Source: Actinomycetota bacterium (GTDB lineage: Bacteria; Actinomycetota; Acidimicrobiia; Spongiisociales; UBA4744). Taken from it: a stretch of DNA of 50,773 bases. The DNA lies in contig JAADGS010000074.1 of assembly GCA_013152275.1 (NCBI GenBank), forward strand, positions 1 to 50,773. The letters run 5' to 3'. How positions within the stretch are numbered: the first letter of the stretch is position 1; each line of letters starts with the position of its first letter. Positions 1-50,773 of the stretch are shown here, piece after piece. Under the pieces are notes generated by a model. It did no database searches. It was not told the DNA's origin and saw only the letters and a list, made by a program, of their open reading frames with translations. Both the position numbers and the translations under genes were made by a program.

Positions 1-1026
1 GATGCCCTTCCCTGTCAGCAGAGCGATCCCGGCTCCGGTCACGAACAGGGCCGCGCCCGACAGAGCCATGCTCCATACGATCGCGATCGTTCCACCACCG
101 AAGAAGAACGGCGCCACCGGAACGATCGCCCCGAAGGCGAACAGGAAGAAGGACGTTCCGGCGGCCTCCCACGGATTCCCGCCCATCTCGTCGGGGTCGA
201 TGCCCAATTCCTCACGTGCGAGTGTGTTCAGCGCGGTCTCCTGATCCTGCATGATGTGCGCCGCGAGTTCCTTGGCCCTGTCCTCGGGAAGTCCCTTCGC
301 CTGATAGATCAGAGCGAGTTCTTCGGCCTCCTCTTCCGGCATCGCCTCCAGTTCCTCGGCTTCGATCTCCAACTGCCTTGTGGTCAGCTCGCGTGCGGAT
401 TGAACACTCAGCCATTCGCCGAGCGCCATGGACGCCGAACCGGCGAGCAGACCGGCCAGCCCTCCGATCAACACCGAGTCTCGAGAGAACGTTGCACCGG
501 CGACCCCCATGATCAGAGCCAGGTTCGACACGAGACCGTCGTTTGCACCCAGCACCGCCGCCCTGAGTGCGTTCCCACCTACGGTTCTGTGCCGCCCTTC
601 GATCCGGGCCAGGACACTGCCCTCGACACCCTTCGTTGCTTCACCCGCCAGGACGGAGAGAACACGTGCGTGTGATCGCTCGTCCGCCCGCATCCCCTCT
701 CCTTCGGTCTCGGGTTGTTCGTCGTACATCGTCTGGCCCGCCTTTTCGGATGCGGCCATCACACCGACGAGCACCTGCGGTCCGACCCTGCGAGCGAGCC
801 ACATGACCAGGCGAGCCTTCAGTGACGGTTTTGCTCGTGGCACGGCTTCGCCGACCGCCTGCAGGCGTTCCACCCAAAACGAAGCGTGCCGCTCCTCGGT
901 ATCGGCCAGCTTCCGATAGACCTCGGCCAGATGCGGATCCGTCTCGAGGTCGGCGAGGACGCGGTACTGGGCAGCCCCGTCGATCTCGTCCTGGTAGTTG
1001 TTCCGATAGCGGGCGGCATCATCCAT
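1..1026 (-). CDS. Ferritin-like/VIT1 fusion membrane protein, MbfA-like (3' end cut by window edge)
   Basis: No listed reading frame is closed here because the gene runs off the left edge, but translating the minus strand from ATG at 1026 gives 342 uninterrupted residues. Residues 1-135 form a rubrerythrin/ferritin-like helical domain with metal-ligand type motifs (YQDE at 11-14, EERH at 44-47, later DERSH). From about residue 150 the VIT1/CCC1 transporter domain follows (HRTVGGNALRAAVLGANDG, then LSVQSARELTTRQ and hydrophobic segments ending LLTGKGI). This two-domain order is that of Er-VIT1 proteins such as MbfA, membrane-bound iron exporters of alpha-proteobacteria; iron/manganese transport is therefore inferred. 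About 20-30 C-terminal residues should lie outside the window. It follows argH on the same strand with a 40-base gap. No strong ribosome site is visible before the ATG. Confidence 0.85.
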   Translation of the reverse strand, partial: MDDAARYRNNYQDEIDGAAQYRVLADLETDPHLAEVYRKLADTEERHASFWVERLQAVGEAVPRAKPSLKARLVMWLARRVGPQVLVGVMAASEKAGQTMYDEQPETEGEGMRADERSHARVLSVLAGEATKGVEGSVLARIEGRHRTVGGNALRAAVLGANDGLVSNLALIMGVAGATFSRDSVLIGGLAGLLAGSASMALGEWLSVQSARELTTRQLEIEAEELEAMPEEEAEELALIYQAKGLPEDRAKELAAHIMQDQETALNTLAREELGIDPDEMGGNPWEAAGTSFFLFAFGAIVPVAPFFFGGGTIAIVWSMALSGAALFVTGAGIALLTGKGI

Positions 1027-1066
1027 GCCGATCAGCCTACCCGTGGGGATACCGTCCGGGCCCTGA

Positions 1067-2425
1067 TCAGCCCGGCGTGTCCGGCCCGGAATCCAGCCAG
1101 TCCTGCAGCTTGACGATCTGGTCTGCGACCTGTCTATCCAACCTGTGCCGCCGGACACTCCCACTCGAATCGAGCAAGTCCAGATCTTCCGGCCGGAACG
1201 ACTCGTGTGAGGAGATCAGCTCCTCGGCCGAGAGCGAAGACAGGTCCCTGCCCTGCGCCAGCAACCGGGCGACCAGTTCTCCGACCGATCGATGGGCTTC
1301 GCGAAACGGCACCCCCCGACCAACCAGCGCTTCGGCAAGATCCAGGGTCACAACCCACGACGATGGTTCCGGCGGATGGAACTCGGCACCTGCAAGCATT
1401 CCGGCCAGAACCTCCAGCGCACCGGCGAGCACGTCGTCGGCATGGAATACGGCCGCTTTGCCTTCCTGGAGATCCCGGTTGTAGGCCATCGGAAGACCCT
1501 TCTGGAGGACCAGAATCGCCGCCACGTCACCGATGACCCGTGCGCTCTTGCCGCGCACGAGTTCGGCGATGTCGGGATTCTTCTTCTGCGGCAGCGCCGA
1601 CGATCCCGTCGAGTACCTGTCCGAAAACGTCAGCCAATCGAACTCACTCGTCGCCCACAGCACGAGTTCCTCGGCCAGCCTCGACAGCGTCACCATCGAT
1701 TGCGCCACACAGAATGTGTACTCGGCCACGACGTCGCGAGAGCCGACGGCATCGATCGAATTGTCGAAGACCGCCGCCATGCCGAGCTCATCGGCGACTG
1801 CCTGCGGGTTCAACGGCAAACTGCTCCCCCCTGCTGCACCGGCTCCCAAGGGAGAAACGTCCAGCCTCGTCATCGCCCCACCGAAACGCTCCACATCTCT
1901 GCGAAGCATCCACGCATACGCGAGCAAGTGGTGGGCAAGCGGAATCGCCTGCGCCTGCTGCAGGTGTGTGTAGACGGGAACCACCGCGGCCCCGGCTTCT
2001 TCGGCCACCTGGACGAGCACACCCACCAGCGACCTGATCTGGCCGATCCGATCGAGAGCCGCCCGCTTCAGATACAGCCGCATGTCCAGCGCTATCTGAT
2101 CGTTGCGGGACCGCCCCGTGTGAAGCTTGCCGGCAACCGGGCCAAGGAGTTCGTGCAGACGCCGTTCAACGGCCGTGTGCACATCCTCGTCGGTGACGGC
2201 AAACACAAACCGGTCGCTCTCGGATTCCTCCAGAATCACATTCAGGCCTTCGACCAGCCGACCGGCCTGCTCGGAAGAGAGGATCCCAACTCTGCCGAGC
2301 ATCTTCACATGGGCAAGCGAACCCTCGATGTCGACGCCGAGAAGCCGCCGGTCTGCATGATCGACCGTGAACCGCCACATGGCTTCGTCGGGCGGCTCCT
2401 GAAACCGGCCTCCCCAAAGGGTCAC
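1067..2425 (-). CDS. argH: Argininosuccinate lyase
   Basis: 452 residues, close to the usual 450-470. It splits argininosuccinate into arginine and fumarate, the last step of arginine synthesis, in the cytoplasm as a tetramer. The N-terminus MTLWGGRF, the segment TGRSRNDQI, and the fumarase/lyase signature [12 protein letters not shown] carrying the catalytic Ser loop are all present. The start is a GTG at 2425 that overlaps the argG stop as GTGA, which implies translational coupling. It is the last gene of the argR-argG-argH unit. Confidence 0.97.
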
Positions 2426-3627
2426 TCGCCCTCCCCGAGACGGTGCTCGGCGAGGGTACGCAGCCGCAGGCCCTGCAGGCGGATGAACCCGGCTGCGTCT
2501 GCCTGGTCGTACACGTCGTCCTCTTCGAAGGTCACCGTCGCCTGATCGTAGAGGGCGTACTTGTCCGATCGTCTTCCCTCCACGGTCACCTGCCCCTTGT
2601 ACAGCTTGAGGCGGGCCTCGCCGGATACACGAATCTGTATGTTGTCCATGAATGCCTGGAGCGCCTCACGTTCCGGAGCAAACCAGAATCCGTTGTACAC
2701 CATCTCCGCGTAACGAGGAACCAGTTCATCGCGCAGATGCGCCACCTCACGGTCGAGTGTGATCGACTCGACCGCCTTATGGGCATGCTGCAGGATCGTC
2801 CCGCCGGGCGTCTCATACACGCCTCTGCTCTTCATCCCCACGAAGCGGTTCTCCACGATGTCGACCCGCCCGATCCCGTGCCTGCCCCCGAGCTCATTCA
2901 TCCGAACGAGAAGATCGGTGGGCCCGAGGTCCTCTCCGTTCACCGCAACGGGGTCTCCCTCCCGATAGGTGATCGTCACCCACTCCGGATCATCGGGGGC
3001 GTCCTCGGGAGCAACGGTCATGCGAAACATCTCCTTGGACGGAGCCACCCACGGGTCTTCCAGAACTCCCCCTTCGTAGGAAATGTGCAGTATGTTGGCA
3101 TCCATGCTGTACGGCTTCTCCGGTGTCACCGGGATCGGAATGCCTCTGCTCTCCGCATAGGCCACCAGGTCGGCGCGACCCTTGAGCTTCCACTCTCTCC
3201 ACGGCGCGATCACACGAATGTCCGGCTTGAGAGCGTACGCGGAGAGTTCGAACCGAACCTGATCGTTTCCCTTCCCGGTGGCACCATGCGCTATCGCATC
3301 CGCCCCTGTGGCCTCGGCTACCTGAACCATCCCTTTGGCTATCACGGGACGGGCAAGCGAGGTCCCCAGCAGGTAGTACCACTCGTACACCGCGTTCGCA
3401 CGAAGTGCAGGGAACACATACTCACTGACGAATTCATCTCGAAGGTCTTCCGTGATCGCCTCCACGGCACCCGTTTGCAGTGCCTTCACACGGGCTTCTT
3501 CGACCTCTTCGCCCTGGCCGACATCTGCCGTGTATGCGATCACCTCGGCTCCGTACTCCTCAATCAGCCATGTGAGAATGATCGACGTGTCCAGTCCACC
3601 GGAGTACGCCAATACGACCTTCATCAT
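2422..3627 (-). CDS. argG: Argininosuccinate synthase
   Basis: 401 residues, the normal family length. It joins citrulline and aspartate with ATP to give argininosuccinate. The N-terminal pyrophosphatase-type P-loop [10 protein letters not shown] is at residues 6-15, and the family motifs [13 protein letters not shown] and [15 protein letters not shown] follow. Two ATG codons (3627 and 3624) sit in tandem; the first overlaps the argR stop in ATGA, so synthesis is probably coupled to argR. Placed between argR and argH with 4-base overlaps on both sides. Confidence 0.97.
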
Positions 3628-4073
3628 CCAACTCCGATCTGTTCGAGTGTCTCGGCGAGCCGGCTCCCCCCACGTTGCTCATCCGTCACTATCAGTACCG
3701 TGTCATCTCCGGCGACCGTGCCAAGGACTCCGTCGAGGCCCGAACGGTCGATCGACCCGGCCACTACTTGAGCTGCACCCGGAGGCGTCTTCACCACAAC
3801 GAGATTGCCGCTTGCCCTGATTTCATTGGCGAATTCGGCCAGGACGCGGTCCAGGCCACCGTCGTCCCTCCGCACCGCCTGCAATGCATAGACGAACTCG
3901 TTCCCTTGCCCACGAACTTTCACCGCTCCGAGTTCCTTCAAATCCCGCGAAACGGTCGCCTGGGTCACCACGAATCCTTCGTCGATCAACAGGTCTGCCA
4001 GCTCGTGCTGGCTCTGCACGTCCCGAGTCGTGATGAGGCGACGAATCGCTCGCCTCCGCGCAGCAGTCTTCAT
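3624..4073 (-). CDS. argR: Arginine repressor ArgR
   Basis: 149 residues. An N-terminal winged helix with the ArgR signature [13 protein letters not shown] (about residues 38-50) is followed by the C-terminal hexamerisation and arginine-binding domain, including [12 protein letters not shown] near the end. In the known family the arginine-bound hexamer binds ARG boxes and represses arginine synthesis. It leads argR-argG-argH, and its own promoter overlaps an ARG-box-like site (4095-4112), so autoregulation is likely. There is no clear ribosome site; the -10 element lies 9 bases from the ATG, suggesting an almost leaderless message. Confidence 0.95.
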
Positions 4074-4082
4074 GATCCAACG

Positions 4083-4112
4083 ATCATACGCATATACGCA
4101 TGATCATGCAAT
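4083..4112 (-). promoter_or_regulatory. argR promoter with overlapping ARG-box-like operator
   Basis: On the minus strand the -35 TTGCAT (4111-4106) and -10 TATGAT (4088-4083) are separated by 17 bases, and the argR ATG follows 9 bases after the -10. An 18-base site ATTGCATGATCATGCGTA (4112-4095) covers the -35 and spacer; it contains the perfect palindrome GCATGATCATGC. It matches 13 of 18 positions with the site upstream of argC. The tandem 8-mer ATACGCAT ATACGCAT (4086-4101, plus strand) lies inside. Confidence 0.7.
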
Positions 4113-4184
4113 GCAGCCAGACGTCGGGGAGGAGCCCGCCGAGAACTGCTCACGTCATCGACCAGACTGCCGATACAGACTCTC

Positions 4185-5459
4185 ATGACCGTCATGACCC
4201 CGGGCTATGGTTGGTCCCTCTCGGACGATGGGCGACTCGTCGCCCTGTACTTGCGGATTCGAGTCTGGCTTTCTGCAAGCGCGGCCTTCCTCACGACGCT
4301 CATGTTCCTCTTGGCGAAAACGCCGGAAGCGGCGGGACTGGCCATTGCCGCCACCTTCCTCGCCATCCATGCACAGATCGGTCGTCGGCAGAACGACCGG
4401 CATGTGGTGAGGTCCGTGGTCGCCGACGCGACGGTGGTAGGTCTGACGCTGACCATCATCGCAATCCCCGCAGTGACGATCGCGGGACTGGCGTTTCTCC
4501 TCACCGTGTCGACCCTTCTCCTCTCGCGCCGTCATGCCATTCTCGCCTGGGTCTACGGGCTCGGCTGGGCCGCCCTATCCGTCTGGCAGACGAACAACCC
4601 GCGCTCCCTCCCCGACCCGATCCAGAAGCCTGCGGAGGCCACCGCCCTCTTCTTCTTCCTCGGAGGCCTCGCTGCGGCCGTGGCCGTCGTCACCAAGGCG
4701 CTTCGGCGCTCCGCCCACGAGCAGATCGAGACCCGAAAGACGATCGAGGTCCGAGAGCGGCAGCTTCGATCCTCCAACGCCAGACTGTCGGCTCTGGTTT
4801 CCTCGAAGGACCACTTCATCGCTTCCGTGTCGCACGAGCTGAGAACACCGCTCACGGCCGTCGTCGGCCTGGCAAGAGAACTCACCCAGCGAGAATTCCA
4901 GAGGGAGGAGCGGCTCGAGTTTCAGAACATCATCGCCATGCAGGCCAATGAAGTATCCAACATCGTCGAAGATCTCCTGGTTGCCGCCCGCAGGGACGTC
5001 GGAATCACCGTGCACCCGGAGCCCTGCCATCTCCCCGACATCATCCGCGTGGTCACATCTGCAATCCAAGTCCCCGTCGACGTCACCCTCGAAGATCATC
5101 TGGAGGCCTTCGCCGATCCACTCCGTCTTCGTCAGGTGATCCGCAACCTTCTCACCAACGCGCAGCGCTACGGAGGAGAGCACATCGAACTCCAAGCTGT
5201 ACACGACAATGGCACGATCAAGATCGAGGTTCGCGACGACGGGCCAGGTATCGAAGAAGGCGACACCGAACGAATCTTTCAGGCGTATGAAACCGCATCG
5301 ACAGCCGCCCAGCCCGCATCGGTCGGCCTCGGCCTCTCCGTCGCCCGCACACTCGCTCGTCTCATGGGCGGGGACGTTCGTCATCGTCGCGACTGCGGTT
5401 GGACCGTCTTCTCATTGGATATCCCGGCCGTCTCCACGAATGCCTCGACATCTGCGTAG
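4185..5459 (+). CDS. Membrane sensor histidine kinase (orphan)
   Basis: 424 residues. About six hydrophobic segments occupy residues 25-175, so the sensor part is mostly within the membrane, with little room for an outside domain. A dimerisation/phosphoacceptor domain follows, with H-box SVSHELRTPLTAVVG near residue 215. The ATPase domain has N-box RNLLTNAQRYGG, G1 DDGPGIEEG and G2 GLGLSVARTLARLMGG. It should autophosphorylate and pass phosphate to a response regulator, but none is encoded nearby, so partner and signal are unknown. It is divergent from argR (111-base gap containing the arg operator) and occupies, with the next gene, the slot where argF usually lies. Confidence 0.9.
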   Translation: MTVMTPGYGWSLSDDGRLVALYLRIRVWLSASAAFLTTLMFLLAKTPEAAGLAIAATFLAIHAQIGRRQNDRHVVRSVVADATVVGLTLTIIAIPAVTIAGLAFLLTVSTLLLSRRHAILAWVYGLGWAALSVWQTNNPRSLPDPIQKPAEATALFFFLGGLAAAVAVVTKALRRSAHEQIETRKTIEVRERQLRSSNARLSALVSSKDHFIASVSHELRTPLTAVVGLARELTQREFQREERLEFQNIIAMQANEVSNIVEDLLVAARRDVGITVHPEPCHLPDIIRVVTSAIQVPVDVTLEDHLEAFADPLRLRQVIRNLLTNAQRYGGEHIELQAVHDNGTIKIEVRDDGPGIEEGDTERIFQAYETASTAAQPASVGLGLSVARTLARLMGGDVRHRRDCGWTVFSLDIPAVSTNASTSA

Positions 5460-5613
5460 CGTCCCGACCGATGCCGGTGTGGTGACCGACGCCACCCTCT
5501 CCGGCCTCGAAAAACCCGAAGACACTCCCCCGACGCTCGGCAGAGCCCTCGCTGGAGGGGCAGACCGCCGGGCCCGCTCCTCGGAAGAGGAGATGCTTGA
5601 CTTCCTCCCGTAG
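5440..5613 (+). CDS. Possible 57-residue small protein between kinase and S9 peptidase
   Basis: An ATG at 5440, overlapping the last 20 bases of the kinase gene in another frame, opens 57 codons that fill the gap before the S9 peptidase. Third codon positions are mostly G or C and the product is acidic, ending EEEMLDFLP. No family is recognised and no ribosome site is clear. It may be a chance open frame in GC-rich DNA. Confidence 0.22.
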   Translation: MPRHLRSVPTDAGVVTDATLSGLEKPEDTPPTLGRALAGGADRRARSSEEEMLDFLP

Positions 5614-5626
5614 ACTCGGAGAGCCG

Positions 5627-7609
5627 ATGACACCCGAACGAACCGTCGCTCCATACGGAGCCTGGAAATCACCCATCTCCGCAGCATCGGTCGCTGCCGG
5701 ATCCGTCCATCTCGACGCGCCACTCATCGACGGTGCCCGGGTTCTCTGGCTGGCATCACGGCCCTCGGACGGAGGCCGAACCGTTGTGGTCGCCCGGCAG
5801 GGCAACGGAACGGTTCGAGATCTCACACCGGAGGGCTTCAACGTTCGCACTCGCGTTCACGAGTACGGGGGCGGAGCGTATCTCATCTCGGGAGAAGCGC
5901 TGTTCTTCTCGAACTGGGACGACCAACGCTTGTACCGCCAAGACCCGGGAGATCCACCGGTACCCATCACACCGAACCCCCCCACACCCGCTGCATGGCG
6001 TTACGCAGATGGCAGGCCGACACCCGACGGTCGATGGATCGTGTGCATACGCGAGCGTCACGAGTCCGGAGAAGTCGTCAACGAGTTGGTCCGGATTCCC
6101 ACCGATGGTTCCTCCGATCCCCAGATCCTCGTCGGTGGCCACGACTTCTTCTCGTCACCGCGCATCAACGGTGACGGAACCAGGATCGTATGGCTGAGTT
6201 GGGATCATCCGAACATGCCTTGGGACGGAACCGAGCTCTGGACCGCCGAACTACTTCCGGACGCCAGGCTTGGCACCCGAAGAAAGGTCTGCGGTGGGAT
6301 CAGCGAGTCGATCGTCCAGCCCGAGTGGGGTCCCGACGGATCGCTCTACTGGCTCTCCGATCAAACCGGTTACTGGAACCTGTACCGCGACAACCAACCT
6401 CTCGCGCCCGTCGATGCAGACTGCGCCGGTCCGGCATGGACGCTCGGACAGACGTACTTCGGGTTTCTCGACGCCCAGCGCATCGCCATGACGATCACAG
6501 AGTCCGGCTTCGATCACGTCGTCCTTCTCAGACCCGATGGAAGCCATACTCGCCTGGATCTCCCCGCCGGTACCCATCGGGGCCGCCTCGTCACAGATGG
6601 GAAGGACACCATTGTGGTGATCTCCGGGTCGTCTTCATCTCTCGACACGGTTCGCAAGATCGACGCCACCACGGGTGAGACCGAACTCCTCACGTCTGCG
6701 GGTTCTCTCGATCCGGCGTACGTCTCGGTGGCACAACCGATCAAGTTCATCACCGATGACGGGCCTGCACATGCCTTCTTCTACCCGCCGGCCAATGCCG
6801 ATTTCGAAGGACCGGACGGGGAGTTACCGCCTCTGGTGGTCTTCAGCCATGGAGGTCCAACCGGGGCAGCACGGCCGGATCTCAATCCGACGATCCAGTT
6901 CTTCACGAGCCGCGGCATGGCCATCGTCGACGTCAACTACGGCGGCAGCACCGGATACGGCCGAGCGTACCGACAGCGCCTGCGTGGAACATGGGGAATC
7001 GTCGACACGCGTGACTGCGCCGCAGCAGCGCGCCACCTCGTGTCGAAAGGTCTCGTAGACGGAGATCGCATGGCCATCAGGGGTGCAAGCGCCGGCGGTT
7101 TCACGACGCTGTCGGCGCTGACCTTTCATGACATGTTCCAAGTCGGTGCCAGCTACTACGGCGTCGCGGATCTCGAAGCTCTTGCTCGTGACACCCACAA
7201 GTTCGAAGCGAGGTACCTGGATACCCTCATCGGACCGTATCCACGGTACGCAGGGATCTACCGTCAGCGTTCGCCGATCCACTTCACGGACCGCCTCTCC
7301 TGTCCCATCATCCTCTTCCAGGGACTGGAGGACCAGGTTGTGCCTCCGGCACAGGCCGAAGCCATGGTCGCGGCGTTGAAGAAGCGCGGGATACCGTACG
7401 CGTACGTGACCTTCAGGGGGGAACAGCATGGATTCCGGCAGGCAAAGCACATCGCCCAGGCACTGAACGATGAGATCTCGTTCTACGGACAGGCCCTCGG
7501 ATTCACCCCGACGGATATCCCTTTGCTGCTCAGACAGAACGTGACGACGAATCCACCGCAGAAGCGAAGCGGCCGATGGCGAGGTCAACGTGCCTGGCCT
7601 CGATCGTGA
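5627..7609 (+). CDS. S9 family peptidase (prolyl oligopeptidase / acylaminoacyl-peptidase-like)
   Basis: 660 residues, the usual size. A beta-propeller-like N-terminal part (to about residue 380) is followed by an alpha/beta hydrolase domain with the nucleophile motif GASAGGF, the Asp region GLEDQVVPP, and the His region EQHGF. Such enzymes cleave short peptides or N-terminal acylated residues; the substrate here is unknown. ATG at 5627 is chosen over an in-frame TTG at 5597 because GGAGAG stands just before it. There is no signal peptide, so it is probably cytoplasmic. The last ~25 residues run past the usual fold end and overlap the 3' end of convergent argD by 80 bases. Confidence 0.9.
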   Translation: MTPERTVAPYGAWKSPISAASVAAGSVHLDAPLIDGARVLWLASRPSDGGRTVVVARQGNGTVRDLTPEGFNVRTRVHEYGGGAYLISGEALFFSNWDDQRLYRQDPGDPPVPITPNPPTPAAWRYADGRPTPDGRWIVCIRERHESGEVVNELVRIPTDGSSDPQILVGGHDFFSSPRINGDGTRIVWLSWDHPNMPWDGTELWTAELLPDARLGTRRKVCGGISESIVQPEWGPDGSLYWLSDQTGYWNLYRDNQPLAPVDADCAGPAWTLGQTYFGFLDAQRIAMTITESGFDHVVLLRPDGSHTRLDLPAGTHRGRLVTDGKDTIVVISGSSSSLDTVRKIDATTGETELLTSAGSLDPAYVSVAQPIKFITDDGPAHAFFYPPANADFEGPDGELPPLVVFSHGGPTGAARPDLNPTIQFFTSRGMAIVDVNYGGSTGYGRAYRQRLRGTWGIVDTRDCAAAARHLVSKGLVDGDRMAIRGASAGGFTTLSALTFHDMFQVGASYYGVADLEALARDTHKFEARYLDTLIGPYPRYAGIYRQRSPIHFTDRLSCPIILFQGLEDQVVPPAQAEAMVAALKKRGIPYAYVTFRGEQHGFRQAKHIAQALNDEISFYGQALGFTPTDIPLLLRQNVTTNPPQKRSGRWRGQRAWPRS

Positions 7610-8720
7610 GAGGCGGCGTGAACCGGACGGCGTCCGCTCTCACCGCATTGACGACCAGCCCCTCCCCCAGGGCCGCCTCCGCCACACTCGCCGCGTTCGC
7701 CTGATCGAGCACTGCCGCGAGAAACAACCCCCGGCCACGCACCGCACGTACGCCTCGGATTGCCGAAAGCCCGGCTCGTAGTTGCGCCGAGCGGGTGACA
7801 CAGTTCTCCCGCAGATCTCGAGAATCGATTTCGTCGAGCACCGCGAGTCCGGCCACACACACGACCGGGCCGCCCCCGAACGTCGTGGCATGATCCCCGT
7901 ACTCGAACGCTTCGGCCACACCGCTGCGTGCAAGGCATGCACCGATCGGAAGCCCATTTGCGAGCCCCTTGGCGACGGTGGCGATGTCCGGCTCGAATCC
8001 CAGCGACTGCCACGAGAACCACGTGCCCGTTCTTCCGACACCGGCCTGCACGTCGTCGACGATCATGGCGGCACCCGAGACGTCGCACAGATGTCGAACC
8101 GACCGGAGATAGCGCTCATCGAGCGGGATCACTCCTCCCTCCCCTTGGATGGTCTCGATCATCACCGCGGCGGTGTTCGGCCCCATGGCGGCGGCGAGCG
8201 CATCGATATCCCCGGGAGGAACTTGTCGAAAGCCGGCCGGCAGAGGCTGGAACGTCGCCTGTTTGGACGGCTGACCCGTCGCTGCGAGCGTTGCCAGCGT
8301 ACGGCCGTGAAAGGAACCGTCGAGCGTCACGATCTCGAACGCTTCCGGACCCTTACGCTTCTGCGCCCACCTGCGTGCAAGCTTGATGGCGCACTCGTTG
8401 GCAGTCGCTCCGTCGTTGGCGAAGAACACCCGGTCAAGCCCGGAGAGCTCGGTCAAACGTTCGGCGAGTAGCACCTGAGGCTCGGTGTAGAAGAGGTTCG
8501 ACACGTGGACGAGCGTTCCCATCTGCCGGTCGACCGCTGCCCGTATTCGTGGGTTGGCATGGCCCACGACCGTCACGGCCAGACCGGCCAGACAGTCGAG
8601 GTAGCGACGGCCCTCATCGTCGATCAGCCATACGCCCTCACCGCGTGTGAAGACAACGGAATGGCGTCGGTAGGTCTGCAGCACGACTTCTGCCTCTCGA
8701 CGGTGCAGCGCTTCAGACAT
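7530..8720 (-). CDS. argD: Acetylornithine aminotransferase
   Basis: 396 residues of the class III PLP-dependent aminotransferases. It converts N-acetylglutamate semialdehyde to N-acetylornithine. Visible are the cofactor-contact motif IVDDVQAGVGRTG and the Schiff-base lysine in ATVAKGLANGLPIGA. The start overlaps the argB end by 8 bases. It is the last gene of the argCJBD block and is not followed by argF on this strand; instead it runs convergent into the S9 peptidase gene with an 80-base overlap. Confidence 0.95.
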   Translation of the reverse strand: MSEALHRREAEVVLQTYRRHSVVFTRGEGVWLIDDEGRRYLDCLAGLAVTVVGHANPRIRAAVDRQMGTLVHVSNLFYTEPQVLLAERLTELSGLDRVFFANDGATANECAIKLARRWAQKRKGPEAFEIVTLDGSFHGRTLATLAATGQPSKQATFQPLPAGFRQVPPGDIDALAAAMGPNTAAVMIETIQGEGGVIPLDERYLRSVRHLCDVSGAAMIVDDVQAGVGRTGTWFSWQSLGFEPDIATVAKGLANGLPIGACLARSGVAEAFEYGDHATTFGGGPVVCVAGLAVLDEIDSRDLRENCVTRSAQLRAGLSAIRGVRAVRGRGLFLAAVLDQANAASVAEAALGEGLVVNAVRADAVRFTPPLTIEARHVDLAIGRFASAVDSSSRSV

Positions 8721-9621
8721 CGTCGAACCGATGGATCATCGTCCCGATACCTTCCGGTGTGAAGATCTCGAGAAGGAGCGCATGCTGGATCCGTCCATCG
8801 AGGATGTGGGCTCGGTGGATTCCTGCCTCCATCGCCGTTACGCAGGAGGCCAACTTCGGAAGCATCCCACCGCGCACGGTCCCGGAGCCGATGAGATCCT
8901 TCAGCTGCGCGAGGGTCAACCGCCGAAGAACCCCCTCCTGCATCTCGTGATCCCTGTACACGCCTTCGACATCGGTGAGATACACGAGCTTCTCCGCCCT
9001 GAGCGCCGCCGCGATCGCCCCTGCCGCCGTATCCGCATTGACGTTGTACACCCTTCCGTCCTTCTCGCTCCTGCCGAGCGGCGCCACAACCGGGACGAAG
9101 CCTGCATCGAGCATGTCCTCGAGGACACCGGGATTCACGCGCTCGATCTCACCGACGAGGCCCAGACGCTCATCCTTTGCGTGCACGGACAGCATCCTTC
9201 CATCGATGCCCGTGACTCCCACGGCCTTCGCCTCGTGCCCGGTCAACAGCCGAACGATGTCCGGATTCACGACGCCGGCGAGGATGGACTGGACCACCTC
9301 CAGCGTCTCCTCGTCGGTGACGCGAAGCCCATCGATCCAAGCGGTCTCGACGCCGGCCCGGCGAAGCGCCTTGGTGATCTGTGGTCCACCTCCATGAACG
9401 ATGACCGGCCGAATCCCCACCGTCGAAAGAAGGGTGACGTCACCGGCGAAACTCTGCCGAAGGATCTCGTCGTCCATCGCGGAACCGCCGTACTTGATGA
9501 CGACCGTCTTGCCGCGATACTCCTGGATGTACGGCATCGCCTCCATCAAGATCCTGGCCTTCGCCATCGTGACGGCGATCACCGGCCTCTCCACATTCGG
9601 TGCGCTGTGACCCGTGGCCAT
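8713..9621 (-). CDS. argB: Acetylglutamate kinase
   Basis: 302 residues starting at ATG 9621, which shares its A with the argJ stop (TGATG). The amino-acid kinase fold is shown by VVIKYGGSAM near residue 40, the phosphate-binding VIVHGGGPQI, and the C-terminal GGMLPKL. It phosphorylates N-acetylglutamate and is commonly the arginine feedback point. A longer open frame reaching upstream to 10041 is only argJ read in another frame, since everything before MATGHSAP lacks family similarity. Confidence 0.96.
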   Translation of the reverse strand: MATGHSAPNVERPVIAVTMAKARILMEAMPYIQEYRGKTVVIKYGGSAMDDEILRQSFAGDVTLLSTVGIRPVIVHGGGPQITKALRRAGVETAWIDGLRVTDEETLEVVQSILAGVVNPDIVRLLTGHEAKAVGVTGIDGRMLSVHAKDERLGLVGEIERVNPGVLEDMLDAGFVPVVAPLGRSEKDGRVYNVNADTAAGAIAAALRAEKLVYLTDVEGVYRDHEMQEGVLRRLTLAQLKDLIGSGTVRGGMLPKLASCVTAMEAGIHRAHILDGRIQHALLLEIFTPEGIGTMIHRFDDV

Positions 9622-10793
9622 CAGGACCGCTCCCCGTTGAATCGCACATACTCCGGCGTCAGATCCGTAGTCAACACTTCCGCCCTGCCAGGACCATCCC
9701 CGATCCGCACCGAAACGGTGAAGTCGCCGCCGGTCAGACTGCCGGCAACCACCGCATCGTCGAAGGGCACGCCCGTGCCCGCGCTCGCGACCAGATACTC
9801 GCCAAAGAGGATTTCGACGCGCTCCGGATCGAATGCTGCATCCGAAACTCCGAGAGCGGCGACGATACGGCCCCAGTTCGGGTCGCCGCCGTAGAACGAA
9901 GCCCTCACCAGAGCGCTGTCCGCGATCGTCATACCTGCGTTGCGAGCCTCGGCATCGTCGACCGCTCCCGATACCCTGATCGTGACGACCCTCGATGCGC
10001 CTTCCGCGTCCTGAGCGATCTTCAACGCCAAGTCCTTGCATGCGTCCGCCAGCACTTCGCCGAATGCCTTGCTGCTCGGCCGCCGTCCGCTCGCCCCTGA
10101 AGCGAGAACGACCACGGTGTCATTGGTCGACGTGCAACCGTCGATGTTGACCGAATTGAACGACACGTCGACGGCCTCACGAAGAGCCGTCCCGAGTGTT
10201 GCGGGATCGATCTCTGCATCGGTCGTCAACACGGCGAGCATCGTCGCCATGTCGGGACGGAGCATGCCGGCACCCTTCGCCATCCCCCCGACGAGGTATC
10301 CCACGCCTTGACGCACCGTCTGCTTGGAGGCCGTGTCCGTGGTCATGATCGCCTCCGCTGCGAGGCCGGCGTGCCGATTGCTGCTGCCGCTCGTCGCAAG
10401 GAGACGAACGATGCCGTCACGCACGCGTTCGACGGGAAGCTGCGGTCCGATCGGTCCCGTCGAGCACGGCATCACGTCCTCCGGGCTGCACCCGAGAGCT
10501 TGTGCCACGGTGCGAGTGGTGGCGAGCGCCGCCTCCATTCCCGCGGTGCCCGTCGCTGCATTGGCACATCCCGAGTTCAGTAGAACGGCGCGAAGCCGAC
10601 CATCTGCGACACGACGCCTCGCGAGGATGACCGGAGGTGCCGCCGTTCGCGATCTCGTGAAGACCGCTGCGGCGGGTACCGGAGCTTCTGCCATCACGAT
10701 GGCCAGGTCCGGACCGCCGTTTCCCTTGATGCCGGCAGCAATCCCGCCGGCGCTGAAGCCAAGCGGCACGGTAACGCCGCTCATGGCATCCAC
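9621..10793 (-). CDS. argJ: Bifunctional glutamate N-acetyltransferase / ornithine acetyltransferase
   Basis: 390 residues. It moves the acetyl group from N-acetylornithine to glutamate, so the acetyl cycle is closed and no separate argA or argE is needed. The self-cleavage site is visible in GAGMLRPDMATMLAV, where the chain is cut before the Thr that becomes the nucleophile of the beta subunit. The start overlaps the argC end by 13 bases and the stop overlaps the argB start by one base. Confidence 0.96.
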   Translation of the reverse strand: MDAMSGVTVPLGFSAGGIAAGIKGNGGPDLAIVMAEAPVPAAAVFTRSRTAAPPVILARRRVADGRLRAVLLNSGCANAATGTAGMEAALATTRTVAQALGCSPEDVMPCSTGPIGPQLPVERVRDGIVRLLATSGSSNRHAGLAAEAIMTTDTASKQTVRQGVGYLVGGMAKGAGMLRPDMATMLAVLTTDAEIDPATLGTALREAVDVSFNSVNIDGCTSTNDTVVVLASGASGRRPSSKAFGEVLADACKDLALKIAQDAEGASRVVTIRVSGAVDDAEARNAGMTIADSALVRASFYGGDPNWGRIVAALGVSDAAFDPERVEILFGEYLVASAGTGVPFDDAVVAGSLTGGDFTVSVRIGDGPGRAEVLTTDLTPEYVRFNGERS

Positions 10794-11815
10794 CCTGCTC
10801 GTGGTAGTCCCGTGGCTTCGGGAAGACCGAACATCACGTTCGCCGCCTGGACGGCCTGTCCCGCAGCACCTTTGAGGAGGTTGTCGATCACCGACAACAC
10901 CACCGCCTGATCCGTACGTTCATCGACGTACGCCGTGACCATGGCTCTGTTCGATCCGACGACCCAACGCGTCTGGGGGGCTTCCTGCACAACATCGATG
11001 AACTCAGTGTCACGATAGGTCTCCTCCAATCCACCGAGAAGATCACCCCGGGTCTGCGCCCGGGCAAGGGGAACGGTGCATGTCGCGAGGATGCCCCGCA
11101 GCATAGGCACCAGATGGGGTGTAAATGTCACCTTCATTGGCGTTCCTGTCGCCAATTCCAGGCCCATCTCTATCTCCGGCCTGTGGCGATGCCCGGCTAC
11201 ACCATATGCACGGACTCCTTCGTCGACTTCCCCGAACAGAAGGTCGGCCCGAAGGGCTCTTCCGGCGCCCGTCACGCCGGACAGGGCATTCACCACGATT
11301 CCCTCCGACGCGACCAGGCCGGCGCGCACCAGCGGTATCAACCCGATGAGCGCCGCGGTCGGATAGCAGCCGGGAGCCGCCACGAGACGCGAGCCCGTGA
11401 CGTCGAAGAGTTCGGGCAGACCGTAGGTCCATGCGGGGAGAGACTTGGGAGCCGGATGCCGGGATCCGTACGCCAGTTCGTAACGCTCGCCCGTGTCCAT
11501 ACGGAAGTCACTCCCGAGATCCACGACCCTCGGTCCCCGCTTCGCCAGCTCCAGTCCGGGTCCGGCCGAGGCGCCGTGCGGCAGGGCCAGGAATGCCAGG
11601 TCGACCTCAGGTACGACCGCAGGGTCGACAGGGCCCAGCATGCGGTCCGGGTCGGCAAGATGTGGGTGCACATCCCCGAGCCTGCTCCCGGCTCGGCTAT
11701 GCGCTCCAAGGTAGACGACCTCGAACTCCGGGTGGGTGTCGAGAAGGCGCACCAGTTCACCCCCTCCGTATCCGGAGGCCCCAAGAATCGCCACGGAGAT
11801 CGATGGACCCGACAT
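10781..11815 (-). CDS. argC: N-acetyl-gamma-glutamyl-phosphate reductase
   Basis: 344 residues. It reduces N-acetylglutamyl phosphate to the semialdehyde with NADPH. The nucleotide loop LGASGYGGGELVRLL (residues 10-24) and the catalytic Cys in AAPGCYPTAAL are seen. First gene of argC-J-B-D. It has no ribosome site: the -10 TATAGT ends 9 bases before the ATG, as with argR, so the message is probably almost leaderless. Confidence 0.96.
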   Translation of the reverse strand: MSGPSISVAILGASGYGGGELVRLLDTHPEFEVVYLGAHSRAGSRLGDVHPHLADPDRMLGPVDPAVVPEVDLAFLALPHGASAGPGLELAKRGPRVVDLGSDFRMDTGERYELAYGSRHPAPKSLPAWTYGLPELFDVTGSRLVAAPGCYPTAALIGLIPLVRAGLVASEGIVVNALSGVTGAGRALRADLLFGEVDEGVRAYGVAGHRHRPEIEMGLELATGTPMKVTFTPHLVPMLRGILATCTVPLARAQTRGDLLGGLEETYRDTEFIDVVQEAPQTRWVVGSNRAMVTAYVDERTDQAVVLSVIDNLLKGAAGQAVQAANVMFGLPEATGLPRAGWMP

Positions 11816-11824
11816 AAGGACAAG

Positions 11825-11854
11825 ACTATACGTATGTATGTATTCTTATGCAAT
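11825..11854 (-). promoter_or_regulatory. argC promoter with overlapping ARG-box-like operator
   Basis: Minus strand: -35 TTGCAT (11853-11848), 17-base spacer, -10 TATAGT (11830-11825), then 9 bases to the argC ATG. The 18-base site ATTGCATAAGAATACATA (11854-11837) resembles the known ARG-box form with an AT-rich centre and covers the -35 and part of the spacer. Spacing to the start is the same as at argR. Confidence 0.75.
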
Positions 11855-13272
11855 CAGCTTCCGCCCGCAGCTCTCTCGGTCGACCATTCCTTCACGAGCC
11901 GGTACGCCTCTTCCTCGGAGTAGGGACCATGCTCGATCCGGTATTCGGTGAGCATGCGTATCACGTCGCCGACAGCCGGCCCTGGCGGAATTCCCAGGAA
12001 TCGCATCACATCGTTTCCGTCGATCGGAGGCCGGAGTGCGTCGAGCTCTTCTTTCTTGCGAAGCTCCGCTATTCGCTCCTCGAGTTCGTCGATTCGCTTC
12101 TGGATGGCCCTTGCTCGGGCAGCGTTGCGAGTGGTGATGTCGCATCGCACCAACTGGTTGAGGTCTTCCAGCAGAGGTCCGGCATCACGAACGTATCTAC
12201 GCACGGCCGAGTCCGTCCATCCCATCTTGAAGGTGTGCGGCCGCAGGTGAAGAAAGATCAGACGCGAGACATTCTCGACCTCGCTTTTCTTGAACCGCAG
12301 CTCCTGCAGGCGCTCTCTCGCCATTCGAGCGCCGACGACCTCGTGGTGATGAAACGTCACGCCACCGTCGCCGAACTCTCTCGTTTGCGGCTTGCCGACG
12401 TCGTGTAACAACGCGGCGAGCCGGAGTTCCAACTTCGGTTCGCATTTATCGACGACGGCGAGCGTGTGCGCGAGGACATCTTTGTGGCGATGGAGAGGAT
12501 CTCGTGCCGCCGCGAGCGCGGCGACCTCTGGCAGGAACTCCCCAGCGAGGCCACTGGTCACCATCGCTGCGAGAGCCTCCCCGGGCTTCGGAGCCACCAG
12601 GAGTCGTGAAAGCTCGTCGCGGATCCGCTCGGCAGAAATGATCTCCAATCTCCCGTGCATCCGAGTGACCGCTCCGAGCGCGCTCTCGGACGGTTCGAAC
12701 CCAAGCGTGGCCATGAACCTGAAGAGCCGCAGCATCCGCAACGGATCATCCGAGAAAGAGATCTCCGGTCCCAACGGTGTCCGCAACACCCCCCGGTGCA
12801 GGTCGGCCAAGCCTCCGTGCGGATCGATCATCTCCGGATCCGGCAGCAGCTTGAGTGCGACGGCATTCACCGTGAAGTCTCGTCGTGAGAGATCCGTCTC
12901 GAGGTCTTCGGAGAACTCCACCCTCGGTTTGCGGCTCTGGTCCCGGTATACCTCGCGACGAAACGTGGTGATCTCATGTGTCACGCCCCCCTTGACCACG
13001 CCGATGGTCCCAAACGCCTCCCCGACGGTGAACGTCGAGTCCGCCCACCCTTTCACGATTTCGAGGATCTGGTCCGGTCGAGCATCGGTGGCGAAATCGA
13101 GATCGGTGTGCTCACGTCCGAGTAACAGGTCTCGCACCGAACCCCCGACCAGATACAGGCGAAACCCCGCCTCCATGAAGCGCTGCGAGATCTGGTGCGG
13201 AGTCCGATCTGTGTCGAGGAACCAGCTGAGACGTTCCGGAATCATCGCGTGCAGGATAGGCGGGAGGCGCAC
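11854..13272 (-). CDS. CCA tRNA nucleotidyltransferase (HD-domain type)
   Basis: 472 residues. The class II polymerase-beta head has LVGGSVRDLLLG and the metal pair in HTDLDFAT, then RRDFTVNA and the ATP/CTP selecting region DPLRMLRLFRF. An HD phosphohydrolase domain follows with ALLHDVGKP. It adds or repairs the CCA end of tRNAs, and neither tRNA gene in this window encodes CCA, so it is needed here. Actinobacteria often carry this gene near the origin. The GTG start at 13272 has a G-rich stretch before it; ATG at 13245 is an alternative. It ends within the argC upstream region and may limit space for that promoter. Confidence 0.94.
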   Translation of the reverse strand: MRLPPILHAMIPERLSWFLDTDRTPHQISQRFMEAGFRLYLVGGSVRDLLLGREHTDLDFATDARPDQILEIVKGWADSTFTVGEAFGTIGVVKGGVTHEITTFRREVYRDQSRKPRVEFSEDLETDLSRRDFTVNAVALKLLPDPEMIDPHGGLADLHRGVLRTPLGPEISFSDDPLRMLRLFRFMATLGFEPSESALGAVTRMHGRLEIISAERIRDELSRLLVAPKPGEALAAMVTSGLAGEFLPEVAALAAARDPLHRHKDVLAHTLAVVDKCEPKLELRLAALLHDVGKPQTREFGDGGVTFHHHEVVGARMARERLQELRFKKSEVENVSRLIFLHLRPHTFKMGWTDSAVRRYVRDAGPLLEDLNQLVRCDITTRNAARARAIQKRIDELEERIAELRKKEELDALRPPIDGNDVMRFLGIPPGPAVGDVIRMLTEYRIEHGPYSEEEAYRLVKEWSTERAAGGS

Positions 13273-13307
13273 GATCGCCGCCCCCCGCCTCGCTCCCTAC
13301 TCCATCA

Positions 13308-14390
13308 TTACGCCCGGATGAGGCCCAACTGTTCGATTTGCACACGAAAATCGTGCGGGTTGCTTGCCGAGCCGACCGCTTCCTGATAGCTGATCATGTC
13401 CTTCTTGAACAACTCGAGAATCGCCTGATCGAACGATTGCATGCCGTAGAAGTCTCCCTCTTTGATCACGTCGGCGAGCGTATGCGTGCTCTTCTCATCG
13501 ACAATGCGATCAAAGACCCGAGCATTCATCGTCAACACCTCGACCGCGGGGACTCGCCCGTGCCCGTCGGCCCGGTCGAGAAGGCGCATGCTGACGACGC
13601 CGCGCAATGTTCCCGCGATGAGGAGTCGTATCTGCTTCTGCTGGTACGGTGGAAAGAAGTCGACAATGCGACTGATCGTCTCCGTCGCGTCGATCGTATG
13701 CAGTGACGACAGCACCAGATGTCCGGTCTCGGCGGCCTTCAGCGCCGCGCGGACCGTCTCGGCATCCCTCATCTCACCGATCATGATGATGTCGGGGTCT
13801 TGCCGCAAAACGCGTTTCAGCGCCTCTGCGAAATCGTCGGTGTCCACACCTATCTCACGTTGGGAAACCATGCCCAGTTTGTCCGAGTGCAACACTTCGA
13901 TCGGATCTTCGATCGTCAGGATATTGACCCGCTTCGTCGAGTTGATGTGGTCGATCATTGCGGCCAACGTTGTCGTTTTGCCGGAGCCGGTCGGTCCCGT
14001 AACGAGCACAAGGCCTCGAGGCTCCGAGGCCAGCTTCTCCAGCACGGGCGGCAGCCCGAGCTCCTCGAAGCCGGGACTCTCCGACAGCACCCTGCGAATG
14101 ACGACCGAGACCGATCCACGCTGTCGGTACACATTGACCCTGAACCTTCCGAGTCTCGACTTGCCATACGCGAAGTCGGCTTCCCCCGTGGCTCGAAACT
14201 CCTCTGCAGCCCGATCGCTGAACACCGCCTCTGCGAAGGCTTCCGTGTCCGGAGGAGTCAGTGTCGGCAGACTCGTAGGATGCAACTCTCCATCGATGCG
14301 CATCACCGGGGGAGATCCGACCTTCAAGTGAAGATCGGAAGCGTCCACTTCTCGCATTCTTGCCAACAACTCATCGATCGGTACGGCCAT
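13308..14390 (-). CDS. pilT: Type IV pilus retraction-type ATPase PilT
   Basis: 360 residues from ATG 14390, chosen because GAGGAAG stands 6 bases before it; a longer upstream extension has no family similarity. N-terminal PAS-like part (MREVDASDLHLKVGSPPVMR), Walker A GPTGSGKTTT near residue 130, Asp box with LTIEDPIE, Walker B in IIMIGEMRDAET, and His box LSSLHTIDA are all in PilT order. The C-terminus lacks the classic AIRNLIRE but has a related acidic helix (FDQAILELFKKDMI). The hexamer powers pilus disassembly. No other pilus genes are in the window, so pili must be encoded elsewhere or the ATPase serves another role. Confidence 0.9.
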   Translation of the reverse strand: MAVPIDELLARMREVDASDLHLKVGSPPVMRIDGELHPTSLPTLTPPDTEAFAEAVFSDRAAEEFRATGEADFAYGKSRLGRFRVNVYRQRGSVSVVIRRVLSESPGFEELGLPPVLEKLASEPRGLVLVTGPTGSGKTTTLAAMIDHINSTKRVNILTIEDPIEVLHSDKLGMVSQREIGVDTDDFAEALKRVLRQDPDIIMIGEMRDAETVRAALKAAETGHLVLSSLHTIDATETISRIVDFFPPYQQKQIRLLIAGTLRGVVSMRLLDRADGHGRVPAVEVLTMNARVFDRIVDEKSTHTLADVIKEGDFYGMQSFDQAILELFKKDMISYQEAVGSASNPHDFRVQIEQLGLIRA

Positions 14391-14467
14391 GCTCACTTCC
14401 TCGAACCACGCACCATCAGGTATCGGCAGTGCTCCGCGTTCCTTGACCTCCTTGACCCCAGTGCCCG

Positions 14468-15478
14468 TCACAGTTTCCAGTACGGTCGCTGCGCCTCCAT
14501 GAGTAGATCCAGGATCCTCCACGCTCCGTCCGGCGATTGCAGGTGCTCACTTGAAAGAGGGGGCTCACCGGCAAGCCCGGCGATGGTCGCCGTCACCGAC
14601 CGTTCCATCGCCGCGAGGTTGTACCCGCCCTCCAAGAAGAGGATCAGCCGCCGGTCGGGAGACGCTGCACGGACCGCCGACGCCATCATCTGGTAGTCGC
14701 TCTCGAGGAGTGATGCCTCCCCTATCGGATCTTCGCGATGGCCGTCATAGCCGGCACTGATCAGCACCCAGTCGGGCTCGAACTGTTCGAGGATCGGGAT
14801 CACGGCCCGTGTAAATGCTTCGGAGTACACATCTCCCGCCGTGTGCACCGGCACCGATATGTTCACGGTCGTCCCCGCTCCAGGGCCTACCCCGACCTCT
14901 TCGACCCATCCGGTTCCCGGGTAGAAAGGGAACTGGTGCAATGACACATACAAGACACCCGGGTCCATCAAGAAGGCATCCTGTGTTGCATTGCCGTGAT
15001 GAATATCCCAATCGACGATCGCGACGCGCTCTCCTTCGTCGGCAAGCATGCGGGCTGTGATCGCAATGTTGTTGAACAGGCAGAATCCCATCGCTCTGTC
15101 TGCAAGTGCATGATGTCCCGGCGGTCGAATGGCGAGGAAGGCCACCTCCGCATCCCCTGTACGCAGCCGTTCCACGGCGGCAGGACCTGCCCCGGCAGCT
15201 CGTAACGCAGCCTCCCAACTCCCCGGCCCCGCCGGTGTGTCCGGATCCAACTCCACCCGGCCATCCATCGAGGTCCTGCGCACCATCTCGATGTAGTCCG
15301 GTCGGTGTACGGCGCGGAGCGCAACGGGGTCGATCATCGGCGAATCCATTCCCACCACTTCCAGACGGCCCGACTGCACCCCGCGAATGACCGCAGCCAG
15401 TCGCTCCGACCGTTCCGGATGCCATGGTCCCGTATCGTGTCGAAGCATCGCTTCGTGGGTGACCAGCAACACTCGCAT
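14468..15478 (-). CDS. Histone deacetylase family hydrolase (AcuC / acetylpolyamine amidohydrolase-like)
   Basis: 336 residues from ATG 15478. The zinc amidohydrolase core shows RPPGHHALADRAMGFCLFNN with the paired catalytic His, DWDIHHGNATQ with zinc ligands, and ISAGYDGHREDPIG with the second Asp ligand. These bacterial enzymes deacetylate acetyl-lysine proteins or acetylpolyamines; the substrate cannot be told from sequence. It lies 77 bases upstream of pilT on the same strand and may be cotranscribed. GTAGGGGG abuts the ATG, so the start is not certain. Confidence 0.88.
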   Translation of the reverse strand: MRVLLVTHEAMLRHDTGPWHPERSERLAAVIRGVQSGRLEVVGMDSPMIDPVALRAVHRPDYIEMVRRTSMDGRVELDPDTPAGPGSWEAALRAAGAGPAAVERLRTGDAEVAFLAIRPPGHHALADRAMGFCLFNNIAITARMLADEGERVAIVDWDIHHGNATQDAFLMDPGVLYVSLHQFPFYPGTGWVEEVGVGPGAGTTVNISVPVHTAGDVYSEAFTRAVIPILEQFEPDWVLISAGYDGHREDPIGEASLLESDYQMMASAVRAASPDRRLILFLEGGYNLAAMERSVTATIAGLAGEPPLSSEHLQSPDGAWRILDLLMEAQRPYWKL

Positions 15479-15540
15479 CCCCCTACTTTGGCAGACGCGA
15501 TGACGATCACAGTACGATTCGCCCATGACTGGGAGCCACG

Positions 15541-16242
15541 ATGCGACACACTGGTGAGTGGCCCGGAAGCATCATCTTGCGTCATGGCCTGTCGAAGGCC
15601 ACTGCTCGGCCATGGAACAGGGATGTCCCGGACGCTCATCTCACCCTGATACGAGGCACGGCGGGCTTCCTCGCGGAATGCGCCAATCATCTCCAGGCAA
15701 TGGGCATTCCTGCTGTCGCGTCATCACCGCTGCCGCCATCCGCGGCTCGCCTGTGGAAAGAAGCCGGGTATCAGCCATTCAAGCGTCTCGACGTATTCGG
15801 CAGAAGACTCGAGGGAGATTTCCCGGACCCCGCCATCGCAGTCACTGCGGAACGAACACCAGACTGGGATGCCGTCGAGCGAGTCGATCGAGATTCCTTC
15901 GAACCCTTCTGGCGTCTGGACACCGGCGGGCTTCAAGACGCGTTCACAGCCACTCCCCGCTCCGTGTTGCTGACGGCCGGCGCTCCGGACCTGCTCGGAT
16001 TCTCCATCGTCGGAGTCGGTTCGATCGCCGGCTATCTCCAGCGAATCGCCGTAACCCCCGCTGCGCAGGGGCATGGCCTGGGCCGCTCACTCGTTCGAGC
16101 TTCCATGCGCTGGGCTCACCACCACGGCGCCAAGGAGATGCTGCTCAATGCTCTGCCCAACAACGAGACCGCTTCCGGTCTGTACATCAACGAGGGGTTC
16201 TCTCAACTCGACGACCACCTCCACATCCTTCGAAAGGCTTGA
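15541..16242 (+). CDS. GNAT family N-acetyltransferase
   Basis: 233 residues. The C-terminal half carries the GNAT acetyl-CoA loop in LQRIAVTPAAQGHGLGRSLV (about residues 168-187) and the later NNETASGLYINEGF typical of strand 5/helix 4. The N-terminal 90 residues could be a second, degenerate GNAT unit. Substrate unknown. GGGAG lies a few bases before the ATG. It is divergent from the HDAC-like gene with a 62-base gap, an acetylation/deacetylation pairing that is suggestive only. Confidence 0.85.
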   Translation: MRHTGEWPGSIILRHGLSKATARPWNRDVPDAHLTLIRGTAGFLAECANHLQAMGIPAVASSPLPPSAARLWKEAGYQPFKRLDVFGRRLEGDFPDPAIAVTAERTPDWDAVERVDRDSFEPFWRLDTGGLQDAFTATPRSVLLTAGAPDLLGFSIVGVGSIAGYLQRIAVTPAAQGHGLGRSLVRASMRWAHHHGAKEMLLNALPNNETASGLYINEGFSQLDDHLHILRKA

Positions 16243-16251
16243 CACAACCAC

Positions 16252-16831
16252 ATGATCCGAGTCGTGATCGACTCCACCTGCGACTTCCCCCAGGAGATCG
16301 TCGTCATCAGCCCCTCCTCACAACGCTCCGTCACCTATCCGGCGCCGCGCGTGGCTTCAGGACAGATGACGTCCATACCCGTCCGGGTCATCGATTCGAA
16401 GAGTTCGACGACCGGCTTGGGATTCCGGACACCCGAAGCCGCTCGGGCCGCCGCGAGTGGGGGCGATCTCGCCCAGGTGGACGATGCAGCCCCGGATGCG
16501 GTGCCAAAGACGAAGCTCTTCGCAACGGCCCTCCGGATCAAGACCGATGATCGAACCCGCCGAAGGAGTGGTGGTTCCTGCCCACCGGGTCCGAACGCGT
16601 GCAAAGGCCCTGGCCACCGTTGTGGATCGAACCGTCGACATCGGTGTAAGCCTTGAAGAGGCGGCCATCCTCCACGCGGATGTCCGAGAGGAAGCAAAGC
16701 GTCTCGCCGCCCGACCGGAGGCCTCCTCTCCCGTCTCCATCGCGGAGATCGGCCCGGTCATCGGAACACACTCCGGACCCGGAACCATCGGAGCCGCGTA
16801 TCGGGTCCGCCGTGTTCCGCTCTACACGTAG
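16252..16831 (+). pseudogene. Decayed degV (fatty-acid-binding DegV family) remnant
   Basis: The first frame opens like DegV (MIRVVIDSTCDFPQEI; the family has a conserved DSTCD-like start) and continues with VRVIDSKSSTTGLGF, EAARAAASGGDL and KTKLFATA, all DegV landmarks. The reading then shifts: from about 16543 the next frame carries IEPAEGVVVPAHRVRT, ILHADVREEAKRLA and IAEIGPVIGTHSGPG, which are the DegV C-terminal landmarks. Removing one A near 16543 would restore ATC AAG CCG ATG. The total is about 193 codons against about 280 in the family, so roughly 60 residues after the start and about 30 in the middle are also gone. Its end overlaps the 3' end of the convergent epimerase gene by 10 bases. 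Confidence 0.85.
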
Positions 16832-17652
16832 GATCGCCATGAATGGCGAGGTTGGTATCCGAGAACCGCCCGGGCCTTGTCGATCGACAGCAGCGTCTCG
16901 AACCCTTCGACCGGCCGTGTGAACGGCACGTCGGGGAACATGGCCTCCATCAGCGACCGGCTCGATCGGTTCATGCACGTATCCGCCGCCGCCACGAGGA
17001 ATGCCTGCGCTCCTGCAACCTCGGATTCCAGCGCCAGGCGTGTCGCCTGTGCAACGTCACGCGCATCCACGTACCCCCACAGGTTCCACGCTCGAAGACT
17101 CGGATCATCCCAGAAGCCGGGGAACCGTTCGTAGTCGGATTCCATCATCACGTTCGAGTAGCGAAGCGCAACATACGGTATGCCCGACCACCGGTTGAAC
17201 TGGGTGGCCATCTCTTCGCCGACCAACTTGGCCAGCGCGTAGTGGAACTCGGGCAGCCGCGGGTGCCGTTCGTCGATTGGCACATATCGAGGCTTCTCTC
17301 GCTCAAACGGTATGCCGATGAGTGTTTCGCTCGACGCCCACACGACCCGCTGCACACCCAGCATCGCCGATGCGGAGAACACGTTGTAGGTACTCATCGT
17401 GTTGATACGGAAGGTCTCCCCATCCGGCAGGACGTTCGGAGCGGGAATCGCTGCCAGGTGCACAACGCCGTCGGCGCCCCCCAGGGCTTCAATGGTCTGG
17501 CCCAGGTCGGTCAGATCGGCCACCAAGGTAGGCGCATCGGGATCCAGAGACGCCATCCGGTCCACATTGAGGACTTCGTAATCGTGATCGACAAGTTCCT
17601 GAACGACGTGTACGCCTGCCTTCCCGCTCCCACCGGTAACTACGATCTTCAT
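16822..17652 (-). CDS. NAD(P)-dependent epimerase/dehydratase (extended SDR)
   Basis: 276 residues from ATG 17652, preceded by AGGAAGG 8 bases away. The Rossmann loop GGSGKAGVHV is at residues 7-16, VVHLAAIPAP is the usual fourth strand, and YALAKLVGEEM carries the catalytic Tyr and Lys. Members act on nucleotide sugars or uronic acids; the substrate is not clear. The promoter side faces the plus-strand envelope operon at 17877. Confidence 0.85.
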   Translation of the reverse strand: MKIVVTGGSGKAGVHVVQELVDHDYEVLNVDRMASLDPDAPTLVADLTDLGQTIEALGGADGVVHLAAIPAPNVLPDGETFRINTMSTYNVFSASAMLGVQRVVWASSETLIGIPFEREKPRYVPIDERHPRLPEFHYALAKLVGEEMATQFNRWSGIPYVALRYSNVMMESDYERFPGFWDDPSLRAWNLWGYVDARDVAQATRLALESEVAGAQAFLVAAADTCMNRSSRSLMEAMFPDVPFTRPVEGFETLLSIDKARAVLGYQPRHSWRSYV

Positions 17653-17836
17653 ATGGGCATCCTTCCTCGATGCTCTTCCTCGTCCGACATTAGGAGGCTC
17701 GCTTCGCTCGCGGTACCGAGTACCGCCGTGCAGCACCGACCCAAGACGACGGGGCGAGCGCAACGGCCAGGACTTGGCTGCCTCACAACGGGCGCCCCAC
17801 CCTCTCGGGAGAATCCGTGCAAGGGCGCCCTTGCCA

Positions 17837-17842
17837 TATACT
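17837..17842 (+). promoter_or_regulatory. Possible -10 element of the pseudokinase-sigma operon
   Basis: TATACT lies 34 bases before the ATG at 17877 and AGGAGG follows it. No good -35 is seen 16-18 bases upstream, so an alternative sigma factor or an activator may be used. Confidence 0.35.
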
Positions 17843-17876
17843 GTTTGCCTGTAGGGTTCCCGCTGCAGGAGGCGAC

Positions 17877-19184
17877 ATGCCACCGCCGCTTCCAGATCGC
17901 TATCGGCTCGAGCAGAGACTCGGTCGTGACGGCGATATCGAGGAATGGCTGGCGACCGACACGCTGCTCGATCGACCGGTTCTTATTCGGGCTCTGGGGC
18001 CAGAGACCACGTCCAGTCGCAGAGAGCAGTTCGTGATGTCGCTGCGTGGGGTCTCCGGTGTAGCGCACATGCATCTTGCGAACGTATACACGGCCGCGCA
18101 AGTCGAGGGAGGTGCCTACTCCGTGACCGAGTGGACCGGCGGAGTCACCATGCAGGATCGCCTCAACGGCGGCGAGACCATGACGCCCGAGGAGTTCATC
18201 ACCAACGCCGCCGGTCTGGCCGGTGCTTTGGCGGCAATGCATCGAGCCTCCGTACTGCACGGGATGATCGACCCTTCTGCCGTCAGGTTCTCCAAGGCAC
18301 ATCCCGCCAAACTCGGCGCTTTCGGGCGACTACCGACCTCGACCGATGCCGCTGCCGACGTCGCGGCGCTGGCCGACACACTCCAGATCTGCTTGACCGG
18401 CGACACGGCCGCGTTCGCGCCGCCATCGCAACTCGTCGACGGAGTCTCGCCAACGGTCGACGAGGCGCTTGCAGAGGCACGATCCGGCGTCCTCGATGCT
18501 CGAGGGCTCGCTGCCGCTCTGCAGGCCGCGCCAAACGTGCCGAAGGCTCCCGAGCGCTCCAGTGGCTGGACCTGGCGCTGGCTGACACCCGCCTTCCTAC
18601 TGCTCGCCCTGGCCGCCGGTCTCGTCACCCTCGGCCTTCTTCTCTCCTCCGGATCCGATTCGCCCGCGTTGTTCCCTGCACGGCCGCCGACGTCGACGAC
18701 ACCTGCCACGATTCTCCCCCCGATGACCACGACTTCCACGACGACCCCCCACTCGACTTCGGCTGTCTCCATCATCAAAACCCTCGTGATCGATCCCTAC
18801 GGTGACAACGTGGAACACGATCGCAGCCTTCCCCTACTCACCGATGGGGACATCACGACGTCATGGAGAACCGAGCGTTACTACGATCCCCTTCCGCTCA
18901 TCAAGAAGGGGGTGGGTGTCGCCTTTGTGGTGACCGGTACCCCGGCCACCTTCCGGGCCAAGGCAGTGAGCGATGGCACCACCTACAGTTTGCTGTGGGC
19001 CCAGGAAATCCCGACTGATTTCTCCGGATGGACCCGGATCGCCGGTGGCACCGTTGCCGGCGAGAGCATCTCCCTCCAACTCCCCCGCCGCACCGGAGGT
19101 CTCTGGTTGCTCTGGCTGACCGAGCTGCCCCAGCAGGACGATGGCTACTTCACATCGATCGGCGAAATCGAGTTCGGCTCATGA
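17877..19184 (+). CDS. Membrane pseudokinase with extracytoplasmic galactose-binding-like domain (MurJ/MviN C-terminal-type module)
   Basis: 435 residues from ATG 17877, with AGGAGG 5 bases before. Residues 1-220 look like a protein kinase fold without catalytic residues: LGRDGDIEEW replaces the Gly loop, VLIRAL has Arg38 where the ATP-binding Lys should be, LHGMIDPSAVRF replaces HRDLKPxN, and LGAFG replaces DFG. A single membrane segment (about 233-257) and a Pro/Thr linker (270-295) lead to an outside domain of about 140 residues (LLTDGDITTSWRTERY...), as in discoidin/galactose-binding folds. In mycobacteria the same two modules are the C-terminal half of the lipid II flippase MurJ at this locus; here the flippase part is absent. 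The stop overlaps the sigma factor start (ATGA), so the two are coupled. Confidence 0.8.
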   Translation: MPPPLPDRYRLEQRLGRDGDIEEWLATDTLLDRPVLIRALGPETTSSRREQFVMSLRGVSGVAHMHLANVYTAAQVEGGAYSVTEWTGGVTMQDRLNGGETMTPEEFITNAAGLAGALAAMHRASVLHGMIDPSAVRFSKAHPAKLGAFGRLPTSTDAAADVAALADTLQICLTGDTAAFAPPSQLVDGVSPTVDEALAEARSGVLDARGLAAALQAAPNVPKAPERSSGWTWRWLTPAFLLLALAAGLVTLGLLLSSGSDSPALFPARPPTSTTPATILPPMTTTSTTTPHSTSAVSIIKTLVIDPYGDNVEHDRSLPLLTDGDITTSWRTERYYDPLPLIKKGVGVAFVVTGTPATFRAKAVSDGTTYSLLWAQEIPTDFSGWTRIAGGTVAGESISLQLPRRTGGLWLLWLTELPQQDDGYFTSIGEIEFGS

Positions 19185-19750
19185 ACAGTGATCAGGTGCT
19201 CCTGGATCGCTTCCTGGCCGGAGACCATCGTGCATTCGACGAATTGATGTTGCGTCATGAGGATCGTGTCTTCGGTCTCGGCCTCCGCATGCTCGGCAAC
19301 CGAGACGATGCCCTCGAGGCAACCCAGGAGACCTTCCTCACCGTCTTCCGTAAAGCCCATCAGTTCTCGGGTCGTTCAACATTCGGAACGTGGCTGTACC
19401 GAGTGGCCATGAACACCTGCTACGACCGTCTTCGCAAGGCCAAGCGCAGACGAACGGTTCCCCTGCCGGAATCCTCGGATCCTCCCGACCTGGCCTCGCA
19501 AGACGCTCTCGTCTCTGCCGAGCTTCGTCCCGACCTCCTGGAGGCGCTCGCATCCCTGCCACCTCAGTTCCGGGCAGCGGTCGTGTTTGTCGACCTCGAA
19601 GACCTTTCCCTCGATGAAGTTGCGCAAATCCTCCAGGTGCCGACCGGCACCGTGAAATCGCGCGTCCACCGGGGCAGAAAACTCCTCGCGGAGACACTCC
19701 GGAACTTTCACGATGTCTCCGCGCATCAAAAGGACGATGACTATGCATGA
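19181..19750 (+). CDS. ECF sigma factor, SigM-like by position
   Basis: 189 residues. Region 2 is seen in RAFDELMLRHEDRVFGLGL and DALEATQETFLTVFR, with FGTWLYRVAMNTCYDRLRK as region 2.3-2.4. Region 4 is QILQVPTGTVKSRVHRGRK near the C-terminus. It should direct RNA polymerase to stress or envelope promoters when released by its anti-sigma factor, encoded next. Start ATG overlaps the previous stop. The position between the MviN-type module and trxB matches sigM of Mycobacterium; the exact subgroup is inferred from position. Confidence 0.92.
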   Translation: MNSDQVLLDRFLAGDHRAFDELMLRHEDRVFGLGLRMLGNRDDALEATQETFLTVFRKAHQFSGRSTFGTWLYRVAMNTCYDRLRKAKRRRTVPLPESSDPPDLASQDALVSAELRPDLLEALASLPPQFRAAVVFVDLEDLSLDEVAQILQVPTGTVKSRVHRGRKLLAETLRNFHDVSAHQKDDDYA

Positions 19751-20444
19751 TCACGACATCGAACGCGTTGCAGCCGTCGCCGAAGGCCGGCTCGCCGGAA
19801 GTGATCTCGTCGCTGCCGAGGCCGCCATCGCCTCCTGCGAACACTGCTCCCGCGACCTCGAAGATCAACGCCAGGCGCTCACCTTCATGCGCCAGGCGGT
19901 GAAACCTGCAATGACAGAGATCGAGCGGGCCTCACTTCATCGAGCCATCCGCCGTGCCACCACACCCAAGCCATCACGTTGGCTGCGCCTCGCTCCCGCT
20001 TTTGCCGCAGCAGCAGCTCTTGTGATGGTGGTGGGTGTCGCCTCCCTGCTCGGTCGCGGAGGCAGTGTCACTAGCGAGAGTGCCGCCCCCACAATCGCCG
20101 TCTCGACCACGGCGGCCGCCACCAAGGGCGCCGAAGATTCCATCACCTCGCAGGAGAGCGCTCGAGACCTCGGCGTTGCCCCCGCCCCGGCGGCGTTCAC
20201 CTCCGATCTGCGCGAACTCGCCAACCGTCTTCGCGCCGAAAGCTCCCGGTCCACTCCTGAATCTTCCCCCCTCCAGGAGCATGTCTGTGACGCGCAAGCA
20301 TTACAGGAAGCGACCCGACCCGCCGTCGCCGTCGCCTACGTCACGGTCGATGATCGTGACGCACTGCTCTACGTCTATCCGAGAACCGCCCTGATTTTCG
20401 ACGCCGACACCTGCGCCTTGATCCAACGCATCCCAACGCCATAA
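19743..20444 (+). CDS. Membrane anti-sigma factor
   Basis: 233 residues from ATG 19743, which overlaps the sigma gene by 8 bases; AAGGA lies 8 bases before, while ATG 19737 is too close to it. The N-terminal 75 residues resemble a ZAS-type domain with CEHC, but the His normally three residues before the first Cys is replaced (AAIASCEHC). A membrane segment follows (LAPAFAAAAALVMVVGVASLLG). The outside part is Ala/Thr-rich and ends in about 60 residues with two Cys (HVCDAQAL and DADTCALI) that could form a disulfide. It should hold the adjacent sigma factor at the membrane. Confidence 0.8.
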   Translation: MHDHDIERVAAVAEGRLAGSDLVAAEAAIASCEHCSRDLEDQRQALTFMRQAVKPAMTEIERASLHRAIRRATTPKPSRWLRLAPAFAAAAALVMVVGVASLLGRGGSVTSESAAPTIAVSTTAAATKGAEDSITSQESARDLGVAPAPAAFTSDLRELANRLRAESSRSTPESSPLQEHVCDAQALQEATRPAVAVAYVTVDDRDALLYVYPRTALIFDADTCALIQRIPTP

Positions 20445-20553
20445 CGAGATCCGATCGTCTCGGTCGAGAATCTCTCCGAACCCTGGGCTCACGGATGCCC
20501 ACAGGGTCGCTACGTGCCTTGGGTTCGCTGGTGCGGCTATCCTCAGTGGCTCT

Positions 20554-20838
20554 ATGAACGACATGGCCACACGCTTCGCGGACCTCCTCGAGACTGTTGC
20601 CACGAAGATCCGCTCCCTCACGGTCGATCGGCTCGCGCGGGGCATTCGCATCGCCACGGCGGGTCTCGTGGCATTCGTTTTGGCCCTACTGGCGGTCATC
20701 TATCTGATCGTGGCGATCTTTCGCGTCGTCGCCGTCCCCTTGACGATGGAAGGCGCCTACGCGGCATTCGGTGGACTATTCCTTGCCGCCGGAGTGTTCG
20801 TGTGGTTGAAGCGCAACCCCAAGGACGACAATGACTGA
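20554..20838 (+). CDS. Small two-helix membrane protein
   Basis: 94 residues with an amphipathic N-terminus (FADLLETVATKIRSLTVDRL) and two membrane segments (about 34-58 and 66-85), then a charged tail KRNPKDDND. No family is recognised with confidence; it resembles small holin-like or phage-shock-like membrane proteins in layout. The stop overlaps the trxB start by 8 bases, so it belongs to the same transcript. Confidence 0.7.
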   Translation: MNDMATRFADLLETVATKIRSLTVDRLARGIRIATAGLVAFVLALLAVIYLIVAIFRVVAVPLTMEGAYAAFGGLFLAAGVFVWLKRNPKDDND

Positions 20839-21754
20839 AGAGATCATCATCATCGGATCGGGCCCGGCCGGGCTCACCGCGGCCCTCTACGCCGCCAGGG
20901 GAGGTAATGCTCCCCTCGTCCTGGAGGGAAGCCAGGCAGGCGGACAACTCATGCTCACCACCGAGGTCGAGAACTTTCCCGGCTTCCCCGACGGGCTGCT
21001 TGGACCCGAGCTCATGGATCGTATGCGCAAACAGGCCGAGCGCTTTGGTGCGCGCATGGTCACTTCCGATGTCTCGAAGGTCGATTTCACGACTTCACCC
21101 TTCAAGGTTTGGGCCGGCGCCGATGAGTATTCGGCCAGGTCCGTGATCGTATCCACCGGCGCCTCGGCCAAGTGGTTGGGGATTCCTGGTGAGGATCGCC
21201 TCGTCGGTCGCGGTGTTTCCTCGTGCGCGACGTGTGACGGCTTCTTTTTCCGGGACCAGGAGATCATCGTGGTCGGTGGCGGGGATACGGCCATGGAGGA
21301 AGCCCTCTTCTTGACCACGTTTGCTTCGACGGTCCATATCGTGCATCGGCGCGACGCTTTTCGCGCTTCTGCGGTCATGACGGAACGGGCACTGGCACAT
21401 CCCAAGATCAACGTCATCTGGGATACGGTGCTCGAAGAAGTGCTCGGTGAAGATGAAGTCGACGCCGTGCGCCTTCGTAACGTCAAGACCGGTGCGGTGA
21501 CCGAGATGCGGATCAGTGGCGTGTTCGTTGCGATCGGCCACGAGCCCAACACGGGTCTCTTCAGGGGACAGCTCGAGATGGACGAGGTCGGCTATCTCTC
21601 CCTGACCGGTCCCGCTTCCACACAGACGTCCACCTCCGGCGTGTTCGCAGCCGGCGATGTCGCCGATTCTCTCTATCGTCAGGCGATCACAGCGGCCGGG
21701 ACAGGAGCACGAGCCGCCATCGACGCCCGCCGGTGGCTTGAAACACAGGAATGA
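20831..21754 (+). CDS. trxB: Thioredoxin-disulfide reductase
   Basis: 307 residues. The FAD loop GSGPAGLTAALYAA starts at residue 9, the redox pair is CATC (Cys132, Cys135), and the NADPH loop is VGGGDTAMEEA. The C-terminal FAD motif SGVFAAGDVAD is present. It reduces thioredoxin with NADPH. It is followed 46 bases later by trxA, and it lies next to a sigma/anti-sigma pair as in Mycobacterium, which suggests redox or envelope stress control. Confidence 0.97.
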   Translation: MTEEIIIIGSGPAGLTAALYAARGGNAPLVLEGSQAGGQLMLTTEVENFPGFPDGLLGPELMDRMRKQAERFGARMVTSDVSKVDFTTSPFKVWAGADEYSARSVIVSTGASAKWLGIPGEDRLVGRGVSSCATCDGFFFRDQEIIVVGGGDTAMEEALFLTTFASTVHIVHRRDAFRASAVMTERALAHPKINVIWDTVLEEVLGEDEVDAVRLRNVKTGAVTEMRISGVFVAIGHEPNTGLFRGQLEMDEVGYLSLTGPASTQTSTSGVFAAGDVADSLYRQAITAAGTGARAAIDARRWLETQE

Positions 21755-21800
21755 ACTCGAACCGCCCGAGGTTCTACGACACGATCCGAGGAGGCGCCTC

Positions 21801-22127
21801 TTGGCCGAACACACCCTGACCGTCACTGCCGACAATTTCGCCGAAGTCATCGATGCGGACACTCCGATCCTGGTGGATTTCTGGGCCGAGTGGTGCGGGC
21901 CCTGCCGCATGGTTGCACCGGTTCTCGATGAGATAGCGAGCGAGTATCCCGGGAAGATCACCATCGGCAAGCTGAACGTCGACGAGAACCCTTCCCTCGC
22001 GGCGGCCTACGACGTCATGAGCATCCCTACGATGATTCTCTTTCATCAGGGGAAAGAGCAGCGACGTATCGTCGGTGCTCGACCAAAGCACGCAATGGTG
22101 GCCGAACTCGCGCAATTCCTCGGGTGA
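21801..22127 (+). CDS. trxA: Thioredoxin
   Basis: 108 residues. The start is a TTG at 21801, chosen because GAGGAGG stands 6 bases before it and because the product then has the normal thioredoxin length; Cys32 and Cys35 fall in FWAEWCGPCRM exactly as in the family. The cis-Pro is in SIPTMILF. It is the general disulfide reductant recycled by the TrxB encoded just upstream. Confidence 0.96.
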   Translation: MAEHTLTVTADNFAEVIDADTPILVDFWAEWCGPCRMVAPVLDEIASEYPGKITIGKLNVDENPSLAAAYDVMSIPTMILFHQGKEQRRIVGARPKHAMVAELAQFLG

Positions 22128-22133
22128 GGTCCT

Positions 22134-22159
22134 GCCGCTGCGTCAACCGATGCAGCGGC
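22134..22159 (+). terminator. Hairpin after trxA without U-tract
   Basis: GCCGCTGC (22134-22141) pairs perfectly with GCAGCGGC (22152-22159) across a 10-base loop, 6 bases after the trxA stop. No T-run follows, so it may be a Rho-type or attenuating structure rather than a full terminator. Confidence 0.4.
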
Positions 22160-22294
22160 GACCGTGGTGGCCTGTAACTGCCCGAAGCCTTGGCGCGCGA
22201 TGTGGATGGATACTCGACTCCCCTCCAGCTCGCCCGACACTCGAACTCCGCTGCCGAGTACCTTCTTTCGCGTGAATCTGCAACGATGAGGGCC

Positions 22295-23269
22295 ATGAGG
22301 CTCTACCGTCTCGGCTCATCAGGAGCGCCTATTCGCGACATCCAGATCCGACTCGGCGCGCTCGGTTTTCCTTGCAGCGACGACCCTCCCGGCGAGTTCC
22401 GCGAGGCTACACGAGCAGCCGTGATCTCCTTCCAATCAGAGCGTGGCCTCCCTGCAGACGGGATCATCGGACAGGACACGTGGCGGGCCCTCTACGAGGC
22501 CGGATACAAGCTCGGGGACCGACTCCTCTACAACAAACGGCCCATGTTTCGAGGTGACGACGTCGCGGAGCTCCAGCGGCGACTCAATGCCCTCGGTTTC
22601 GATGCGGGCAAGGTCGACGGCATCTTCGGTCCCAACACGGTTCGTGCAGTGCTCGAATTCCAGCAGAACCGATGGCTCTCCGAAGATGGTGTCGCAGGAC
22701 CCGAGATCGTCGCCGAACTCGATCTCGTGTCCAAAGCCACACGAAAGACCGGACGGGAGGCGATCCGCGAGCGAGAGTGGCTCCGCGGTCTCCCCCGCTC
22801 GATCGCAGGAGCCCGGGTCTTCATCGACGCTGCCTGCGGGCTGGATGAAGAGGCGCGGGCCACGTGGGATGCAGCCGTCGCGGTGGCAACAGTCATCCAG
22901 GAACTGGGAGCCATCCCTCTGCTCGCGCGCAGTGCCGATGCCAGACCACCTGAGAGAATCCGAGCCCTACGCGCGAATCGTCTGGGAGCGGACCTGATCG
23001 TCGGCTTCCGGTTCCCTGCAGGCACGGGCCCGCTCGTCACCTTCTTCGCATCGTCGAAGAGCCACAGTGAGGCAGGTGCCGCTCTCGCAGCACACCTCGG
23101 CGCAGAGCTTTCCTTGCCTGTCGACGGACGCGCCCAGTCGCTTCTCAAGGAGACCCGCGCTCCCGCCGTCGTCATCTGTCACCTCTCCCCCGACGCGGAA
23201 CTTGGAACCTTGGTGGCACGAGCACTCTCCTCATTCTTCTCCCACGCAAGAGATCTCGCCGATGAGTGA
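22295..23269 (+). CDS. CwlM-like protein: two peptidoglycan-binding domains and a degenerate amidase-like domain
   Basis: 324 residues from ATG 22295 (another ATG at 22286 is in frame; the ribosome site is poor for both). Two PG_binding_1 units are seen: residues about 8-68 (IRDIQIRLGALGF ... PADGIIGQDTWRALYEAGYKLG) and about 80-145 (ELQRRLNALGFDAGKVDGIFG ends the consensus). A Rossmann-like amidase_3 relic follows, but the zinc His of the usual DxGHGG is missing (VFIDAACGLDEE). In Mycobacterium CwlM at this position is a cytoplasmic regulator of MurA rather than a hydrolase. There is no signal peptide, which fits such a regulatory role. Confidence 0.82.
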   Translation: MRLYRLGSSGAPIRDIQIRLGALGFPCSDDPPGEFREATRAAVISFQSERGLPADGIIGQDTWRALYEAGYKLGDRLLYNKRPMFRGDDVAELQRRLNALGFDAGKVDGIFGPNTVRAVLEFQQNRWLSEDGVAGPEIVAELDLVSKATRKTGREAIREREWLRGLPRSIAGARVFIDAACGLDEEARATWDAAVAVATVIQELGAIPLLARSADARPPERIRALRANRLGADLIVGFRFPAGTGPLVTFFASSKSHSEAGAALAAHLGAELSLPVDGRAQSLLKETRAPAVVICHLSPDAELGTLVARALSSFFSHARDLADE

Positions 23270-23370
23270 TCAGGAGGGGAGTTCGTTTCCGGCCATTACG
23301 TCACGTGACGCTATTGTGCCCGACACGGGCGGCAGCTCGATGTCGCCAGATCCCCTTCGCTCGCACGTCT

Positions 23371-24210
23371 TCAGAGGAGGTCTTTGAAGATTCGCTCCAA
23401 GTCGTCCAATGAGGAGAACTCTATGGAGATCTTCCCCTTCTTCTTCGCGCCGTATCGGATATGGACCGGAGCCCCGAGAGAATCTTGAAGCCGCTCTTCG
23501 AGAGCGATGATTGCCGCCGGCCGCGGAACCTTGGCCGTTCTCGCCTTTTCTCCCGTACGATTACGTGCTCGTACCGCATCCTCGACCTGTCGAACCGACC
23601 AACCTTCCTCGGCCGCCTTCCGAGCCACATGTTCGCAGAACGCCCTATCCTCCAACCCGAGGAGAGCTCGTGCGTGTCCACCGCTCAGCAGGCCCCGCTC
23701 CAGCATCCCTTGGATGGACGCAGGCAATTGCAGCAGCCGCAGAATGTTCGTCACGGCCGATCTGGATTTGCCGACTCTCCTTCCGACTTCCTCGTGCGTC
23801 AAGGAGAAGTCGTCCAGTAGTTGCTGATAGGCAGCCGCTTCCTCGAGCACCGAGAGATCCTCGCGTTGCAGATTCTCGATCAACGCCTCCGTCAGGAGTT
23901 TGTCGTCTTCGCCTTGTCTGATGATTACCGGCAACTCGGAGAGGCCCACCTTCCGGGCGGCGCGCAGCCTTCTCTCGCCTGCGACCAGGGTGTAGACACC
24001 ATCGTCGTCTTCATTCACGATCACCGGTTGCAGTAGCCCTACCTCCTGGATAGAGGCGGCGAGAGAGGCCAGCGCCTCTTCGTCGAAGTGCTCTCTCGGC
24101 TGGCGCGGATTCGGCCGTATCTTCTCAATCGGAACGATCGAGAATGTCCGCTCGGTCTTTGGAATCAGGGCTTCGAGGCCTCGACCAAGACCACTTTTTC
24201 TACTCGGCAT
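23371..24210 (-). CDS. parB: Chromosome partitioning protein ParB
   Basis: 279 residues from ATG 24210 with GGGAGGTG 4 bases before, a better start than the longer frame to 24273. It opens with SRKSGLGRGLEALIP as ParB proteins do, then has the CTP-binding motifs NPRQPREHF and GERRLRAARKVGL, the helix-turn-helix LTHEEVGRRVGKSRSAVTN, and a C-terminal dimer domain. It binds parS, spreads as a CTP-dependent clamp and works with ParA and SMC. The stop of parA lies 7 bases before the ATG on this strand. Confidence 0.96.
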   Translation of the reverse strand: MPSRKSGLGRGLEALIPKTERTFSIVPIEKIRPNPRQPREHFDEEALASLAASIQEVGLLQPVIVNEDDDGVYTLVAGERRLRAARKVGLSELPVIIRQGEDDKLLTEALIENLQREDLSVLEEAAAYQQLLDDFSLTHEEVGRRVGKSRSAVTNILRLLQLPASIQGMLERGLLSGGHARALLGLEDRAFCEHVARKAAEEGWSVRQVEDAVRARNRTGEKARTAKVPRPAAIIALEERLQDSLGAPVHIRYGAKKKGKISIEFSSLDDLERIFKDLL

Positions 24211-24997
24211 TCTCACCTCCCTGATGGCGATCGATGAACTCCCTCCCCAATTGTCGGTAAGCGATGGCGCCACGGCTCATGGGATCGAATGCTTCGATCG
24301 GTTGCCCGTACGAAGGCGCCTCGGACAGTCGCACCGACCTTGGGATCACGGTCCGATAGGCGATCTCTCCAAAGAACTCTCGGACCTGCGCAACGACGTC
24401 CGCAGAGAGATTCGTCCTCCCGTCATACATGGTCAGCACAACACCGCCGATTCCCAGTTCCGGGTTGAGGTTTCCACTGACCAGTTCGATGTTTTGCATC
24501 AACTGGCTCAGGCCTTCCAGAGCGTAGTACTCACATTGAATCGGTATGAGTACCTCGTCCGCTGCAGCAAGTGCATTCACGGTGAGAAGCCCCAGGGACG
24601 GTGGACAATCCATGAGTACGAAGTCGTACTCATCGTCCATATCTCTCAGCGCGTTCCGGAGCCGAAGTTCTCTCGAGAACATCGAGACCAGCTCGATCTC
24701 TGCACCGGCGAGATCGATTGTGGCGGGAACAACGAACAGGTCTCGGTAGCTCGTTCCTTCGACGGCATCCTCGATTGCAGCTCCGCCGATCAGAACGTCG
24801 TATGTGGATACTCTCACCGCCCCGCGGTCCAAACCGAACCCCGACGTGGCGTTTCCTTGCGGATCCAGGTCCACGACCAGAATGCGTTTCCCCCGAAACG
24901 AAAGTGTTGCAGCAAGGTTGATCGCGGTGGTGGACTTGCCCACGCCGCCCTTCTGGTTGGTGATGGCAACGATTGTTGTGTGTCTATTGGTCTCCAC
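24200..24997 (-). CDS. parA: Chromosome partitioning ATPase ParA
   Basis: 265 residues. The deviant Walker A QKGGVGKSTTAINLA is near residue 15, with DLDPQGNATSGFG and VLMDCPPSLGLLTVNAL as further family motifs. GTG at 24997 is chosen because conserved sequence begins right after it; extension to 25162 reads through rsmG. No ribosome site precedes it, and a good promoter ends 8 bases before the GTG, so the message may be leaderless. It overlaps the rsmG end by 14 bases. Confidence 0.95.
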   Translation of the reverse strand: METNRHTTIVAITNQKGGVGKSTTAINLAATLSFRGKRILVVDLDPQGNATSGFGLDRGAVRVSTYDVLIGGAAIEDAVEGTSYRDLFVVPATIDLAGAEIELVSMFSRELRLRNALRDMDDEYDFVLMDCPPSLGLLTVNALAAADEVLIPIQCEYYALEGLSQLMQNIELVSGNLNPELGIGGVVLTMYDGRTNLSADVVAQVREFFGEIAYRTVIPRSVRLSEAPSYGQPIEAFDPMSRGAIAYRQLGREFIDRHQGGENAE

Positions 24998-25601
24998 ACT
25001 GCTGCATGATAAGCAGCCATCCTGAAGGGTCAAGGACCGGTACCTGCACGACACGCCCACCCAGATGTCTCCATCCCGGATCGGCCGTACGGCGATGCGC
25101 CAATCCGATGACCCCTTTCCCTCCTGGCACCAGCACATTCCCCATGACCCGCACTGCCTCACGAGGACCGAGCACCGCCCGCATCACGACGCCCTCGCAC
25201 GCCCGCTGCTCCCGTATGTCACCAGCGATCGCCTCCACGTTGCCCAGTCCCAGGACCCGAATGGCTCTTCTCAACAACCGCACGCGCTTGACCGACCGGT
25301 CCAGCAAGGTCACCGTGGTTTGTGGGAACGCTATCGCGAGTGGAATACCCGGCAGTCCCGCTCCCGAGCCCGCATCCATCAGCCGTCCCGGTGGCGGATC
25401 GCCCGCCCATCCAACGGAGAAACTCAGGCTGTCAACGATATGCCGGGTCCAGATCCGCTTCTCTTCGCCGGGGGAGAGGAGGCCCGCAGGTATCGCCTCT
25501 TCGGAGAGCCATCGTTCAAACTCTCTCAGAACCTCCCACTGCTCCGCACAAAGATCGACCCTCAACCACTTGCTGATCTGTGGTTGAGGGTCGGGTTTCA
25601 C
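24984..25601 (-). CDS. rsmG: 16S rRNA (guanine(527)-N7)-methyltransferase
   Basis: 205 residues. The class I SAM-binding loop is MDAGSGAGLPGIPLA; TRHIVDSL before it and VMRAVLGPREAV after it are RsmG landmarks. It methylates G527 of 16S rRNA. The GTG start at 25601 lies inside the parS palindrome, and no ribosome site is visible before it, so the true start could be a few codons later. It is 15 bases downstream of the jag stop. Confidence 0.93.
   Translation of the reverse strand: MKPDPQPQISKWLRVDLCAEQWEVLREFERWLSEEAIPAGLLSPGEEKRIWTRHIVDSLSFSVGWAGDPPPGRLMDAGSGAGLPGIPLAIAFPQTTVTLLDRSVKRVRLLRRAIRVLGLGNVEAIAGDIREQRACEGVVMRAVLGPREAVRVMGNVLVPGGKGVIGLAHRRTADPGWRHLGGRVVQVPVLDPSGWLLIMQQCGDQ
25006..25033 (-). 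promoter_or_regulatory. parA-parB promoter inside the rsmG 3' end
   Basis: Minus strand: -35 TTGACC (25033-25028), 16-base spacer, -10 TATCAT (25011-25006), then 8 bases to the parA GTG. It would let parAB be transcribed separately from the rsmG-jag-yidC unit. Confidence 0.6.
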
Positions 25602-25608
25602 GTGAAAC
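25595..25608. promoter_or_regulatory. parS centromere site
   Basis: GTTTCACGTGAAAC is the perfect 14-base core of the bacterial parS consensus. It lies about 1.4 kb from parB and 4.3 kb from the proposed origin. The rsmG GTG start codon is within it. No second exact copy was seen in the window. Confidence 0.92.
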
Positions 25609-25616
25609 TCGAGGGT

Positions 25617-26444
25617 TCAGTCCTTCGGCGACAAGACGACCGAACGATGTGGCTCTTCGCCTTCGGAGTACGTCTGCACTCCCTCGATATCAGCCACGGC
25701 GTCGTGGATCACTTTTCGCTCGCCCGCATTCATGGGCTCGAGCATGATCTCGGACTGTTCCTCGATCACCTGTTCTGCAAGTCGGCGCGCGTAAATACGC
25801 AACGCCTCCTTGCGTCGCTCTTGGTAACCACCGATATCCAGCCGGATCCGGGCAGATTCCCGCGTCTTTCGCTGGATCACGGTCTTGCACAGCTCGTGGA
25901 TTGCCTGGAGAACCGTCCCGTGGGGGCCGATCAGCGCTTCTGCCTGGCTTCCAGCGACATCCGCATAGATGATGTCATCCTCGACCCTCGTCGTGACCTC
26001 GCCTTCCAACCCGAACGCTTCCAGCAATCCGCGCAAGAAGGACCCAACAACCTCAGCCTGCTCCTCACGCACTTTCTTGCCCTCCTCGCCGGATGGTTCT
26101 TGCCGCTTCTGCTCTTTCTGCGGCCTCTTCTGCTCTTTCTTCTGCGATCTCTTCTGCTGCTTCTGCGGCCTCTTCTGCTCTTTCGGACGCTCAGCTTCGT
26201 CGTTGCTCTCTGGCTTCCTGCCACGTTGGTTACCGGGCTTCGCGTTCTTCGAGCGCCGGCGCCGACGTTTCGGCTTCGCCTGCACTCTGACTATGGCGTC
26301 CTTACGGCCCAGACCAAGGAAGCCACGCTCGGCGTCCTGCAGAACTTCAATGTTCGCTTGATCAGGGGAGGCCAACCCCAGTTCTTCCACCGCTGCCTGG
26401 ACGGCGAGTTCGACCGTCGGTCCTCTGACCTCGACCCATTCCAC
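25617..26444 (-). CDS. jag: RNA-binding protein Jag/KhpB
   Basis: 275 residues starting at GTG 26444, with GAGGAAG 5 bases before. The Jag-N domain (residues 1-55, with LGLGRKDAIVRV) is followed by a strongly charged Lys/Gln/Glu-rich linker of about 60 residues (about 60-125), then a KH domain (LIGPHGTVLQAIHEL) and an R3H domain (MNAGERKVIHDAV). It binds RNA and affects cell elongation and division in other bacteria. It is 2 bases from yidC. The linker is built of short repeats of the KEQKRPQK type. Confidence 0.93.
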   Translation of the reverse strand: MEWVEVRGPTVELAVQAAVEELGLASPDQANIEVLQDAERGFLGLGRKDAIVRVQAKPKRRRRRSKNAKPGNQRGRKPESNDEAERPKEQKRPQKQQKRSQKKEQKRPQKEQKRQEPSGEEGKKVREEQAEVVGSFLRGLLEAFGLEGEVTTRVEDDIIYADVAGSQAEALIGPHGTVLQAIHELCKTVIQRKTRESARIRLDIGGYQERRKEALRIYARRLAEQVIEEQSEIMLEPMNAGERKVIHDAVADIEGVQTYSEGEEPHRSVVLSPKD

Positions 26445-26446
26445 GA

Positions 26447-27241
26447 TTACTTCCTCCTCCGACGCTTACGCTTCTTCCGAGACCCCTGGTGTTTCCCCTC
26501 GGGCTTCTCCTCAACCTCCTGCTCCTCCACCTTCGGAGCTGCGGGTCGACCGTCGAGTCTGAAGATCAGTGACTGTTGGCCAATACGAAACAGGTTGGAG
26601 GTCACGAAATAGAGATTGAGGCCCGCCGGAAAACTGAACGAGAAGACACCGAAAAGCAGCGGCATCATCTTCGTCATCATTTGCGCCTGTTGCCCTGCTC
26701 CGTCGGACGAGGCCGGCATGGCTTGCTTTGACTGGATCCAACCGGAGCCGATGACCAGGAGCACCACCAACAGGTAGGGGATTGCTCCGATCCAGCCGGA
26801 CGAGAGCGCATCTTTCGGTGTCACACCGAGATCCATACCCAAGAATGAAGGAAGTCCCGCCTGGAGAGCATGGATAATATTGGATCCTTCTGGCATGAAC
26901 TTCTCGGGGCTCCGGAGGAGTCGAAACAACCCAAACCAGATCGGCATCTGGACCAGCATCGGAAGCACACACCCGGCAGGGCTCACACCCTTCTCCTTGT
27001 AGAGGGCCATCATCGCCTTGTTCAGCAACTCCGGCTCTTCCTTGTGCTTCTTCTGTAGTTTCTTGACTTCCGGCTGAATCTCCTGCATCGCTCGTGTAGA
27101 CCGAGTCTGTTTCAGCGTCAACGGGAACAGAATCAGGTTGATCAACAACGTCAGGAAGATAATGGAAATCCCATAGTTCGGGATCACGTCGTAGAACAGG
27201 CTCATGGGGAGCCCGATCATGCGCGCAAGTGAATCCAACAT
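26447..27241 (-). CDS. yidC: Membrane protein insertase YidC/Oxa1
   Basis: 264 residues with the five-segment YidC core: SIIFLTLLINLILFPLT, the charged coiled-coil loop (QPEVKKLQKKHKEEPE), PAGCVLPMLVQMPIWFGLF, and two C-terminal segments. The groove Arg common in YidC is probably the one before QTRSTRAMQ. The cytoplasmic tail is very basic (RKKRKRRRRK), as in forms that bind the ribosome. ATG shares its A with the yidD stop (TGATG). Confidence 0.94.
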   Translation of the reverse strand: MLDSLARMIGLPMSLFYDVIPNYGISIIFLTLLINLILFPLTLKQTRSTRAMQEIQPEVKKLQKKHKEEPELLNKAMMALYKEKGVSPAGCVLPMLVQMPIWFGLFRLLRSPEKFMPEGSNIIHALQAGLPSFLGMDLGVTPKDALSSGWIGAIPYLLVVLLVIGSGWIQSKQAMPASSDGAGQQAQMMTKMMPLLFGVFSFSFPAGLNLYFVTSNLFRIGQQSLIFRLDGRPAAPKVEEQEVEEKPEGKHQGSRKKRKRRRRK

Positions 27242-27489
27242 CAGCCGTCGCCTCGGGACGGAACCGGGTCATAGCCGGTCTCGTGAAGAGGATGGCAGCG
27301 AGCAATGCGTCTGCACGCCATCCAGCCGCCCTTGAGTGCTCCGAAGCGTCCCACCGCCTCCAACGCGTATTGCGAACACGTCGGCGTATAGCGACAACTC
27401 TTCCCGAGCGCAGGTGAGAGCAGGCGCCGATACGCCCGAATCGCCGCTCGCACGACGAGTGCCGCGGGCCCACGAACCTCTTCACTCAC
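27241..27489 (-). CDS. yidD: Membrane protein insertion efficiency factor YidD
   Basis: 82 residues. The YidD signature [19 protein letters not shown] and [23 protein letters not shown] is complete, including its three conserved Cys. It aids YidC-dependent insertion. The GTG start overlaps the rnpA stop by 8 bases, and the stop overlaps the yidC start. Confidence 0.95.
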
Positions 27490-27925
27490 GTAGGGATTCC
27501 TCCTCCACGGCAGCCTCCAGCCACCGTACCAAGACCTCGAAAGGTGCCTCCAGAACTTCCTTGGAAGCGATCACAATGTAGCTTCCTTTTCGCAACGGTA
27601 GACAATCGAGTGCCGCCCGTATCCGTCGCCTCGCCCGATTGCGTTGTACCGCACCGCCCACCTTCTTCCTGCTCGCCACGATGCCCACGGCCGCCACCTC
27701 GTCGTACGCGCGGCCGCGCACGACGGTGACGCCTCCTCGGCGTCGCCGCACACCTGTGCCGAACACGTCGGCAAAACGTTTACGGCCTCGAAGAGGGAGG
27801 TAGCGACGGCCGCTACGCGGAGAGGCGCTGCCGGCCTTTGCGCCGGCGGCGCTCGAGGACGGCACGGCCTCCTCGGGTTCGGAGGCGTGCGCGAAACCCA
27901 TGCTTTCGTTTTCTGCGTCGAACAT
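27482..27925 (-). CDS. rnpA: Ribonuclease P protein component, with 5' end overlapping rpmH
   Basis: 147 residues if begun at ATG 27925. The conserved part is [20 protein letters not shown] and the RNR motif in [14 protein letters not shown]; it binds the RNase P RNA that trims tRNA 5' ends. Between the rpmH stop (27813) and the conserved part there is no ATG, GTG or TTG in frame, so translation must begin inside rpmH: at 27925, at ATG 27901, or at GTG 27865, which has GAGGAGG just 2 bases before it. The first 40 residues, read from rpmH DNA in another frame, are Ala/Ser/Glu-rich and unlike other RnpA proteins. Confidence 0.88.
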
Positions 27926-27947
27926 TCGGCTGGTACGTGCGTTTCAT
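27813..27947 (-). CDS. rpmH: 50S ribosomal protein L34
   Basis: 44 residues, too short to stand out by length. It reads [20 protein letters not shown] at the start and ends [12 protein letters not shown], the full L34 pattern. It is the first gene of the leftward rpmH-rnpA-yidD-yidC-jag-rsmG unit, next to dnaA as in most bacteria. It shares up to 113 bases with the 5' part of rnpA in a different frame. Confidence 0.97.
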
Positions 27948-27980
27948 GATGAATCCAAAGAGGTGTGGGAGTGCGCTGAG

Positions 27981-28009
27981 AGGTTACGAGTGGGTATCAT
28001 CGTTGTCAA
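27981..28009 (-). promoter_or_regulatory. rpmH promoter
   Basis: Minus strand: consensus -35 TTGACA (28009-28004), 17-base spacer, -10 TAACCT (27986-27981), 33 bases before the rpmH ATG. A DnaA-box-like TTTTCCACA (28037-28029) lies 19 bases upstream of the -35. Confidence 0.7.
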
Positions 28010-28090
28010 AGGACCACAACGGCCTCGTTGTGGAAAACGCGAAGTTTTTCCTCAGGTCGCGAAATCCGGTTTCCTGCTCGACGGCGTCAT

Positions 28091-28116
28091 CCGGCCATCT
28101 TCTCCGGCCATCTTCT
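28091..28116 (+). repeat. Tandem 13-base direct repeat upstream of dnaA
   Basis: CCGGCCATCTTCT occurs twice head to tail (28091-28103, 28104-28116) and a third copy begins (CCGA). It lies in the 440-base rpmH-dnaA gap. The rest of that gap holds the two promoters and the DnaA boxes listed separately. Confidence 0.6.
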
Positions 28117-28198
28117 CCGATCATAATGGGAGGATAAGCAGGCGATTGGCAGGTCTTGTCGGTGTCGAGAAGGTCCCGCAGCGCCACTTTTGTCACTC

Positions 28199-28227
28199 TT
28201 GAGCAAGCGGGTGGGTGTCCATATACT
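28199..28227 (+). promoter_or_regulatory. dnaA promoter
   Basis: -35 TTGAGC (28199-28204), 17-base spacer, -10 TATACT (28222-28227). The transcript would have a leader of about 155 bases that contains three DnaA-box-like sites, fitting autoregulation by DnaA. Confidence 0.65.
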
Positions 28228-28333
28228 CGCTGCTCGCCGGAGGCTTTTGGCCCGCCTCACTTCCCCGAGGGGGCTTCCGAACCGCTGTGACCCGGTAAGA
28301 AGTTGAAACTCGGAACTGCCCTCGGGGTCAATG

Positions 28334-28366
28334 TTCTCCACATCCTGTGGATAGTTCTGTGGATCG
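28334..28366. promoter_or_regulatory. DnaA-box cluster in the dnaA leader
   Basis: Against TTATCCACA: TTCTCCACA at 28334-28342 (8/9), CTATCCACA on the minus strand at 28354-28346 (8/9), and CGATCCACA on the minus strand at 28366-28358 (7/9). The three sites fall within 33 bases, just before the dnaA ribosome site. Confidence 0.65.
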
Positions 28367-28387
28367 GTAGAGACAAGGAGGTGAAAC

Positions 28388-29740
28388 GTGGCGGAAGCAC
28401 AATCGTCGACATGGGATGGAGAGACCCTCGAGTCTGCCCTGCGCGCCAGGGTCAGCCCTGTCACCTGGCAAACATGGTTTGCGCATCTGACCTACCACTT
28501 CGCCGACGACCGCCTTCGTGTCGTCGCGCCCAGTGAGTTCCACGTCCGTTGGGTGCGTGAGAAACACGCTGTGATCCTGAACGAGGCAGCCCAGGCGGTG
28601 TTCGGTCCTCAAGTCTCCGTTTCGTTCTCCGTCGACACGTCCGAACACGCCGCGAGCCAGGACTGGGAAGAAGAGGAACCCACCACCCAGGCGAAGACGC
28701 CGGTTCCCAAACAACAGAGTTTCCTGGGAGCCAAGTACACCTTCGACAACTTCGTCGTCGGCCAATCCAATCGTTTTGCACACGCCGCCGCCATGGCCGT
28801 GGCCGAGCGCCCGGGCATGCACTACAACCCTCTGTTCATCTATGCGGGTGCAGGACTCGGCAAGACACATCTGCTCCGAGCGGTTGGACATCAATACCAC
28901 GAGCTCAATCCCGACAGCGTCGTACGCTACATGACCTCGGAGGGCTTCTTCAACGAGTTCATCGACGGTATCCGCCGCAAGCGTATGGACGAGTTCAAGA
29001 GCCGCTACAGAACGACGAACGTCCTCCTGCTGGACGACGTCCAGTTCTTCGAAGGTAAAGAACAAATTCTGGAAGAGTTCTTCCATACCTTCAACTCCCT
29101 GTACGAGTCGGGAAAACAGATGGTGTTCAGTTGTGACCGCCACCCAAAGCAGCTCTCCACACTGGAGGACCGTATTCGGAGTCGCTTCGAATGGGGGCTT
29201 CTGACCGATATCCAGCCTCCGGATGTGGAGACGCGACTCGCCATCCTCCGCAAGAACGCCGAATACGCACCTCTTCCCGTCCCGGAAGAAGTTCTACATT
29301 TCATCGCCCAACACGTACGCGCCAATATCCGCGAGCTCGAAGGAGCCCTTACGCGTGTAACCGCGTATGCGGCACTCACCGACCAACAGATCAGGCTCGA
29401 GATCGCTCGCGACGTCCTGCAAGATCTGACTCCCGAGGGCATGCCTCGACCTATCACGGCCGACGAGATCATTGCCACCACCGCGGCCGCCTACGGCTTT
29501 GCCGTCACCGACCTCCGTAGCCCCAGTCGCAAACAACCCCTTGTCCGTTCCCGACAAGTTGCGATGTACCTCTGCCGCGAACTGACCGATCTCTCCCTTC
29601 CCAAGATCGGCGCCCTATTCGGCGGTAGAGATCACACGACCGTCATGCACGGCATCGACAGAATCAACACGCTCATCACCAGCGACCCTCAGGTTTTCGA
29701 GAAAGTCACAGCCCTCTCCCAGCAGCTGAGGAGAACTTGA
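28388..29740 (+). CDS. dnaA: Chromosomal replication initiator DnaA
   Basis: 450 residues, GTG start at 28388 with AAGGAGGTG 4 bases before. Domain I (TWQTWFAHL region), a short linker, AAA+ domain III with Walker A AGLGKTHLLRAV and Walker B NVLLLDDVQFF, and DNA-binding domain IV with GGRDHTTVMHGI are all intact. It binds DnaA boxes and opens oriC. It is shorter than the 500-600 residues of many actinobacteria because linker domain II is brief. Confidence 0.98.
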   Translation: MAEAQSSTWDGETLESALRARVSPVTWQTWFAHLTYHFADDRLRVVAPSEFHVRWVREKHAVILNEAAQAVFGPQVSVSFSVDTSEHAASQDWEEEEPTTQAKTPVPKQQSFLGAKYTFDNFVVGQSNRFAHAAAMAVAERPGMHYNPLFIYAGAGLGKTHLLRAVGHQYHELNPDSVVRYMTSEGFFNEFIDGIRRKRMDEFKSRYRTTNVLLLDDVQFFEGKEQILEEFFHTFNSLYESGKQMVFSCDRHPKQLSTLEDRIRSRFEWGLLTDIQPPDVETRLAILRKNAEYAPLPVPEEVLHFIAQHVRANIRELEGALTRVTAYAALTDQQIRLEIARDVLQDLTPEGMPRPITADEIIATTAAAYGFAVTDLRSPSRKQPLVRSRQVAMYLCRELTDLSLPKIGALFGGRDHTTVMHGIDRINTLITSDPQVFEKVTALSQQLRRT

Positions 29741-29742
29741 CC

Positions 29743-29866
29743 TTGTCCACATCACCTTCGGCTGCTCGACACGACCTTGTGGAGAACGCGCGGACCCTTC
29801 CACAAACTCGGCGACTCACAAACGCCCCTCTCACCTGCCCCTTTTCGTACTTGTCCCCAATCCACA
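29743..29866. other. Probable replication origin oriC (dnaA-dnaN gap)
   Basis: The 178-base gap holds TTGTCCACA (29743-29751), the form favoured in actinobacteria, TTCTCCACA on the minus strand (29786-29778), and weaker CAATCCACA (29858-29866). An AT-richer stretch follows (about 29870-29915). The strand composition changes here: a sample 60 bases in dnaA (29581-29640) has 22 C and 13 G, while 30301-30360 in dnaN has 15 C and 25 G. Gene directions also radiate from this region. The gap is short for an actinobacterial origin, so the upstream dnaA leader may contribute. Confidence 0.65.
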
Positions 29867-29918
29867 GGCCTACTACGACTACTACCGTTGATGAACAAAT
29901 AAAGAAGGGATAGTTACG

Positions 29919-31004
29919 GTGCGGATACGTGCAGAAAGAGATGAACTCACCGATGTCTTCTCCCGGGCAGCCCGGGCCGTAGGCCAGCGCCCGGCGCAAC
30001 CGATTCTGCAGGGTGTGCTCTGTGAGACAGTCGGGTCGAAGCTTCGCGTCACCGGAACCGATCTCGAAGCAACGATTCGGACGACTGCGGCGGTCGACGT
30101 GCAGGAGGAGGGCCGTGCCGTGGTTCCCGCCCGGTTGGCCACCGAGGCGATTCGAAAGATGCCGATCGGCGTGGTCACGATCGAGTCGACGAACGGGGAA
30201 GTCGTCATCACGGGGCGGGGTCCTCAATTCAGTCTGCGTGAGCTTCCTGTGGCCGACTATCCCGATCTCGGGGAACCGAATCTGGAGGGGTCGGTCGCCG
30301 TGGCCGGCGACGCGTTGGGGAACGCGATCGCCCAGGTTGGGATTGCGGCTTCAACTGATGCTGCTCGGCCCATCTTGACGGGCGTACTGCTGGAGCCGGG
30401 GGAGGAGGGTTTGCGCCTGGTGGCTACCGATTCCTACCGACTCGCCGTGCGGGAGATCAAAGGGTTTGCTCTTCGAGAGGCCGGGCTCGTGCCGGCCAAG
30501 GGATTGAAGGAGCTCAGCCGCACGATCGGAGCAGCACAGATTCAGGTAGCTGTGGGAAACAGGGAAGCCGTGTTCGGGTCGGAGCGAGGAAGCCTTACGT
30601 TGAGGCTGATCGAGGGCAACTTCCCGAACTACCGGCAACTTCTCCCGGAGTCGCACCCGAATCGACTGATTGTGGACAAAGAGCAACTTCTCGAGGCGCT
30701 CGGTCGTGCGGGGCTCGTTGCGGAAGACCATATTCCGGTGCGTATCAAGATGATGGAGGGAGGTGCGGAGATGACGGTCACCCGGCAGGATGTCGGCGGG
30801 GAGGTCGAGCACATCAACGGTACCTTCGAGGGCTCCGTCGAGGAGGTGTTGATCGCGTTCAACCCCCGGTATCTGAGTGAGGGCGTTTCGGCGATCACCA
30901 GCGAGCAGGTACAACTTCAAGTGATGGATGGTTTGAAACCTGCCGTACTCAAGGGAGTAGACGACGATTCGTTCCTCTACCTGTTGATGCCGGTGCGTAT
31001 CTGA
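29919..31004 (+). CDS. dnaN: DNA polymerase III beta sliding clamp
   Basis: 361 residues, GTG start with AGAAGGGA about 9 bases before. The three repeated clamp domains are present; the C-terminal YLLMPVRI is the family's usual end (LxMPxR). The ring dimer tethers polymerase III. recF follows with no gap. Confidence 0.97.
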   Translation: MRIRAERDELTDVFSRAARAVGQRPAQPILQGVLCETVGSKLRVTGTDLEATIRTTAAVDVQEEGRAVVPARLATEAIRKMPIGVVTIESTNGEVVITGRGPQFSLRELPVADYPDLGEPNLEGSVAVAGDALGNAIAQVGIAASTDAARPILTGVLLEPGEEGLRLVATDSYRLAVREIKGFALREAGLVPAKGLKELSRTIGAAQIQVAVGNREAVFGSERGSLTLRLIEGNFPNYRQLLPESHPNRLIVDKEQLLEALGRAGLVAEDHIPVRIKMMEGGAEMTVTRQDVGGEVEHINGTFEGSVEEVLIAFNPRYLSEGVSAITSEQVQLQVMDGLKPAVLKGVDDDSFLYLLMPVRI

Positions 31005-32087
31005 ATGAAGCTCGATTGGATCGAGCTCACCGACTTTCGGTCGTACACCAGGGAGCGGATCACGCCGACGGAACGGGTGAACGTGATCGTGGGACCCAAT
31101 GGCTCTGGGAAGACGAATCTCCTCGAGGCGATCGCGTATCTCGGAGGGCTCCAGTCGGTGCGTGGAGCTCCGGAGGACATTCTGGTGCGTCAGGGAGCAG
31201 AGGAGGCGATCCTCAGGGGTGAAGTGACGAGAGCCAATGGAGGGTCCCGAATCGAGATAGCGATCGGGCGTAGGCGGAGAGTACTGGTAAATGGTCGGCG
31301 GCCGGCTCGCAACGCCGAGGTCCTCGAACATCTGCGTGTGGCGACGTTCCTACCGGACGATTTGGAGATCATCAAGAGGGGTCCCGGGTATCGGCGAGAG
31401 TTCTTGGATGCCACCGCCATTCAGCTGTGGCCTGGAGCGTACGGGGACCGTAGGGATTTCGAGCAGGCGCTACGTCAGCGTAATGCCCTCCTCAAAGCGG
31501 GTCATGTTGATCGCTTCACCCTCCAAGTATGGGACGAGCGCCTGTCGCAGGCGGGTGCCAGGGTGATGGCACGCAGGGCGGCGGCGGCGCGCCTACTCCT
31601 CGAGAGGGTCGGGGACATCTATCAGAGACTCTCCGGTGCGAGACAGGACGTGGAACTCGAGTATGTCTCCGCCTGGGGAGCTACGATCGACGACGTTCCC
31701 GTTGAGGACTTACGGGAAAGGCTCAAGGGAGCACTCGAGTCACATCGCAAGGTGGATGTGGAGCGAAGACAGACTTCTCTGGGACCACATCGTGACGAAC
31801 CCCGCTTCCTCCTTGGCGGCCTCTCCGCTCGACGGGCGGCGAGTCAGGGAGAACAGAGAACATTGATGCTCGGTCTGAGACTCGCGGCACATGGGGCTGT
31901 CGCGGACATCATCGGCGAGATGCCCGTCCTGTTGCTGGACGACGTCTTCTCTGAACTGGATGTGCGGCGGACGGCTGCTCTGGCAGACGCGCTTCCTGCG
32001 GCCCAGACGTTCATCACGACCGCCCGTTCGGATGATGTACCCCTCGCAGGCAAGAGGTGGGATGTGATCGCGGGGCATGTGCAGTGA
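31005..32087 (+). CDS. recF: DNA replication and repair protein RecF
   Basis: 360 residues. Walker A GPNGSGKTNLLEAI (about 29-42), signature-type SQGEQRTLMLGLRLA, and Walker B LLLDDVFSELD are in SMC-like order. It loads RecA at gaps with RecO and RecR. The ATG directly follows the dnaN stop, and the DUF721 gene overlaps its stop. Confidence 0.97.
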   Translation: MKLDWIELTDFRSYTRERITPTERVNVIVGPNGSGKTNLLEAIAYLGGLQSVRGAPEDILVRQGAEEAILRGEVTRANGGSRIEIAIGRRRRVLVNGRRPARNAEVLEHLRVATFLPDDLEIIKRGPGYRREFLDATAIQLWPGAYGDRRDFEQALRQRNALLKAGHVDRFTLQVWDERLSQAGARVMARRAAAARLLLERVGDIYQRLSGARQDVELEYVSAWGATIDDVPVEDLRERLKGALESHRKVDVERRQTSLGPHRDEPRFLLGGLSARRAASQGEQRTLMLGLRLAAHGAVADIIGEMPVLLLDDVFSELDVRRTAALADALPAAQTFITTARSDDVPLAGKRWDVIAGHVQ

Positions 32088-32392
32088 GTGACCTGGAGAG
32101 CATTCGGGGAATCATCGACACGGCACTCGGGAAATGGGGTGTCGGACAGGTGGGTGCATTTGTGAACCTGACGGAGCACTGGCCGGAGATTGCGGGTGAG
32201 CAGTGGGCCAAACACGCGAAACCGGTGCTCCTGCGTAGGGCGGTTCTGACGGTGGAGGCATCGCCTGCAGCGGCTTCCATCCTGCGGTATACGATCGGAG
32301 ATCTCCTGCTTGCCTTGGACAGGAAACTCGGAGAGGGTGTGGTGATGGAGGTTCGTATCCGGCTTACCGGGCAGGGCCGTCCGACCGTCTGA
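32084..32392 (+). CDS. DUF721 (DciA-like) protein
   Basis: 102 residues from GTG 32084, overlapping the recF stop as GTGA. DUF721 pattern: WPEIAGEQWAKHAKP followed by a strand-rich stretch and the helix SILRYTIGDLLLALDRKLG. Genes at this place in actinobacteria encode DciA-type helicase operators; the role in loading the replicative helicase is from the family, not shown here. Confidence 0.85.
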   Translation: MSDLESIRGIIDTALGKWGVGQVGAFVNLTEHWPEIAGEQWAKHAKPVLLRRAVLTVEASPAAASILRYTIGDLLLALDRKLGEGVVMEVRIRLTGQGRPTV

Positions 32393-32408
32393 TTCATCAT
32401 GATTTTCC

Positions 32409-32423
32409 TAGGGTTTTTCCCTA
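32409..32423 (+). terminator. Small hairpin after DUF721 gene
   Basis: TAGGG (32409-32413) pairs with CCCTA (32419-32423) around a TTTTT loop. The T-run is in the loop, not after the stem, so termination is doubtful. It lies just upstream of the gyrB promoter. Confidence 0.25.
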
Positions 32424-32432
32424 TCGACCGTC

Positions 32433-32474
32433 TTGGGTTGAGGGGGTCGTCCGGCTATACTTACACGTGTGTAA
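32433..32474 (+). promoter_or_regulatory. gyrB promoter with palindromic operator at the start site
   Basis: -35 TTGGGT (32433-32438), 17-base spacer, -10 TATACT (32456-32461). The inverted repeat TTACAC-GT-GTGTAA (32461-32474) begins on the last base of the -10 and covers the expected start point, an ideal place for a repressor. A copy differing at one base occurs at 49812-49825. The leader to gyrB is about 70 bases. Confidence 0.6.
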
Positions 32475-32537
32475 ATCAAGGCTCGGGCGGGGACCGGGGG
32501 GTGCCGCCACGGGGCCGTTGTTTTGTGAAGGAGCCCA

Positions 32538-34457
32538 GTGAATCAACGTACGCCGAGTGACTACGACGCGAAGGACATCACCGTCCTGGAGGGTCTGGAT
32601 CCCGTACGGCGGCGACCGGGCATGTACATCGGTTCGACCGGTCCCCGGGGTCTGCATCATCTCTTGTGGGAAGTTGTGGACAACTCGATCGACGAGGCGA
32701 TGGCCGGTTTCTGTTCTCGCATCGAGGTGACGCTGCTGAGCGACGGGGGAGTCCGGGTCAAAGACAACGGGCGTGGGATTCCTGTCGATCGACATCAGAA
32801 GACCAAGGAGTCGGCGTTGACCACGGTGCTTACGACGCTGCACGCGGGGGGGAAGTTCGAACGAGGTGCATATCAGGTCTCCGGCGGTCTGCACGGTGTG
32901 GGCCTGTCTGTCGTCAACGCGTTGTCGGAGAGACTCGACGTAGAGGTGACCAGAGACGGCTTCCTGTGGTCTCAGTCGTTCCACCTGGGTAATCCTCTTG
33001 GCTCGGTCAAGAAGGTGAAGCCGGCCCGAAGGACAGGGACGACGACCACGTTCTGGCCTTCAACCGAGACCTTCACGGAGACGACGACGTTCAACTTCCA
33101 GACTGTGTCTTCTCGCCTCAGAGAGATGGCGTTTCTCAATCGAGGGATCACGATCATCCTGAGGGACGAGCGAGGCGAGGAACCTGTCGAGCAGGTGTTC
33201 CAGTACAAAGGCGGACTCATCGATTTCGTCAAACACCTCGGCGCGAGCAAAGAACCCGTACACCCGCATATCGTCTATTTCGAAGATGTCGCCGAAGAGG
33301 CAGAGCTCGAAGTCGCCATGCAGTGGATGAGAAACTCCTACACCGAGACGGTTCTCAGCTTCGCGAACAACATCAATACCCATGAGGGTGGAACACACGA
33401 AGAGGGCTTCAGAAAGGCCCTGACCAGGGCACTGAACGAGTTCGCTCGCAGTAAAGGAATCTTGAAGGAGAAGGACCTCAATCTGAACGGAGAAGACGTT
33501 CGCGAGGGGTTGACGGCGATCATCTCGGTGAAAGTTCGTGAGCCCCAGTTCGAGGGACAAACCAAGACGAAGCTGGGGAATACGGAGGTGCGCGGATACG
33601 TCGAGAAAACGCTGAACCGCATGCTGCCCGAATGGCTGGAACGGCGTCCCGGTGAAGCCCGTGCGATAGCCGAAAAGGCCATCAACGCCTCGCGTGCGCG
33701 GATGGCGGCTCGTAAGGCCCGTGAACTGACCCGACGGAAATCCATGCTCGAGTCGGCCAGCCTTCCGGGCAAGTTGGCGGATTGTTCCTCTCGCGAAGCC
33801 GAAGAGTCCGAGATGTTCATCGTGGAGGGTGATTCCGCCGCCGGCCCGGCCAAGCAGGGACGGGACAGCCACACACAGGCCATCCTGCCGATCCGCGGCA
33901 AGATCATCAACGTCGAGAAGGCACGGTTGACCAAGGCACTCCAGAACACGGAGATCCAAGCGCTGATCACAGCCATCGGAACGGGCATTGGAGAAGAGTT
34001 CGATCTGGCGAAAGCTCGCTACCACAAGGTCGTGCTGCTCACCGACGCGGACGTCGACGGTGCCCACATCCGTACGCTCCTCCTCACGTTCTTCTTCCGG
34101 CACATGAAACCGTTGATCGAGGCGGGCTACGTGTACATCGCACAACCACCGCTGTATCGCGTGAAGCAGGGCAAGAACGTGAGCTATCTCGCCGACGACG
34201 CCGAGCTCGCCGCCTACCGGGAACAGGCGGGAAAGAAACGAGTGGACGTGAGCCGGTTCAAGGGGCTTGGCGAGATGAACGCTTCCGAGCTGTGGGAGAC
34301 GGCCATGGATCCCGAACGACGCCGTCTCCTGCGGGTGGACCTGGAGGACGCGACCCGCGCCGAAGAGGTCTTCTCCACGTTGATGGGTGATGACGTGAAA
34401 GCGCGCAAGTTGTTCATCCAGCAGAACGCCAAAGACGTGCGTTTCCTGGATGTTTGA
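32538..34457 (+). CDS. gyrB: DNA gyrase subunit B
   Basis: 639 residues, GTG start with AAGGAG 5 bases before. GHKL ATPase ([36 protein letters not shown]), transducer, and TOPRIM domain ([27 protein letters not shown]) are complete, ending AKDVRFLDV. With GyrA it introduces negative supercoils. gyrA starts 10 bases after its stop. Confidence 0.98.
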
Positions 34458-34467
34458 AGGAGAACCG

Positions 34468-36894
34468 ATGGCGGACGGTCACGACACAGAGATCCCTGCG
34501 GTCGACATCAACCACGAGGTGGAGAAGTCGTTCCTCGAGTATGCGATGTCGGTCATCGTCTCGCGTGCGCTTCCCGATGTGAGGGATGGACTCAAGCCGG
34601 TACAACGGCGAATCATCTATTCGATGTTCGAATCGAATATGGGACCTACGACCAGTTTCAGGAAGTGTTCGAAAGTCGTTGGTGACGTGATGGGGAACTA
34701 CCACCCGCACGGCAACGATGCGATCTACGATGCACTCGTGCGGATGGGGCAGGATTTCAGCTCCCGATATCCACTCATCGACAAGCAGGGGAACTTCGGC
34801 ACGGTCGATGATCCGCCGGCGGCGATGCGGTACACGGAGAGCCGCATGACCCATCTCGCCACGAGGCTCCTGGAGGGAATCCGTGAGGACACGGTCGACT
34901 TCGTAGAGAACTACTCGGGGGAGTCCTCCGAACCTGTGGTGCTGCCTGCTCGCTTCCCGAACCTGCTCGTCAACGGGTCGACGGGCATCGCTGTCGGCAT
35001 GGCGACGAACATCCCTCCGTACAATCTGGGCGAGATCATCGATGCAGCGCTGTTTGCACTCGAGAATCCGGATGCACCGGTCGAGGCCTACCTGGACATC
35101 GTCAAGGGACCCGACTTTCCGACCGGTGGCTACCTGGTCGGCAGGAGAGGGATTCGTGAGGCGCTGACGACAGGTCGTGGATCGGTCAAGATGCGGGCGG
35201 TCACCGACGTGCAGGAGATCCGCAAGGGCAGGACGGCGATCATCGTGACCGAACTGCCGTACCAGGTTTCACATGACCGGGTGCTCGAGAAGATCGCGGC
35301 ACTCGTGCACAGCAAGAAGATCACCGGTATCGCCGATCTCCGGAACGCGAGCTCGGATCGTGTGGGGACGAAGCTGGTCATCGAACTCAAGAAGGACGCC
35401 ATTCCGCAGGTCGTGCTGAATCAACTCTTCAAGATGACGCAGCTGCAGGACACGTTCGGTGTGAACGCGGTTGCGCTCGTCGATGGTGTTCCGCGGACGA
35501 TGAACATCGCGCAAATGATCGGGTACTACCTCGATCACCAGATGGAGGTAATCGAGCGTAGAACGCTCTTCCGTCTCGAAGAGGCCAAACGCAGGGCACA
35601 TATCGTCGAGGGATTGCTCATAGCGCTGGACAACATCGACGAGGTGATCGCGATCATCCGGAACTCGGATGACACGGCGGTTGCGCGCGCGGCGTTGATG
35701 AGAGAGTTCGAGCTGTCCGAGATCCAGGCGAACCACATTCTCGACATGCAGTTGCGGAGATTGACCGCGTTGGAAACAACCAAACTCCGGGACGAACAGG
35801 AGAGGCTCGAGGGGACCATCGCCGACCTCGAGGCCATTCTGGCCGACCCGGCGCGGCGCAGAGCGATCATCACCGAGGACCTCAAGGAGATCAAGGAGAG
35901 ATTTGCCGACGCGCGGCGAAGCCATCTCATTCCCGACGATGGCGATCTGTCTCTGGAGGATCTGATCGCGGACGAGGAACTCGTCGTGACGGTCTCGGGG
36001 AACGGGTATCTCAAATCGGTCCTGGCTCGGACGTATCGGTCTCAAGGTCGGGGTGGGCGCGGCGTGCAGGGAGCGGCTCTGCGAGAAGACGACGTGATCA
36101 ACCATCTGGTGCACACGACGGCGCATTCCTACCTGCTGTTCTTCACCAATCGGGGCAAGGTGCATCGAGTGAAGGCGCATCAGATCCCCAGGAAGGAGCG
36201 GACGGCCAAGGGAGTGCTCGCACAGGCCGTACTACCGCTGGACCCGGATGAGCGTATCGAGGCCGTGATCGACACCAGGGACTATGAAACCTCGCGCTAT
36301 CTGGTGATGGTAACGAAGATGGGTCTGGTCAAGAAGACCGCGTTTCACGACTACGACTCGAGGAATGCGACACTCGTTGCGATCAGCCTCCAAGATGGCG
36401 ATGAGGTTGTTGCCGTACGTACGACGAACGGCGAGGACGAGCTGCTGCTGTTTACGAGCAATGGTCAAGGGATCCGGTTCTCGGAGAAAGACCTGCGCCC
36501 GATGGGAAGGGCCACGAGAGGGGTTCGAGGGATCAGGTTGCGCGACGGAGACAGGGTCATTGCGGCAGCATCGAGCAAGGACGGTGAGGAGGTCCTTCTG
36601 ATCACGTCGGGTGGCTACGGGAAGCGCGTGAAGATGAGTGAGTTCCCGATCCAGCGGCGGGGTGGTATCGGAGTCAAATCCATGAAGCTGACCCGGGTTC
36701 GCGGTCACCTCGTGGCAGGCAGAGCCGTGGCCGCCGGAGCGGAGGTCTTCGTGATCTCGTCCGATGGTGTCGTGATCCGAATCGGCACGAAGACCATCAG
36801 CCGTCAGAAGAGAGACGCAAGGGGGGTGAAGGTCATGAACGTCGCCCCCGGTGTCGAGGTCACGGCAATCGCACCCGCTCCCGTCGAGGATTGA
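34468..36894 (+). CDS. gyrA: DNA gyrase subunit A
   Basis: 808 residues from ATG 34468 with GAAGGAGA 5 bases before; an in-frame ATG at 34450 lies within gyrB. The quinolone region is [20 protein letters not shown], so the usual Ser/Ala83 place is occupied by Asn within HGND. The catalytic Tyr is in AMRYTESRM. The C-terminal wheel has the GyrA-box-like QGRGGRGV. The tail is short and ends at [10 protein letters not shown]. Confidence 0.98.
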
Positions 36895-36974
36895 GCGTTC
36901 GGAGGTCTTGGGCCCTATCCGTGGCGGTTGTGTGAGCCGGCGGTACACTCGCGCTGAACGAGGAGTTGAGATCT

Positions 36975-37469
36975 ATGGCGGTGCGAAGGGTTCGCCGGGT
37001 TGTACGCAAGTTCGATCCGTGGACCGTGATGAAGGTGTCCCTTGTCTTCTACGCGGTGTTGGGTCTCGTCTTCATCCTGGCTGTCGTGATTCTCTGGGCG
37101 ATCATCACGAATGCCGGAATCCCACAGGCGATAGAGGACTTCCTGAAGAAGATCACTCTTCTCGATCAGGATGCATCGCTTTTCTCGGATGGAGAGCAGT
37201 ACCTACGCGTCGTCGTGTTCCTCTCGGTGGTGTGGACTGCGTTGATGACCGGACTGACCACACTCGCAGCGGTCATGTACAACTTGATCTCCGATGTCGT
37301 CGGAGGAATCGAGATCGTCGTTCTCGAAGAGACCCTGAACGTCCCCGCCTCGCCTGCGCCCGTTCGTCCACCGCAGCGGTGGACGACCCCTCCGGCGACC
37401 AGTGAGCAAGAGCTCCCGACCGAGGAGATCGAAGCCATCGAGAATCCGATCAAGGCCGCCGGAACGTAG
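36975..37469 (+). CDS. DUF3566 membrane protein
   Basis: 164 residues from ATG 36975 with GAGGAG 9 bases before. A basic N-terminus (VRRVRRVVRKFDPWTVMK) leads to one membrane segment (about 20-47), a middle region, and a second (about 84-108) ending in GGIEIVVLEE, the DUF3566 landmark. The tail is Pro-rich. The gene follows gyrA in most actinobacteria; function is unknown. Its last 20 bases overlap the convergent gene. Confidence 0.9.
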   Translation: MAVRRVRRVVRKFDPWTVMKVSLVFYAVLGLVFILAVVILWAIITNAGIPQAIEDFLKKITLLDQDASLFSDGEQYLRVVVFLSVVWTALMTGLTTLAAVMYNLISDVVGGIEIVVLEETLNVPASPAPVRPPQRWTTPPATSEQELPTEEIEAIENPIKAAGT

Positions 37470-38121
37470 CTATCTCGAGGCCGGCGTTCTCGGCGGCGTC
37501 GAGATAGGGGCCGGCAACGTCTCCCACACGGACCGCTCCGACAGGCAGCGGCAACGTCGCCATCACCACTGCAGCGGCGGCCAGGGCGATGCCCGCGAGG
37601 AACGCGGCATGGTCGGCGACGCCGATGGATCGCCGGTCCCCGTTGATGATCAGGCCACCCCAGTCGCCGTCGGTTGGAGCGATGAACAGACCGTCACGAC
37701 GCTGCAACGCCTTCAGAGGCCCGACAGGAGGTGGGAAGACGACTCGCGTGCCCTTTCGGAGAGGGGTTCCCGGTCGGGTCGTTGCTACCAGGGCGGCGTC
37801 GATGCCGGATTCGTGTTCGAGGCATCGGGCGATGGCGATCAGGCCTGCTCCGGCGAAGAGAGGAATGGACGCGGTTCGGTCGAGTTCGGCGCCGAGAACG
37901 AGCGGGATGTTCGCAGCGGTGGCTCGATCAAGGATGGTTGCCGGTGTGGTGGAATCCGAGACGAGCACATCCCATTCGGAGAGATCCTCGACCCGAACGA
38001 CCCTCGGGTCTCCGCTCGGCTCCTGATCGAGGAGCCCGAGCAGGTCGAGGCGTCGTTCGGCGAGCAGCACGCTTGCCGCGCGGCTGCCAAGCGGTCCGCT
38101 CTGGTGAATGGCGACCTTCAC
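37450..38121 (-). CDS. Unknown protein with Rossmann-like N-terminus
   Basis: 223 residues from GTG 38121, which overlaps the stop of a 35-residue frame as GTGA, implying coupling. It starts KVAIHQSGPLGSRAASVLL, a beta-loop-helix like the nucleotide loop of dehydrogenases but lacking the Gly-rich consensus. A hydrophobic segment (AAFLAGIALAAAAVVMATL) is near residue 180. No family is recognised; a relative of DapB or homoserine-dehydrogenase N-domains is possible. It is convergent with DUF3566. Confidence 0.6.
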   Translation of the reverse strand: MKVAIHQSGPLGSRAASVLLAERRLDLLGLLDQEPSGDPRVVRVEDLSEWDVLVSDSTTPATILDRATAANIPLVLGAELDRTASIPLFAGAGLIAIARCLEHESGIDAALVATTRPGTPLRKGTRVVFPPPVGPLKALQRRDGLFIAPTDGDWGGLIINGDRRSIGVADHAAFLAGIALAAAAVVMATLPLPVGAVRVGDVAGPYLDAAENAGLEIATFRRP

Positions 38122-38225
38122 AGGCGTTTGAAGGGTTCCCAGGTCCCTGCCGCAGGACGGGGAGAGCGACGTCGAAGAACGACGATGCCGACGGCAAGAA
38201 GGGCAACCAGTAGGAACTTGCGCAT
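38118..38225 (-). CDS. 35-residue membrane microprotein (DLW-39-like by place and layout)
   Basis: A 35-codon frame from ATG 38225 has one membrane helix (MRKFLLVALLAVGIVVLRRR) and a short tail with a Trp (AGTWEPFKRL). Actinobacteria carry tiny proteins of this layout near gyrA (called DLW-39 in annotation), but the DLW motif is not intact here, so the link is tentative. The stop overlaps the next gene's GTG. No strong ribosome site. Confidence 0.45.
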   Translation of the reverse strand: MRKFLLVALLAVGIVVLRRRSPRPAAGTWEPFKRL

Positions 38226-38714
38226 GGGCGAAGTGTAGGGCGGGTCCCTGACTGCATGGCACAGGTCTTCAAGGAGACCGATGGTGCACCTGGAGGCTCC
38301 CGGGAAGGGAAGTACAGACCCCGAGGTTGTGGCCGGACACGAGGTGATGATGGTCGGCGTGGGACCCATCGTCTGGGTGGTGTGGCTCTTCTGCTCGAGA
38401 TTCGTGGGGAACCCACCGGGAAGAACGCTCTGTTCACACGTCGGCGTAGGTGAGCTTCGCCGAGGCTGCCCGCAACGTGGCGCCACACAGGTGTCGACGG
38501 CGCATTCGCTCGTACCGTCCTACGGAAGGGAACGAGAGGCGCCCACCGCTGGCAGGAGTCTGCCGGGTACAGCCGGTGAGCAGAGTGGGCGGCCGCCCGC
38601 GTGAATTGCAGGGGCACCGATTCCGTTACTGGCCGTGCGGTACCGGCGTGATCGGGAACGCGGTAGGTGGCGACGCACGGTCGTCGAAGTGCGTTCCATG
38701 CATCGGTCGACGGC
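38226..38714. other. 489-base gap with no supported gene
   Basis: Between the microprotein and the cyclotransferase gene. Only short frames without recognisable products occur on either strand. No tRNA, clear repeat or transposon end was seen. Possibly decayed coding DNA. Confidence 0.5.
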
Positions 38715-39212
38715 CTACCCGTCCGGTGGGGGGTTGGAGAGAGCCGCTGCTCGCGAGACGATTCGCAGGAGGTGCCCTTGGTACTCGAGAGGAAGTTCGG
38801 CACTCATTGCTCCGACGGTGATCAGGTCGAGATAGTCGTCGGGTGGCCGGTAGGGGCCCTTGGGGTTGGTGATCGTGAGTGTTTCCGCCTCGACGCGGCT
38901 GCCATCTGCAAGGAACACAACAACCGGCAAGACGCGATAGGCCGTTCCGACACCTGAGAGTTCCTTGAGAGCAGACCACTCGTCGCCGGGTATTTCGTAC
39001 AGAACACCGAATGTCTGCATTCCGGGGAGGGGGCTGAGAGCGCACCCTCCGTCTCGCGGCCCATCCCCGAAGCATTGCAGCGCAAGCTCGTAGTCGGGCA
39101 GATACGCCTGGCCGCGGCGGACGGCAGATGCGCAGTGCCCCTGCATGGATGTGGCGCCGAGCAGCGTTCCGTAGGCGAAGTAGAGGATGGAGTCTGGGAG
39201 CGGTGACGACAT
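38715..39212 (-). CDS. Gamma-glutamylcyclotransferase (AIG2-like) family protein
   Basis: 165 residues from ATG 39212, which overlaps the regulator stop as TGATG. The substrate-binding YFAYGTLL (residues 11-18; usual YGSN/YGTL), GVLYEIPGDEW, and a later YLDLITVGA fit the fold. Family enzymes release 5-oxoproline from gamma-glutamyl amides or amino acids. The acidic catalytic residue is most likely in the LKELSGV stretch, where the family often has LDxxEG, so activity should be tested. It is translated with the FadR-type regulator. Confidence 0.82.
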   Translation of the reverse strand: MSSPLPDSILYFAYGTLLGATSMQGHCASAVRRGQAYLPDYELALQCFGDGPRDGGCALSPLPGMQTFGVLYEIPGDEWSALKELSGVGTAYRVLPVVVFLADGSRVEAETLTITNPKGPYRPPDDYLDLITVGAMSAELPLEYQGHLLRIVSRAAALSNPPPDG

Positions 39213-39931
39213 CAGAAACCGATCTCGGATGTCGAATCCACAAACCCGGGCATTGCAGAGATGATGGTTGCGGCCACCTCGAGGTGGCGGCGCACCGCCG
39301 CCGCAGCACCGTCGGCATCGCCCGCCCGAACGCACGCCAGAATGGCTCGATGGTCCGCCGAGAAATCGTGGGTGATGTCGGTGTCGTGCGAAGCTTGTCG
39401 CACCAGCACCATGTCTCTCAACCGATCAACGAGTTCGACCAGTGTCTGGTTGCCCGCCTGCATCAGCAACGTGCGATGAAAGGCCCGATCCAGCTCCTGA
39501 AGTCGGTACTTGTCGTTCCCGGCCCGGGCCTCCTGCTCGAGGATCTCGGTCATCTCTGCAACGGCCTCTTCCGACGCGTTCATGACCGCACGGCGCGTCG
39601 CCGGGATCTCGAGAAGGAACCGTACCTCGAACATGTCGCGTAGATCATCGATCGACGTGGGGACAACGCGAACGCCACGATTCTGCTCGAACTGCACCAT
39701 GCCTCGCGAGGCAAGCTCGAGAAGCGCCTCGCGAACCGGTGTCCGCGACGTGCCGAGCGAATCGGCCAGCTGAGCCACCGAGTACAAAGTGCCGGGCACG
39801 AGGTCGCCGAGGACGATCGAGCGACGTAACACCTCGGTCGCTTCACGTCGGAGACTTCGCCGAGCGCCGAGGCGGATCAACCCGCCGTGGACTTCTGTCG
39901 TGGCGCCCGTTTTCAGTTGATTGTCATCCAT
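39212..39931 (-). CDS. GntR-family regulator, FadR/FCD type
   Basis: 239 residues from ATG 39931 (GGGAG 10 bases before); ATG 39949 would add six residues. N-terminal winged helix (SVAQLADSLGTSRTPVREAL) and an all-helical FCD ligand domain with a metal-type set: D and H in ELDRAFHRTL, H in DFSADHRAIL, and H in AAVRRHLEVA. FCD regulators sense small organic acids. It is divergent from the ABC transporter, and the shared gap has two palindromes, so it probably controls both directions. Confidence 0.88.
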   Translation of the reverse strand: MDDNQLKTGATTEVHGGLIRLGARRSLRREATEVLRRSIVLGDLVPGTLYSVAQLADSLGTSRTPVREALLELASRGMVQFEQNRGVRVVPTSIDDLRDMFEVRFLLEIPATRRAVMNASEEAVAEMTEILEQEARAGNDKYRLQELDRAFHRTLLMQAGNQTLVELVDRLRDMVLVRQASHDTDITHDFSADHRAILACVRAGDADGAAAAVRRHLEVAATIISAMPGFVDSTSEIGF

Positions 39932-40005
39932 TGCAGAAAGACTCCCCATGGTTGTGGACTCGTGCTGTCACTGCCTACCGAATCATTGTCGAAATTGCCA
40001 TTTGC

Positions 40006-40033
40006 ATATCACGTGTGACATGTAGCATACTAC
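40006..40033. promoter_or_regulatory. Twin palindromes between GntR regulator and ABC operon
   Basis: ATATCAC-GT-GTGACAT (40006-40021) has arms matching except one symmetric position, and GTAG-CATA-CTAC (40022-40033) follows directly. Both lie in the 151-base divergent gap and are candidate sites for the FadR-type regulator. Confidence 0.5.
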
Positions 40034-40082
40034 TACTTCGGATTCCTCGCAGGGGAATCAGAGGGCAGCAAGGAGGACGATT

Positions 40083-41054
40083 GTGAGCGAAACAGAAGCA
40101 GGAGGAGCCGTGGGCGGACCATCGAGAGTTCGAATTGTCGTATTCGGCATGATTCTTGCACTGCTTGCAGTGGCATGTAGCTCCACGAGCGATGCGACCA
40201 CGACAACGACTTCCAACAGCGCGACGACCGCGACGACCGCGGCGACGGTGACGACCGCGACCACGGCGGCGACGGTGACGACCGCGACCACGGTGACGAC
40301 GGCCGCTGCAGCATCGTTCAACCTGGTCAAGGACGGAACGCTGACGGTGGCAGTTGCCGACTTCCCGGTCCCGGGATTCTGGGAAGGAACCGATCCGTCC
40401 CATCCCGAGGGAGGGTTGGAACCGGCGATAGCCACCTACCTCGCGAAGGAACTCGGTCTCAAAGTCGAGTTCGTACCGACGGATTTCTCGGCGATCATCA
40501 GCCGGCAGTTCGTGGGTTTCGACATTTTCCTCGATCAGGTCTCGATCACCGATGAACGCAAGAAACTCTTCGATTTCTCCGAGCCGTACTGGTTCAATCC
40601 CTTGGGGCTGATGGTCATGAAGGGAACCACGATCACGACGTTCGAGGACATCAAGAACCTTGTGCTGGGTGCCTGTGCGGGATGCAACAGCTACGATTAC
40701 ATCGTCGATGTCATTCAGCCAAACGTCAGCCCGAGGGCATTCCAGGCGGACGTCGAGAAGTACACGGCGCTCGAGTCGAATCAGATCGATGGGGCAGTCG
40801 GTGACGTCCCGGGCATGCTCTCACAGATCATTGCCCGCAAGGGAACGGACATGGTGATCGCGTGTCGTTTCCCGAAGATCTCGACTGCCGGAATCCTGAT
40901 CAGAAAGGATGCCGGGATAACCCAAGCGGTGCAGGCAGCAATGAAGAAGGCCGATGCCGACGGAACTCTCGATGCGCTTCGGGCCAAGTGGGTATTCCCA
41001 GCGCTCGGGAATCAGGACCCGATGGACACTCCAGAGTGCCCACCGAAGGGATAG
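40083..41054 (+). CDS. Polar amino-acid ABC transporter, substrate-binding lipoprotein
   Basis: 323 residues, GTG start with AAGGAGG 6 bases before. A lipoprotein signal with LLAVAC (Cys32) is followed by a Thr/Ala linker of about 45 residues, then a solute-binding family 3 domain (GTLTVAVADFPVPGFW, FDIFLDQVSITDERKKLFDF). It captures an amino acid or amine outside the membrane; the ligand is unknown. The mature domain has a CAGC motif. Permease and ATPase genes follow. Confidence 0.9.
   Translation: MSETEAGGAVGGPSRVRIVVFGMILALLAVACSSTSDATTTTTSNSATTATTAATVTTATTAATVTTATTVTTAAAASFNLVKDGTLTVAVADFPVPGFWEGTDPSHPEGGLEPAIATYLAKELGLKVEFVPTDFSAIISRQFVGFDIFLDQVSITDERKKLFDFSEPYWFNPLGLMVMKGTTITTFEDIKNLVLGACAGCNSYDYIVDVIQPNVSPRAFQADVEKYTALESNQIDGAVGDVPGMLSQIIARKGTDMVIACRFPKISTAGILIRKDAGITQAVQAAMKKADADGTLDALRAKWVFPALGNQDPMDTPECPPKG
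40241..40294 (+). repeat. 27-base tandem repeat coding for the Thr/Ala linker
   Basis: A 27-base (9-codon) unit starting GGCGACGGTGACGACC occurs at 40241-40267 and 40268-40294, with related partial units before and after. It adds whole codons and can change length by slippage without a frame change. Confidence 0.75.
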
Positions 41055-41121
41055 GCGTCGAGGTGATGAGTTACTCGGGAACAGGGCTTCAACGGGTGTC
41101 CCGTCAGGTCGTGTCCGGATA

Positions 41122-42108
41122 GTGACGACACCACCACTCGAGGTCGTGGAAGAGCGCCGCCCCCCGCAAGGAGGGGGGCGGCGCCGCGTGAACGTCTACA
41201 TGGTCGCCGGCGGGCTCCTACTGTTCCCTCCTTACGGCGTACTGGGGGCGATGGCCTACCACCGCTCCCGTCGGCTTGCCGGAATCGACTACCTCGAATC
41301 GCAGACCCAGGCGTTGAAGGCGCGGGATCGATCACTCGCGGCCATGGGAATCGGAGCCGCAATCCTGGTGATTCTGCTCATCCTGGCGATCTTTACGCTC
41401 AACGACTTTGCCGTTGCCCGCGGGTACTTCGATTTCCACGTCATTCGTGAAGCGCTCCCATCGATGACACGGGCGTTCCTACGTCTGAACGTGTCGCTGG
41501 CGATCGTCTCGGAGCTTGTCGTCATCCCGTGGTCCATTGCCGTTGCCTTGGCACGCGGTTCAACGAGCAAGGCTGTCGCGCCGATCCGGGTCATGGTGCT
41601 TGTGTACGGAGACTTGTTCCGTGGCATCCCGGCCCTACTCACGTTGTTGATCGTCGGCTATGGGATACCACGATCTGGAATCCCGGTACTGTCCGAGATC
41701 TCGCCCTTTTGGGCAATGGTGATTGCGCTGACCCTGGTCTACGGCGCGTATGTATCGGAAGTCATCCGGTCCGGCATCAGCAGCATTCCGCGCGGTCAGC
41801 TCCTTGCCGCCCGTGCGATAGGGCTCACGGAATACCAGGCCAAGCGGTACGTCGTGCTGCCGCAGGCCATCCGTGTCGTCACACCTGCGTTACTGGGGTG
41901 GTTCGTGGTACTCATCAAGGACACGTCTCTGGTATCGGTTCTCGGTCTGCTCGATGCCGTCAACATCGCTCGAATAAGCGTGGTCAACTACGCAAGCCTT
42001 GCGCCTCTTGTCGCCGCCGCACTGCTCTTTCTGATAGCGACGGTGCCTCTGACGCGCCTCACCGACGTCCTCCTGGCGAAGACCCAGGCCAGGATGCAAG
42101 GTCAGTGA
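41122..42108 (+). CDS. Polar amino-acid ABC transporter, permease
   Basis: 328 residues from GTG 41122; GTG 41188 and ATG 41200, with GGAGG upstream, are good alternatives. A first membrane segment (MVAGGLLLFPPYGVLGAMA) and a charged part precede the His/Glu/Gln-type permease core of five segments, with the EAA loop VIRSGISSIPRGQLLAARAIGLTEYQ (given in parts) that docks the ATPase. It is 67 bases after the binding protein and shares its stop with the ATPase start (TGATG). Confidence 0.87.
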   Translation: MTTPPLEVVEERRPPQGGGRRRVNVYMVAGGLLLFPPYGVLGAMAYHRSRRLAGIDYLESQTQALKARDRSLAAMGIGAAILVILLILAIFTLNDFAVARGYFDFHVIREALPSMTRAFLRLNVSLAIVSELVVIPWSIAVALARGSTSKAVAPIRVMVLVYGDLFRGIPALLTLLIVGYGIPRSGIPVLSEISPFWAMVIALTLVYGAYVSEVIRSGISSIPRGQLLAARAIGLTEYQAKRYVVLPQAIRVVTPALLGWFVVLIKDTSLVSVLGLLDAVNIARISVVNYASLAPLVAAALLFLIATVPLTRLTDVLLAKTQARMQGQ

Positions 42109-42863
42109 TGAGATCCACAAGACCGTTCGTCGAGGTGAAGGGTGTCAGTAAGAGCTTCGGCTCCAACAAGGTACTCAGATCCCTGAACCTCACCGTCGAA
42201 GCTCATGAAGTCGTCTGCATCATCGGTCCGTCGGGTTGCGGCAAGTCGACACTGTTGCGCTGCATCGATGCCTTGGAGCCCATTGATGAAGGGATGATCG
42301 TTGTAGGGGAGGTCGTCGCTTCGCATCCGGCGGTCGACGTCAACCACCTTCGACGCTCCGTCGGAATCGTGTTCCAGAGCTACAACCTGTTTCCGCATCT
42401 CTCCGTCATGGACAACCTCTGTCTCGGACCGGTGAAAGTGTTGAAGGAATCCAGGGAGGTGGCTCGCGAAAGGGCACGAAGTCTCCTCGAGCAGGTTGGC
42501 CTCCCCGAGAAGGCCGATGCCTATCCCGAGGCGTTGTCAGGAGGCCAACAGCAGCGTGTTGCGATCGCGCGCGCTCTCGCCATGAACCCGGACCTGCTGC
42601 TACTCGACGAGGTCACGGCAGCACTCGACCCGGAGTTGGTCGATGAAGTGCTCTCGATCCTCAGTGATCTCGCGGAAGGCGGCATGACAATGATCATCGC
42701 CACGCACGAGATGGCATTTGCACGCGATGTTGCCGACCGGGTCTGCTTTCTCTCGGAAGGGTCCATCTACGAGGAGGGTCCTGCGGAGCGGTTCTTCGGT
42801 GAACCGCAAAGGCCGCGGACACAATCATTCCTGAAACGGATCACCGACGCCGGTCGCCTGTGA
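42108..42863 (+). CDS. Polar amino-acid ABC transporter, ATP-binding protein
   Basis: 251 residues. Walker A GPSGCGKSTLLRCI, Q-loop VFQSYNLFPHLSV, signature LSGGQQQRVAIARAL, Walker B LLLLDEVTAALDPE, and the switch His in IIATHEMAFA are all intact. It powers the transporter above. ATG overlaps the permease stop. A longer frame from 41529 is the permease in another frame. Confidence 0.96.
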   Translation: MRSTRPFVEVKGVSKSFGSNKVLRSLNLTVEAHEVVCIIGPSGCGKSTLLRCIDALEPIDEGMIVVGEVVASHPAVDVNHLRRSVGIVFQSYNLFPHLSVMDNLCLGPVKVLKESREVARERARSLLEQVGLPEKADAYPEALSGGQQQRVAIARALAMNPDLLLLDEVTAALDPELVDEVLSILSDLAEGGMTMIIATHEMAFARDVADRVCFLSEGSIYEEGPAERFFGEPQRPRTQSFLKRITDAGRL

Positions 42864-43301
42864 ACGTGTGCGGCGCCCTGCCGGCATCCATCTGACGTCT
42901 CGGCCCGACGCCGCGGCGACTCACCGAGGCGGGCCAGATCGGTGTCGTGGTGATCTGTGGTGCAGGTGCGGGATATGCGGTGATGATCATGAGGGGTTCC
43001 AACGAGGGTGGTCCACGGATCCGAAAGCGAGGGCCGCTGCACCGTGGGGGAGTCGGCCCGGCTTTCCGAGCGGTGAGAAGGCGCCGAACGGTGGGATGAT
43101 CCACCCGAAACCGCACCACAACGAACCGAAGCTTCATCGCGTCTTGTGCCTTCAACCCTTCCACGATCTTCTCGTCGATCAACATGGGAAAGGCTTCGCG
43201 TGCCGTCTCGATCCTCGACCTGTCGGCCGTGCGCCTGAACAGGTATCTCCGGCGGCTTCGACGGGTGTATTTGGGCCGACACCCGGTGCGGGCGCTGTGG
43301 G
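42864..43301. other. 438-base gap, possibly decayed coding DNA
   Basis: No intact gene. A plus-strand stretch (about 42900-43100) reads RRLTEAGQIGVVVICGAGAG and then MRGSN before losing sense, slightly like a thiolase C-terminus; a minus-strand stretch from 43183 opens MLIDEKIVEGLKAQDAMKL. Neither is long enough to call. Confidence 0.4.
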
Positions 43302-43892
43302 TCAGTCCCGGTTGGGTTCGACGGGCAGTGCAGGGGAAATGGGAAAGTCCGATTCCTGGAGGGGAGCGAGACACGCAGCGAACCGCCTCTCGCTGCGACG
43401 TTGCTGCCATCTGCCGAACGTGGCGGTCAGTTCGGGAACGAGGTAGGCACGGAATCCCATTCCCAACGCGGTCCGCAGGGTGCGCGCCACACACTGGTCG
43501 GTGGTGAGTCCTCCGAAGAAGATCTCCTCGATACCGTTCACGCGCAGGAGCTGTTCCAGATCCGTGCCGGCGAAGGCGTCGAATCCGGTACGTCCCCGCA
43601 CCACCAGGTCACCCGTTTCGAACATCCCGGCTGTGAACTCCGCTCGGGGTGTGCCCTTCGTGAACACGCGTCCGAAGGTCAGATGTGCCAGCAGTCCCCG
43701 CTTGCGCTTGGGATCGATGATGAGCGGCGCATGAATCACGACGACCCCCTCATGGCGCGCCGCTCGGACGATACGGCGTGCCGTGGCCACGGTATGGCGG
43801 GCTTCGAGCTGGCGCCTGACGAGGCGGTGATAGAGGCCGGGCTCGGTCCATTGTTTCTGGAACTCGATCAATACGAGGGCTCGTCTACTCAC
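43302..43892 (-). CDS. Isochorismatase-like cysteine hydrolase
   Basis: 196 residues from GTG 43892 (no ribosome site; start uncertain). The fold's triad places are VLIEFQ (Glu where Asp is usual), a Lys (in GRVFTKGTPRAEF or nearby), and Cys in GGLTTDQCVARTLRTA. Members hydrolyse amides or vinyl ethers; the substrate is unknown. It follows the alpha/beta hydrolase on the same strand with a 43-base gap. Confidence 0.8.
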   Translation of the reverse strand: MSRRALVLIEFQKQWTEPGLYHRLVRRQLEARHTVATARRIVRAARHEGVVVIHAPLIIDPKRKRGLLAHLTFGRVFTKGTPRAEFTAGMFETGDLVVRGRTGFDAFAGTDLEQLLRVNGIEEIFFGGLTTDQCVARTLRTALGMGFRAYLVPELTATFGRWQQRRSERRFAACLAPLQESDFPISPALPVEPNRD

Positions 43893-43935
43893 GGTGCACC
43901 ATACGGGCCGTCCGTTCGCGAGGTCGAAGAAGGTC

Positions 43936-44811
43936 TCATAGGTAGTTCCGGAACCACGCGATGGTCCGGGCTCTGGCCTCCTCGGCACCGGGACCGTCAT
44001 ACAGTTCATAGTGTCCGGCATCGATGGTGAGGAGCTCCTTCGGACGGCCCGCCAGCCGGTACAGGTGCTCGATCTCGCTGTGGGGAACGGTCTGGTCACG
44101 TGTGGCTCCGATGAGCAGGAGAGGCCGCGGGGCGATGGCGGCCACGAATCGTTCCGGCTCGTACTCGAAGATCCGTTCCACCGCGTTGAAAGGAATGCGC
44201 ACGGCGATGTGGGGCCAGCTCTTTTCGGCTGCCGCGAAAACGTCGTCCGATTCCGGGCTGTTGAGCAGCACGGCCGGGTCGATCGATGCCCCGCCACCTG
44301 TTCGTACGCGCTGGACTGCATCCTCCGCCAGCATTCTGGTGAGCGCCATGCGGCCTTCCGGTGGAAACCGCTCGAGCATCCGGGGTGCACTGCCGAATCC
44401 GATCTGTCCGACCACGACCTTGACCCTCGGGTCACGCGCCGTTACCTCGATCACCGTTCCGCACCCGAAGCTGGTCCCCCACAGGCCGAGCCGCTCGGAA
44501 TCAACGATCTCCTGGGCGGACAGGAACGTGAGAGCGTTTCTGATGTCCTCCACCTGGCGTTCTGGGACCAACAGGCCACGTTCACCGTCGCTCGTTCCAA
44601 AACCCCGATAGTCGAACGTGAGGATCGCGAACCCGGCATCGGTCAACTCCCGGGCGATCGGGGGAAGTAACCATTCCTTGATTCCACGGAAGCCGTGGGC
44701 CATGACGATTCCGGGCCAGCCGTCGGCCGGCGGGGTCCTGTCCGGGAGACGGAGCACAGCCGAGCAACGGGTGCCCCAACTGAAGAAGTCGAGGTCGTGT
44801 TCCTGGATCAT
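43936..44811 (-). CDS. Alpha/beta hydrolase
   Basis: 291 residues from ATG 44811. Oxyanion region MAHGFRGIKEW, nucleophile elbow GLWGTSFGCG (GxSxG), acid in LLLIGATRDQTVPH, and His in DAGHYELYDG are in order. It resembles the X-Pro dipeptidyl-peptidase/dienelactone-like group without a clear substrate. It is divergent from a TetR regulator, whose perfect palindrome lies 38 bases before this ATG. Confidence 0.87.
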   Translation of the reverse strand: MIQEHDLDFFSWGTRCSAVLRLPDRTPPADGWPGIVMAHGFRGIKEWLLPPIARELTDAGFAILTFDYRGFGTSDGERGLLVPERQVEDIRNALTFLSAQEIVDSERLGLWGTSFGCGTVIEVTARDPRVKVVVGQIGFGSAPRMLERFPPEGRMALTRMLAEDAVQRVRTGGGASIDPAVLLNSPESDDVFAAAEKSWPHIAVRIPFNAVERIFEYEPERFVAAIAPRPLLLIGATRDQTVPHSEIEHLYRLAGRPKELLTIDAGHYELYDGPGAEEARARTIAWFRNYL

Positions 44812-44848
44812 CGTGTTCCAATCGCCTGGAGTGGACGCCCAGACGATA

Positions 44849-44866
44849 GAACGAACTAGTTCGTTC
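44849..44866. promoter_or_regulatory. Perfect 18-base palindrome, probable TetR operator
   Basis: GAACGAACTAGTTCGTTC is identical to its reverse complement. It lies between the divergent alpha/beta hydrolase (start 44811) and TetR gene (start 44894), the usual operator place. Confidence 0.75.
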
Positions 44867-44893
44867 GTCAATAGGACTGGTAACCTCTGGCGA

Positions 44894-45547
44894 ATGAAGA
44901 GGAACGCCGATGCCACCCGGGCCCGCATCTTCGATGCTGCGAGGCATGAGTTCGCCCAGTTCGGGGTTGCCGGAGCGCGTGTCGACCGGATTGCAGAGAA
45001 CGCCCGCGCCAACAAGGCGCGGATCTACGAGTACTTTGGTGACAAGGAGACCCTTTTTGCCTTTGTGCTCGAGGTGGAACTGGAGCGCCTTGGCACGGCA
45101 ATCTCCGTGCCCGACGATCCGCGTCACATTCCCGCCTACGTGCGAGCCGTGTTCGATTACCACAGCGCGCACCCGGATCTGGTGCGGCTGCTGTACTGGG
45201 AGGCGCTGCACTTCTCATCGACCGACGCCCCGCGGGAACAGGAGCGACGGGAGTTCTACGCAGAGCGGGTCGCGTACCTGGCGCGTGCCCAAGGCGAGGG
45301 GATCATCTCCTCCGAAGCGGATCCCCGACACCTGCATTTCCTCCTGCTGGGGCTCGCCACGTCTTGGTTCGGGCTGCCCCAGCTCGCTCGGATGCATGTG
45401 GACGACGATCCTTCCACGTCTGCGCACAGGCTTGCTCATCGCGAGCACGTCGTTTGGGCGACGTGTCGCATTCTCGGGCTGGAGCCGCCTCGGATCGACG
45501 GCGTCGGGGGTAGCCCTGCCGGCGCCGCGGCTCCGGCCGACGGTTGA
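44894..45547 (+). CDS. TetR-family regulator
   Basis: 217 residues from ATG 44894. The N-terminal helix-turn-helix is TRARIFDAARHEFAQFGVAG, then RVDRIAENARANKARIYEYF and DKETLF, as in TetR. The C-terminal ligand domain is helical, with the YxRAVFDYHSAHPDLVRLLYWEAL type seen in AcrR/YerO-like members. It most likely represses itself and the hydrolase pair through the palindrome at 44849. Confidence 0.9.
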   Translation: MKRNADATRARIFDAARHEFAQFGVAGARVDRIAENARANKARIYEYFGDKETLFAFVLEVELERLGTAISVPDDPRHIPAYVRAVFDYHSAHPDLVRLLYWEALHFSSTDAPREQERREFYAERVAYLARAQGEGIISSEADPRHLHFLLLGLATSWFGLPQLARMHVDDDPSTSAHRLAHREHVVWATCRILGLEPPRIDGVGGSPAGAAAPADG

Positions 45548-45957
45548 GCCTCCGACTCCTGCGGGTCCGAGCACGGCGCCGTCTCGATTGGCTCGGGCCG
45601 CGAAGGGCCGAGGAGTCCGGCGGTGCCGGCAGGGCGGTGATCAGGGAGCGTCGTGCATTGGGGCGTCGGTTCTGACAGTGAGTGTTGCTGCGGAGCCGGT
45701 CGTCGTCGGAGAGTCTCGAGTTGGCAGATTCGACCGGCCGGCAAACGTCTCGGCGGCGATTTCATCAGGGGGGTGCGTCCACTTGCCGGACCGCACAGCG
45801 TCGATGGGTCGAAGGCGCAGATGCCGATCACTGCAGATCGTGGCTGCATGAGTGATTTTACGATCGGTCTCCGGGTGTCAACGAAGGCCGATGGAAACTA
45901 CCCGTCTGCCGGCACTCCAACTAATGTGCAACGGGCCCAACCGATGGAGTTTGACAC
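45548..45957. other. 410-base gap with no supported gene
   Basis: After the TetR gene. No frame shows recognisable protein features, and no tRNA, long repeat or clear promoter was seen. Confidence 0.45.
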
Positions 45958-46215
45958 ATGGCGACCGTGGTGAGATTGGGTGTGCGAACGGTCGGCGGTG
46001 GATGCATACCGGTATCCGGACCCGAGATCGGATACCGGTACAAGTACGTGAGGCGCTCTTCGACATGGAGTCTCGAATGCACGAACGACGATGGCCCCGT
46101 GTGGTTTCATGGCGAGCATCAGGGACCACTCGTGAACGAGGACCTGTTCGTCGAGGACCGGTTCTGCAACTCGTTCCCGGTCGAAGATGGCACGATCGCG
46201 ATGCCCGGACTCTGA
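45958..46215 (+). CDS. Possible 85-residue protein upstream of the FrhB-like gene
   Basis: ATG 45958 opens 85 codons with mostly G/C third positions; the product has several Cys, Trp and acidic residues (SLECTNDDGPVWFHGEH) and no membrane segment. No family recognised. It ends 22 bases before the FrhB-like GTG on the same strand, so it might be a partner or a remnant. Confidence 0.35.
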   Translation: MATVVRLGVRTVGGGCIPVSGPEIGYRYKYVRRSSTWSLECTNDDGPVWFHGEHQGPLVNEDLFVEDRFCNSFPVEDGTIAMPGL

Positions 46216-46237
46216 CGGCCGATATGCGCAAGGCTCA

Positions 46238-47395
46238 GTGGGGAATCTGGATTTGAGGCAACAGTGGAAATACAGCTGGCAGGACCTTGCCAGGGACGTG
46301 ATCCCTACCGGCCTGTGCACGGGCTGCTCCGGTTGTGTCATCGCGTGTCCTCATGAGGTACTGAGTCTCGATCAACATGTGTGGAAACCCGAGCTTGCGC
46401 CGGACGCATGGGTGGATGGGGACGAACGGCGATGCGTTTACGGCGAGCGCGGGTGCACCGTCTGTACTCGCGTCTGTCCAAGGTTTCGGTTTTGGGAAGC
46501 GGATGCCGATGAGGCGAAATGGTCTCGCCTTCGCACGGCCGAGGAAGTCATCGGAGTTTATCGCTCCATCCTCCTGGTTCAGGCGAAAGACAGAGAGATC
46601 GCCGATGCCGGTCAGGATGGGGGTCTGGGCACCGCACTCCTTCTGTACGCCCTGGAGAACGACTACATCGATGCCGCCCTTGTCAGTTTCTTCGACGATG
46701 AGATGCGGACCCGGCCAGGCATCGCCCGCACACGGGACGAACTCCTGGCTTGTGCCGGTTCGCGTTACACCTACTCGCCGAACGTGCTGGGGATCGGTGA
46801 CGCGAACGCCGTGGGCGCTCAACGGCTCGGGCTGGTGAGTGTCGGGTGTCAGACGTCGATCCCCCCTGTCGCATATGGGCGCGGAGCCAGGAAACTCGCA
46901 AAACGGTTCGTCTTGGTCATCGGCCTGCTGTGCTCAAAGACGTTCACGGACAACATCTATGAGGATCTCCTCGAGGCGAAGTACGGGATAGCGAGACAGG
47001 CCGTCACCAAGATCAACATCAAGGGCCGGCTCCAGGTGTGGCACGAGAACGCCGGGACCGGTGCCCCGGAGTACGTGGAGATACCGCTCAAGGAGTGCAA
47101 CGAGTACACCAGGCCCGGATGTCTGCACTGTCCGGACTTTTCTGCGCAACATGCCGACATCTCACTCGGCGGAATCGGTAAGAACGCCGGCACGACCCTT
47201 ACGATTGTTCGGAGTGAACTCGGTGAGGAGATTCTCACCAAGATGGAGCGAGACGGCCTGGTCACCGTCACCGATGCCACCGAGGACGACCCGGACGCCA
47301 TTGCTCTGATCCTCAAGATGGCGAGGCGTCAGAGAAAACGCTGGCCTGCGGAACTCGACTCCACCCCGGTCATGCCCGAAGAAACATCGATTTGA
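46238..47395 (+). CDS. Coenzyme F420 hydrogenase/dehydrogenase beta-subunit family protein (FrhB-like)
   Basis: 385 residues from GTG 46238 with AAGG before it. Two Cys clusters at the N-terminus, CTGCSGCVIACPHEV and CVYGERGCTVCTRVCP, can hold two 4Fe-4S centres. The FrhB N- and C-domains follow, with GQDGGLGTALLLYALE, GLLCSKTF and a further Cys set in CLHCPDFSAQHADISLGGIG. Relatives move electrons between F420 or ferredoxin, FAD and a substrate; some reduce other cofactors or chlorophyllides. No hydrogenase subunits are near, so its substrate is unknown. Confidence 0.88.
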   Translation: MGNLDLRQQWKYSWQDLARDVIPTGLCTGCSGCVIACPHEVLSLDQHVWKPELAPDAWVDGDERRCVYGERGCTVCTRVCPRFRFWEADADEAKWSRLRTAEEVIGVYRSILLVQAKDREIADAGQDGGLGTALLLYALENDYIDAALVSFFDDEMRTRPGIARTRDELLACAGSRYTYSPNVLGIGDANAVGAQRLGLVSVGCQTSIPPVAYGRGARKLAKRFVLVIGLLCSKTFTDNIYEDLLEAKYGIARQAVTKINIKGRLQVWHENAGTGAPEYVEIPLKECNEYTRPGCLHCPDFSAQHADISLGGIGKNAGTTLTIVRSELGEEILTKMERDGLVTVTDATEDDPDAIALILKMARRQRKRWPAELDSTPVMPEETSI

Positions 47396-47591
47396 GGCTC
47401 GCCCGGTTTCCGGGAAGGACTCGGCCTGGTGTTCGTACCTTGGCTTCGACGGGCGTATCCAGACTCGACGACATCGGGTCGGAGTGCCGAGACGTCTGGC
47501 ATTGCCGTTCGAGTACGTTTCTCCGGGGATACTGTCGCCATCTCCGGTGACGAACCCGTCCACACGATGACAATGGTGCTTCGAGCAGTCC

Positions 47592-47636
47592 AAAACCCCT
47601 GGTGACAGGCGTGTTGCGGCCTCCAACCAGGGGTTT
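47592..47636 (-). terminator. Rho-independent-type terminator of tRNA-Ile
   Basis: AAACCCCTGGT (47593-47603) pairs with ACCAGGGGTTT (47626-47636), an 11-bp stem with a 22-base loop. Read on the minus strand it begins 7 bases after the tRNA and ends in TTTT. Apart from it, the 47396-47643 gap shows nothing. Confidence 0.65.
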
Positions 47637-47643
47637 CACTTTG

Positions 47644-47718
47644 TGGGCCCACCTGGACTTGAACCAGGGGCCTCATCCTTATCAGGGATGCGCTCTAACC
47701 AGGCTGAGCTATGGGCCC
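47644..47718 (-). tRNA. tRNA-Ile (GAT)
   Basis: 75 bases fold fully: acceptor GGGCCCA/TGGGCCC, D arm GCTC/GAGC, anticodon stem CATCC/GGATG with loop CTGATAA (anticodon GAT), and T arm CCTGG-TTCAAGT-CCAGG, discriminator A. CCA is not encoded. In Mycobacterium ileT lies right after gyrA and DUF3566 beside alaT; here it is 10 kb away and opposite to tRNA-Ala. Confidence 0.97.
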
Positions 47719-47728
47719 GCGCCGGGGG

Positions 47729-47757
47729 ATTGTAGTAGCGCGCAGGAACGCCACCAA
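47729..47757 (-). promoter_or_regulatory. tRNA-Ile promoter
   Basis: Minus strand: -35 TTGGTG (47757-47752), 17-base spacer, -10 TACAAT (47734-47729), 10 bases before the tRNA. Confidence 0.65.
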
Positions 47758-47828
47758 TCACGATGCGCGTCGACACCGACGCGACTCGATCGTGGTGTGT
47801 ACGGGGGTTCGTTAGTCTTGCGCCTGTC

Positions 47829-48425
47829 ATGAATCGTGAAACCTGGAATGCCCGATACGCCGAACAAGAGCTCATCTGGAGCGCCGAGCCGAACGAGTTC
47901 CTCGTTGCAGAGACAGAACGGCTCACTCCGGGTCGAGCGCTGGATATCGGTGCCGGCGAAGGACGTAACGCGTTGTGGTTGGCCGAGCGAGGGTGGCAGG
48001 TAACAGCCGTCGATTTCTCCGACGTGGCGATAGCCAAAGGGAGAGAGGGTGCCCGTCGCCGAGGGGTCGAAGTCGAGTGGGTCGTTGCCGATCTGCAGAG
48101 CTACGTGCCGACGGAACGGAACTTCGATCTCGTCATCGAGTTCTATATCCATATCCCGGAGCCGTGGCGCCCGGAGATCTGGAGTCGGGCTGCAGGCGCC
48201 GTTGCAGAGGGTGGAACTCTGCTGATCGTCGGGCACGATCTTTCCAACCTCGAGAGAGGTCACGGCGGTCCCCATGATCCGGCTGCGCTGTTCACGCCAC
48301 AGGACGTGGTGGCAGCCATCGAGGATCTGGAGGTGCTCAAGGCCGAGCAGGTGGTACGTGATGTCGATGGCCGGGTTGCCATCGACGCTCTTGTGCTGGC
48401 GCGACGTGGGTCGAGCGGTCTCTGA
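47829..48425 (+). CDS. Class I SAM-dependent methyltransferase
   Basis: 198 residues from ATG 47829. Methyltransferase motif I is ALDIGAGEGRNALWLAERGW, followed by VTAVDFSDVAIAKG and a post-core FDLVIEFYIHI. It is of the TehB/methyltransf_25 type acting on small molecules; the substrate is unknown. It lies between the two oppositely directed tRNA genes. Confidence 0.88.
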   Translation: MNRETWNARYAEQELIWSAEPNEFLVAETERLTPGRALDIGAGEGRNALWLAERGWQVTAVDFSDVAIAKGREGARRRGVEVEWVVADLQSYVPTERNFDLVIEFYIHIPEPWRPEIWSRAAGAVAEGGTLLIVGHDLSNLERGHGGPHDPAALFTPQDVVAAIEDLEVLKAEQVVRDVDGRVAIDALVLARRGSSGL

Positions 48426-48429
48426 TCGA

Positions 48430-48457
48430 TTCACGAAGAAGGTGAGCAACGTAGAAT
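48430..48457 (+). promoter_or_regulatory. tRNA-Ala promoter
   Basis: -35 TTCACG (48430-48435), 16-base spacer, -10 TAGAAT (48452-48457), 12 bases before the tRNA. Confidence 0.5.
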
Positions 48458-48469
48458 GCTCCCAACCCT

Positions 48470-48542
48470 GGGGATGTAGCTCAGTTGGAAGAGCACCTGC
48501 CTTGCACGCAGGGGGTCGGCGGTTCGAGTCCGCTCATCTCCA
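48470..48542 (+). tRNA. tRNA-Ala (TGC)
   Basis: 73 bases: acceptor GGGGATG/CATCTCC (one G-T pair), D arm GCTC/GAGC, anticodon stem CCTGC/GCAGG with loop CTTGCAC (anticodon TGC), T arm GGCGG-TTCGAGT-CCGCT, discriminator A. CCA is not encoded. Confidence 0.97.
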
Positions 48543-48607
48543 CGCACATTTTCGTGGCAGGACGACCGAAGGGGTCGCGCCGCCACGAGCCGTGATTGGA
48601 GGATCGT

Positions 48608-49768
48608 ATGCGCCGTGCCGTGATCGTCGATGCCGTTCGAACCCCTACGGGGAGGAGGGACGGATACCTGAGAGAGTGGCATCCGGCCGATCTTGCAGGG
48701 CACGTTCTCCACGACCTGGTCGATCGCACCGGACTCGACCCTGCCGTCGTGGACGATGTGATCATGGGGTGCGTCTCGCAGACCGGTGAGCAGGCGTTCA
48801 ACATCGGCCGGAGCGCCCTGCTTGCCGCAGGTTTCCCGGAAAGTGTGCCGGGTGTGACGATCGATCGACAGTGTGGTTCCAGTCAGCAGGCAGCGCACTT
48901 CGGAGCCCAAGGCATCATGGCGGGCGTCTATGACGTGGTGATCGCCGCCGGGGTCGAATCGATGACGAGAGTTCCCATGGGAGTCACCGCTTCACAAGGT
49001 CCGGGTTACCCGTTCGGCACCAAGGTCACCCAACGGTATGACCTGGTTCCGCAGGGCCTGTCGGCGGAGATGATTGCGGACGAATGGGACCTCAGCCGTG
49101 AACGACTCGATGAGATCTCCCTCGCGTCGCAGCGTCGAGCTGCTCGGGCAACCGACGAAGGGCGATTCAAGTCGGAGATCGTTCCAACGCCCGGACCCGA
49201 CGGAGTTCCGGTGACAGCAGATGAGGGGATCCGGCGCGACACGTCTGCAGAAGGGTTGGCGGGACTTCGGCCCGCTTTCAAGCCGGATGGAAAGGTCACT
49301 GCGGGAAATTCCTCGCAGATCTCGGATGGAGCGGCCGCGGTCCTGATCATGAGCGAGGACAAGGCGTACGAACTCGGCATGCAGCCACTGGCGCGCTTCG
49401 TCGACTTCGCCGTCGTGGGTGTCGACCCGGTGACGATGCTCAAAGGACCCATTCCGGCAACGAGGCAAGTACTGGAGCGTGCCGGCCTCACCCTGGATCA
49501 GATCGACCGATTCGAGATCAATGAGGCGTTCGCATCGGTGATTGGCGCATGGCTGATCGAAATGGACGAAGATCCGGAGACCCTATGGGAGCGGACCAAT
49601 GTCAACGGAGGAGCAATCGCGTTGGGGCACCCTCTTGGGTGTTCGGGGGCGAAACTCATGACGACGCTGGTGCATGAGCTGCAGCGGACGGGGACTCGCT
49701 ATGGACTTCAGGCGATGTGCGAGGGTGGGGGAATGGCCAACGCGACGATCTTCGAGAGGGTCGAGTAG
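48608..49768 (+). CDS. Acetyl-CoA C-acyltransferase (thiolase)
   Basis: 386 residues from ATG 48608 with GGAGG 6 bases before. The acyl-accepting Cys89 is in TIDRQCGSSQQA, the His in GGAIALGHPLGCSG, and the second Cys in AMCEGGGMANA. It either makes acetoacetyl-CoA or cleaves 3-ketoacyl-CoA in beta-oxidation; being alone, direction cannot be set. The 3' side carries the DnaA-box-like repeat cluster. Confidence 0.95.
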   Translation: MRRAVIVDAVRTPTGRRDGYLREWHPADLAGHVLHDLVDRTGLDPAVVDDVIMGCVSQTGEQAFNIGRSALLAAGFPESVPGVTIDRQCGSSQQAAHFGAQGIMAGVYDVVIAAGVESMTRVPMGVTASQGPGYPFGTKVTQRYDLVPQGLSAEMIADEWDLSRERLDEISLASQRRAARATDEGRFKSEIVPTPGPDGVPVTADEGIRRDTSAEGLAGLRPAFKPDGKVTAGNSSQISDGAAAVLIMSEDKAYELGMQPLARFVDFAVVGVDPVTMLKGPIPATRQVLERAGLTLDQIDRFEINEAFASVIGAWLIEMDEDPETLWERTNVNGGAIALGHPLGCSGAKLMTTLVHELQRTGTRYGLQAMCEGGGMANATIFERVE

Positions 49769-49777
49769 GGATCTCGC

Positions 49778-49825
49778 TTCATCCACAGCGTGTGGATGAA
49801 TCCGTGGATAACTACACGTGTGTAA
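49778..49825. repeat. DnaA-box-like inverted repeat plus gyrB-type palindrome
   Basis: TTCATCCACA (49778-49787) and TGTGGATGAA (49791-49800) are perfect inverted arms around GCG; each contains TCATCCACA (8/9 to the DnaA box). A third site TTATCCACG is on the minus strand (49811-49803, 8/9). CTACAC-GT-GTGTAA (49812-49825) follows, differing at one base from the gyrB promoter palindrome. The stem could also serve as a terminator between the convergent thiolase and crgA genes. Confidence 0.6.
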
Positions 49826-49826
49826 T

Positions 49827-50069
49827 TCAGCGGTAGTTGGTGGTCATGAAGAACCCGCCGGCTAGCGCAGCCAAGCCGAACCAGAGCCCCCAACCACCGA
49901 AGAACGAGAAGATGTAGTTGAGGATCACCAACACCACTCCGATCGCCATCAGCGCGAACATGGTGATGACGTACCACTGAGGTGATGGAGGCTTGCGTTT
50001 GGGCGCAGGATGTGCGGGGCCGTGAGCGGCGGGCTGGCGCTTCTTCTTGCGGGTCTTGGACTTCGGCAT
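49827..50069 (-). CDS. crgA: Cell division protein CrgA (copy 1)
   Basis: 80 residues. The CrgA-type start MPKSKTRKKKR is followed by a short linker, two membrane segments (WYVITMFALMAIGVVLVILNY and the C-terminal WGLWFGLAALAGGFFM) and ends TTNYR. CrgA recruits FtsI and other septum proteins at the divisome in actinobacteria. It is the second of two tandem copies in the direction of transcription. Confidence 0.9.
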   Translation of the reverse strand: MPKSKTRKKKRQPAAHGPAHPAPKRKPPSPQWYVITMFALMAIGVVLVILNYIFSFFGGWGLWFGLAALAGGFFMTTNYR

Positions 50070-50286
50070 GGCTGCAAGATTAGTCGGCGGCTTACGAGCG
50101 AGGCTCGATCTGCGTCCTCGACGGCGATGCCATCTCGGGTCAAGGCGTCGAGTGCCTCCTCGACACGGGTGGCGGGGACGGCCTCGATGAGCCGGGATCG
50201 TTCGACGCGGCCTCTTTGGAGGAGGAGCCGCAGAATCGGGCCTGTCGGATCGATCCGTCGAACCGGCCCTGTGACGTGCGGTTGTT
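50070..50286 (-). pseudogene. Coding-like fragment between the two crgA copies
   Basis: On the minus strand about 65 codons (about 50270-50096) have G/C third positions and a winged-helix-like reading: ILRLLLQRGRVERSRLIEAV then VEEALDALTRDGIAVEDA. No ATG or GTG opens it; a CTG overlaps the crgA copy 2 stop. The frame then runs on out of phase into crgA copy 1. It may be the tail of a lost gene such as a MutY C-terminal domain; that is a guess. Confidence 0.35.
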
Positions 50287-50520
50287 TCAGCGGTAGCTGG
50301 TCGTCATCAAGAACCCTGCGGCAATGGCCGCCAGGCCGATCCAGTGTCCCCACCCACCGAAGAGCTGCAGGACGTGGCTGATGAGGGCGAACACCACCCC
50401 GAAGGCCATCAGCGCAAACATCGTGATGACGTACTGTCGTGATGAGGGAGGCTTGCGCTTCGGCTCGGCGGAGCGGGGGTCGACGTTGCGCTTCTTCTTG
50501 CGGGTCTTCGACGTGGGCAT
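50287..50520 (-). CDS. crgA: Cell division protein CrgA (copy 2)
   Basis: 77 residues from ATG 50520. MPTSKTRKKKR opens it; KRKPPS, QYVITMFALMAFGVV, FGGWGHWIGLAA and the end FLMTTSYR match copy 1 almost residue for residue, with most differences in the first linker and the loop after the first membrane segment. Clear tandem duplication. Confidence 0.9.
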   Translation of the reverse strand: MPTSKTRKKKRNVDPRSAEPKRKPPSSRQYVITMFALMAFGVVFALISHVLQLFGGWGHWIGLAAIAAGFLMTTSYR

Positions 50521-50732
50521 GACGACAAGAGTAGTGGTATTTGGGACTTCAGCGGTGTGTGACGGTGAAGGGACGTGGTCATGCTGCGACCAGGCCCCGC
50601 ATCGACCGATTCGCCGGCAAGGTCTGGTTCCGCGGGATCCTCCGTCGTGCAGGCGTTGAACACGTCTCGGGACGGCCGAGCCACCGTGGACCCGGCAGGA
50701 TCGCAACACCCCCTCATGGTGAGCGGACGCCG

Positions 50733-50773
50733 TCAGTCGGCGAGGAGAATGCGGCCCGCGTCCTCGACGACGA
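50733..50773 (-). CDS. 3' end of an unidentified gene cut by the window edge
   Basis: On the minus strand 12 codons (VVEDAGRILLAD) run to a TGA at 50735-50733. Too short to identify. The 212 bases from here to crgA copy 2 show no gene. Confidence 0.3.
   Translation of the reverse strand, partial: VVEDAGRILLAD

Follow-up and report, generated by a model that had tools for sequence, protein, structure and literature searches.

Mycobacterial MurJ (MviN) ends in a dead kinase, and the presence of a similar module as a gene of its own raises the question of whether such a protein is a detached half of the flippase, a part of the sigma-factor system beside it, or a regulator with a history of its own. 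This question was addressed for P0001, a protein encoded in the window, which here means the whole 50,773-nt stretch of actinobacterial DNA that was analysed.

P0001 is a maintained gene of the pcnA–sigM–trxB locus

The P0001 gene starts with an ATG placed 6 nt 3′ of an AGGAGG, and its stop shares four bases with the sigM start (ATGA, 19181–19184), as an earlier note on this DNA had read (Table 1). A divergent NAD-epimerase gene lies upstream (16822–17655, minus strand), and a search for a sigma-70-like promoter upstream of the P0001 gene found none. From pcnA onward, the locus continues with the P0001 gene, sigM, a probable membrane anti-sigma gene, trxB, trxA, a gene for a two-repeat peptidoglycan-binding protein, parB, parA, and rsmG. 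This neighbourhood resembles the mycobacterial murJ–sigM region, and the order is matched in three mycobacterial loci (L092–L094), in agreement with the note's view that P0001 occupies the same locus. The sigM product scored 185.1 bits against NF007225 (SigM), narrowly missing the cut-off of 190, and the anti-sigma candidate gave a weak NCBIfam anti-sigma match (E 1.5e-05), well short of the cut-off.

Table 1. Positions in the window of P0001, its parts and the genes that follow it
Feature	Position	Strand	Basis
P0001, free-standing MurJ-tail-type transmembrane pseudokinase, 435 aa	17877..19184	+	ORF, AGGAGG + ATG; MurJ-tail homology; purifying selection
Pseudokinase domain, residues 1-222	17877..18542	+	AF2, fold search, motif alignment, sequence comparison
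Single transmembrane helix, about residues 233-257	18573..18647	+	AF2 helix 233-255; hydropathy maximum 239-257
Thr/Pro-rich disordered linker outside the membrane	18648..18767	+	pLDDT <50 at residues 257-294
CBM32 / F5-F8-type beta-sandwich outer domain, residues 298-435	18768..19181	+	AF2 alone; Foldseek, VIA
ECF sigma factor, SigM-like	19181..19750	+	Pfam Sigma70_r2 and r4_2
Probable membrane-anchored anti-sigma factor	19737..20444 (alternative start 19713)	+	ORF; hydrophobic stretch; Cys pair CEHC
trxB, thioredoxin reductase, conserved next gene of the locus	20831..21754	+	ORF; gene order kept in other genomes

Two further genes of the window were noted in passing. An apparent broken DegV-family gene (16252–16831, plus strand) has its start, MIRVVIDSTCDFP, and its end, GPVIGTHSGPGTIGAAYR, in different frames; a seemingly intact counterpart is found in a relative of family f8 (L240:7163-8128). 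The protein at the CwlM position (22190–23269, plus strand) carries two peptidoglycan-binding repeats, and its C-terminal half, where CwlM has an amidase-type domain, gave no Pfam match; it is possibly a second dead enzyme of the cluster.

Orthologs spanning most of P0001 were detected in 32 of 38 relatives; two of these orthologs are split or truncated at a contig end. The other six comprised one genome with a C-terminal fragment only, one 56%-complete genome without a match, and four genomes of a single family (f8) with kinase-level matches only. These weak f8 matches (residues 146–246 of P0001) were rejected as orthologs, and the regions L225 and L226 have neither a kinase nor a tail domain. 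The comparison with a congener yielded dN/dS values of 0.06 (pseudokinase) and 0.09 (outer domain). The spread of orthologs and the low dN/dS therefore indicated that the gene is maintained and not decaying. A separate collection covered 78 loci of the host's order, which we take to be the UBA5794-type Acidimicrobiia, a label that follows GTDB naming; 77 copies were readable for motifs and 69 for sigM adjacency.

The kinase domain has lost all four catalytic residues

The AF2 model of P0001, built on 26 orthologs (mean pLDDT 84), showed a kinase fold at residues ~1–222. In a Foldseek search of the PDB, ranks 3–5 were pseudokinase chains of Rv3910, the mycobacterial MviN (3oun, 3otv, and 3uqc). 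By VIA, however, 3otv_C (Z 22.0, rmsd 2.8, 221 aligned) tied with PknB (1mru_B, Z 22.8). The structural search thus placed P0001 with an active kinase as closely as with Rv3910, and the fold alone cannot separate the two; the residues do. None of the residues of an active PknB-type Ser/Thr kinase (Lys, HRD Asp, Asn, and DFG Asp) is retained in P0001: the motif alignment showed that the β3 Lys is replaced by R38, HRD by HGM (128–130, with M130 for the Asp), the catalytic Asn by A135, and the DFG Asp by A148. These losses extend across the order, with Arg for the β3 Lys in 77/77 copies, Gly for the HRD Arg (G129) in 76/77, and the DFG Asp lost in 77/77. In addition, the activation segment, counted from the DFG position to the αF Asp (D161), is only 13 residues long, compared with 41 in an intact homologue (L137). 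Judged from these residues, the kinase fold can presumably no longer transfer phosphate, which is consistent with the dead kinase proposed at the outset.

P0001 resembles PknB, the mycobacterial PASTA receptor kinase, in its kinase fold, its membrane receptor layout, and two matching positions of the N-lobe dimer interface, but it lacks the catalytic residues and has a CBM32-like domain in place of the PASTA repeats. The ActPs3 pseudokinase family is reported to carry the motifs VALT and LSIDHPSR together with an activation-loop deletion (PMC12599244). The deletion is present in P0001, whereas the two motifs are absent and VLIR and HGMIDPSA are found instead.

P0001 and the mycobacterial MurJ tail are the same module

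The rest of the chain also agreed with the note, which had described one membrane helix and an outside galactose-binding-like domain (Table 1). Modelled separately by AF2, the outer domain (~298–435) reached a pLDDT of 92. Its highest VIA score was with 4a42_B (Z 14.2, rmsd 2.0, 111 aligned), and many CBM32 entries exceeded Z 11 in the ranking, which assigns the predicted structure to the CBM32 fold. IFT25 and DOC domains ranked among these matches in Foldseek and VIA.

Profile comparison of P0001 with mycobacterial MurJ tails by hhalign (prob 99.8, E 3.2e-30, 414 columns) aligned the kinase, transmembrane, and outer domains in one piece. P0001 and the C-terminal half of mycobacterial MurJ (Rv3910; PDB 3OTV, 3OUK, 3OUN, and 3UQC; family ActPs3) are therefore the same module, as had been suspected. 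One of the mycobacterial loci, L093, was identified with Rv3910 through its match to 3otv (4e-149). The two share the order of pseudokinase, transmembrane helix, and CBM32-like outer domain, the pcnA–sigM–trxB locus, and a shortened activation segment. In contrast to the mycobacterial tail, P0001 is free-standing and distant from murJ, it shows VLIR, HGx, and xFG where mycobacteria have VALT, LSID, and no counterpart of the last, and no recruitment Thr at a conserved position was found in its orthologs. The alignment of P0001 with intact-motif kinases of its own class at the same locus was stronger still (E 7.3e-41).

Neither Pfam nor NCBIfam matched a MurJ/MviN flippase domain (PF03023, TIGR01695) in P0001, which has only one transmembrane helix, and no MurJ was found at any of the 78 loci of the order. 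The host genome, listed as 100% complete, encodes a single MurJ on another contig (G000:C80:9944-11191), which is 517 aa long and is filled by TIGR01695. It ends right after the family domain, so that the tail-less murJ expected elsewhere in the genome exists there and a full-length MurJ with its own tail, which was also looked for, does not. About 4 kb upstream of this murJ on contig C80 lies an ORF that looks transposase-like by eye (L227:4111-5595, plus strand), a possible clue to murJ relocation.

Fusion to MurJ is confined to the mycobacterial family

The distribution of the tail domain across the phylum was then compared with that of MurJ. The domain is present in 166 of 396 genomes, nearly always as a gene of its own and usually between murJ and sigM. 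Among 80 loci with flanks, MurJ and the tail are encoded together in a single ORF at the seven loci of the mycobacterial family (f42; at one of these, L091, the kinase part went undetected by the profile) and nowhere else, and 32 have the free-standing gene with MurJ at the same locus, including the Streptomyces-like loci L086 and L087 (family f37, called Streptomyces partly by gene order). These counts used an iterated MurJ profile; phmmer with the host-genome MurJ as query missed the fused mycobacterial MurJ. L110 was rejected as a 1210-aa fusion, since its MurJ match lies in another ORF.

The free-standing gene is thus the common state, and among the sampled loci only mycobacteria have the fused form. 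The earlier note had described the flippase half as missing; MurJ is indeed absent from the locus, but nothing was lost from a MurJ, and the difference is better put as a fusion event in mycobacteria. The separate existence of the regulatory half, which the note had suggested, had already been published: the S6 legend of PMC10166564 mentions a 'protein kinase family protein' downstream of a tail-less mviN. This kinase gene of other Actinobacteria (L086/L087) is the same gene as that of P0001, with the same locus and domains and likewise apart from MurJ. It differs in that its motifs are intact in most families and that murJ is usually adjacent, whereas murJ has moved in the P0001 host. A literature search for the Streptomyces kinase-like gene (SCO3892-3894) gave no paper. 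P0001 itself is a free-standing, catalytically dead MurJ-tail-type module located away from murJ.

The link to SigM is conserved but not required

The note had further tied P0001 to a sigma/anti-sigma system, and in its strongest form this idea makes P0001 a dedicated third component of the SigM/anti-SigM switch, an envelope sensor that would free or sequester the sigma factor through its dead kinase. The four-base overlap speaks for such a role, as does the position of sigM directly downstream in 68 of the 69 readable loci of the order and at many loci across the phylum. However, direct reading of the four f8 genomes (L239–L242), which belong to the same order, showed sigM and trxB retained and the pseudokinase gene absent from an otherwise normal pcnA–sigM–trxB locus in 4/4; an anti-sigma-like ORF was seen to follow in two of the four. 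Conversely, in G016 (L228:6288-8976, a locus that L030 and L188 also represent) trxB comes directly after the pseudokinase gene without an intervening sigM, and elsewhere sigM was likewise not found between the gene and trxB at L067, L068, L095, and L128. The homologues that accompany murJ at 32 loci, and those fused to it in mycobacteria, also count against a dedicated partner. The linkage is therefore conserved but dissociable both ways, which weakens this idea, and we regard it as unlikely. What stands of the original proposal is the operon, and membership of one operon points to co-expression of P0001 and SigM more than to direct control of the sigma factor.

Intact homologues and a possible repeated loss of catalysis

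Outside the order, all four catalytic residues are kept in 55 of 76 loci that encode kinase and tail in one ORF, among them 11/11 loci sampled from the remaining families of the host's class. Catalytic loss is thus no defining feature of the wider family. The intact kinase of L137 is PknB-like (E 1e-71). On their motifs, these homologues are presumably active. Broken copies are found in the host's order, in Actinomycetes-like families, and in a number of further families; some copies have only one residue replaced. It seems new that most of the phylum retains intact kinase motifs and that the host's order has lost them through replacements unlike the mycobacterial ones; a literature search found no study of the intact form. 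Intact-motif kinases with the same tail also occur away from sigM and trxB (L080-L085, L096, L099, L101-L103, L105, L111-L114, L117, and others) and form a wider family of CBM32-tailed kinases.

Whether the dead kinase of the order and the mycobacterial tail descend from one old inactivation, as members of an ancient pseudokinase lineage, was assessed with three trees. The kinase+tail tree required 3 changes of catalytic state and joined the broken copies; in this tree, a clade of the order with the Actinomycetes-like copies was not rejected (p 0.43), and a grouping of the order with intact copies of its own class was rejected (p 0.009). These results count in favour of a single inactivation. 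However, the broken copies sit on long branches, so attraction is likely in this tree. The tail-only tree, which is poorly resolved, required 8 changes and did not reject the grouping of the order with its class (p 0.49), and the trxB locus tree required 6, three of them forced by starred branches, and allowed the class to form a clade (p 0.42). Moreover, the replacements differ (VLIR, HG, and xFG in the order; VALT and LSID, with the DFG lost, in mycobacteria), which favours separate losses, and the gene neighbourhood is the same throughout. A single old inactivation is thus conceivable, and we hold it to be the less probable history. With moderate confidence, we propose instead that a murJ-linked CBM32 receptor Ser/Thr kinase was an ancient actinobacterial wall regulator that died more than once, in the order and in Actinomycetes (Streptomyces and mycobacteria among them), and whose fusion to MurJ in mycobacteria came later.

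A proposed scaffold for cell-wall synthesis

In mycobacteria, according to PMC12599244, PMC6180346, and PMC10166564, the MurJ pseudokinase is a PknB substrate that recruits FhaA, and the linker of MurJ is bound by CwlM. Candidate counterparts lie ~34–39 kb downstream of P0001 on the same contig: a PknB-like kinase match, a PBP and RodA (both named from sequence only), a PP2C phosphatase, FhaB, and an FhaA_N+FHA protein. The docking Thr for FhaA (Thr947 in M. tuberculosis) falls in a gap of the hhalign alignment. A juxtamembrane Thr is present in 21 of 26 orthologs at no fixed position, and a non-aligned loop Thr could still serve FhaA recruitment. Two positions of the PknB back-to-back dimer interface, matched by hand, are invariant in the order (R8 and L31, 77/77), and most copies have Ala at the third (PknB D76).

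The architecture of P0001 is well supported. Its function is suggested by this architecture and by the mycobacterial parallel, and its descent from an active kinase by the distribution of intact homologues. On balance, at roughly even chances, P0001 would serve cell-wall synthesis as a single-pass membrane scaffold that senses glycans, and its ancestor would be a catalytically active transmembrane Ser/Thr kinase whose gene lay next to murJ. The external CBM32-type domain is predicted to recognise either a glycan of the cell wall or a sugar carried on lipid II. The dead kinase inside most likely works by protein contacts; it may pair through its N-lobe and hold partners of the PknB/FhaA/CwlM/MurJ network, and in this way the condition of the external wall would be relayed to peptidoglycan synthesis within the cell. 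The mycobacterial module acts in cis because it is fused to MurJ, whereas P0001 would act in trans on wall synthesis, with a putative effect on MurJ. Against this scaffold stand the lack of a conserved docking Thr, the Ala at the third dimer position in most copies, and the fact that murJ is unlinked to the gene in the order. The CBM32 fold may also serve protein contacts, as in IFT25 and DOC domains, which counts against a glycan ligand.

If the proposed history is correct, the mycobacterial pseudokinase would mark the last stage of a signalling system that is still active in most of the phylum. The intact form, the free-standing dead form represented by P0001, and the fused dead form together provide a comparison set. 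The intact free-standing homologues at the same locus are the most useful lead. With them it becomes testable which substrate the ancestor had and why catalysis was lost, which bears on the question of why mycobacterial MurJ has a dead kinase.
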